Positions 1-35,300 of a stretch of DNA of 35,300 bases are shown piece by piece; positions within the stretch are counted from its first letter, which is position 1, and each line of letters starts with the position of its first letter. The position numbers and the translations under genes were made by a program. Under the pieces are notes generated by a model. That model saw nothing but the letters and a program-made list of their open reading frames with translations. It did no database searches and was not told the DNA's origin. Origin of the DNA: a virus; IMG/VR virus record IMGVR_UViG_3300032284_003091, positions 1 to 35,300 of that record. One strand, given 5' to 3'.

Positions 1-123
1 ATGAGCCCTAAGCAAAAGTCAGCATTTGAAAAGGCTGATAAGAAGATGGATGCAAAGAAGCCATCAGCTAAAGCAGATGTAAAGATGGACAAAGCTCTAG
101 CAAAGAAGATTAAGAAGAAGTAA
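1..123 (+). CDS. Lys-rich small protein, 40 aa (possibly 5'-partial)
   Basis: An open frame from an ATG at base 1 to a TAA at 121-123 encodes a very basic 40-residue peptide in which 15 residues are lysine; it ends in IKKK. It has no hydrophobic segment and no Cys. Because the window begins exactly at the ATG, its ribosome-binding site cannot be seen, and it could be the tail of a longer gene with this ATG internal. A strong terminator follows directly, so it is the last gene of an upstream, probably head-region, transcription unit. I do not recognise it; a nucleic-acid-binding role would only be a guess from its charge. Confidence 0.55.
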   Translation: MSPKQKSAFEKADKKMDAKKPSAKADVKMDKALAKKIKKK

Positions 124-129
124 TGACTT

Positions 130-151
130 AGCCCCCGAAAGGGGGCTTTTT
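130..151 (+). terminator. Rho-independent terminator
   Basis: The sequence AGCCCCC-GAAA-GGGGGCT forms a perfect 7-bp GC-rich stem with a GAAA tetraloop at 130-147 and runs straight into a T tract (147-151). It lies 6 bases after the stop of the Lys-rich gene and separates it from the neck/tail operon. Confidence 0.92.
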
Positions 152-166
152 CATTTATGATTGTAG

Positions 167-226
167 TGTTCCCATGCGGGGAACAAAGCTCTACCCTTGC
201 GTATATAACTGCTACTCCGATAGGAG
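167..226 (+). promoter_or_regulatory. Operon-head leader with two hairpins and a possible -10 box
   Basis: Between the terminator and the ATG at 235 there is an 83-base non-coding leader. It holds a 7-bp hairpin (TGTTCCC, loop ATGCG, GGGAACA, 167-185), a TATAAC box at 204-209 that could be a -10 element although I see no good -35, and a small hairpin CTCC-GATA-GGAG (215-226) whose right arm is the Shine-Dalgarno sequence of the next gene. A promoter is expected here because a terminator lies just upstream, but the exact element is uncertain. Confidence 0.3.
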
Positions 227-234
227 CATTTGCG

Positions 235-375
235 ATGGCCAACATCACAGGATCGTCTAGTCCTGATTTCAGTGAAGGTTTAATTGAAACTTTTCCTGAT
301 GCGAAGCGCACAGCGCTTGGGTATGCTGGAATTATCGCCGGTTATATATTTGCTAAGGGTAAGAAAAAGAAGTGA
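235..375 (+). CDS. Small unrecognised protein, 46 aa
   Basis: The frame is open from an ATG at 157, but I place the start at the ATG at 235 because AGGAG (222-226) sits 8 bases before it; the 157 ATG has no ribosome-binding site and lies against the terminator. The 46-residue product has a polar N-terminus, a short hydrophobic stretch (LGYAGIIAGYIFA) and a KGKKKK tail. That could be a weak membrane segment with a positive-inside end, or a buried helix. Its GTG/TGA overlap with the next gene shows it belongs to the neck/tail operon. I do not recognise the family. Confidence 0.55.
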   Translation: MANITGSSSPDFSEGLIETFPDAKRTALGYAGIIAGYIFAKGKKKK

Positions 376-686
376 AAAGCGATTTTGAAAAAAGAGCTCA
401 AGCTGTAGCTGAACGCCTTGCCGAAGAGCTAGATAGTCAACTTCACATATCTGCCGAATCCAAGGGTTGGACAGCACCTATCCACCTTGAAGCTAAAAAA
501 GGCAATTTAAATTTAGTTTATGATACAAATGACAAAGTAAATCTTTTTAACTCTGAGTATGGAAATCAAAATCAATCCCCAAACTCAGTAGTAAGACCAT
601 TTCTAAATGACTCAGAAACTTTAATTGCAGCTGAAATTGAATCAGAGGCTGTTGACTATTTGTTTGAGGTTGGGGTATTGCCATGA
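372..686 (+). CDS. Putative neck / head-tail completion protein, 104 aa
   Basis: The GTG start (372-374) overlaps the TGA of the previous gene, implying translational coupling. The product is a small soluble protein: residues 1-25 look like an amphipathic helix rich in Ala and Glu, then a mixed segment follows, then VRPFLNDSETLIAAEIESEA near the C-terminus. A small helical protein with a late PFL segment, just before the terminator-like and sheath genes, resembles HK97 gp10-type head-tail completion proteins. The assignment rests mainly on position and is inference. A minor virion protein of another kind is the alternative. Confidence 0.45.
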   Translation: MKSDFEKRAQAVAERLAEELDSQLHISAESKGWTAPIHLEAKKGNLNLVYDTNDKVNLFNSEYGNQNQSPNSVVRPFLNDSETLIAAEIESEAVDYLFEVGVLP

Positions 687-1321
687 GTCAAATGCCTCAG
701 TTAGAAAAATCATTTATTTTTAGAGAAGATGAAGCTCTTAAAAATCATCTACAGGGAATGACTGTAGCTGATCTAAAAGCCTCTACTCGTCCTGTAAAAG
801 TTTGGTACGGATACCCGGACGTTGAAGTAAAACAACAAGAGTACCCATATGTGGTTATTGAGCTTTACGATATCCAACCCTCTAGCGAACGTCAAAGTTC
901 TGGTTTTTGGATTGATGATACGTACCGTGGAACTGTTGCTGCTGTTGAAGGAGAAACTTATTCTTACTATGCACCGGTGACTTACGACCTTTTTTATCAA
1001 GTAAGCACATACGCACGTAACCCAAGACATGATCGTGCACTTATGTTTAAGGTGTTAAACGAAAAAGTACCAGGCAAGTACGGGCACTTAATAGTGCCAA
1101 GCGCAAACGGAGATGGAACCGTAGTTGCTCGCCATATGTTTCTCGAAGGGTTCACAAAACAAGACACCGTCGAGGATGGAAGGCGTTTATTTAGAAACGT
1201 CTTTTCAATTAGAGTAGTAAGCGAAATGACATTTGCTGAAGCTGCTCAAGCCACACCACAAGTTGAACAAATTAATATCCAAACACTTGGGAACATTCCT
1301 ACGGGCTACGAAACGGTTTAA
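683..1321 (+). CDS. Putative tail terminator / neck protein, 212 aa
   Basis: The ATG overlaps the stop of the preceding gene by 4 bases. The protein has alternating beta-like segments (YPYVVIELYDI, APVTYDLFYQVSTYARN, FRNVFSIRVVSEM). Its length and its position immediately upstream of the sheath gene match the tail-terminator or tail-completion protein of contractile-tailed phages, which caps the tail and joins it to the neck. I see no catalytic motif. The C-terminal 30 residues are Gln-rich and look flexible. The role is inferred from gene order. Confidence 0.5.
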   Translation: MSQMPQLEKSFIFREDEALKNHLQGMTVADLKASTRPVKVWYGYPDVEVKQQEYPYVVIELYDIQPSSERQSSGFWIDDTYRGTVAAVEGETYSYYAPVTYDLFYQVSTYARNPRHDRALMFKVLNEKVPGKYGHLIVPSANGDGTVVARHMFLEGFTKQDTVEDGRRLFRNVFSIRVVSEMTFAEAAQATPQVEQINIQTLGNIPTGYETV

Positions 1322-1351
1322 CCTAACAAAATCTACAAAGGAGACTAACTT

Positions 1352-2842
1352 ATGACTTCATACCTACGTCCTGGTGTGTTCGTTGAGGAAACCCTCAACC
1401 CACTTCCACCAGCTCTTGGTAGTAATGCACAGTCAGTGGCGGCTTTTATCGGTGTCATTGATCGTGGTCCTACTGCAGTTACTGCTGTAAGTTCATGGAA
1501 CCAATTTACAAATTTCTATGGAAACTACGGCGTTAACAATCTAGTACACCTTGCTGTACTTTTATTCTTTTCAAACGGTGGAGGAACTTGCTATATACGC
1601 CGTACAGTTGGTGCTGGAGCCGTAACAGCTTCACGTACGTTTAATGATCGTGCGGATAGCCCAGCTTCTACTCTACGCTTAAACGCAGCAAACGTTGGCG
1701 CTTGGGGTAACGGAATTAACGTAAGCATCCAAACATCTGTTTCTGGATCTAGCGTTGACCTAATTGTCTATCAGGGTGGAACAGCTTCTTCAAACATTGT
1801 TGAGCGTTTTACTGATCTCACAATGGGATCAACTGATGATCGTTATCTAATTAATGTAATTAACGCACAATCAAAATACCTATTTGCCGAAGATACATTG
1901 TCTGCTTCAACTGGTACTGATCGTCTTCCTGTTGTTGCTACTAACCAATATCTTGTTAGTGGAGCAGATGGAGCTACTGTAACTCAAACTACAGTTGCTT
2001 CCGATGTTTCAGCATTTGACGTTGTTCATAACTCTTTAATTCTAAATGCTCCAGATACTACTGAAGCAGGTGCAATTAATAGTCTTCTTGCTTACGCTGA
2101 AGATCGTGGAGATGTTTTTGTAATTATTGATCCAGCCAATGCTGCTGTAACTGCTCAACTAGCGACCGCCGCAACATACACGGCTTCATCTTATGGAGCT
2201 GTTTATCACCCAAAGGTTGTATTAAACGACCCAACAAGCACAATCACGGGAACAACACTTAACGTTTCTCCTGGAGGAGCTATTGCTGGTATCTACGCAA
2301 GCACCGACGCTTCTCGTGGAGTGTTTAAGGCACCGGCTGGTCTTGCTGCTCGTATTGCTGGAGCGGTGTCTGTTGCTCCTCATACAAACGCAGAACTTGA
2401 CTCAATGAACAGTGCATTAGTTCCTGTTAACGCAATTAATTACGTTACTGGTTCAGGCATTGTTGTTATGGGCGCTCGTACCCTAAAGGGTGGGGCAATT
2501 GATAAGTATGTACCTGTTCGTCGTACACTTATTTACCTACGTAAGTCATTGACAGAACTAACACAATTTGCTGTATTTGAGCCAAACAATGAGAAACTAT
2601 GGCGTCAAATTAACGCATCAATTGACGGATTCTTACGTGGTTTCTGGCGTGATGGTGGACTTCGTGGAACAACACCTGCTCAAGCTTTCTTTGTAAAGTG
2701 CGATGCGGACAATAATCCACAAAGCTCAATTGACAACGGATACGTTAATATTGAGGTAGGAGTTGCGTTGCAACGTCCTGCTGAATTTGTAGTAATCAAG
2801 ATCAGCCAGTTTGACGGTGGTTCCACCGTTACTGTGGCGTAA
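1352..2842 (+). CDS. Tail sheath protein, 496 aa
   Basis: The N-terminus TSYLRPGVFVEE is the hallmark opening of contractile tail sheath subunits, followed by AAFIGVIDRGP and a WNQFTNFYG segment, all typical of the family. The C-terminal third (VPVRRTLIYLRKSL, LWRQINASIDGFLRGFW, VNIEVGVALQRPAEFVVIKI) matches the conserved core domain that packs against the tube. The length is close to the usual 450-550 residues. AAAGGAG precedes the ATG at good spacing. The protein forms the outer contractile cylinder around the tube encoded by the next gene, and this is a secure call. Confidence 0.95.
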   Translation: MTSYLRPGVFVEETLNPLPPALGSNAQSVAAFIGVIDRGPTAVTAVSSWNQFTNFYGNYGVNNLVHLAVLLFFSNGGGTCYIRRTVGAGAVTASRTFNDRADSPASTLRLNAANVGAWGNGINVSIQTSVSGSSVDLIVYQGGTASSNIVERFTDLTMGSTDDRYLINVINAQSKYLFAEDTLSASTGTDRLPVVATNQYLVSGADGATVTQTTVASDVSAFDVVHNSLILNAPDTTEAGAINSLLAYAEDRGDVFVIIDPANAAVTAQLATAATYTASSYGAVYHPKVVLNDPTSTITGTTLNVSPGGAIAGIYASTDASRGVFKAPAGLAARIAGAVSVAPHTNAELDSMNSALVPVNAINYVTGSGIVVMGARTLKGGAIDKYVPVRRTLIYLRKSLTELTQFAVFEPNNEKLWRQINASIDGFLRGFWRDGGLRGTTPAQAFFVKCDADNNPQSSIDNGYVNIEVGVALQRPAEFVVIKISQFDGGSTVTVA

Positions 2843-2857
2843 AGGAGATAAATAAAA

Positions 2858-3460
2858 ATGTCAGAGAGCGTAATTAACCGCTTTTCAAGCGCAGCAACCG
2901 ATCCACTTCGTTCGTTTCGGTTCTATGTTGAGTTCCTTGCTCCATCAGGTGGCGGATCTACCAACTCTAATATCACAGGCTTTGCCGGTGGTTTTACTAA
3001 CGTAACAGGACTTGGAATCAACACTCAGTCAATTGCTTACCGTGAAGGCGGATACAACACTACTATTCACCAGATTCCGGGTATGACAACATTCAACCCA
3101 ATCTCGTTGAACCGTGGAGTTATCTTCGGAAATGCTCAAGCAATAAATTGGATGAAGTACCTATTTGCAGCAACTGCTGGGGATGGAATTAACTTAAGCG
3201 CAGCTAATACAGATTTTCGTGCTGACCTTAAGATCTACGTTCTAGACCACCCAAATGCTGCTGGATCAACAACATCTACAAGCACTGCTGGAGCTAACAA
3301 GCCACGTATGGGCTTCCAGGTTCACAATGCTTGGATTTCAACTCTGAACTATTCAGATTTGGATGCTGGCGGAAACAATATCATGATTGAAACAATTGGA
3401 CTCGTTCATGAAGGACTATCTGTATTCTTTACAGATGATAAGTTCAACCCACTAGCTTAA
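2858..3460 (+). CDS. Tail tube protein (T4 gp19-like), 200 aa
   Basis: DPLRSFRFYVEFL at the N-terminus, the central FTNVTGLGI, YREGG and HQIPGMTTFNPISLNRGV, and the C-terminal DLDAGGNNIMIETIGLVHEGL together form the pattern of T4 gp19-type tube proteins, which stack as hexamers to make the rigid inner tube. It lies 15 bases after the sheath gene, the normal sheath-then-tube order, with AAAGGAG before the ATG. The middle (residues about 128-145) is Thr/Ser/Ala-rich and probably a surface loop. Confidence 0.93.
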   Translation: MSESVINRFSSAATDPLRSFRFYVEFLAPSGGGSTNSNITGFAGGFTNVTGLGINTQSIAYREGGYNTTIHQIPGMTTFNPISLNRGVIFGNAQAINWMKYLFAATAGDGINLSAANTDFRADLKIYVLDHPNAAGSTTSTSTAGANKPRMGFQVHNAWISTLNYSDLDAGGNNIMIETIGLVHEGLSVFFTDDKFNPLA

Positions 3461-3483
3461 TAAAATAAAAAGGAGTATAAATC

Positions 3484-4278
3484 GTGTCAGAATTATTGTC
3501 AGATCCACAAATTATTGCACAAGCTGCTAAACAATTTGAAGAGGAGCCTGCGGTGGTTGTTACCACCCAGGCGCCCTCTGATACAGAAGTTTCTCTTCCT
3601 GGCGGTTTTATAAACCGTGAGGGAGCTCTTGTTAAATACGCAGAAGTGCGTGAGCTTAACGGTGCAGACGAAGAAACAATTGCTCGTTCTGGAAGTACTG
3701 GGCGTGCTCTATCAACAATGCTTCAGCGTGGTCTTGTTAGTTTAGGTATGGAACCAACGTCTAAAGAAGATCTAGACACTTTACTATCTGGTGACAGAGA
3801 CGCAATTCTTATTGGAATTCGTAAAGCTACTTTTGGTGCAACTATTGATTTTGACGTAACTTGCCAACACTGTAAAGCTACTGTTGTAACAACTATAGAT
3901 TTAGATAAAGATATCCCAGTAGAAACTCTTAAAGATCCTCTTGAAGATAGAAATTGGGTATATGAATCAAAACTAGGACCTGTTGGGGTAACGCTTCCAA
4001 CTGGATCAGTTCAAAGAAAATTATTAGAAAATTCAGACAAAACTGCTGCAGAACTTAATACAATTTTACTAGCTGGGTGCGTAGGATCAATTAATGGGGC
4101 TCCTTCTTTAGGAGCATCTTCGGTTCTTAAACTTAGTTGGAAAGATCGTGAAAAACTTGTTGAAGAAATTTTAAACCGTAACCCGGGCCCACGCCTTGGG
4201 GAGGTGAAAAAGGCATGCGAGGCATGCGGAGAGACTATGGATCTACCGTTGACCCTGGCTGCTTTGTTTCGAGTATAA
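3484..4278 (+). CDS. T4 gp26-like baseplate hub assembly / tail chaperone protein, 264 aa
   Basis: The start is GTG with AAAGGAG upstream. The protein has a disordered N-terminus, then a folded region, and two CxxC knuckles, CQHC in the middle and CEAC near the C-terminus, likely a zinc site. This architecture, sitting between the tube and tape-measure genes, is typical of the T4 gp26-like proteins of phages and phage-like injection systems, which help the hub assemble or act as tail chaperones. Its last codons overlap a second open frame (see next entry), suggesting a longer frameshift product of about 310 residues. The family assignment comes from pattern and context, without a search. Confidence 0.7.
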   Translation: MSELLSDPQIIAQAAKQFEEEPAVVVTTQAPSDTEVSLPGGFINREGALVKYAEVRELNGADEETIARSGSTGRALSTMLQRGLVSLGMEPTSKEDLDTLLSGDRDAILIGIRKATFGATIDFDVTCQHCKATVVTTIDLDKDIPVETLKDPLEDRNWVYESKLGPVGVTLPTGSVQRKLLENSDKTAAELNTILLAGCVGSINGAPSLGASSVLKLSWKDREKLVEEILNRNPGPRLGEVKKACEACGETMDLPLTLAALFRV

Positions 4279-4417
4279 ATACTCGGATTACGAACACTTA
4301 CTGGACCAATACGAACTACTAACTCGAGCATTTACTGGGTGGACGTTAAGCGACGTCCGATCTCTTTCATTTAGAGAACGTAAAAACTGGATCCAGCGTG
4401 CTGGAAGACGTAGGTAG
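4253..4417 (+). CDS. Frameshift extension of the gp26-like gene (DUF6760-like tail)
   Basis: The +1 frame is open from after a TGA at 4250-4252 to a TAG at 4415-4417, filling the entire gap before the tape measure. From 4271 it reads EYKYSDYEHLLDQYELL, then TRAFTGWTLSDVRSLSFRER, then KNWIQRAGRRR. The W-x-x-x-D-V-x-x-L-x-x-R-E-R-x-x-W pattern is the one seen in small proteins that follow gp26-like genes in contractile systems. No ATG, GTG or TTG lies in this frame before the conserved part and there is no ribosome-binding site. A UUU-C slip at 4267-4270, followed by CGA, would join frame 0 at Phe262 to this frame. I read it as a programmed +1 frameshift product. Confidence 0.65.
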   Translation, partial: PWLLCFEYKYSDYEHLLDQYELLTRAFTGWTLSDVRSLSFRERKNWIQRAGRRR

Positions 4418-4425
4418 GAGTAAAC

Positions 4426-6636
4426 ATGGGCATTGGCTCTTCAATGGGCATCGGGGGTTCTGGCGGCATATTTAGTCGCAAAACTGAGCTCGTTGCCGAC
4501 CTTACTTCTGCTTTTAGAACTCTTAACGCAGAACTTCAAAAAACTAGAGATCTTTCTGCCGAAATATCCCGTAATTTAAAAACCGCTCGTGGTGGCGGTG
4601 GAGATTTATTTGATACTTCAAGCCATTCCTCTGGAACAAAAGATCCGTCGCAAAATGACGGCTCTCAGGGCGGCGGAAGTAATATAAATAATGGTGGCTT
4701 TGGCCTATCCAATATTTTAAATTTTGCAGGAAAAGCTGTTAGTGCAGGTCTTCAAGCAATGCCAACATTGCAAAATTCTTTTGCTCAAAATCTTTCTGCA
4801 TCACAAGCTGGATTTAGATCAGGTGTAGCAGGTTTTAGCGGAAACTTGCAACAATCTTATCTTGCTAATAATGGAACTTTTGCTGGCGGTCAACAGGATG
4901 TGTATCAAGCTCAACGTTTGATGACAAACTACTCAATGCAAGGAACAAACGCACCCGTATTTCAAGCAAACGTTGCCGCAATGTCAAACCTTAGCCCCGG
5001 AATTACTGGTGAACAAGCTGTAAATGCTGTTCAATCTCTTAATAGCGGAAAAAGTGTAAATATGTTACGCATGATTGGCGTTAATATTCGTGGATCTAAC
5101 GGAATGATGCGTGATTTTAAAGATATTGCTAAAGACCTTTGGAATGTTTTAACACGTTCAACTGGCGGAAAAACTCCTACTAAGGATCAAATTAATTTTT
5201 CTTTACAACCAGGTAATTTTCTATACCGTTTAATGGACGCATATTTTGGTCAAGATCAAATTTTGCGTGATAGCGTTACAAATGAACTTTACCTTTTAGC
5301 TGGATCTGGCGGTTCCGCAGCCGGCGCTCCTATCACTAGGTCATTAACTCAATCTCAAGGTTTAAGCACAGCCGCAACAAACTCTCAAGCAAAATTAGTT
5401 GCGTCTCAACTTGGATCTACACAGGCTGCCGCACCCTTTGAGTTAAAAGGTTTGGAATCTGCTAATAGTGCTTTAACTACTTTAAACACCAAATTTTCAG
5501 AGCTGGTAAAACAATCAGCCGCTTTGCAAAAAATTCTTGAAGGTAAAGGGTTCTTAGACACAATGGCTCAAGCTGGTAATGGTTCTGGCGGGGGAATTAT
5601 GGGGGGCCTAACTAATTTTGGGGGAAGTTTTCTCGGAAGCTTACTTGGAGGAAAATCTGGTAGCGGTGCCCTTAAAAAAATGGGAAGCTGGTTTGCAAGT
5701 AAGGCCTCAAGTATTTTGCCTTCGATTGAAAAAGCTGGACTTACCGCTGCTGAAGTTAGTGCTGGAGCTTTAGAAGAAGGTGCTGGGGCTGCTTTATCTC
5801 CGTTTAGTGCTGGAACAAGCATAATTGCATCAACTGCTTTAACTGCAGGAACTATCGCTTTATTTGAAAAATGGAAAAATAGTAAAGGTAAAGGTGGTCA
5901 GGGAGGTGATGACACCTCAACTGTTATGCCGGGAATGTCACGTCCTCTTGCGGGAAACCCTCAAATTACAAGTCCTTTTGGTGTTGTTCGTTATTTAAAT
6001 ACAAACCAAGGACATAACGCAACTTATGGAAAACCGCATGGTGGAGTTGATTTTGGTGTTGCAGAAGGTACTCCGGTCTTTGCTGTTAAAGATGGAGAAC
6101 TTTCTTCTTTAACGGATCCAACTGGTTTTGGAACGTATGCTTCAATTCGTCAAAATGATGGAAAAACAAGTATCTACGGACATTTGTCTAGGGTTGGCGT
6201 GCCTTCTGGTCAAAACGTTAGGGCCGGAGACCTTATTGGATATAGTGGAAATACGGGAAATTCAACCGGTGCTCATTTACATTTTGAAATGCGGGATGGT
6301 GCAACAAAACTTGACCCACTTAATTATTTAGAGGGTGCAACTTCTGCCCCAGATAGTTCTGGTGGAGCAACCGCTCATCCAATTTATGGATCCTTAAAGG
6401 CGGAAACATCTAACGGAAGCATAAGCCTTGTAAAAGGTGGGGAGGGCGATACTGCCGCAACTGTTAATGGTGTTGTAAATAATAAAAATCTTGGTCATGC
6501 ATCATCTATAAATTATGGTGGGGTTAACATAACAATGAATTTTCCTGCTGGGACCTATAATAAAGAAGAAATTAAATCTGCAGTTCGTGAAGTAATAAGC
6601 TACGACAGTATAAGAAAGCATGCGGTGAGTCAATAA
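4426..6636 (+). CDS. Tape measure protein with M23 peptidase domain, 736 aa
   Basis: AGGAG at 4416-4420 precedes the ATG. The N-terminal half is low in sequence complexity, with Gly/Ser-rich stretches, helical segments (DLTSAFRTLNAELQ) and hydrophobic Gly-rich patches near residues 385-480, as in tape measures that fix tail length. Residues about 510-640 form an M23 (LytM-type) metallopeptidase domain: HGGVD gives His538 and Asp542, YGHL gives His586, and HLHFE gives His617 and His619. The zinc ligands and catalytic His all appear intact, so it probably cuts host peptidoglycan cross-links during DNA entry. It is followed by a short Gly-rich linker and a helical C-terminus. Confidence 0.92.
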   Translation: MGIGSSMGIGGSGGIFSRKTELVADLTSAFRTLNAELQKTRDLSAEISRNLKTARGGGGDLFDTSSHSSGTKDPSQNDGSQGGGSNINNGGFGLSNILNFAGKAVSAGLQAMPTLQNSFAQNLSASQAGFRSGVAGFSGNLQQSYLANNGTFAGGQQDVYQAQRLMTNYSMQGTNAPVFQANVAAMSNLSPGITGEQAVNAVQSLNSGKSVNMLRMIGVNIRGSNGMMRDFKDIAKDLWNVLTRSTGGKTPTKDQINFSLQPGNFLYRLMDAYFGQDQILRDSVTNELYLLAGSGGSAAGAPITRSLTQSQGLSTAATNSQAKLVASQLGSTQAAAPFELKGLESANSALTTLNTKFSELVKQSAALQKILEGKGFLDTMAQAGNGSGGGIMGGLTNFGGSFLGSLLGGKSGSGALKKMGSWFASKASSILPSIEKAGLTAAEVSAGALEEGAGAALSPFSAGTSIIASTALTAGTIALFEKWKNSKGKGGQGGDDTSTVMPGMSRPLAGNPQITSPFGVVRYLNTNQGHNATYGKPHGGVDFGVAEGTPVFAVKDGELSSLTDPTGFGTYASIRQNDGKTSIYGHLSRVGVPSGQNVRAGDLIGYSGNTGNSTGAHLHFEMRDGATKLDPLNYLEGATSAPDSSGGATAHPIYGSLKAETSNGSISLVKGGEGDTAATVNGVVNNKNLGHASSINYGGVNITMNFPAGTYNKEEIKSAVREVISYDSIRKHAVSQ

Positions 6637-7709
6637 TGGCTAATAAAACAAAAGGTTCGCCTTCACTTTATGACGTAGGTATTGCAAACCCTATTCATCA
6701 ACAAATTGTTCACGCAGAAACTCAACAAACGGCCGCAAAAATACAAAAACAAATTACATCTTTAAATAAAAAAGTTGGGGTTCAACAATCTTCCGGATCT
6801 GTTGTAAAACCAGGGGCTCAGGGTGGAGATAACACGCCAACACCTACTCAACCAGATGCCGATTATAAATGGAATTTACCTCCGCATGCCTGGAGTATGC
6901 CTGTGCGACCAGAAGCAATGGATGAGGTTGTTTCTGGTGATCCTATGCAAGATATGGAAAAATACCGTCGAGGCCGTATGTGGTGGTATGCAAGCAGCTT
7001 GTCAGATTTTTACACAGCAGCCGGAAAAGTAGACAAAAAATTGCTTTCTGCAAGAAAATTTGGATTTCAATTTATTTGGAACCCAGACACTTACAATACT
7101 AACGTTTCATTAAACATGGATGTAACTCCGAGTCCAATGGATGCTTTTAAAGGTCTTGCAATGGCACTTCCTAGCCAACAATCTATTACTTTTACTTTAA
7201 GAATTGATAGAACTAACGACTTTGCGGCCCTTAGAGGGCTGCTTGGAAGAAACTACAATTCTTTTAATATACCTTCAGCAAATGGGGGAGTTAGTACAGA
7301 TACTCCAGTTAGTGTTTTTACTGAAGCGGCAAAATATTATAAAACTAGTTTTTCTAAAGATATTACAGACCAAACGGTTATAGCAAAACAAATTAAAGAT
7401 TTAATGGAATTAGGAACTATATCTGATTTGGAATATTTATATAAAGCTGTTAATGGAGATAACTGGCATAACATATCTGGTCGTAGAACTTCTGACATTG
7501 GATTTTTATCAGCTACATTGCTTAGAATTGATTTAGGACCTGCTGCATATGTTGGGTATGTAAACAGTATGAACATAACCCATATGGCTTTTAGTCAAGA
7601 TATGACACCAATTAGAAGCGATGTTCAAATTACAATGAACCTAATGACTTCTGCAGGAATCGGTCAGGTTCAAAATGGTCAAAATAACCCGGCGGGAATA
7701 AATCCATGA
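6636..7709 (+). CDS. Tail / baseplate protein of unknown role, 357 aa
   Basis: The start overlaps the tape-measure stop by one base (TAATG). The N-terminal 60 residues are Gln- and Lys-rich and look helical. From residue about 78 comes a compact region with MWWYASSLSDFYTAAGKVDK, then FGFQFIWNPDTYNTNVSLNMDVTP and SITFTLRIDRTNDFAALRG, which are beta-rich. The C-terminal FSQDMTPIRSDVQITMNLM segment looks like the strand pair that tube-initiator and hub-associated proteins use to join a beta-barrel. Position between tape measure and LysM gene suggests a tube-initiator or baseplate-hub partner. I cannot name a family, and the role is inference. Confidence 0.6.
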   Translation: MANKTKGSPSLYDVGIANPIHQQIVHAETQQTAAKIQKQITSLNKKVGVQQSSGSVVKPGAQGGDNTPTPTQPDADYKWNLPPHAWSMPVRPEAMDEVVSGDPMQDMEKYRRGRMWWYASSLSDFYTAAGKVDKKLLSARKFGFQFIWNPDTYNTNVSLNMDVTPSPMDAFKGLAMALPSQQSITFTLRIDRTNDFAALRGLLGRNYNSFNIPSANGGVSTDTPVSVFTEAAKYYKTSFSKDITDQTVIAKQIKDLMELGTISDLEYLYKAVNGDNWHNISGRRTSDIGFLSATLLRIDLGPAAYVGYVNSMNITHMAFSQDMTPIRSDVQITMNLMTSAGIGQVQNGQNNPAGINP

Positions 7710-7987
7710 CAATTTATCAAGGATCTAGATATGAATATGCAACCGTTGATTTTTTTTCAACTGTTGCCGAAGGTAATGAAAATGCTGTTGTTTTTTACAA
7801 TAGTTATTTTTCACCAACTTTTTCATATACGGAACACACTTATATTGCTGGAGAACGCCTAGACTCTATTTCGCAAATACATTACGGTCGACCTGATCTT
7901 TGGTGGTTTATTATGGACTATAACCCTGAAATATCTGACCCGCAAAATATAAGACCCGGGACTGTTCTTAGGATTCCTAATGCTTAA
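7706..7987 (+). CDS. LysM / gp53-like baseplate protein, 93 aa
   Basis: ATG overlaps the previous TGA. Residues about 38-93 form one LysM-like fold: YIAGERLDSISQIHYGRPDL, then WWFIMDYNPEISDP, then RPGTVLRIP. The WW-x-I-x-x-x-N and PGT-x-L-x-IP signatures are those of the small LysM proteins found in all contractile systems (P2 gpX, Afp7, T4 gp53), which act as a tube or wedge initiator holding the hub to the sheath. The N-terminal third is Tyr/Phe-rich. No peptidoglycan-binding role is needed here. Confidence 0.85.
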   Translation: MTIYQGSRYEYATVDFFSTVAEGNENAVVFYNSYFSPTFSYTEHTYIAGERLDSISQIHYGRPDLWWFIMDYNPEISDPQNIRPGTVLRIPNA

Positions 7988-9323
7988 CTATGTGGAACTT
8001 TCTTTGCCTAATGCAAATATTCAACCTAGTTTAATAACTGATTTTACTTTTTATCAAGAACGTGGAAAACATGAATTTGCAACAATTAAATTAAGAGACT
8101 GGAATCTTCCTTATGACTCTGTAAGGCCTGGAACCCCAGCATCTTTTAAATTAAAAAGTTTTGGAATATCTAAAGACTTTAATGGATACATTCACCATGT
8201 AACCCCACACATAACTCCTGGAACCAACTGGATTGAAATTCATCTAATAGGTGCTTCTTATCATTTAAAACAAGCATCTCAACAGGTTTATAAAAACGTA
8301 ACGGCTACAGACGTTGTTAAACAAATCGCCAAACGCATTGGTTTTGCGTTTAACGTAGTTGATCACCCAAGAGTTTACAAACAAATTTCTCAAGCTGGGC
8401 TTACCGATTTAGAAATGCTTCATAAATTAGCAAAACAATGCGGATACTCTTTAAGACTTCAAAACGCAGAAATACATTTTCAACCGGTAACAAAAGTGTA
8501 TGACGAAGTAAAAAGTGTTGCAAAAGTATTTACTCGTCGTGAACAAAGCCACCCTGAAGGGTCTACCCTTTACTCTTTTACCCCACATATAGGTGAAAGC
8601 TTAGATCAAGACGGCGAATATAAAGCAGCTGTTGGTGTTGCTGGTGTAGATAGTCTTACCGGCCAACTAATTAAAAAAACAAATCAGACCCGCCCAAAAA
8701 CAGCTAAACGCCAGTCGGAACCTGAATATTTTGATCGTTTTGCAACTAATGTTGTTGTAAATAGCCAAGATATAGCAAAACACGAGTCAGTTTCCGCAGA
8801 TGAGCGTATTAGATTTCCTTATACAGCAACGGCTGAAGTTTTAGGCACTGCGGATATAAACCCGGATGCCCCAGTATATTTAGAGGGCATTGGGCAAGAG
8901 TATGGTGGGTATTGGACCGTTTTAAAAACAGAACATAAAGTTGTTGCAACCTCTTACACAATGTACAAATACACTACGGTTCTTCATTTAGGAACCGACT
9001 CGTTAGGTCAAGATACTGGAAGACCTGGAGCACCAGCCACTGGAAAACCTAGTGAAATGCCAAAACGAATAATTATTCCTGGAGTAAGACAAACTAATAA
9101 AAAACCTGTTACCGCCCTTAAATCAGGAACACTAAATCCGGCTCCAAAACAAAATCCTGTAGGATTTGGAACTGTAAATAATCGACCAAGGCCAACCGTA
9201 GCTAATAAAGTTATAATGGCAAAAAAATGGAGCAGCCCTTCCGGAGATTTAAATAATGTGCAAAAAAGAGTTTCCCCCTCTTCGGCTGTTGTTCAACATT
9301 TAAGGAACCTCGGTGTTAGATAA
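7980..9323 (+). CDS. Baseplate hub protein (P2 gpD / T4 gp27-like), 447 aa
   Basis: It overlaps the LysM gene by 8 bases. The N-terminal half shows the hub barrel pattern: FTFYQERGKHEFATIKLRDW, FNGYIHHVTPHI, IEIHLIGASYHLKQASQQVY and VTATDVVKQIAKRIGF, then DLEMLHKLAKQCGYSLRLQN and IHFQP, the last being the classic phage late-control D pattern. The middle holds a Lys/Gln-rich linker, and YLEGIGQEYGGYWTVLKTEHKV begins the second barrel. The last 100 residues are Pro/Asn/Lys-rich and probably disordered. It forms the central hub beneath the tube and carries the spike encoded next. Confidence 0.88.
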   Translation: MLNYVELSLPNANIQPSLITDFTFYQERGKHEFATIKLRDWNLPYDSVRPGTPASFKLKSFGISKDFNGYIHHVTPHITPGTNWIEIHLIGASYHLKQASQQVYKNVTATDVVKQIAKRIGFAFNVVDHPRVYKQISQAGLTDLEMLHKLAKQCGYSLRLQNAEIHFQPVTKVYDEVKSVAKVFTRREQSHPEGSTLYSFTPHIGESLDQDGEYKAAVGVAGVDSLTGQLIKKTNQTRPKTAKRQSEPEYFDRFATNVVVNSQDIAKHESVSADERIRFPYTATAEVLGTADINPDAPVYLEGIGQEYGGYWTVLKTEHKVVATSYTMYKYTTVLHLGTDSLGQDTGRPGAPATGKPSEMPKRIIIPGVRQTNKKPVTALKSGTLNPAPKQNPVGFGTVNNRPRPTVANKVIMAKKWSSPSGDLNNVQKRVSPSSAVVQHLRNLGVR

Positions 9324-9690
9324 ACATTCATTTTTTGGTATTTACCGTGGAATTTGTATAGACATTGCAGACCCACTTAAAAAGAACCGTATAAGACTTC
9401 AAGTGCCACAAGTTACTGGTGAAGCAATTAGTGATTGGGCTTGGCCATGTTTACCCGTAGTTGTTGACGGAGAACACGGGACTTCTGAAGGGTTAACCAC
9501 AACAAGTGGTGCTAGCAGCGCAGCTAGTACCGGAACATCTTCTAGCGGTAGCGCACACACCCACGTAATGCCGCATACGCACGTTGTTACTTTGGTAAAA
9601 CACCATACAACGCCAAAAGCAAAACAAGGAGTTTGGGTCATGTTTGAAGGCGGAGACCCAAATTTTCCCGTCTGGTTAGGAGTATTTTAA
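9313..9690 (+). CDS. Baseplate spike OB-fold protein (gpV / gp5-like) with His-rich insert, 125 aa
   Basis: The GTG start at 9313 has AAGGA (9302-9306) upstream and overlaps the hub gene by 11 bases. Residues 7-50 (GIYRGICIDIADPLKKNRIR through DWAWPCLPVV) and 100-125 (KQGVWVMFEGGDPNFPVWLG) form the gp5/gpV OB-fold of the membrane-piercing spike. Between them lies a Ser/Thr/Gly-rich insert ending in HTHVMPHTH, with His at 82, 84, 88, 90, 97 and 98, a probable metal site. There is no long beta-helix after the OB domain, so the tip must be formed by this insert or another protein. Confidence 0.8.
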   Translation: MLDKHSFFGIYRGICIDIADPLKKNRIRLQVPQVTGEAISDWAWPCLPVVVDGEHGTSEGLTTTSGASSAASTGTSSSGSAHTHVMPHTHVVTLVKHHTTPKAKQGVWVMFEGGDPNFPVWLGVF

Positions 9691-10104
9691 ATGACTGTAC
9701 AAATAGCTTTGCCGTTTTCTTTTAATGCATCGGGGTCGGTTAACGTAACAAACGCTGATGAAAAAGTTTGGTCCGATCGTGTTATAACTGCGGTTATGAC
9801 CAGGATTGGTGAACGGGTTATGCGGCCAAAATATGGAAGCAATGTAGTGGCCACCATTTTTGAAAATGAGTCTGAAGCAAGTTCTATTGTAAGAAGAGAA
9901 GTTCCAGCTATTTTTGCTACTTGGTTGCCTGAATTAACCCTACTTGCGGTAACTGCCAAGATAGAAAATAATGAATTAGCGGACAATACGTTAGCAATTT
10001 CGATAGAATACCTATTGCCTAATAAACAAAAGGGCATCACAACAACAAGAGTGCATTTAGGAACCTTTACCCAAACCGGTCTGCTAATCGAGGAGATTCA
10101 ATAA
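9691..10104 (+). CDS. Baseplate wedge protein (gpW / T4 gp25-like), 137 aa
   Basis: It begins one base after the spike stop. The pattern DRVITAVMTRIGERVMRPKY followed by GSNVVATIFENESEASSIVR is diagnostic of the GPW/gp25 family: a helix, then the E-R-x-M-x-P-x-Y-G core in which the Glu is the near-invariant residue. LTLLAVTAKIE and LAISIEYLLP form the expected sheet. It sits in the inner wedge and contacts the first sheath ring, which it is thought to trigger. Length fits the family. Confidence 0.92.
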   Translation: MTVQIALPFSFNASGSVNVTNADEKVWSDRVITAVMTRIGERVMRPKYGSNVVATIFENESEASSIVRREVPAIFATWLPELTLLAVTAKIENNELADNTLAISIEYLLPNKQKGITTTRVHLGTFTQTGLLIEEIQ

Positions 10105-11570
10105 TGGCTGATAATTACATCCCCCAGATTGACTACACCTCTAGAGATTATGAAGCAATCCGAACAGATCTTTATAATTTAATTCCAATTTTTGCTCCTC
10201 AGTGGACAAGTCGTGATCCAAATGATATTGGAATTGCAATTCTTGAGGTTTTTGCCCATTTAGCAGACGTACTTAATTATTATATTGATAGAGCTGCAAG
10301 TGAAGCTTTTATATCTACAGCAAGTCAAAGAGACAGCGTACTTAGAATTGCAAAAATGCTTGGGTATACGCCAACAGACACCTCACCTTCTGCTGTAACT
10401 TTAACTTTTCAAAATTCCTCTGATGCAGACATTGTGGTTCCTGCTTTAACTCAAGTTCAAGCAGAAATTACCGTTAATGGTAAACAAACTGCAATTATTT
10501 TTGAAACAGACTCAGATGTAACCGTACCTGCGCAGGTGGGATCGACTCCGGGCTCTGCAGATGTAACGGCTACTCAAGGTTATACGGTTTCTGACGAACT
10601 TTTGGGTGCTTCTGACGGAACTGGAAATCAAACTTTTATTTTGGCAAATTCTCCTGTAATTCAAAACAGTATTTCAATTATTATTGGAACAACCGTTTAT
10701 AACCATGTTTCATATCTTATTGAATCTGACGCACAAGATGCTGTATTTACTTCTAGTACAAATGCAGAATTTGTAACATCTGTTGAATTTGGCGATAACA
10801 TTGGTGGAAAAATACCACCAACAAATTCTCAAATTTATGCTACTTATAGAGTTGGCGGGGGAGCTGAAACAAACGTTTCTTCTGGAACAATTACAACAAT
10901 TCTTACTAACTATCAATCTGGTTTAAGTGTAAACAACTCTGCCGCTGCAATTGGTGGAGCAGATATTGAATCTATTGAATCTGTAAGAATCAATGCCCCT
11001 TTAAGCGTATCTTCTGGAAATAGAGCTGTTTCTTTGTCAGATTACGCATCGCTTGCTGTTCAAGTAACTGGTGTTGCAAAAGCTGTGGCGGACGCTGTAA
11101 CTTCAAATAGTGTTAACGTTTATATAGCTCCTTTTGGAGATAGAGGCACTGACGGATCAGGTGACTTAACTACAGTATTTACAAATCTTGCTACAAAAGT
11201 TGAGGCGTATTTACAACCTAAAATGCCACCCGCAGCAACTGTAACAATATTACCACCGTCTTTTGTAGGAATTAATTTAACCGTGGTGGTTTCAGCCTTA
11301 CCTCAATGGAAAAATACAACTGTTCAAATAAATGCTCAAAAAGCTTTACAAGAGATATTGACTTTTGACAATGTTGTATTTGGTGAAAAAATAACTATGC
11401 ACTACATAATGAGCGCTCTTGCAAACACGCCTGGCGTTAACTACTCAAATGTTACTTTGATTGCTAGGGCCGATGGGCCTCAATCAGGCACTACAGATAT
11501 TACACTTGCAGTAAACGAGCTTCCTGAAGCTGGAACTATTTTAGTTTCAGTTTCTGGTGGAATTAGTTAA
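10104..11570 (+). CDS. Baseplate wedge protein (gpJ / T4 gp6-like), 488 aa
   Basis: The ATG overlaps the gp25-like stop (TAATG). The N-terminus IDYTSRDYEAIRTDLYNLIP followed by DPNDIGIAILEVFAHLADVL and NYYIDRAASEAFISTASQRD is the standard gpJ-type opening, and the middle (SGNRAVSLSDYASLAVQVTG) and C-terminal VTILPPSFVGINLTVVVS segments match the rest of the family. The partner of gp25, it forms the main arms of the baseplate wedge. The W-J-I order (gp25, gpJ, fibre/gpI) is kept here apart from one small inserted gene. Confidence 0.93.
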   Translation: MADNYIPQIDYTSRDYEAIRTDLYNLIPIFAPQWTSRDPNDIGIAILEVFAHLADVLNYYIDRAASEAFISTASQRDSVLRIAKMLGYTPTDTSPSAVTLTFQNSSDADIVVPALTQVQAEITVNGKQTAIIFETDSDVTVPAQVGSTPGSADVTATQGYTVSDELLGASDGTGNQTFILANSPVIQNSISIIIGTTVYNHVSYLIESDAQDAVFTSSTNAEFVTSVEFGDNIGGKIPPTNSQIYATYRVGGGAETNVSSGTITTILTNYQSGLSVNNSAAAIGGADIESIESVRINAPLSVSSGNRAVSLSDYASLAVQVTGVAKAVADAVTSNSVNVYIAPFGDRGTDGSGDLTTVFTNLATKVEAYLQPKMPPAATVTILPPSFVGINLTVVVSALPQWKNTTVQINAQKALQEILTFDNVVFGEKITMHYIMSALANTPGVNYSNVTLIARADGPQSGTTDITLAVNELPEAGTILVSVSGGIS

Positions 11571-11582
11571 TAGGAGACAAAA

Positions 11583-12056
11583 ATGACAGCTAGCTATCCA
11601 TCCGCAATTAGGTCCTTTTCAACAAAAAGAAATATTCTTGATGTTGTTGATGCTGCAGACCCAAACGGTATTCAAGAAGAAATAGTAGCAATAGAAGCTG
11701 CTATTGGTGTTAACCCAAATATTTCAACATCTCCGTTAAGTTCTGGATCTTTTGCTGCAACATCTACACCATATGCAAATTTAAGTGCTCGTTTAGCAAA
11801 TATTGAAATAGGAATTGTTTCTGATTCTCACACTCAGTATCTCCGCCGTACAGGAAACGAAATTATTGTAAACGCAATTTCTACAAACGTTGTTTTTTCT
11901 GTTAAGGGCGCAGCTAGTCAAAGCGCTAATTTGCAAGAGTGGAGAGACTCTTCAAACAACCTTTTAGCCAGCGTCGCTTCAGATGGAACATTTACTGCTA
12001 AATCAATAAATTACATTGAATTTCAAAATCAAATAGTTTCTTCAATTTGGAGCTAA
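11583..12056 (+). CDS. Small tail-fibre-like protein, 157 aa
   Basis: TAGGAGACAAAAATG gives a good ribosome-binding site. HTQYLRRTGNEII (residues about 84-96) resembles the D-H-T-Q-Y-L motif of phage fibre shafts, and VFSVKGAASQSANLQEWRDS followed by LLASVASDGTFTA resembles the beta-repeat units found in fibre proteins. The N-terminal SIRSFSTKRNILDVVDAADP segment is conserved in virion-associated proteins of actinophages and cyanophages, as I recall it. It probably forms a short adapter or fibre between the wedge and the next, larger gene. The exact role is not settled. Confidence 0.6.
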   Translation: MTASYPSAIRSFSTKRNILDVVDAADPNGIQEEIVAIEAAIGVNPNISTSPLSSGSFAATSTPYANLSARLANIEIGIVSDSHTQYLRRTGNEIIVNAISTNVVFSVKGAASQSANLQEWRDSSNNLLASVASDGTFTAKSINYIEFQNQIVSSIWS

Positions 12057-12060
12057 TTAA

Positions 12061-14349
12061 ATGACACGTTATGGCACAGACATCTATGGTGTTGGCGTAT
12101 ACGGCGCTGGAACAACACAACTTGTAGAGTTTGATGCCTCCCCATTTACTGCTTATCCAACAGATTATTCTAAGATTCAACTTAACTGGGTTGTTCCTAC
12201 TGGGGATTGGCTTTCAATTAGACTACTTAGAAATAGATATGGATTTCCGTTAACCGCAGATGACGGAGATATAATTCTTGATACAGAAAAGGCTAGTGCT
12301 CCAAACAGTTTTATTGATAATGGATCTCTTCCTGATAATGCTGGAATTGTTCAAGGTATTGATTATTTTTATTCTCTCTTTGTATTAAAAACTTCTGATA
12401 ATTTTTGGTACAAAGCTGGGGATGCATATACGGTTACTACAAAAGATTATGAAGGAATAGTTGGAGTTTATGATCTTTTACCAGCAATTTTTAAAACTAA
12501 AACTTATAAAACTTTATCAGATAGTGCAAGTAATGATGATTTAATTTCATTTCTTAACATATTTGATAGTTACAACGATTCTATAAAAACATACGGTGAA
12601 TTATTGTTAAACACTTATGATCCTTCCGTCATTCATTATCCGGCTTTGCCATATATGATGAAACAATTTGGTTCTCAATTTGAACCAGAACTTGGTGTTC
12701 AACAATCTAGAATTTTTTTAAGAAATATATCTTTAATTAATAAAAGTAAAGGTTCTTTACAAGGTTTAAAAGACTTTATTAAATCTTTTACTGGGTGGAA
12801 TGTTGATGTACAACCAACAGTTAATTTAATGCTTACCTTTAATGATTCTTCTTTTGAAGAGTCTGTGGGATCTTGGGAAAACATAGAAAACGCTAACTTG
12901 TCTTCTGTTGGCAGTTTAATTGTTGCTCCTTATGTAGAAGCAACTACCCCTTTGTTGTACCCAAATAAACAAAATGGAAGTTTAAAATTACAAGCTATTT
13001 CTGATGGGGATGTGCAGATTGCTTGTGGCCTTAGTAATCCAAAAACAAAAGGTATACCAGTAAAAGCTGGAAATACTTATGCTTTTTCTATTTATACACA
13101 AACAGCAGTTACTTCTAGAAAAGTTTTTGTTGATATTAGATGGTATGACAGAAATGGTGTAGAACTATCACGTGCTGGTGAAAACCAAAAATTAAATTTA
13201 ACGGGCGGTTGGAAAGTTAGGGTAGCAACTACAAATACAGCTCCAGATGATGCATTTTTTGCTGTTCCATATATTCGTGTAGAAAACTGTGCGTTAAACG
13301 AAGTTCATTATTTTGACGCAGCTCAATTTGAGCTTGGTTCGGAAGGACCAACAAACTATCAAGAGTCTCGTGGTTTAAACATATCTTTGCTTGCAAACCG
13401 TGTAAATCTTATTAGCAACCCTGGTTTTGAAACTTATTTAACGCCTTGGGTTGCAACAAATGGAACTATAACAAGAATTGACTCTATTTCGGTTGGTGCT
13501 GCAACAAATAGTGATTACTCGCTAGCAATAGCTCCAACAACTTCTGGTTTAGTAAAAGTTAAAAATGATGAATTTATTGAAATATCGGGAAATGAGTGGT
13601 ACACCTTAAGCGGTTATGTAAAAACGGGCTACACCGGTGAATATGCTTCAGATCGTAGAGGAGGCTATACGTTTGAATGGTATGACGCATCTAAAGCTTA
13701 CATTAGTACTACTGGCACTACAGATGCATTATTAACAGAATATTACCCAACAGTTGGAATATCTAGAACAAATAACATTTTATCAATTGATACAGGAGTA
13801 TTTACAAGCTTATCTGTTGGTAACAGCATTCGTTTAGTTGATTTTGACGGTATTTATTCAGGTTTATCTTTATCCGGTATTGATGGAACTTATACAGTAA
13901 CTGGTGTTAGTGGAACTATTATTCAAATAACTTCTTCAGGAGATAATTTTTCATATACTCTTAAATCAAGTTTATCTTTGTCAGATAATTCATGGCTTTT
14001 ACAAGATTTAAAATTAGATTTTATTCGACAATATTCTTCTCAATTATCACCATCAAATGCTGTTTATGTAAAACCTGTATTTAATTGGACTAATGGGGTA
14101 GTCGGACAAACAATTTGGATTGATTCTCATCTTTTAGAAAAAGCTACTTCTCTTAAATCATTTTTTGATGGCAGTACCGGTGTTAGCCAAGCTACTGATC
14201 TTCTTTGGGAAGGGGAGATCGCAAATAGCAGGTCTCACTATTATAAAAATAAACAAGCTGCGGAAATTCGTTTGGCTAAGGAGCTTCCTAACTATTTATA
14301 CATAAATCAGTGGTTTGCCCTTTACTTTGCCAACTCCTACCAAGGCTGA
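12061..14349 (+). CDS. gpI-like baseplate protein fused to beta-sandwich binding modules, 762 aa
   Basis: The N-terminal 110 residues begin YGTDIYGVGVYG and look like a fibronectin-type sandwich. Residues about 140-255 form a gpI-like (P2 tail protein I) domain: VYDLLPAIFKTK, LISFLNIFDSYNDSIKTYGE, then FLRNISLINKSKGSLQGLKD and FIKSFTGW. Two or more sandwich modules follow, one opening NLMLTFNDSSFEESVGSWEN and one opening NLISNPGFETYLTPWVATNG, the form of CBM4/9-type carbohydrate-binding modules. It probably links the wedge to receptor-binding modules. The end of the gene (NYLYINQWFALYF) is the end of the tail operon. Confidence 0.72.
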   Translation: MTRYGTDIYGVGVYGAGTTQLVEFDASPFTAYPTDYSKIQLNWVVPTGDWLSIRLLRNRYGFPLTADDGDIILDTEKASAPNSFIDNGSLPDNAGIVQGIDYFYSLFVLKTSDNFWYKAGDAYTVTTKDYEGIVGVYDLLPAIFKTKTYKTLSDSASNDDLISFLNIFDSYNDSIKTYGELLLNTYDPSVIHYPALPYMMKQFGSQFEPELGVQQSRIFLRNISLINKSKGSLQGLKDFIKSFTGWNVDVQPTVNLMLTFNDSSFEESVGSWENIENANLSSVGSLIVAPYVEATTPLLYPNKQNGSLKLQAISDGDVQIACGLSNPKTKGIPVKAGNTYAFSIYTQTAVTSRKVFVDIRWYDRNGVELSRAGENQKLNLTGGWKVRVATTNTAPDDAFFAVPYIRVENCALNEVHYFDAAQFELGSEGPTNYQESRGLNISLLANRVNLISNPGFETYLTPWVATNGTITRIDSISVGAATNSDYSLAIAPTTSGLVKVKNDEFIEISGNEWYTLSGYVKTGYTGEYASDRRGGYTFEWYDASKAYISTTGTTDALLTEYYPTVGISRTNNILSIDTGVFTSLSVGNSIRLVDFDGIYSGLSLSGIDGTYTVTGVSGTIIQITSSGDNFSYTLKSSLSLSDNSWLLQDLKLDFIRQYSSQLSPSNAVYVKPVFNWTNGVVGQTIWIDSHLLEKATSLKSFFDGSTGVSQATDLLWEGEIANSRSHYYKNKQAAEIRLAKELPNYLYINQWFALYFANSYQG

Positions 14350-14350
14350 T

Positions 14351-14396
14351 TTGCGCCTTACCCCCTAAACCTGTGTAGTATCCCTCCCAAAGGAGG
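14351..14396 (+). promoter_or_regulatory. Possible promoter and Shine-Dalgarno hairpin at head of replication operon
   Basis: The 52-base gap between the tail operon and the next gene carries TTGCGC (14351-14356) and TAGTAT (14376-14381), possible -35 and -10 boxes with a long 19-base spacer. It also carries a hairpin CCTCC-CAAA-GGAGG (14383-14396) whose right arm is the ribosome-binding site of the ATG at 14402. The 10-mer GTGTAGTATC at 14373-14382 recurs at 34895-34904 before the last gene. I see no terminator in this gap. Confidence 0.4.
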
Positions 14397-14401
14397 ACTA
14401 C

Positions 14402-14962
14402 ATGGGATCAAAGTTCATCGTGGTAGTCGGAGATGGCGAAACCACAAGAAACAACGTAGAAGCGTTATTTGAAGATTTTTTCTATAAAAAATCAAAAGAC
14501 TACATTTTGCTGCTTCCATTTATTGGCCGTCCAAGTCAAGGTCAGGTGCTAGCTCATCAAGTATTCCAAGAATTAGGGATGCAAACAACCGCATTGGCTC
14601 CAGATGAGGCAATGATATTTAACTTGGGTAGCGCTAGCCTTAACACCGTAAACGATCCTATATCGGCTGCTATAGAGGCCGTAAAGGGTGAGGAAGCGTA
14701 TGTATTTGCTTTAGTGACCGAAGACGGCCAAATCGATCTAACGGGCTTTACAGAGGCGCAAGTGCCTTGTTATAACCTCTGTAGGGGTCTTATGGCTATA
14801 AACGCCGTAGAAGTCATCCAGAGGCCGATAGAGGCTAAGATCCAGGCTGTGCAGACACCTCTTCCCGGACCTTCTGAGCTAAGTGCCAATATAGCTGAAC
14901 TTGTTGGCGGATTTTCCAACGCCCTTATGGAAGTTCTCAGAAAGCATGGTGCTGTGAAATGA
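14402..14962 (+). CDS. Unrecognised protein with Rossmann-like N-terminus, 186 aa
   Basis: The ATG follows AAAGGAGG (14389-14396). The N-terminal KFIVVVGDGETTRNNVEALF has a beta strand then a Gly/Asp-containing turn then a helix, like the first unit of a nucleotide-binding Rossmann fold, and DYILLLPFIGRPSQGQVLAH looks like a second strand and loop. VFALVTEDGQIDLTGF may be a further strand. The C-terminal half is helical. No known motif is clear to me. As first gene of the replication operon, coupled by an ATGA overlap to a winged-helix gene, it may be a replication accessory factor; this is inference. Confidence 0.7.
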   Translation: MGSKFIVVVGDGETTRNNVEALFEDFFYKKSKDYILLLPFIGRPSQGQVLAHQVFQELGMQTTALAPDEAMIFNLGSASLNTVNDPISAAIEAVKGEEAYVFALVTEDGQIDLTGFTEAQVPCYNLCRGLMAINAVEVIQRPIEAKIQAVQTPLPGPSELSANIAELVGGFSNALMEVLRKHGAVK

Positions 14963-15855
14963 GGGATCTTTCAGCAAAGGCTTATGGAATTTTAACCGCA
15001 ATAATTCAGCACAATGTGAATATATCTGCGGAGTCTTTGGCTGAACATTTTAACGAGGGTCGAAGGTCGATGCTTAGTGGTTTGAAAGAACTTCGTGACA
15101 ATGAGTACATTGAAACTAAGAACCAACGAGTCGGCAATCGAATCATAAAAATGTCGACAATTACAGAGAAAGCTGAGCGTCTTTTTTTTGGCGTGAATTC
15201 ACAAGTTGTGAAGTCGCAAAACAGCACTAGTGTTACCAGTAATGAGCATATAAAGCAGAATAAAACTTATTCTACTGTTATAAGTAAACCAAATCTCGAG
15301 ACGGAGTCTCGAAGTTATTCAGAGGTGGAGGAATTTAAAAAAATGGGATACGAATTTTTTGGGCCGACCTCCGAGCCCGCCGATGATTCTGAAGATCCAA
15401 TAGCTCGTCGCAAGGCTGCCGAAGCACAGCGCAAGGAAGACCACGACAATGTGCGGAAACGTGTTTTTAAAACTAGGTTTGAACGACGTCAGGAAAAAGC
15501 TATATCTGATTGGTCTGTAAATGACGTTTGTTTTGAGTTTGCTGCGAGGATCCACAATTACTGGAATATTGCTCCGTGGTCAGTCACTGAGAGTCAATTT
15601 TCTGGGGCTTTGGCTACCGCTAGAAAACGTTTAGGTACTACAAGTGAGATTGAAGTTGCTGCTATGGGCATATTTTTTAGTCAGATAACTGCAAGCGAGT
15701 ACAAAGATGCCGAAGTACTTTGGCGTTTGTTTATCTCTCGTTTGCCGGGCCTTATGGGTCAGGCTAGTATGTCTCTTAGATCCGCAGAGACTGATAAGGT
15801 TGCTGAAGATGCTTTTGAAATTGGTATGAGAAAGCTAAGGGGAGAAAATGTTTGA
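14959..15855 (+). CDS. Winged-helix replication protein (DnaD-like / initiator candidate), 298 aa
   Basis: ATG overlaps the previous TGA. Residues 1-70 form a winged helix-turn-helix: AYGILTAIIQHNVNISAESL, then AEHFNEGRRSMLSGLKELRD and NEYIETKNQR. This is followed by a Ser/Asn/Glu-rich disordered linker (about 80-165) with a basic patch (RKRVFKTRFERRQEK), and a helical C-terminal domain with APWSVTESQFSGALATARKR. The layout of winged helix, linker and helical domain, directly before a DnaC-type ATPase, fits a phage replication initiator or helicase-loading partner. I give the role from domain layout and neighbours. Confidence 0.65.
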   Translation: MRDLSAKAYGILTAIIQHNVNISAESLAEHFNEGRRSMLSGLKELRDNEYIETKNQRVGNRIIKMSTITEKAERLFFGVNSQVVKSQNSTSVTSNEHIKQNKTYSTVISKPNLETESRSYSEVEEFKKMGYEFFGPTSEPADDSEDPIARRKAAEAQRKEDHDNVRKRVFKTRFERRQEKAISDWSVNDVCFEFAARIHNYWNIAPWSVTESQFSGALATARKRLGTTSEIEVAAMGIFFSQITASEYKDAEVLWRLFISRLPGLMGQASMSLRSAETDKVAEDAFEIGMRKLRGENV

Positions 15856-16528
15856 GTTAGATAAGCTAAAGATACGTCGCAATACGTGGATACGTTCCGC
15901 TGGTCTACCTAAACATTTAATTGGTTGGACTTTAGAAGACTGTGTTGCCGTCCCAGAAAGAGTTATGGGTGCAGTAAACCTTTGGTTAGATAATGTTAAA
16001 AATGGAAAAATTATTGACGCAATTGGTGAAAGGAGCTGTGGTCAAGGTTTAGCTTTTTATGGAGAGCCTGGTCAAGGAAAAACAACTATTGCTGCAGCTT
16101 TAATCCAAGAGGCTATGCGAACCTTTTCCTTAGACGTATTTCCTCTTAACGATATTCGGCCTTGTTATTTCATAACCTATGCAAGCCTTTTAGATCTTAA
16201 AGGGGAGATGATGGATGACTCTGTTCAAGAGTCTCGTGAAATGCTTTACGAGGGGATTATGGGTCAATCTAAAGATGAGCACAGAAATGTAAAGCTTTTG
16301 GTTTTAGATGACGTTGGACGTGAACATAACAGCGGCAGCGGTTGGAATAAGAATATGCTTCATCACGTTCTTCGTAGTAGATTTAACGCAGGACTTCCCA
16401 CAATTGTTACCTCAAACATTGCTTTAAAGGACTGGCCACAGTGGTACGGAGAAGCAACGGGTAGCTTTGCCTATGAAGCTTTTATTAATATTGACCTACA
16501 ATCAGCTAAAGGAGACTTAAGAAGATGA
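15848..16528 (+). CDS. AAA+ helicase loader (DnaC-like), 226 aa
   Basis: It overlaps the winged-helix gene by 8 bases. Walker A is GEPGQGKT (residues 72-79), Walker B is LLVLDD (150-155), and TSN at 188-190 is the sensor 1 segment typical of DnaC/IstB ATPases. A helix with HHVLRSRFNAGLPTIVTSN leads into it. The N-terminal 60 residues are the likely helicase-binding part. A DnaB-type helicase lies 700 bases downstream in the same operon, so it most likely loads that helicase onto DNA. I see no arginine-finger signature I can name with certainty. Confidence 0.85.
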   Translation: MFELDKLKIRRNTWIRSAGLPKHLIGWTLEDCVAVPERVMGAVNLWLDNVKNGKIIDAIGERSCGQGLAFYGEPGQGKTTIAAALIQEAMRTFSLDVFPLNDIRPCYFITYASLLDLKGEMMDDSVQESREMLYEGIMGQSKDEHRNVKLLVLDDVGREHNSGSGWNKNMLHHVLRSRFNAGLPTIVTSNIALKDWPQWYGEATGSFAYEAFINIDLQSAKGDLRR

Positions 16529-16833
16529 GGAATTCGTCAGTGGAAGATACAAGGTTAGTTCAGGTATTTTTAAGCCCTGTCCAAACTTCCCCTAATATTT
16601 TTGAAGTTAGTTCCGGAAAAAATGCACAACTAACTTGTACATGTCCAGGCTTTCAAGGAAAAACTTCTTGCAAACACACCAGGTTTGTTCAAGCTCGAAT
16701 TGATGCAAACGATGGAAATTATCCTTTAGAGATATCTAATCGTGCTACGGATGATGACGCAGAACTTGCAAGAACTTCCCCACAAGCATTTAGAGAGTTT
16801 GTTATTAAGTTTGCAAAAATAGAAGTTTATTAA
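16525..16833 (+). CDS. SWIM zinc-finger protein, 102 aa
   Basis: The ATG overlaps the previous TGA. The core FEVSSGKNAQLTCTCPGFQG then KTSCKHTRFV has the SWIM spacing CxC-x8-CxH: Cys38, Cys40, Cys49 and His51. SWIM fingers bind zinc and occur in DNA- and protein-binding contexts such as Mutator-type transposases and Shu/Sws1 recombination factors. Nothing else in the short protein suggests a catalytic domain. Its place between a helicase loader and an unknown gene in the replication operon suggests a DNA-binding or protein-bridging accessory role. Confidence 0.7.
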   Translation: MRNSSVEDTRLVQVFLSPVQTSPNIFEVSSGKNAQLTCTCPGFQGKTSCKHTRFVQARIDANDGNYPLEISNRATDDDAELARTSPQAFREFVIKFAKIEVY

Positions 16834-16834
16834 A

Positions 16835-17248
16835 ATGCGTAACGGGGATATTAGTAACGATGTTCCTAAAAGAATAATTGTTACAACAGATACTTTTGTA
16901 ATGCTTGAAACTAAAACTTCTAAAAAAAGACGACTTAGTTTTAAAAAGTACACACATAAAAATGTTTCTTTTAAAAAAGAAGTATTAAGTCGTCTTTATC
17001 TGTTTAATGATAGAACGCCTTACAACCTTGAATTAGCGTCATTTGACTTTGAAGCTGAGGAGTTGGGTAAGATAATTGATGCGTTGGACCAAGCCGGTAC
17101 TAACCCTTTTCGTTACCACACTAACTATCCTTCGATAGAAAAATTAGTAGCGGAACTACCATTTCGTCCAGAAGTTGTAGGGGTAATAGATAGACCTGAT
17201 AGGCTCCTCCGCTACGGACACTGGGGAATGGACATGACACGCTTATGA
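16835..17248 (+). CDS. Unrecognised conserved-looking phage protein, 137 aa
   Basis: It starts one base after the SWIM gene's stop, with an ATG but no clear ribosome-binding site, so it may be read by coupling. The N-terminal third is basic (TSKKRRLSFKKYTHK). The C-terminal half, NPFRYHTNYPSIEKLVAELP then FRPEVVGVIDRPDRLLRYGH, is compact and looks conserved, with a beta strand (VVGVID) followed by RPDRLLRYG. I do not recognise the family, and I see no known catalytic motif. Its place directly before the helicase, with a 4-base overlap, suggests a replication accessory. Confidence 0.65.
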   Translation: MRNGDISNDVPKRIIVTTDTFVMLETKTSKKRRLSFKKYTHKNVSFKKEVLSRLYLFNDRTPYNLELASFDFEAEELGKIIDALDQAGTNPFRYHTNYPSIEKLVAELPFRPEVVGVIDRPDRLLRYGHWGMDMTRL

Positions 17249-18483
17249 ACAATGAAAGAAAGTTACTTAGTAAAGCAATATTAGAGCGTGACTTAACCCC
17301 TTTATTTGATCACAACGTAAACAGCAATTGGTTTTTAGATGATACAGATCGCAAGATTTGGATTTTTATACGTGAACATTTCACCAAATATGGAGAATGC
17401 CCAAGCGTTGAAGTAATAACAGATAACTACCCGTCTTATGAATTAGTTCCCAGCACAGACTCCATAGATTACCTTTTAGATACTCTTGTTTCAGCTCGCC
17501 GCAAAGTTGCTACCGCAAATATTCTTCGTGAAGCCATTGATAAAATTGATAAAGAGCAGGACCATGAGGGCGCTTTAATTGCATTGCAGTCTGGAATTAT
17601 AAAGCTAGATGAAAACGGATTTAGCCAAACTAACGACGTAGATATAACAGAAGAAGCCGAGGTAGATAGACGTTGGGCACGCTACCTACAGCGTAAAGAG
17701 ATTCCAGATGGCCTATTGGGTTATCCAACAGGCTTTCCTACAATTGATCAGGTAACAAGTGGATTACAAAATGGGCAACTTATTGTTATTACAGCAACTC
17801 CTAAAACCGGTAAGTCAACTGTAGCTTTACAAATTGCTTTAAATGTTCACGAAAAGTCAGAAATTATCCCTATGTTTTACTCTTTTGAAATGAGCAACAG
17901 AGAACAAGAAGACCGTTACGATGCTATGCGTGCTCGAATTTCTCATAAACGTTTAATTACTGGACAACTTACGGATGAAGAAGCAAACAGATATAAAACA
18001 AAACTAGAAGGATTAAAAGAACGAGAGCGATTTTGGCTTGTGGATTCAGCTTCAGGCTCAACTTTATCCGGAGTAGTGGCAAAGCTTCAGTTGCATCGCC
18101 CAAGTATTCTTTTTATTGACGGTATGTATTTAATGATTGATGAGCAGACTGGTGAAGCAAATACACCACAAGCTTTAACAAATTTGACCCGTGGATTTAA
18201 ACGATTAGCTCAAAAGTTTGACATTCCTATTATTATTACAACCCAGTCATTGGATTGGAAAAAAGGTAAAGGTGGACGTTTAACCGCTAACTCAATCGGC
18301 TATTCATCTTCATTTTTTCAAGATGCGGATGTATTGTTTGGTCTAGAAAAACCCGAGGAGGACGTAGATGAAACTCGTGTACTTAGCATTCTTGCTAGCC
18401 GCAATAGTGGACCTGGTTCTACATTCCTAACATGGGAGTGGGAGACAGCAACATTCCGTGAGATGGATGGAAGTGATGCATGA
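17245..18483 (+). CDS. DnaB-type replicative helicase, 412 aa
   Basis: Residues 1-125 resemble the DnaB N-terminal domain (ERKLLSKAILERDLTPLFDH). The RecA-like core has Walker A as ATPKTGKS (184-191, beginning with Ala rather than Gly), YSFEM with the likely catalytic Glu215, and Walker B ILFID (288-292). Further core segments are DIPIIITTQSL and the C-terminal LSILASRNSGPGSTFLTWEW, where Arg is the usual arginine-finger region. TGFPTIDQVTSGLQNGQLIV is the family's typical pre-core segment. The length is shorter than E. coli DnaB (471 aa). It is the hexameric helicase of the phage replisome. Confidence 0.92.
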   Translation: MNNERKLLSKAILERDLTPLFDHNVNSNWFLDDTDRKIWIFIREHFTKYGECPSVEVITDNYPSYELVPSTDSIDYLLDTLVSARRKVATANILREAIDKIDKEQDHEGALIALQSGIIKLDENGFSQTNDVDITEEAEVDRRWARYLQRKEIPDGLLGYPTGFPTIDQVTSGLQNGQLIVITATPKTGKSTVALQIALNVHEKSEIIPMFYSFEMSNREQEDRYDAMRARISHKRLITGQLTDEEANRYKTKLEGLKERERFWLVDSASGSTLSGVVAKLQLHRPSILFIDGMYLMIDEQTGEANTPQALTNLTRGFKRLAQKFDIPIIITTQSLDWKKGKGGRLTANSIGYSSSFFQDADVLFGLEKPEEDVDETRVLSILASRNSGPGSTFLTWEWETATFREMDGSDA

Positions 18484-19409
18484 CACCCGAGGAGATGGAA
18501 GATTTTTTACATGGTCTTAGGATAGAAACTTACGGAGCACGTGGTTCTGAAGTACAAGGTCTTTGTCCAGGGCATTTAGAAAGAACTGGCAAAGAAGATC
18601 ACAACCCTTCTTGGTTTATTAACTCAGATACCGGAGCTCACATCTGTTTTAGCTGTGGCTTTCGTGGTGGACTTCAATATCTCGTCTCATATGTAAACGG
18701 CATTCCCTATGAGGAAGCCAACGAGTGGGTAAAGACAACCACTAGTGACTTGTCTGCTCGGTTAGATCGTGCGCTAGCTCCTAAGGTAAAAGTAGTTGAA
18801 GATTCAATTAACTTAACTGATGCTAATTTAGCTGCTTACACAATTCCATCTTTTGAAATACTTAAGGCACGTGGAATAACTATTGACTCGGCAGTTAAGT
18901 ACGAAATCTTGTACGACTCTAGAAAAGATTGTTGGATACTCCCTATTCGTGACGTTAAAGGAAAACTTCTTGGTTGGCAGGAAAAGGGCGTTAGGGGCCG
19001 TTATTTTATGAACTACCCAACAGGAATCAAGAAAAGCCAGTCTTTGTTTGGTTATGGTCAATACAAGGGCGGGAACATGATTGTGGTTGAGTCGCCATTA
19101 GACGTGGCTCGTATGGATTCTGTGGGCGTTTCAGGAGGTGTTGCAACCTATGGTACGTCTGTTTCTAAAGACCAGATAAACATGATTAAGGGAGCAGATC
19201 GAATTATTTTTGCTATGGACAATGATGATGCTGGCCGCACAACGTCCTCAGATTTACTTCAACGTTCCGTTGAAATGTGGTTTGAGTGCTGGTTTTTTGA
19301 CTATACCGGCATTGACTGCAAGGATGTGGGCGGTATGAGTAAGGCGGAGATACTTCAAGGTATCCAAAAAGCTAAGCATTCATTACATGGACAAGGAGCA
19401 TTAAAATGA
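18480..19409 (+). CDS. DNA primase with CHC2-type zinc finger and TOPRIM domain, 309 aa
   Basis: It overlaps the helicase stop by 4 bases. Residues 29-59 hold a CxxH...CxxC zinc site (CPGH 29-32 and CFSC 56-59), with DHNPSWFIN between them as in DnaG-type fingers. The TOPRIM domain is seen as MIVVESPLDVARM (Glu204) and IIFAMDNDDAG (Asp247 and Asp249). GWQEKGVRGRYFMNYPTG is the expected segment before the TOPRIM. The protein is short beside bacterial DnaG and lacks the helicase-binding C-terminal domain. It primes lagging-strand synthesis with the neighbouring helicase. Confidence 0.9.
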   Translation: MTPEEMEDFLHGLRIETYGARGSEVQGLCPGHLERTGKEDHNPSWFINSDTGAHICFSCGFRGGLQYLVSYVNGIPYEEANEWVKTTTSDLSARLDRALAPKVKVVEDSINLTDANLAAYTIPSFEILKARGITIDSAVKYEILYDSRKDCWILPIRDVKGKLLGWQEKGVRGRYFMNYPTGIKKSQSLFGYGQYKGGNMIVVESPLDVARMDSVGVSGGVATYGTSVSKDQINMIKGADRIIFAMDNDDAGRTTSSDLLQRSVEMWFECWFFDYTGIDCKDVGGMSKAEILQGIQKAKHSLHGQGALK

Positions 19410-19957
19410 TTATCGGATTATCTGGGTACGCACAATCAGGAAAAGACACGGTTGCAAAAATTCTTGTTGATCATTACGGTTTCAGAAGATTAGCTTTTGC
19501 TGATCCAATTCGTGAAATGCTTTACGAAATGAACCCTAAAATTACTGTTGGCTATGATATAGAAACTAATATAAAACTTATGGTTGATAAGGAAGGTTGG
19601 GAAGAAACTAAACAAAATCCCGATGTTCGTAGACTTCTTCAAAATCTTGGAGTTGCTGCCCGTAAAGTTTTGGGAGAAGAAATTTGGGTAGGCACCGCTC
19701 TTCGACAGGTTTGGGGCCCCACTGATAACGTAGTTATTTCAGATGTTAGGTTTAAAAATGAAGCCGACATGATTAAACAAATTTATGGGCTTAACCAACT
19801 ATGGCGTGTAATACGTCCCGGAACAAACGCAGTAAATGATCACATATCTGAGCATGAGTTAGATGATTATGAATTTGATTTTGATATTTACAATGAAACT
19901 AATCTGTTAGCTTTACACGAGGACATAGAAATTCTTATGGAAGGCGTACGTGTTTAA
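19406..19957 (+). CDS. Deoxynucleoside monophosphate kinase, 183 aa
   Basis: ATG overlaps the primase TGA. The P-loop is GYAQSGKD (residues 7-14), then YGFRRLAFADPIREML, the pattern of T4 gp1-like dNMP kinases (LAFAxPL/I). RRLLQNLGVAARKVLGEEIW and NVVISDVRFKNEADMI are also typical, the latter containing the D-V-R-F lid region. It phosphorylates dNMPs to dNDPs, feeding the replisome encoded around it. The NDHISEHELDDYEFDFDIYN segment fits the C-terminal region. No ribonucleotide reductase or thymidylate synthase is in the window. Confidence 0.87.
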   Translation: MIIGLSGYAQSGKDTVAKILVDHYGFRRLAFADPIREMLYEMNPKITVGYDIETNIKLMVDKEGWEETKQNPDVRRLLQNLGVAARKVLGEEIWVGTALRQVWGPTDNVVISDVRFKNEADMIKQIYGLNQLWRVIRPGTNAVNDHISEHELDDYEFDFDIYNETNLLALHEDIEILMEGVRV

Positions 19958-21539
19958 AGGAACCTTACTTCCTTATCAACCTGAGGCTGTTAATAAAATG
20001 ACATACAGACATAAGGTGTTGGTTGCCTATGATTTAGGCCTGGGAAAAACAGTTTTAACTATTGCAGCTGTAGAAGAACTTATGGACAAAGGCTCCATTA
20101 AAGAGCCCGGTTTAGTTATATGTCTTTCTAGTCTTAAATACCAGTGGAAAAATGCAATTGAAAAATTTACTGAAGGAACTTCAAAAGCTTTAGTTATTGA
20201 CGGTACTCCTAAAAAAAGAAACGAACAATACGCAGATGCCATGGATTGGCAAACAAGCAAAATTGATTACATTATTATGAACTATGAACAAGTAGTTAAC
20301 GATTGGGCATTAGTTAAAAACTTACCACGTGGGTTTATTATTTGCGATGAGGCTACAGCAATTAAATCATTTAGATCTAAACGTTCTAAAGCTGTAAAAC
20401 GTATGTCCGATGCTCCATTTAAATTTGCTCTTACCGGTACCCCAATTGAAAACGGAAAACCAGAAGAACTTTTTAGCATTATGCAATTTGTAGATGACTC
20501 AGTATTAGGAAGGTTTGATATATTTGATAAAGCATTTATTGTTCGCAACCATTGGGGTGGAGTTCAGCGTTATCGTAATTTGCCTACTTTGCATGAAAAA
20601 CTTAAAGACGCAAGTGTTAGAAAGTCACAAAAAGATCCGGATGTTGCGCCTCATTTACCAGATTCCATACATAATGACCCGATTCTCATCACGCTCGACC
20701 GACGTGGGGCAAAATTATACGAACGAATTAGAAAAGATTTATTAGAAGATTTAGCAGAAGCCACAGCTTTGTTTGGAAAAAGCTTTAATATATTTGCTCA
20801 TTACGGTCACCAAAATGACGGTTCGTACGGTGAAGAAAATGAATGGCGTGGCCGAATTATGTCTAAAGTTGGGGCATTAAAAATGCTTTGCTCTCACCCC
20901 GATTTATTAAAAACTAGTGCTAACAAGTATGTTAATAATCCGGGAGAAGGTTCTTCTTACGTTAATGCTTTATTAGAAGAAGGTGTTTTAGAAGGGGTGG
21001 ATAAGTCACCAAAATTTGAAGCATTAATTCAATATGTAAAAGATTTTTTAGATCAAGACGATGAAAACAAAGTAGTTATATTTGCTACCTATGTTGATAT
21101 GACAGATAAAATTGCAGAAGCCTTAAGAGATTATGGATCAAAAACTTATACAGGACGCCTTAACGCTAAAACAAAAGAAGAAAATAAAATTGCACTTAAC
21201 ACTGATCCCAATGTTCGTGTTTTAGTTTCTTCCGATGCGGGTGGCTACGGTGTTGATTTACCGGCAGCCAACCTTCTTGTTAACTACGATCTACCTTGGT
21301 CATCTGGTGGGGCAACTCAACGCAATGGACGGATAATGCGAGCCTCATCTAAATGGCCAAGTATTGTTATTCAAGATTTTTTAATTGATGGGTCCATAGA
21401 AGTTAGACAACATGAGATGCTTCAGCATAAAAATGCCGTAGCTAATGCTGTTATGGATGGTGAGGGAATTAACGAAGCTGGCGGCATTGACTTCACGTTA
21501 AGTAGCCTTAACCAGTTCTTATTGCAATGGTCGGTATAA
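19950..21539 (+). CDS. SNF2-type DEAD-like helicase/ATPase, 529 aa
   Basis: The GTG start at 19950 overlaps the previous gene by 8 bases. Motif I is LGLGKT (29-34), motif II is DEAT (133-136), motif III is LTGTP followed by IEN (161-168), the SNF2 hallmark, and motifs V-VI lie in VSSDAGGYGVDLPAANLLVN and QRNGRIMR. It is an ATP-driven dsDNA translocase/remodeller, not necessarily an unwinding enzyme. Its length is near the minimal SNF2 core, with no extra domains. It may clear proteins or promote fork remodelling beside the phage helicase; that last point is inference. Confidence 0.9.
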   Translation: MFKGTLLPYQPEAVNKMTYRHKVLVAYDLGLGKTVLTIAAVEELMDKGSIKEPGLVICLSSLKYQWKNAIEKFTEGTSKALVIDGTPKKRNEQYADAMDWQTSKIDYIIMNYEQVVNDWALVKNLPRGFIICDEATAIKSFRSKRSKAVKRMSDAPFKFALTGTPIENGKPEELFSIMQFVDDSVLGRFDIFDKAFIVRNHWGGVQRYRNLPTLHEKLKDASVRKSQKDPDVAPHLPDSIHNDPILITLDRRGAKLYERIRKDLLEDLAEATALFGKSFNIFAHYGHQNDGSYGEENEWRGRIMSKVGALKMLCSHPDLLKTSANKYVNNPGEGSSYVNALLEEGVLEGVDKSPKFEALIQYVKDFLDQDDENKVVIFATYVDMTDKIAEALRDYGSKTYTGRLNAKTKEENKIALNTDPNVRVLVSSDAGGYGVDLPAANLLVNYDLPWSSGGATQRNGRIMRASSKWPSIVIQDFLIDGSIEVRQHEMLQHKNAVANAVMDGEGINEAGGIDFTLSSLNQFLLQWSV

Positions 21540-21548
21540 ACTAAGGGG

Positions 21549-21710
21549 ATGCCTAATGCACCTAAAACCCCCACACGTACCATTCGTGTAGCAGACGACC
21601 TTTGGATTGCCGTGCAAAAGAAAGCGGCTCGAGAAGGCGTAACTGTGACCAGTGTCATAGTAGATGCGCTTGTTGCATATAAGGACAAATCGGACAATAC
21701 GCACTCTTAA
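21549..21710 (+). CDS. Ribbon-helix-helix protein (Arc/CopG-like), 53 aa
   Basis: This short frame lies in the gap after the helicase gene. It reads MPNAPKTPTRTIRVADDLWI, then AVQKKAAREGVTVTSVIVDA, then LVAYKDKSDNTHS. TRTIRVADDLW is the beta strand, AVQKKAAREG the first helix, and VTSVIVDALVAYKD the second helix of the Arc/CopG fold, with the Gly turn in place. It is preceded by AAGGGG, although the spacing to the ATG is short. Such dimeric proteins are usually repressors binding operators near their own promoter. A promoter-like region follows at 21715-21744, which makes a regulatory role plausible. Confidence 0.8.
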   Translation: MPNAPKTPTRTIRVADDLWIAVQKKAAREGVTVTSVIVDALVAYKDKSDNTHS

Positions 21711-21714
21711 CAAT

Positions 21715-21744
21715 TTGTCAGTCCCCCCAGCTAGGGTATAGATT
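21715..21744 (+). promoter_or_regulatory. Probable promoter for the 21772 gene cluster
   Basis: TTGTCA (21715-21720) could be a -35 box. Downstream, TATAGA (21737-21742, spacer 16) or TAGATT (21739-21744, spacer 18) could be the -10. The stretch between contains a run of six C followed by GCTAGGG. It lies in the 61-base gap between the ribbon-helix-helix gene and the next gene, whose ATG at 21772 follows AAAGGGGATACAA. It is a prime candidate for control by the protein encoded just upstream. Confidence 0.4.
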
Positions 21745-21771
21745 ACAACCACTAGTTCAAAGGGGATACAA

Positions 21772-22161
21772 ATGATAGACATCAAATCGTTAACAAACGA
21801 AGCTAAACAATTTATTGCGTTAAAAGAGCAAATTAAATTTTTAAGCGATCGACAAAAAGAAATTAAAGAGCGTTTACAAACAGCTCTACAAGAAGATGGC
21901 GAAGTAGACGGCCGTGGACATATAACATTAGAACTTGATGAAAATATCAAGATTACAAATCAACGTCGTGAATCAAGAACCCTTGACGAAAACCTTGCAG
22001 AGTCAATGCTTAAAGAAAAAGGCATCTATGACAAGTGCATTAAAATGGTTCCAACACTTCAAGAAGATTCTATTATGGCTTCTGTTTATACAGGAGAGCT
22101 AACAGAACAAGACATTGATTTATTATTTCCAGCAAAGGTAACTTACGCTTTCCTACTATGA
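21772..22161 (+). CDS. Unrecognised coiled-coil-like protein, 129 aa
   Basis: AAAGGGG lies upstream at good spacing. Residues 1-45 (AKQFIALKEQIKFLSDRQKE then IKERLQTALQEDGEVDGRGH) look like a heptad-type coiled coil leading to a beta-rich segment (HITLELDENIKITNQRRESR). The C-terminal half ends with LTEQDIDLLFPAKVTYAF. The layout is broadly like small phage proteins of the Gam/Gp157 kind, in which a helix precedes a strand pair, but I cannot support that call. No catalytic residues are apparent. Confidence 0.65.
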   Translation: MIDIKSLTNEAKQFIALKEQIKFLSDRQKEIKERLQTALQEDGEVDGRGHITLELDENIKITNQRRESRTLDENLAESMLKEKGIYDKCIKMVPTLQEDSIMASVYTGELTEQDIDLLFPAKVTYAFLL

Positions 22162-22610
22162 CAGATGACATTATTGAACAATCGTTTGCTGATTTGTACT
22201 ACCCGGGCAGCAAGCGCAAACGTCGTGAAGAAAAAATAATTGAACCAAAAAATACTTCTTGGGATTCACGCCCAAGACCAACTACATTGCCTAATGGAAA
22301 AGAAATAGATTTGTTCACCATAGGTGCACTAGCTGAAGCGCTTGGTCGCCCAGTTATTACATTAAAACTATGGATGGATGAAGGGCACTTGCCAACATCC
22401 CCCTACCGTTTACCGACTAAAACGGATAAGTTAGGTAGGGAAAGACAAGGCAGGCGCTTATATAGTCGATCTATGATCGAATCAGCAATCGAAGTATTTA
22501 CCAAGTTTGGCGTTTTGCACGTGAAGCGTATAGACTGGTCTAAGTACCAAACGGTTACTGAAAAAATAGCCGAAGCTTGGGAGAAGTCCCTAGCCGAGGA
22601 AACTGCATAA
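22158..22610 (+). CDS. MerR-like helix-turn-helix DNA-binding protein, 150 aa
   Basis: ATG overlaps the previous TGA. Residues about 55-110 form a MerR/excisionase-type winged helix: IDLFTIGALAEALGRPVITL then KLWMDEGHLPTSPYRLPTKT, followed after a Gly/Arg-rich loop by GRRLYSRSMIESAIEVFTKF. Tyr and Arg in the second half (RRLYS) fit the wing. The N-terminal part is highly charged (GSKRKRREEK). It probably acts as a regulator or DNA-binding accessory within the replication cluster. I cannot tell a regulator from an excisionase-like architectural protein on sequence alone. Confidence 0.75.
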   Translation: MTDDIIEQSFADLYYPGSKRKRREEKIIEPKNTSWDSRPRPTTLPNGKEIDLFTIGALAEALGRPVITLKLWMDEGHLPTSPYRLPTKTDKLGRERQGRRLYSRSMIESAIEVFTKFGVLHVKRIDWSKYQTVTEKIAEAWEKSLAEETA

Positions 22611-22639
22611 ATGACTCGAATATAAAAGGAGATAACGCC

Positions 22640-23311
22640 ATGGGCGTACAACAAACACCGCCGGATGCATCAGCATACGGAGTAGCAGTTGACGAAGCTT
22701 TCTCAGTGGAAGATCGTCCAGCTCAATCAACAAGCACTGTTTCAGCTGTTAAGGCTGGATGGGATGCTGCCGAAGAACTAACACCTCAGCTTAAGGAATT
22801 TCCTACTGAGTACAAGCACTCTGAGCAACTTCAGTTGATTAAGTTTCTTGATCAATCTGGACCATTTGCTAACTATCGCCAACACTTTCTAAGCAACAAG
22901 CTTGAAGGCCGACGTTCATATGTCTGCATTGGTGATAATTGCCCACTTTGTATCACACTTGATAACAAGCCTGAAACAAAGCGTGGTTTTTCTATTGTTA
23001 ACCTTTCAGCTAAACCGTTCCAACGTCAAATGCTGATTGCAACACCACGTTTGTACAAAACTTTGCATGCTGGAGAGTATTCGCCACAAGGTCCACTAAC
23101 TAAGAACTTTTGGGCGCTTAACCGCACAGGACAAAAGCAACAGACTGTGTACAACTTGATGTCAGTAAAAGCCCGTGACCTACAGGAAGACTGGGGTCTT
23201 AATGAGGCCGATGTAGAGACTGCACTTGCAGCTTTTAAGCCATTTGAATCGTCTGAAATCCGTACGGATTCATACGCAGCGTTGGTAGAAGTCGCAGAGA
23301 GCCTGCTCTAA
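22640..23311 (+). CDS. Putative gp32-like single-stranded DNA-binding protein, 223 aa
   Basis: The frame is open from about 22577, but I start at the ATG at 22640, because AAAGGAG (22625-22631) precedes it at good spacing and upstream codons overlap the preceding gene. FPTEYKHSEQLQLIKFLDQS then GPFANYRQHFL is an aromatic/basic core, followed by YVCIGDNCPLC, a C-x4-CPLC cluster that resembles the zinc site of gp32-type proteins. Position directly before the DNA polymerase supports this role. The N-terminal part is Ala/Ser-rich and the C-terminus acidic-leaning. The identification is inference from motif and context. Confidence 0.45.
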   Translation: MGVQQTPPDASAYGVAVDEAFSVEDRPAQSTSTVSAVKAGWDAAEELTPQLKEFPTEYKHSEQLQLIKFLDQSGPFANYRQHFLSNKLEGRRSYVCIGDNCPLCITLDNKPETKRGFSIVNLSAKPFQRQMLIATPRLYKTLHAGEYSPQGPLTKNFWALNRTGQKQQTVYNLMSVKARDLQEDWGLNEADVETALAAFKPFESSEIRTDSYAALVEVAESLL

Positions 23312-23322
23312 ACTATAGATGT

Positions 23323-23372
23323 CTAAAGGCGCCAGAACTATCCCCTCTGGCGTCTTTAGGCTTTAGGGGATA
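23323..23372 (+). promoter_or_regulatory. Hairpin/pseudoknot before DNA polymerase gene
   Basis: CTAAAGGCGCCAGA (23323-23336) pairs with TCTGGCGTCTTTAG (23346-23359), a 14-bp stem with one G-T wobble, closing a 9-base loop ACTATCCCC. TATCCCC in the loop (23339-23345) is a perfect reverse complement of GGGGATA (23366-23372), the Shine-Dalgarno stretch of the polymerase gene. CTTTAGG is repeated directly (23354-23360, 23361-23367). No T tract follows, so it is not a classic intrinsic terminator. See findings. Confidence 0.72.
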
Positions 23373-23379
23373 ACAATTG

Positions 23380-25335
23380 ATGAATATAATTACAACCAAT
23401 GATCAATTAAATGAAATGGTTGAGTATTACCTTGGACAAGATGCGTTTGCTTATGACGTTGAAACCGTCGGACCACGTAGAGGCGATACTCCTATTAATG
23501 AAGTTCTTTGGATTACTTTTGCTACTCATGGCAGGTGTGACGTTATCCCTATGGGTCATCCGAATGGTGATTTAGTAGAGGTTGTTTACCCTTTAACTGG
23601 TCAGGGAGAAAAAAGAGTACAGCAAGGTCTTCCCGCACGCCCTAGCGATTATTCAAGAGATGCTAAAAAAGCAACTAAAGTTTTTTCAGAACCAATGAAA
23701 CAGCTATTTCCAGCTGAAGTTTTTTCTATTCTTAATCCGCTTTTATTTAACGATACTATATTAAAAATAGGACACAATTTACTTTTTGATTTAACTTCCG
23801 TAGCAAAATATTACGGCGGCGAGGTCCCCCCTGGACCCTACTTTGACACAATGATTGCCTCTTTTATTTACGATAACAGAAATAAAAACAAATGCGGTTT
23901 AGCGGATTGTTTAAAGCGTGAAATTGGTTATGAAATGGTTAAAGGTGTTGGAGCAGAAGTTGAAAGGTATTCTTTTGACGAAGTTGCTCAATACGCATAC
24001 TTAGACGCTAAATACACGTTTTTACTTTGGAAAATTGTTAGCCAAAAGCTAATAGATAACGAAGTTACGGGAGTTATGAAACTTGAGATGGATGTTCTTA
24101 AAGTTTTATGTGATATGAAGTTAACTGGGGCTCCTATAGATATGGATGCACTTAACGAGTTAGATGCTCAACTTAAACTTGACATCGAAGAAGCTAAAGC
24201 TGAAATTTATAAAATTGCAGGTCGTCAGTTTAATATTAACTCAAACCCTGAAAAACAACAGCTTTTATACGGCCCTAAATCACAAGGCGGCCGTGGTTTA
24301 AAACCAAAGGTAGTAACAGCTTCCGGAGGTGATTCTGTTTCTGCAGAAGCGTTAGAGCTTTACAGAGATGAGGATCCTTTAGTGGGAGCAATGCTTAAAT
24401 ACGCAGACTTAAATAAACTTCACACAACTTATGTTGTTCCTTACTTGGGAGGGCAAGTATTGAGAACTACCGGTGGTAAATCTAAAATTGAAGAAAAAGA
24501 TAGTTTATTGATTAATAATCGTATTCATTGCGATTTTATTCAACATGGTGCTGAAACCGGACGGTTTTCTAGTAGAAACCCAAATCTTCAAAATGTTCCT
24601 TCACCACACACGCCACACGGAAAAGCTATTAGAAATCTTTTTAGAGCGCCCAAAGGTTATAAATTTGTTGTAGCGGATTACAGTCAAATTGAACCAAGAG
24701 TTATTGCTTCTTTTTCAAAAGACCCAATCATGCTTGAAAATTATCTTGAAGGTGGGGATATTTATACAGCAGTCGGAAAAGAAATGGGCGTTGATCGTAA
24801 GGCCGGTAAAGTACTTGTTCTTGCAATGTCTTATGGAGTTGGCCCTGATAAAATTTCTAGGCAAATTGGTTGTACAAAACAAGAGGCTAGAGATTTATTA
24901 GATCGATTTGCAGCTAAATTTTCTTCTATTTCTTCATATAGGACAAAGGTATTAGTTTCTACACTTAAAAAGGGCAAAGACTCAAAGCCAGTGCCTTACG
25001 TAACAACTTTAATGAATCGCCGTAGATACCTTCCAAACATGCTTTCACGGGATCCTGGAGAAAAAGCCGGGGCAGAACGTCAAGCTTTTAACACTAAAAT
25101 TCAAGGATCAGCAGCTGACATAATTAAGTTTGCAATGGTTCGAGCTCACGCAATGCTTCCTAAAGGCGCTAAACTAATACTTACAGTTCATGATGAGCTT
25201 GTAACCCTTACGCCGGAAAATTTGGCGGAAGAAACCGCTGAAGCTATTAGAGGAGCTATGGAAGGAATAAATCTATTAGAAGTACCTTTAGTTGCTGATT
25301 TAAAAATTGTTGACCGTTGGGGAGAGGCTAAATAA
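23380..25335 (+). CDS. polA: Family A DNA polymerase with 3'-5' exonuclease domain, 651 aa
   Basis: I start at the ATG at 23380 (AGGGG at 23365-23369); a TTG at 23377 is a possible alternative. The N-terminal exonuclease shows DVE (Asp26, Glu28), KIGHNLLFDLTS and YAYLDAKYTFLLWK. The polymerase shows motif A DYSQIEPR (from Asp433), motif B as R-x3-K-x7-YG (Arg473, Lys477, Tyr485, Gly486), and motif C HDE (604-606). The residue matching E. coli Phe762 is Leu481. The protein lacks a 5'-3' exonuclease domain, as usual for phage polymerases. It is the replicative polymerase of this phage. Upstream lies a candidate pseudoknot covering its ribosome-binding site. Confidence 0.95.
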   Translation: MNIITTNDQLNEMVEYYLGQDAFAYDVETVGPRRGDTPINEVLWITFATHGRCDVIPMGHPNGDLVEVVYPLTGQGEKRVQQGLPARPSDYSRDAKKATKVFSEPMKQLFPAEVFSILNPLLFNDTILKIGHNLLFDLTSVAKYYGGEVPPGPYFDTMIASFIYDNRNKNKCGLADCLKREIGYEMVKGVGAEVERYSFDEVAQYAYLDAKYTFLLWKIVSQKLIDNEVTGVMKLEMDVLKVLCDMKLTGAPIDMDALNELDAQLKLDIEEAKAEIYKIAGRQFNINSNPEKQQLLYGPKSQGGRGLKPKVVTASGGDSVSAEALELYRDEDPLVGAMLKYADLNKLHTTYVVPYLGGQVLRTTGGKSKIEEKDSLLINNRIHCDFIQHGAETGRFSSRNPNLQNVPSPHTPHGKAIRNLFRAPKGYKFVVADYSQIEPRVIASFSKDPIMLENYLEGGDIYTAVGKEMGVDRKAGKVLVLAMSYGVGPDKISRQIGCTKQEARDLLDRFAAKFSSISSYRTKVLVSTLKKGKDSKPVPYVTTLMNRRRYLPNMLSRDPGEKAGAERQAFNTKIQGSAADIIKFAMVRAHAMLPKGAKLILTVHDELVTLTPENLAEETAEAIRGAMEGINLLEVPLVADLKIVDRWGEAK

Positions 25336-25787
25336 TGTTTCGCAGAAAAGCCAAAAACCCTTATAAATCAGAGCGGATTGTTACCGAAGTATCTTTGCCA
25401 ACTTTAGCTCGTTGGTATGCTTATGACGCCGGTTTAGACGACCCAAATGACATAGCTTCCGCTTTAGGAATGCTTCCCACATCACAGGATGGGTTAAATT
25501 ACGAACAACAAGAGAGCGATAAAAGACTAGATAAGGTTTTAGTTTTGATTCCACTATTAGAGTGTGTAGCTGATATAAATGCCCAAGCTATTACAGCACT
25601 TCAACTTGAAAATTTTACTGAAGTTCAGGGGTTGGATTTAAACGACTTAGAGCACGAACGCATACATATTGAAGATATGTACCGCCAAGTGGGTTTTGCT
25701 GCCCTATTAGCGGCAGTTTCAGCTGGTGTAGAATTAGGAGTAATAGAAACTAACGCAATTAAGGGCGGGATAATAAATGTCGAATAA
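25335..25787 (+). CDS. Unrecognised protein, 150 aa
   Basis: The ATG overlaps the polymerase stop by one base (TAATG). The product is mostly helical, with an acidic middle and a hydrophobic C-terminal third (GFAALLAAVSAGVELGVIET). The helix VLVLIPLLECVADINAQAIT might pack in a small bundle. LPTLARWYAYDAGLDDPNDI near the start is a distinctive segment. There are no Cys pairs, P-loops or nuclease motifs. Its tight coupling to the polymerase suggests a small replication partner, but I cannot name it. Confidence 0.6.
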   Translation: MFRRKAKNPYKSERIVTEVSLPTLARWYAYDAGLDDPNDIASALGMLPTSQDGLNYEQQESDKRLDKVLVLIPLLECVADINAQAITALQLENFTEVQGLDLNDLEHERIHIEDMYRQVGFAALLAAVSAGVELGVIETNAIKGGIINVE

Positions 25788-26154
25788 CTGGTGGTCTAAT
25801 AAGCTTGGAACACAGCAACCAGCACAACGTGTTGAAATGCCAACAGCCCCTTCTCAACAGCCAATGGCAAAAGTTCCACAATCAACAAACACTCAAACTA
25901 CAACATTTTTGCCAAGCAACGGTAATTCAACTAGTTGCCCAAGTTGTCGAAGTAAAAATTATATGAAAGTGGGATCACAAGTAACCCAATCCGGAGCAGT
26001 AGACGCTTGGCGTTGCTATGATTGCGGGTATCCATTAACTCAAACAGGTACAGGTATTGCTGGAGCTAACGTTCCTTCCGCTGGACCAACTCAGGCAGCT
26101 ATTCAAGTTCCAACCGGAGGGTTTAATCCAACAACTATCTTCGGGCATATGTAA
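25777..26154 (+). CDS. Zinc-ribbon protein with disordered flanks, 125 aa
   Basis: The ATG overlaps the previous gene by 11 bases. The N-terminal 50 residues are Gln/Thr/Pro-rich and look disordered after an opening MSNNWWSNKLG. A four-Cys ribbon follows (CPSC at 54-57 and CYDC at 79-82) with YMKVGSQ and GAVDAWR between the pairs. The C-terminal 40 residues are Gly/Pro/Thr-rich. Such a layout is common among small phage proteins that bind nucleic acid or proteins. No specific function can be given. Confidence 0.65.
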   Translation: MSNNWWSNKLGTQQPAQRVEMPTAPSQQPMAKVPQSTNTQTTTFLPSNGNSTSCPSCRSKNYMKVGSQVTQSGAVDAWRCYDCGYPLTQTGTGIAGANVPSAGPTQAAIQVPTGGFNPTTIFGHM

Positions 26155-26169
26155 CGTGATAGGATCACG
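26155..26169 (+). promoter_or_regulatory. Dyad/hairpin enclosing the ribosome-binding site of the 26172 gene
   Basis: CGTGAT-AGG-ATCACG is a perfect 6-bp inverted repeat with a 3-base centre. The AGGA at 26161-26164 is the only plausible ribosome-binding site for the ATG at 26172 and lies in the loop and first base of the right arm. It could act as an RNA hairpin limiting translation or as a DNA operator dyad. Both readings are inference. Confidence 0.4.
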
Positions 26170-26171
26170 GC

Positions 26172-26615
26172 ATGCACATAAAGCCGTTTGATCCAATATC
26201 ACATAAAAAATACGATAAAGCCGCTAAAGAAGTATTTATAGAATACTTAAAAACTAACGGGTATACAGAAGTTATTGAAAACCCAAATCAATATGGGATA
26301 GATATCCTTGCAACTACATCAGACGGAGTTCTTCATAAATACGATGTAGAGGTAAAAACAGGTTGGAAAGTTAGGTATTTTAATTGGTCTACAGTCCATA
26401 TACCAGAGCGTAAAAGAAAATTTGCTGAAAAAGAAAATCAATTTTTTGTTGTTTTAAACGAAGAGCTAAAGCACGCATTTATTGTTAGCGGAGCAAAGTA
26501 TTTAGAATGTGAACGCATTATAAAAGATACTGTTAACCAACCAGAAGATCATTTTGTAGAAATTCCAGTAAAAGACTGTAAACGAGTAGAAATAAGGTTA
26601 AATTCACATGTTTAA
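26172..26615 (+). CDS. PD-(D/E)XK family nuclease, 147 aa
   Basis: The start ATG at 26172 has AGGA seven bases upstream. The core YGIDILATTSDGVLHKYDVE then VKTGW gives the restriction-type active site: Asp44 in GID, then Glu60-x-Lys62 in DVEVKTGW. N-terminal helices (YDKAAKEVFIEYLKTNGYTE) resemble the helix that precedes this fold. TVHIPERKRKFAEKENQFFV follows, with a later strand (FVVLNEEL). It is a small single-domain endonuclease. A DNA-processing role, with RecA encoded next, is more likely than restriction. Confidence 0.75.
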   Translation: MHIKPFDPISHKKYDKAAKEVFIEYLKTNGYTEVIENPNQYGIDILATTSDGVLHKYDVEVKTGWKVRYFNWSTVHIPERKRKFAEKENQFFVVLNEELKHAFIVSGAKYLECERIIKDTVNQPEDHFVEIPVKDCKRVEIRLNSHV

Positions 26616-27678
26616 AAACGCAGAAGTAGATAAGCTTTTAGTTAAGTTTAATAAAAAGTTTGGTGAAGGCACAGTAATTTTAGGTAGCGAGATACGAGAC
26701 GATTTAGTTAGCCGTACAACTAGCGGGTCTTTAGCTCTTGATGTAATTCTTGGGGGCGGTTGGCCTACTAATCAATGGCATGAAATTGTTGGTGAGGAAT
26801 CAAATGGTAAAACAGCGGTTGCCTTAAAAACTATTGCCGCCAATCAAGCTAAAGACCCTAATTTCACTACTGTATGGGTTGCGGCAGAACAATGGGTTGC
26901 TTCTTATGCTGAGCTATGTGGGGTTGACGTTTCTAGAATTTATATAGTTAATACTAACATTATGGAACACGCATATGAAGCGGTTATTCAACTTGTACAA
27001 AGCAAAGCTATTGATTGCATTGTTATTGACTCCCTTCCCGCTTTGGTACCTAGCGCAGAAAATGAAAAAGAAGTAGAAGAATTTACAGTGGGCCGTGGAG
27101 CTATTTCTACTAATAAGTTTTTTCGCAAAGTAGGCTATGCCTCTAAACGGAGCATGACTGAGGCCGAAAGACCATTTATTGGTTTAATGATTAACCAATA
27201 TCGAGATAAAGTTGGGGTTATGTATGGGGATACAAAAACAACCCCAGGAGGTAAAGGTAAGAATTACAGCTATTTTACCCGTGTAGAGGTACGACGAAAG
27301 GATTGGATTGAAGTAGGTAAGGGCGATAGTAAACGTCGTGTAGGCCAAACCATTGCGCTTAAAACTTTAAAAAACAAATCAGCTCCCCCACAACAATCAG
27401 CTTTTATTGATTTTTACTTTACAGAAGGGGGAACAGTTGCCCCAGGGGAATACGATTTTGCTAAGGAAATTGTGGCATTAGGTATACTTAATGATGTTAT
27501 CACCAGAGCTGGCGCCTATTACCGATATGCCGAAAGGCAGTGGCAAGGCGCAGATGCTATGGTTGTCTCAATAAAAGAAGAGTTAGATCTTCGAGAAGCA
27601 CTGGAGAAGGATGTCCTTGAAGTTGTTAAATCTGGTTCTAAGTACGTTGTAGAAGCAGATGAAGATGACGAAGAGTAA
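26608..27678 (+). CDS. recA: RecA-like recombinase, 356 aa
   Basis: It overlaps the nuclease by 8 bases. Walker A is GEESNGKT (62-69), where most RecA proteins have GPESSGKT. Walker B is DCIVID (136-141). The segment SLALDVILGGGWPTNQWHEI matches the N-terminal core, and TPGGKGKNYSYFTRVEVRR matches the L2/C-terminal core. The C-terminus is acidic (VEADEDDEE), as in RecA proteins where it modulates DNA binding. The length is normal. It drives strand exchange for recombination-dependent replication and repair with the nucleases nearby. Confidence 0.93.
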   Translation: MFKNAEVDKLLVKFNKKFGEGTVILGSEIRDDLVSRTTSGSLALDVILGGGWPTNQWHEIVGEESNGKTAVALKTIAANQAKDPNFTTVWVAAEQWVASYAELCGVDVSRIYIVNTNIMEHAYEAVIQLVQSKAIDCIVIDSLPALVPSAENEKEVEEFTVGRGAISTNKFFRKVGYASKRSMTEAERPFIGLMINQYRDKVGVMYGDTKTTPGGKGKNYSYFTRVEVRRKDWIEVGKGDSKRRVGQTIALKTLKNKSAPPQQSAFIDFYFTEGGTVAPGEYDFAKEIVALGILNDVITRAGAYYRYAERQWQGADAMVVSIKEELDLREALEKDVLEVVKSGSKYVVEADEDDEE

Positions 27679-28024
27679 AGGACAAAAGGAGTCAAGGAAG
27701 CACGAGGAGCGATTAGCAAAAGCAATCGGTGGACAACGAGTAGTTGCCAGCGGAGCATTTTGGAGTCGTAAAGGCGATGTTAGGTCTAAAGATTTGCTTA
27801 TAGAGCATAAGTGGACCGGCAAAGCTTCCGTATCCGTAAAGGCTGCGGTTTTAGAAAAGATTGTCACAGAAGCAATTCTTGATGGTCGGCTTCCTGTTTT
27901 AGGTTTTCATTTAAACGGTGAAAACTATGTGATGCTTACCGAAGACGACTTTCTAGAGCTGCGCCAAAACCTATTGGAGTGCTCTTGTTCGAAGACGAAG
28001 GTCCTGAAAAATGGCGATACTTAG
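27659..28024 (+). CDS. PD-(D/E)XK resolvase-like nuclease, 121 aa
   Basis: It overlaps RecA by 20 bases. The core VVASGAFWSRKGDVRSKDLL then IEHKWTG contains Asp45 and Glu49-x-Lys51, the active-site pattern of Holliday-junction-resolvase-like PD-(D/E)XK proteins, preceded by a basic stretch. VLEKIVTEAILDGRLPVLGF and HLNGENYVML complete the fold. The start is one of two in-frame ATGs (27659 or 27665); ribosome-binding is weak and coupling from the upstream gene is likely. The ending (CSCSKTKV) is Cys-rich but not obviously a metal site. Confidence 0.65.
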   Translation: MKMTKSKGQKESRKHEERLAKAIGGQRVVASGAFWSRKGDVRSKDLLIEHKWTGKASVSVKAAVLEKIVTEAILDGRLPVLGFHLNGENYVMLTEDDFLELRQNLLECSCSKTKVLKNGDT

Positions 28025-28305
28025 CCAAGTGTCGGGGCATGTGTTCAAGTCCTGAAACGGATTACTGGTTTCCCCCCAGAGATAAAGATAAATACAAAGA
28101 TATAGCTGATAAGGCTAAGTCAGTTTGCTTTGGCAGAGATGGTAAGGCAGAATGTCCGGTGAGAATAGAGTGCCTTCTATACTCAGACGCTAACGATGAA
28201 CAGCATGGAATTTGGGGCGGCTTAAGCCACCGTGAAAGAAATGCTTTAAAACGTAAAGCTACTAAAAAGGGCAAAACATTAAGGGAATGGGTTACTAAAA
28301 CATGA
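27979..28305 (+). CDS. WhiB-family transcription factor, 108 aa
   Basis: I give the GTG at 27979; a TTG at 27985 with GGAG five bases upstream is at least as likely. The core WRYLAKCRGM, the FPPR region, DIADKAKSVC, then CPVRIECLLYS and GIWGGLSHRERNALKR is the WhiB layout. With M1 at 27979 the likely iron-sulphur ligands are Cys18, Cys50, Cys59 and Cys65, with GIWGG at 77-81 and a basic tail. The usual C-x2-C is here C50-x8-C59, an expansion. WhiB proteins sense redox and work with the primary sigma factor; phage copies can shut down host genes. Confidence 0.92.
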   Translation: MLLFEDEGPEKWRYLAKCRGMCSSPETDYWFPPRDKDKYKDIADKAKSVCFGRDGKAECPVRIECLLYSDANDEQHGIWGGLSHRERNALKRKATKKGKTLREWVTKT

Positions 28306-29141
28306 AACCAGCTGGCGCATTGAAAGCTTTCTTAGATGCAAGTAAAGGTAACACCAGAGTACTTGGATCTGTAGATAGATATTTACTTTCAAGGCCAGCA
28401 AGCGATAGATCATCATTAGTAATTCATCCATCGGAAATGGCATCAGATAGTTGGTGTCACCGTGCACAATATTTTTGGTTGAGTGGCCACACACCAAAAC
28501 ACGAACCAATTGGTTTAAGAAAAGAAATGATTTTTAGTGCGGGGCATGCAATTCATGATGCTTGGCAAACTTGGTTTTCCGATATGAATAAGCTTGTTGG
28601 AGAATGGAAATGCTGGGTACATAATGACGTTTGGTTTGGCAAAAAATCCGATCATAAAGTTGATTCAATAGATTCTTGTTATATAAAATACAGAGAAGTT
28701 GCGCTTTCATATAGCCCTTTGAGGATTTCAGGAAAAGCAGATGGTTGGCTAGTTGAGTTTGAAAATTCACTTTTATTAGAGGTAAAATCTATAGGAGAGG
28801 GCAGCATACGTTGGTATGCACCAGAATTAATTGGCGAAACTTTTGCTAAAAGTTGGGAAAATATTAAAGCTCCTTTTAAAGACCATATTATGCAAGCTCA
28901 AATTTACATGAAGCTTGGAGAACTTATGGGCATTGAAGGTTTTCCCACAGAAGCTTTATTTATTTATGAAGCTAAGGGGTTACATGAAGCCAAAGAGTTT
29001 GTAATTCAAAAAAGCGATTTTGGTGTAAATCATTTGTTTGAAATTGCGGCCGAAATAGTTGCAGCAGTTGACAATGGCACTCCCCCTGTGTGTAATATTG
29101 GCGGCATGGCCAAGTGCAAAAAGTGCAATAGTTATGAGTGA
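28302..29141 (+). CDS. Cas4/RecB-like nuclease with probable 4Fe-4S cluster, 279 aa
   Basis: ATG overlaps the WhiB stop. The nuclease core is SGKADGWLVEFENSLLLEVK: Asp147 then Glu160-x-Lys162. His82 lies in AGHAIHDAW, and QAQIY (198-202) gives the Gln-x3-Tyr motif, as in RecB/Cas4. Cys52 (WCHRAQYF) and C-terminal Cys264, Cys272 and Cys275 (CNIGGMAKCKKC) form a one-plus-three arrangement that could bind an iron-sulphur cluster. It likely resects or cleaves DNA ends for RecA. No Cas1/Cas2 or repeats are nearby, so a CRISPR role is not indicated. Confidence 0.82.
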   Translation: MKPAGALKAFLDASKGNTRVLGSVDRYLLSRPASDRSSLVIHPSEMASDSWCHRAQYFWLSGHTPKHEPIGLRKEMIFSAGHAIHDAWQTWFSDMNKLVGEWKCWVHNDVWFGKKSDHKVDSIDSCYIKYREVALSYSPLRISGKADGWLVEFENSLLLEVKSIGEGSIRWYAPELIGETFAKSWENIKAPFKDHIMQAQIYMKLGELMGIEGFPTEALFIYEAKGLHEAKEFVIQKSDFGVNHLFEIAAEIVAAVDNGTPPVCNIGGMAKCKKCNSYE

Positions 29142-29634
29142 GCTAGCAATTAACGCCGGCACCAGTCAACCGGTTATTGACAGTTTACAGATTCAAGGGT
29201 TTCAATTCAATACCCGAATGGAAATTTCCCTACCTGAAGTACCTTCTGATTTAACAGAATTAGATGACGAAGGTCTTATGAATTTGTTTGGAGAACTTAC
29301 TTCTTACGCTAATTTTTTAAACGCTCAATTTGCGTGTGCTGTTATTGACGAGAAAAATGCAGAGCACGCTTTAGATTTTGAAGAGGCTAAGCATTATGTT
29401 TCAGCATATGAAACTAATAAAAAAGAAACCGTAACCATAATGAAAGCAAGGATGGCTACTGATCCACAAATTATTCATTTACGTGAAGCTTCCGCAGCAA
29501 AGTATGCCTATAGAAAACTTCTTGAAGTTATGGTTGGAAATATAGAAAGAAGCACAATGCTGGTTAGCCGTGAATTAACCCGCCGCACATCTGGGGGTAA
29601 TGCATTTACTCGTGGGCAAAGGATGTTTCCATGA
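29134..29634 (+). CDS. Unrecognised helical protein, 166 aa
   Basis: The frame is open from 29059, but I use the ATG at 29134, as it overlaps the previous stop by 8 bases and gives a product opening MSELAINAGTSQPVIDSLQI. The earlier ATG lies well inside the nuclease gene. After a short beta-like start, most of it is helical with an Ala/Glu/Lys-rich middle (EEAKHYVSAYETNKKETVTI), and the end is basic (SRELTRRTSGGNAFTRGQRM). I see no catalytic motif. A coiled-coil or DNA-associated helper in recombination is possible, judged only from its neighbours. Confidence 0.62.
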   Translation: MSELAINAGTSQPVIDSLQIQGFQFNTRMEISLPEVPSDLTELDDEGLMNLFGELTSYANFLNAQFACAVIDEKNAEHALDFEEAKHYVSAYETNKKETVTIMKARMATDPQIIHLREASAAKYAYRKLLEVMVGNIERSTMLVSRELTRRTSGGNAFTRGQRMFP

Positions 29635-30203
29635 GATTAAAAGAATACGGTCAAGGATACTCACAAAATACAAATCTTTACGTAGGTATTGATCAGTCTT
29701 ATAGTGGTTTTGCTATAACAATTTTAAGTGAAAACGGCTCATATAAGACAACTGTTGCAAAATTTGATAGTTTTGGTGTTGATCGTTTAGCTGAAATTCA
29801 AACACATTTAAAAGAAACACTTGCCGTTGCTTCATTAAATAATTCTATTTTAGATGTAGCAATAGAGGGTTACGCTTATGGGCGTGAATTTGGAGTAGCG
29901 CAATCTGGAGAACTAGGTGGAGCTGTAAAACTAGTTTTGTGGAGTATGCCTAATATTGGAAAAGGTAATTACCCACTTATAGTTGCCCCAACATCTTTAA
30001 AAAAATATGTGGCTGGCAAAGCCACGGGTGTTCAAAAAAATCAAATGCTTTTAAACGTTTATAAAAAATGGGGCGCCGAATTTTCAGACGATAACGCAGC
30101 AGATTCTTATGGATTAGCTCACTTAGCTTCTGGTAAAGGCACGCTTTCTTATGAAAAAGAAATTTATGCTAAAGTTAATGCTGCTGAAAGCAGGGAAAAG
30201 TAA
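29631..30203 (+). CDS. RuvC-like Holliday junction resolvase, 190 aa
   Basis: ATG overlaps the previous TGA. The RNase H-fold active site is present: LYVGIDQSYSGFAI (Asp21), LDVAIEGYAYG (Glu79), and FSDDNAADSYGLAHLA with Asp154 and Asp158 as the C-terminal acidic pair. VAPTSLKKYVAGKATGVQKN contains the basic helix expected between Glu and the last Asp. It probably resolves four-way junctions made by the RecA pathway or debranches DNA before packaging. Together with the gene at 27659 this gives two candidate resolvases. Confidence 0.83.
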   Translation: MRLKEYGQGYSQNTNLYVGIDQSYSGFAITILSENGSYKTTVAKFDSFGVDRLAEIQTHLKETLAVASLNNSILDVAIEGYAYGREFGVAQSGELGGAVKLVLWSMPNIGKGNYPLIVAPTSLKKYVAGKATGVQKNQMLLNVYKKWGAEFSDDNAADSYGLAHLASGKGTLSYEKEIYAKVNAAESREK

Positions 30204-30370
30204 TGCCAAATTATGATTTTGTTTGCATATCTTGCGATATTCAAATTGAACGGTATTTTACTTTTGATGAGGACCATCGTATTGAGTGCGAGCAATGCGG
30301 AAACGAAATGGTAAAAGCTTTTTCAGTAACACCGGCCCACTTTAAAGGTGGAGGATGGGGAGGACAATGA
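30203..30370 (+). CDS. FmdB-type zinc-ribbon protein, 55 aa
   Basis: ATG overlaps the RuvC-like stop (TAATG). The product opens MPNYDFVCISCDIQIERYFT and continues to CEQCGNEMVKAF, giving CxxC-x24-CxxC, the classic FmdB-like ribbon that begins M-P-x-Y-x-F-x-C. The C-terminus is GGGWGGQ. These small zinc proteins are common in phage and bacterial genomes, but their role is not well defined. It would not be seen by gene finders with a high length cut-off. Confidence 0.85.
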   Translation: MPNYDFVCISCDIQIERYFTFDEDHRIECEQCGNEMVKAFSVTPAHFKGGGWGGQ

Positions 30371-30618
30371 GTAAGCGCCAAGAAAAAATTGAAGCAGCAA
30401 AATTTAAACAAAAAGAATTTTTGTTAGACCGCAAAAAAATGCAACTTATGATGTTTGAACAGGCTTTTGAAGCCGGTAAACATATTTATGAATCTAACAA
30501 AGAACAAATTCCTGCCAATGAAATTGAGCAAATAGAGGCTCAGATGAAAGAAAACCAAGACATCATAGATAAACTGAGGGAAGAAATTGGCGAAATCAAT
30601 CCGCAGCCTGAAGCCTGA
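30367..30618 (+). CDS. Small coiled-coil protein, 83 aa
   Basis: I start at the ATG at 30367, which overlaps the previous stop (ATGA) and follows GGGGAGGAC; the frame runs back to 30355 but that ATG has no better signal. The product is Glu/Lys-rich and largely helical with heptad-like spacing (AAKFKQKEFLLDRKKMQLMM, then EIEQIEAQMKENQDIIDKLR). It has no Cys and no hydrophobic core typical of an enzyme. It may be an oligomeric adapter. I do not recognise it. Confidence 0.65.
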   Translation: MSKRQEKIEAAKFKQKEFLLDRKKMQLMMFEQAFEAGKHIYESNKEQIPANEIEQIEAQMKENQDIIDKLREEIGEINPQPEA

Positions 30619-30802
30619 TTACACAGGAACAATGGAATATGAAGATGTCATATGCCACGATTGCCCTAAGTGTGAAAGCAACTTGTGGAACATAAAGGCC
30701 TCATTTGAGGATTATGAAATTTCACAATATATGCTTGACATGGAGTGCGCTATCTGTGGAACTTACGCCAAAGCCCCCACCCCTTTAGACAGACCAAATT
30801 AG
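30587..30802 (+). CDS. Zinc-ribbon protein, 71 aa
   Basis: It starts with TTG at 30587, preceded by GAGGG at good spacing and overlapping the previous gene by 32 bases. An ATG at 30632 with AGGA at short spacing is an alternative. CHDCPKC near residue 23 and CAICG near residue 55 form a four-Cys zinc site, with a helix-like middle segment. The ending is KAPTPLDRPN. Functions of such ribbons in phages include DNA binding and protein contact; none can be assigned. Confidence 0.6.
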   Translation: MAKSIRSLKPDYTGTMEYEDVICHDCPKCESNLWNIKASFEDYEISQYMLDMECAICGTYAKAPTPLDRPN

Positions 30803-30860
30803 GTCTAACCCTCATAATTTTCCCTGGGAGAACTACAACTCGTAACCCAAGGAGCATAAA

Positions 30861-31145
30861 TTGACAGAACCAACTAAAAACGAAGACGGCTTTTTGCGTG
30901 TAGCAGCCGGATCTAACCCACAATCAGTAGCTTCAGCAATCGCCCACAGTGTTTATGAAACTCGTGGCTGCAAACTTCGTGCCGTAGGTGCAGGAGCGGT
31001 AAATCAAGCTATGAAGGCAATTGCTATTGCCCGTGGATACACAGCCCCAAGAGGTATAGACCTAGTTTGCGTGCCCGGTTTTTCCACAATTAAGTCCCAT
31101 GATGGGGACATTTCCGCCATGGTATTCGAAGTAAAAACTGTCTAA
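30861..31145 (+). CDS. SpoVS-like protein (Alba-like fold), 94 aa
   Basis: TTG start with CCAAGGAG upstream. FLRVAAGSNPQSVASAIAHS, then LRAVGAGAVNQAMKAIAIAR and GYTAPRGIDLVCVPGFSTI, match SpoVS, which bacteria use in sporulation and as a nucleic-acid-binding Alba-like protein. The G-A-G-A-V-N-Q-A-x-K-A-I-A-I-A-R-G segment is the most distinctive. The 58-base gap before it holds a weak CATAAT box (30813-30818) but no clear promoter. Its role in phage is unknown; a nucleic-acid-binding function is an inference from the fold. Confidence 0.9.
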   Translation: MTEPTKNEDGFLRVAAGSNPQSVASAIAHSVYETRGCKLRAVGAGAVNQAMKAIAIARGYTAPRGIDLVCVPGFSTIKSHDGDISAMVFEVKTV

Positions 31146-31170
31146 GACTGATACATTTATTACCACTAAC

Positions 31171-31184
31171 CCTTTGGCCAAAGG
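31171..31184 (+). promoter_or_regulatory. Palindrome overlapping the ribosome-binding site of the 31192 gene
   Basis: CCTTTGGCCAAAGG is a perfect 14-base palindrome, able to form a 5-bp hairpin with a GGCC loop. Its right arm AAAGG is the ribosome-binding site for the ATG at 31192 (seven bases away). It may limit translation or form an operator. Confidence 0.4.
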
Positions 31185-31191
31185 AAACTAA

Positions 31192-31518
31192 ATGAAAGAT
31201 TCAACAAAGAACTCAGCGCCTATTGCGCCTTCATCAACTGCACCATCAGTTTCATCTTCAGCTACTCCACGAGTTGCTAAGCCAGAAAATGGTACTGCAG
31301 TAATTAAGAAAAATGTAGCAGCAGGTGGAGCTACAGGTTCAACAGCACACCGCAGCAACAAAAAAGCTACCGGCGGGGCTGCTTATGGAATTACCGCAAA
31401 GATCCCTGCATACCAACCTTCAGAGGCTGGAAAAGTGCAAGGAAATGGGCGTCTGTTCGCACCAGCTATTAAGCGTACTGCTCCTAATTTCTGGGACGGT
31501 ACAAAAGTACAGCCTTAG
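31192..31518 (+). CDS. Low-complexity Ser/Ala/Thr-rich protein, 108 aa
   Basis: The first 35 residues are almost only Ser, Ala, Thr, Pro and Lys (SAPIAPSSTAPSVSSSATPR) and probably disordered. The middle is Gly/Ala-rich with a basic stretch (GSTAHRSNKKATGGAAYG). The end (YQPSEAGKVQGNGRLFAPAI then KRTAPNFWDG) is more ordered and perhaps conserved. There are no Cys and no catalytic motif. The monocistronic unit bounded by a strong terminator suggests high expression, so a virion or decoration protein is possible; I cannot confirm it. Confidence 0.7.
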   Translation: MKDSTKNSAPIAPSSTAPSVSSSATPRVAKPENGTAVIKKNVAAGGATGSTAHRSNKKATGGAAYGITAKIPAYQPSEAGKVQGNGRLFAPAIKRTAPNFWDGTKVQP

Positions 31519-31535
31519 TACTCACTAAGCCGGTC

Positions 31536-31567
31536 TGGTCCCCACCGCAAGGGGACCATTTCTATTT
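31536..31567 (+). terminator. Rho-independent terminator
   Basis: TGGTCCCC (31536-31543), a 7-base loop ACCGCAA, and GGGGACCA (31551-31558) form a perfect 8-bp stem followed by TTTCTATTT. It lies 18 bases after the stop of the Ser/Ala-rich gene, and no gene begins before it. It is a convincing transcription unit end. Confidence 0.85.
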
Positions 31568-31595
31568 GCACAAACTACATATGTGTGCTTAGATA
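31566..31595 (+). promoter_or_regulatory. Candidate promoter for a leaderless HTH gene
   Basis: TTGCAC (31566-31571) and TAGATA (31590-31595) have an 18-base spacer. With the usual distance to the start, transcription would begin close to base 31601-31602, where an in-frame GTG stands. No ribosome-binding site lies upstream at normal spacing, so a leaderless transcript is possible. It follows directly after the terminator. Confidence 0.4.
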
Positions 31596-31600
31596 GAGGT

Positions 31601-31825
31601 GTGGAAAGAACCCATCCTAATGCAAAAGGTTTTTGTTCTGTTGCAAATTGGCTGACCACAAAAGATGATCAGTTTAAAGAAGAGTTTGAAGAACTACTAT
31701 CAAACGATGGAGTTTCAACCGCAAGTTTGCATAGATTTTTTTCTGACAATACTGATACATTTCCCGGCCTAACTTCTTTCAAATCTCACAGAAATAAATG
31801 GTGTTCATGTGGCTCTAAAGGATGA
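31601..31825 (+). CDS. Putative HTH-like DNA-binding protein, 74 aa
   Basis: The frame is open from a GTG at 31583. I prefer GTG 31601, where the candidate promoter would place the transcript start. NAKGFCSVANWLTTKDDQFK, EEFEELLSNDGVSTASLHRF and LTSFKSHRNKWCSCGSKG are the notable parts: the middle (GVSTASLHRFFSDNTDTFPG) has helix-turn-helix spacing, and the ending K-S-H-R-N-K-W-C is basic. It resembles the small actinophage regulators with a V-S-x-x-x-L-H-R-x-x pattern as I recall them. The three Cys (FC, WCSC) may bind metal, but no full zinc site is clear. The role as a regulator is inference. Confidence 0.55.
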   Translation: MERTHPNAKGFCSVANWLTTKDDQFKEEFEELLSNDGVSTASLHRFFSDNTDTFPGLTSFKSHRNKWCSCGSKG

Positions 31826-32984
31826 GTTTAATAACTTTATTAAAGCTGGAAATGAAGGTTCGGATAATGTTATGAAAGATATTCCGGATTCTTGGAGGCC
31901 AAGATCTGAAATAGGAACTGATGGCGGGTTTATTATTGGAAGCCCTAGACCCGATGGAAACACCCCAGGAGCAGAAGAGCTATTAAAAGAAGCTGGTTTA
32001 AATCCAGAAGAATGGGCAGTTGTTTCACATAGACGTGGACGTTGGCAAAAATTTGACGGCGAATGGCTCGAGTCATTCAGAATTAACGTAGTGCCAGTAG
32101 TAACGCAGTCCGTTACTAAAGACTATGATTTAGAACAATTATTAGAACAAATAAGCAAGTGGTCACCAAGTCAATCAAATGATTTTGATGGCGATTTAAC
32201 TGCCGTATACAGCGTTGGTGATACTCAATATGGTAAAGATGATACCCCAACAATTATTGATCGAATGTTAAAAGCAATCGACGATTCAGTAACTCATCAA
32301 GTTTTTTTAGCATCTAAATATAAAATTGGTCAAATTGCATTGCCACAGCTTGGTGATTGTATTGAAGGCATGACAAGCCAAAAAGGCAAAGTTATGGGTC
32401 GCCACGATATAGGTGTTTCAGAACAAGTACGTGTAGGTAGGCGTGTATTGCTTGCTCAAATTAAAGCTATGGCGCAGCTGGTTCCAAAAATTATTGTTCC
32501 AGTAGTTCCAGGAAACCACGATGAGGTTCAACGCTTTTTAATAGGTCGCCCAGAAGATTCGTGGGCGCTTGACGTTGTAGCATCTGTTGCAGATATTGTT
32601 GCGGAAAACGAATTTTTGCGTGATCGTGTTGAGTTTAGATTTCCAGCTGCAGATGACAGCACTTTAACTGTTAATTTGAGTGGAATTATGTACGGAATGG
32701 CTCATGGCCATCAATCATCTAATCTAATTAAGTGGTGGGGCGGTCAGGTAATGGGGCGTTGTTCCGTAGCAAACGCTGACATATTAAATGTTGGTCATTA
32801 TCACCACTATCATGCTCAAAGCGTTGGCCCAAGACTTTTTGTTCAAAACCCAGCGATGGACAATGGATCCGCTTGGTTTAGAGACAAATCAGGTTTAGAG
32901 AGTGCACCCGGCATAGTTTCAATGGTAGTTGGAAAAGATTTTGATCCACGTAGAGAGTTAGTAGTACTAGGACGGCCTCGTTAA
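31809..32984 (+). CDS. Calcineurin-like phosphoesterase (SbcD/Mre11-type fold), 391 aa
   Basis: The GTG start at 31809 overlaps the previous gene by 17 bases with no clear ribosome-binding site, so reinitiation is likely. The first 130 residues are an unknown domain. The metallophosphoesterase core has GDTQ (137-140), GDC (182-184), GNHDE (235-239), AHGH (298-301) and GHYHH (329-333), all in order. The usual D-x-H is D-T-Q, with Gln140 in place of His. Members act as nucleases or phosphodiesterases. An end-processing role with the recombination genes is plausible but unproven. Confidence 0.85.
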   Translation: MALKDEFNNFIKAGNEGSDNVMKDIPDSWRPRSEIGTDGGFIIGSPRPDGNTPGAEELLKEAGLNPEEWAVVSHRRGRWQKFDGEWLESFRINVVPVVTQSVTKDYDLEQLLEQISKWSPSQSNDFDGDLTAVYSVGDTQYGKDDTPTIIDRMLKAIDDSVTHQVFLASKYKIGQIALPQLGDCIEGMTSQKGKVMGRHDIGVSEQVRVGRRVLLAQIKAMAQLVPKIIVPVVPGNHDEVQRFLIGRPEDSWALDVVASVADIVAENEFLRDRVEFRFPAADDSTLTVNLSGIMYGMAHGHQSSNLIKWWGGQVMGRCSVANADILNVGHYHHYHAQSVGPRLFVQNPAMDNGSAWFRDKSGLESAPGIVSMVVGKDFDPRRELVVLGRPR

Positions 32985-32998
32985 TTTACAATTAGGGT

Positions 32999-33538
32999 AT
33001 GCCTAACCTTCACCAAAACGTACAAAACCTCGGCGCAGGTGGAATGTACGGAACTAACACCACATATGGTGGTGGAGGTATGCCGGTTGCTCGTTCAGAG
33101 CTTGACTTCCTTCGTATTGGTGTAGGTCGTGAACCATCGGCAGAATACCCAGATGGTTATTTAGGAACTATTCGTACACGTCGAGATGATCGTGGACGCC
33201 CTAATAGTACGTCTGACAAAGTACTAGATAGCATGAAGAACCGTGTTGGTCAACGTTCATACCAACGTGGTGTTCACCGTGGTGAACGCATTGACCCAAG
33301 CGATTATTATTATCCGGAAGGTTTTGAGCCGGATCGTGGTATTAAACGTCAAATGCGTGGAGTTTCAAACGGCAATGTAATTTCAACAAAACGCAATTCA
33401 GATCTTGCTAAGTTTGCACCAGCTCCACATTTACCTAATGATGGTAAAGCTGGTCCTCAAGCAAAAAGCGATTCACCTATTATTATTAATCAAAAGCGTG
33501 TTGATCAATGGTCACGCATGAGACCCGGGTGGAAATAA
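32999..33538 (+). CDS. Unrecognised protein, 179 aa
   Basis: The frame begins at ATG 32999, where TTAGGG abuts it too closely for a normal ribosome-binding site; an internal ATG at 33044 with GCAGGTGG upstream is an alternative. The N-terminus is Gly/Asn/Tyr-rich (NLGAGGMYGTNTTYGGGGMP). The middle is Arg/Asp-rich (GTIRTRRDDRGRPN; RSYQRGVHRGERIDPSDYYY), and the end is basic. No catalytic motif is visible. It opens a cluster of short unrecognised genes that may encode minor virion proteins. Confidence 0.6.
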   Translation: MPNLHQNVQNLGAGGMYGTNTTYGGGGMPVARSELDFLRIGVGREPSAEYPDGYLGTIRTRRDDRGRPNSTSDKVLDSMKNRVGQRSYQRGVHRGERIDPSDYYYPEGFEPDRGIKRQMRGVSNGNVISTKRNSDLAKFAPAPHLPNDGKAGPQAKSDSPIIINQKRVDQWSRMRPGWK

Positions 33539-33894
33539 TGGCGCAAGGCGCAGGTAAGTTTGCTGATGGCGTATATAGCCGTCACCCATGGACAGCACCA
33601 GCAGAAGCGGCTTATCCACCACAGGAATACATTGGACCATTTCAATCCAATCAAGAAAGATTAGTTAGCCAATCTTTGGCGGTTAACACCATGAGCAAAC
33701 CGGAAATTCAAGCTTTGGTACGCCCACCTATGCCACAAATTGAACTATTCCCGGATAAATACGGGTACACCACTGAGGAGTTTGGCATTGAGGATATTAT
33801 TGACCTCAGAGGTAGAGTCAACCAGCGCCACGATTACTCTGGTGAAGCAACTACTACTGAATCAACTAGCAGAAATACGTTAGGACAAGTTTAA
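33538..33894 (+). CDS. Unrecognised protein, 118 aa
   Basis: The frame is open from 33508, but the ATG at 33538 overlaps the previous stop (TAATG) and follows GGGTGG, so I use it. The product has aromatic and proline-rich segments (HPWTAPAEAAYPPQEYIGPF), then a helical central part and IELFPDKYGYTTEEFGIEDI, and a Thr/Ser-rich end (EATTTESTSRNTLG). No known motif is visible. Tight coupling on both sides suggests it acts with its neighbours, perhaps as a virion component. Confidence 0.6.
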   Translation: MAQGAGKFADGVYSRHPWTAPAEAAYPPQEYIGPFQSNQERLVSQSLAVNTMSKPEIQALVRPPMPQIELFPDKYGYTTEEFGIEDIIDLRGRVNQRHDYSGEATTTESTSRNTLGQV

Positions 33895-34127
33895 TGGCTA
33901 TCGACCCTGGTTTACTTACAGATTCAACTGGAGACGGTATGGCTGGGGCTACAGATGTATCCCTAGAAACACAACAAAAGCTTAAAGAAACCTACTACAA
34001 TGGGTCAAAGCCCTGCATCGAATGCGGTTTAACTATGAACCCAGTAGAAGCACTGCATAGCAACGGCACTTGCCCAAATTGCAAACGTCGTAACCAAGCA
34101 AAACTAGTGAAAGGCCGCATGGCATGA
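33894..34127 (+). CDS. Zinc-ribbon protein, 77 aa
   Basis: ATG overlaps the previous stop by one base. KPCIECGLTMNPVEALHSNG then TCPNCKRRNQAKLV gives C-x2-C and C-x2-C, a typical zinc ribbon at residues about 41-63, after a polar N-terminus (DPGLLTDSTGDGMAGATDVS). The C-terminal tail is basic (KRRNQAKLVKGRMA). It may bind nucleic acid or proteins. No function can be assigned. Confidence 0.7.
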   Translation: MAIDPGLLTDSTGDGMAGATDVSLETQQKLKETYYNGSKPCIECGLTMNPVEALHSNGTCPNCKRRNQAKLVKGRMA

Positions 34128-34333
34128 CAGTACGTAAAGCTCGTTCAGAGAACGCATCACTTATGGAAGGTGCAACAGACGGTAAGTACCGTAAGCGCCG
34201 CCCAAACACCGAAGTTGCCGCAGGTATGGGCGACCAAACAGTTATTAAAAACCGTTCTGGTTTACATCCTTACATGAACTACGGTTTTATTAACTCAGAA
34301 GAGACTGCAAAAGTAAACCCAGCAGGTAATTAA
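34124..34333 (+). CDS. Unrecognised basic protein, 69 aa
   Basis: ATG overlaps the previous stop (ATGA). The product has a basic N-terminal half (VRKARSENA, DGKYRKRRPNTEVAAG) and a central MGDQTVIKNRSGLHPYMNYG followed by FINSEETAKVNPAGN. It has no Cys, no hydrophobic segment and no recognisable motif. Its codon pattern and spacing are like its neighbours, so I consider it a real gene. Confidence 0.55.
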   Translation: MTVRKARSENASLMEGATDGKYRKRRPNTEVAAGMGDQTVIKNRSGLHPYMNYGFINSEETAKVNPAGN

Positions 34334-34334
34334 C

Positions 34335-34895
34335 TTGGAGCCAACACCAAAGCGAATTGATCTTGGAGTAAGCACAGGCCCAAGTTCAACAGAACGTGCA
34401 ACAATTCGTGCTGGTTACAAAAAAACAGAAGTAAATTATGCGCCGGACACAGAGCCTTCTAAACCAGATACAGTTTCTGAAGTTGACAAGGGCAAACACA
34501 GCCGATTAGCTGTACAAAGAGAAGCTTTAGAAGCACACGCATTGCCCGGAGGACGCAACTCAAAAGCAATTGATGAAAATACCGGTCATCAAGTATTTAC
34601 AGCTCCTCATATTAATTCACCAAAAGCACCCGAACGTACTTTAGCGGAGCACAGCAAAGATTTTATTAGCCATACTGTTTCAGGCAATCGAGCTAAGGCA
34701 GAAGCTTCCAGAGCTTCATTTCACGCTATTCAATCAGAAGCTGTTTCAAAGAAGCTAAGCGGAGCTCCCAAGGGGCTAGAACGACCTTGCTCAACCCCAG
34801 GTTGCCGCAACACCAATATTAACGTTTCCAAGTGCGCAGACGGATCCTGTTCCCCTATGGGCGGTTCCGTGAATGTACAACGCCCCCGGGGGTAG
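34335..34895 (+). CDS. Unrecognised protein with C-terminal Cys cluster, 186 aa
   Basis: The TTG start at 34335 follows two bases after the previous stop, with a weak AGG upstream. Most of the protein is polar and probably disordered (Ser/Glu/Lys/Pro-rich), with a central SRLAVQREALEAHALPGGRN and an Ala/Ser-rich helix. The end, CSTPGCRNTNINVSKCADGS then CSPMGG, has four Cys (C-x4-C, C-x4-C) that may bind zinc. I do not recognise it. It closes the cluster before the last partial gene. Confidence 0.55.
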   Translation: MEPTPKRIDLGVSTGPSSTERATIRAGYKKTEVNYAPDTEPSKPDTVSEVDKGKHSRLAVQREALEAHALPGGRNSKAIDENTGHQVFTAPHINSPKAPERTLAEHSKDFISHTVSGNRAKAEASRASFHAIQSEAVSKKLSGAPKGLERPCSTPGCRNTNINVSKCADGSCSPMGGSVNVQRPRG

Positions 34896-34904
34896 TGTAG
34901 TATC
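34895..34904 (+). promoter_or_regulatory. Candidate -10 region shared with 14373
   Basis: GTGTAGTATC is identical to the 10-mer at 14373-14382. Taking TAGTAT (34898-34903) as a -10 box, transcription would begin near base 34910, at the ATG of the next gene. No good -35 is visible. A CCCCCGGGGG palindrome lies just upstream (34883-34892) without a T tract. Confidence 0.35.
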
Positions 34905-34910
34905 GGGGTC

Positions 34911-35300
34911 ATGGTACTTGACCTTTCAACCCTAGCAACTCAAAAAGACGAACATCGCATCCTTGTACTGGCGTGTAAAGAATGCCTTACAATGGAAGAA
35001 ATTCCAGTTGATGAGCGTTATCCAATTAAACATCAAGAAAATAATCCTTATTTATCGCTAGCTTTAGATAAACATCAACGCCCGCAGCCACATAAAGGTG
35101 TGTTATTTGATGTGGACTTTGCCGTATGGGCAAGTGACACGGGTCGCAAACAGATCCAAGCACAGGTGCTTGAAGGGCTCGGTGGAAAAGGTCTTGGCGA
35201 AGACGTTTATGCCGCTAGAGACAACTATTCAGCAGACGCTATGAAGTGTTTTTCTGCACACAATAAACCAGAAGGTCAATGCCCAGATTACAAATCTGGA
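34911..35300 (+). CDS. Unrecognised protein, 5' part only (130 aa in window)
   Basis: The frame is open from ATG 34911 to the end of the window with no stop, so the gene is cut by the window edge. It opens MVLDLSTLATQKDEHRILVL, then ACKECLTMEEIPVDERYPIK, and further on carries VLFDVDFAVWASDTGRKQIQ and CFSAHNKPEGQCPDYK. A CKEC pair near the start and later single Cys might form a metal site. The ATG has no normal ribosome-binding site, consistent with a leaderless transcript. I do not recognise the family from this part. Confidence 0.6.
   Translation, partial: MVLDLSTLATQKDEHRILVLACKECLTMEEIPVDERYPIKHQENNPYLSLALDKHQRPQPHKGVLFDVDFAVWASDTGRKQIQAQVLEGLGGKGLGEDVYAARDNYSADAMKCFSAHNKPEGQCPDYKSG

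Follow-up and report, generated by a model that had tools for sequence, protein, structure and literature searches.

A candidate pseudoknot that would mask the Shine–Dalgarno sequence of a family-A DNA polymerase gene, behind the gp32-type SSB gene of an environmental phage family

Whether the RNA between two phage replication genes can hold back translation of the second one is the question raised by the locus described here. The window, i.e., the whole stretch of viral DNA that was analysed (a virus record of 35.3 kb), contains a hairpin in the gap between the open reading frame at 22640–23311 and the gene of a family-A DNA polymerase. An earlier note, made from the sequence of the window, had proposed that the loop of this hairpin pairs with the Shine–Dalgarno (SD) sequence of the polymerase gene, so that a pseudoknot would mask the ribosome-binding site.

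The gene upstream of the gap (22640–23311, plus strand, 223 aa, with a CPLC motif) very probably encodes a gp32-type SSB, as judged from its AlphaFold model (pLDDT 75). The top four VIA-align matches of this model were RB69 and T4 gp32 (Z = 10.1, 9.8, 8.0, and 7.8, the next match having 6.1), the alignment with the gp32 cores of RB69 and T4 spanned approximately 160 residues, and the label “gp32-like” given in the earlier note agrees with this ranking. Foldseek alone, applied to the same list as VIA-align, gave no significant SSB match, and no Pfam, PHROGs, or PDB match was found for the protein sequence; a homologue in Streptomyces phage LuckySocke is annotated as “SSB protein.” The downstream gene (23380–25335, plus strand) encodes a family-A DNA polymerase with a 3′–5′ exonuclease (Pfam DNA_pol_A, E = 6e-89; exo1, E = 2.5e-16; PHROG 17). 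Its start is either ATG at 23380 or the in-frame TTG at 23377 (TTGATG, 23377–23382); the SD spacing in the window suits TTG 23377 better, and several relatives (L259, L181, and L309) begin the polymerase at TTG. Elsewhere in the window, a terminator-like hairpin, TGGTCCCC-ACCGCAA-GGGGACCA followed by TTTCTATTTG, is located between two genes at 31536–31558.

The SSB-like gene ends with TAA at 23309–23311, approximately 10 nt ahead of the hairpin in the gap. All elements of the candidate structure lie on the plus strand. Both arms of stem 1 (S1), placed by folding and by covariation in 54 clusters of relatives, occupy 23321–23336 (core 23323–23336, CTAAAGGCGCCAGA) and 23346–23361 (core 23346–23359, TCTGGCGTCTTTAG), the core comprising 14 bp with one G·U pair and the whole stem 16 bp when 23321–23322 and 23360–23361 are added. 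The 9-nt hairpin loop (23337–23345) starts with the two nucleotides AC of loop 1 (L1, 23337–23338), which would cross the deep groove of stem 2 (S2) in the geometry model, and continues with UAUCCCC (23339–23345), the anti-SD-like 5′ strand of S2. This segment is the exact reverse complement of GGGGAUA at 23366–23372, which is both the polymerase SD and the 3′ strand of S2; between S1 and this strand lies the loop 3 (L3) linker UUUA (23362–23365), modelled as approximately 7 nt once the foot of S1 frays. The 14-bp hairpin and its loop complementary to GGGGATA were therefore read correctly in the earlier note; the hairpin recurs throughout the relatives described below, and the loop–SD match in most of them. 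The RNA of 23300–23400 folds with −30.4 kcal/mol (z = −3.7), a value equalled or bettered by none of 200 shuffles. When the gap was shuffled 5,000 times with its dinucleotide content preserved, stems of 14 or more pairs arose in 3 of the shuffled sequences and loop–tail matches of 7 or more in 23, and never both in the same one. The direct repeat CTTTAGG, read in the earlier note as a possible two-state switch, is present in the window (23354–23360 and 23361–23367) but absent from most relatives, and that proposal was abandoned.

Relatives came from IMG/VR searches for which the query was first the upstream protein and later alignments; with the Streptomyces phages included, the alignment became too divergent for searching. 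Several hundred loci were obtained, many of them the same contigs repeated, and deduplication left 115 distinct SSB-to-polymerase gap sequences, including two Streptomyces phages, in 54 clusters at 90% SSB identity; some tests were carried out on an earlier set of 49 clusters, before its growth to 54. A collection of 50,697 phage records contained no cultured relative by SSB sequence, polymerase identity to cultured phages reached 38.8% at most (Streptomyces phage BRock), and no relative was found in GTDB genomes. The host may be an actinobacterium, judging from the distant Streptomyces phage relatives only. In two of the loci (L117:1008–1233 and L251:591–815), three tandem tRNA genes are located upstream of the replication cluster.

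Every one of the 115 distinct gap sequences contains a hairpin of 10 or more pairs; it starts approximately 5–20 nt past the SSB stop codon and is 10–21 bp long, mostly 14–17. In the Streptomyces phages BRock and LuckySocke, the gene order and the hairpin are kept and the loops have no SD match; since these phages carry the hairpin without a matching loop, the hairpin probably predates the loop–SD match. A third Streptomyces phage, pSt2308, also has a hairpin at the corresponding place. The short stretch from the SSB stop codon to the stem (23312–23320 in the window) is fairly conserved in relatives too (TAAC..A..TAGATGTC-like) and is still recognisable in the Streptomyces phages as TTAGACAGAC.

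The earlier note had named covariation in relatives as a check, and for S1 the covariation turned out to be massive. The MAFFT alignment of the window clade placed the 3′ arm wrongly; pair counts were therefore taken from structure-based arms. Across the 54 clusters, 97% of the inner ten S1 pairs form natively against 47% when the arms are swapped between clusters; the corresponding values for the 49-cluster set were 98 and 48%, the highest of 20,000 permutations reaching 58%. At the same time, the arms are almost wholly different between clusters (42 different inner 5′ arms among 49 clusters), and nearly every S1 position shows nearly all standard pair types. Apart from the C-run of the loop, no conserved primary sequence was found in the stem or loop among the relatives. 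Such covariation is strong evidence, at the level of sequence comparison, that S1 exists and that its pairing is maintained.

The evidence for S2 is of a different kind. A run of CCC or longer, adjoining the 3′ arm, is found in the loop of 44 of the 54 clusters, and a run of GGG or longer in the polymerase SD of 46; both runs occur in 43 clusters, neither in 7, the G-run only in 3, and the C-run only in 1. The earlier 49-cluster table (39, 7, 2, and 1, respectively) gave an uncorrected Fisher p of 3e-6. The mean longest Watson–Crick match between loop and SD was 5.37 for native combinations and 4.78 for permuted ones in the 54 clusters, the native value being above all 20,000 permutations (p < 5e-5). 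Within the clusters having both runs, the excess in match length was moderate (p = 0.004) and that in duplex energy borderline (p = 0.05), and the C4/G4 subset showed no significant excess of exact flanking pairs (p = 0.11). The two strands do not match in the same register everywhere, and a shift on one side is accompanied by a shift on the other: the window has UAUCCCC/GGGGAUA, L228 and L319 have CCCCUUU/AAAGGGG, L271 has ACCCCUU/AAGGGGU, and L282 has CUCCCCUU/AAGGGGAG where its relative L272 has UCCCCUU/AAGGGGA. Even in L301 and L319, where an extra hairpin is located inside loop 1, the C-run still stands beside S1. On the SSB tree, the C-run was independently lost approximately three times, and the G-run went the same way in 2.2 of the 3 cases, otherwise stayed, and never went the opposite way, although events so few do not give significance. 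Taken over the relatives, these comparisons support with moderate strength that the loop C-run and the polymerase SD are matched to each other.

Some members are one-sided: L259 has the C-run with the SD GAGG, and L184 has GGGG without a C-run. In the L259 and L226 clades, the loop keeps AATCCCCTTTCG and the SD GAGG is far from the stem, which may represent a decayed element or another pairing partner. In the L069/L207 clade, the C-run is lost, the conserved loop AACACGTGC contains the palindrome CACGTG, and the SD is weak (TTTTAGGATG or AAGGAACC), possibly reflecting a replaced control signal. In a pattern scan of 2.26 Mb, the element was detected at 88 junction loci; elsewhere there were just 4 hits, of which three are apparently in coding sequence and one is the L282 element read on the other strand; the idea of a genome-wide repeated motif was rejected on this count.

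In the 20 nt that precede the start, GGGG was present at 46 of 50 polymerase genes (92%) and at 89 of 463 other genes of the same loci (19%). When the pairing of each SD with its upstream sequence was compared with permutations, an excess was obtained for the polymerase (z = −3.1) and for the gene at 21772 (z = −4.5, resting on 53 sequences), a weak one for the SSB start (z = −2.0), and none for the starts of the helicase gene, the RecA-like gene, and the genes at 25335 and 25777. Upstream pairing was weakest at the SSB start, −4.8 kcal/mol against −13.0 kcal/mol at the polymerase. The earlier proposal of a loop–SD pseudoknot masking the polymerase ribosome-binding site thus gains from S1 covariation and, for S2, from the co-occurring runs, the register-specific complementarity, and this start-site control; that loop and SD do base-pair in the transcript, and that this pairing represses, we infer.

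The gene at 21772 (21772–22161), whose product has no Pfam or PHROGs match, has a second candidate element of SD masking. At 21730–21774 of the window, its SD AAAGGGGATACAAATG pairs with the upstream TTTGTCAGTCCCC in an ordinary hairpin, and in relatives the SD of this gene is buried by other sequences (TTTTCCTT/AAGGAAAA in L335–L347 and AACCCCC/GGGGGTT in L301).

Could both stems coexist in one molecule? In an A-form model with approximately 6.2 Å per linker nucleotide, an L3 of approximately 7 nt is needed for stems of 11–17 bp. The concern of the earlier note that the last loop is too short unless the A+T-rich base of the stem frays was correct but not fatal: with 3 pairs at the foot of S1 frayed, the window sequence fits the model with S1 of 13 bp, S2 of 7 bp, L1 of 2 nt, and L3 of 7 nt. 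In nearly all clusters with the C-run, both stems fit with 0–3 frayed pairs, and as many as 5 S1 pairs must open because L3 is short for the full stem. Pseudoknot energies were computed with a Dirks–Pierce-type penalty and are rough. In this rough model, the window sequence prefers the pseudoknot to the hairpin alone by 2.6 kcal/mol; with geometry included, the preference is shared by 31 of the 40 clusters that have the C-run (median −2.3 kcal/mol) and by none of the 9 others, and it is absent in about a quarter of the members. These models suggest that an H-type pseudoknot is sterically possible and that the hairpin and pseudoknot states are close in energy, within the roughness of the calculation.

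The explanation we consider probable is masking of the polymerase SD by a cis-acting pseudoknot, which would hold translation of the polymerase at a lower level than that of the SSB. A hairpin of 13–16 bp would form just past the SSB stop codon; the C-run in the 3′ half of its loop, imitating the anti-SD of 16S rRNA, would pair with the G-run SD of the polymerase gene; and the resulting S2 of 5–8 bp would stack on the hairpin to give an H-type pseudoknot, with an L1 of usually 2–7 nt and an L3 of approximately 7 nt after usually 0–3, and up to 5, pairs at the foot of S1 have opened. With the SD masked, polymerase translation would be lowered relative to that of the SSB from the same region. 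The 3′ end of actinobacterial 16S rRNA is CCUCCUUUCU, and the loop, which resembles it, would compete with it for the polymerase SD; the design may well favour masking, because the G-run SD pairs perfectly with the C-run and needs G·U with the ribosome. With an open SSB start and a polymerase SD that would be masked, the simplest reading is a built-in brake yielding much SSB and little polymerase. The SSB stop codon is approximately 10 nt from the stem, and a ribosome located there would reach the foot of S1, i.e., the very pairs that open for the pseudoknot, so SSB translation could shift the balance; more generally, the hairpin/pseudoknot balance is probably shiftable by a protein or by a ribosome that terminates at the end of the SSB gene. 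A wider proposal, that the gp32-type SSB, or its translation, sets the SSB:polymerase ratio through this pseudoknot and that SD masking is a control layer shared by the replication cluster, draws on the burial of the 21772 SD in a separately covarying hairpin in the same genomes, and we regard it as tentative.

H-type pseudoknots that include the SD or start region are known from the S15/rpsO operator and from the preQ1-II and SAM-II riboswitches, all of which possess a conserved ligand- or protein-binding core; no such core is visible here. In the leader of the repZ/repA genes of IncIα and IncL/M plasmids (cited in PMC10724649), a hairpin loop likewise pairs with sequence beside the ribosome-binding site of a replication gene; there, translation is switched on by the pseudoknot, against which an antisense RNA acts, whereas here the SD itself would be paired and no such RNA is known. 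STAXI pseudoknots, too, occur in the neighbourhood of phage and mobile-element SSB genes, but they are tandem-repeated with UUCG tetraloops (PMC2864571), in contrast to the single copy found here.

A further comparison is with the T4 replication genes. The gene 32 pseudoknot of T4, T2, and RB69 shares with the present candidate the phage context, the pseudoknot, the gp32-type SSB gene, and translational control of a replication gene. In T4, it is located 67 nt upstream of the start of gene 32 itself and does not include the SD, and repression requires gp32 binding and UUAAA repeats (PMC3014915, PMC535899); the present element follows the SSB stop codon, contains the SD of the next gene, the polymerase, and is without UUAAA repeats, while little pairing occurs upstream of the SSB gene’s own start. 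In the gene 43 operator of T4 and RB69, a hairpin likewise directly precedes the start of a phage DNA polymerase gene, adjoining or overlapping the ribosome-binding site, but it is a plain hairpin with a conserved UAAC loop and no known pseudoknot (PMC3014915), and it serves a family-B polymerase. Here the polymerase belongs to family A, the stem is variable, and the loop has, instead of a conserved UAAC, a C-run that would pair with the SD. The T4 analogy is therefore loose, since gene 32 has its pseudoknot ahead of its own start and gene 43 has no more than a simple hairpin.

This bears on the possibility that the pseudoknot is a protein operator, bound by the gp32-type SSB or by the polymerase with tightening of polymerase repression, which would add to cis-acting masking rather than replace it. 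By analogy, autoregulation by one of these proteins is plausible: the upstream protein has the gp32 fold in its structure model, T4 gp32 (through a pseudoknot) and T4 gp43 (through a hairpin) each repress their own mRNA (PMC3014915, PMC535899), and in the model the two folds differ little in energy (the median given above). However, unlike the conserved T4/RB69 gene 43 operator loop, the stem and loop keep no sequence besides the C-run, the element stands after the SSB gene and not before it, and the polymerase is not a family-B gp43; we give an operator of this kind a low probability.

A terminator or attenuator behind the SSB gene, supplying more SSB than polymerase mRNA with the loop–SD match as a secondary feature, would account for a long, often GC-rich stem right after a stop codon and followed by a short pyrimidine tract (CUUUU), as well as for a hairpin older than the C-run and present without a loop–SD match in BRock and LuckySocke. 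Actinobacterial terminators can have poor U-tracts, but the longest U-run past the stem was at most 4 in 44 of 49 clusters, at least 5 U in 8 positions occurred in only 11 of 49, the hairpin is absent from the list of the terminator scan, and the kept C-run and G-run SD would be left unexplained; termination as the main function is improbable. We are similarly disinclined to accept that only S1 matters, in 3′-end protection or processing of the SSB mRNA, with the SD merely G-rich and the C-rich loop incidental. The hairpin is indeed universal and the loop–SD match is not, and GGGG does precede 19% of the other genes, but its 92% frequency at the polymerase, the native loop–SD match exceeding every permutation over all clusters, the mostly joint loss of the two runs, and the pairing excess in the start-site control all go against it. 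A recoding pseudoknot producing an SSB–polymerase fusion by readthrough or frameshifting at the SSB stop codon, recalling the stop codon, short spacer (here approximately 10 nt), and pseudoknot of retroviral gag-pol readthrough signals, is practically discounted, and refuted as a family-wide function, by the polymerase starts lying in frames 0, 1, and 2 in 19, 13, and 17 clusters and by a further in-frame stop within the gap in 38 of 49. A riboswitch with a ligand core was rejected as well, no nucleotides being conserved beyond the C-run.

Rfam, at gathering and at permissive thresholds, gave no relevant match in the window and only tRNAs in six relatives, and the literature searched, in which subscription papers were thinly covered, held no earlier description of the element. 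Masking of an SD by a pseudoknot is a known kind of control; the placement, the architecture, and the family described here appear to be undescribed in that literature. The element would represent a second phage pseudoknot candidate at replication genes, with wide comparative support, in a large, uncultured family of environmental phages. A guess from a single sequence has become a defined RNA family with predicted mutants, and control of the SSB:polymerase ratio in phages becomes directly testable.
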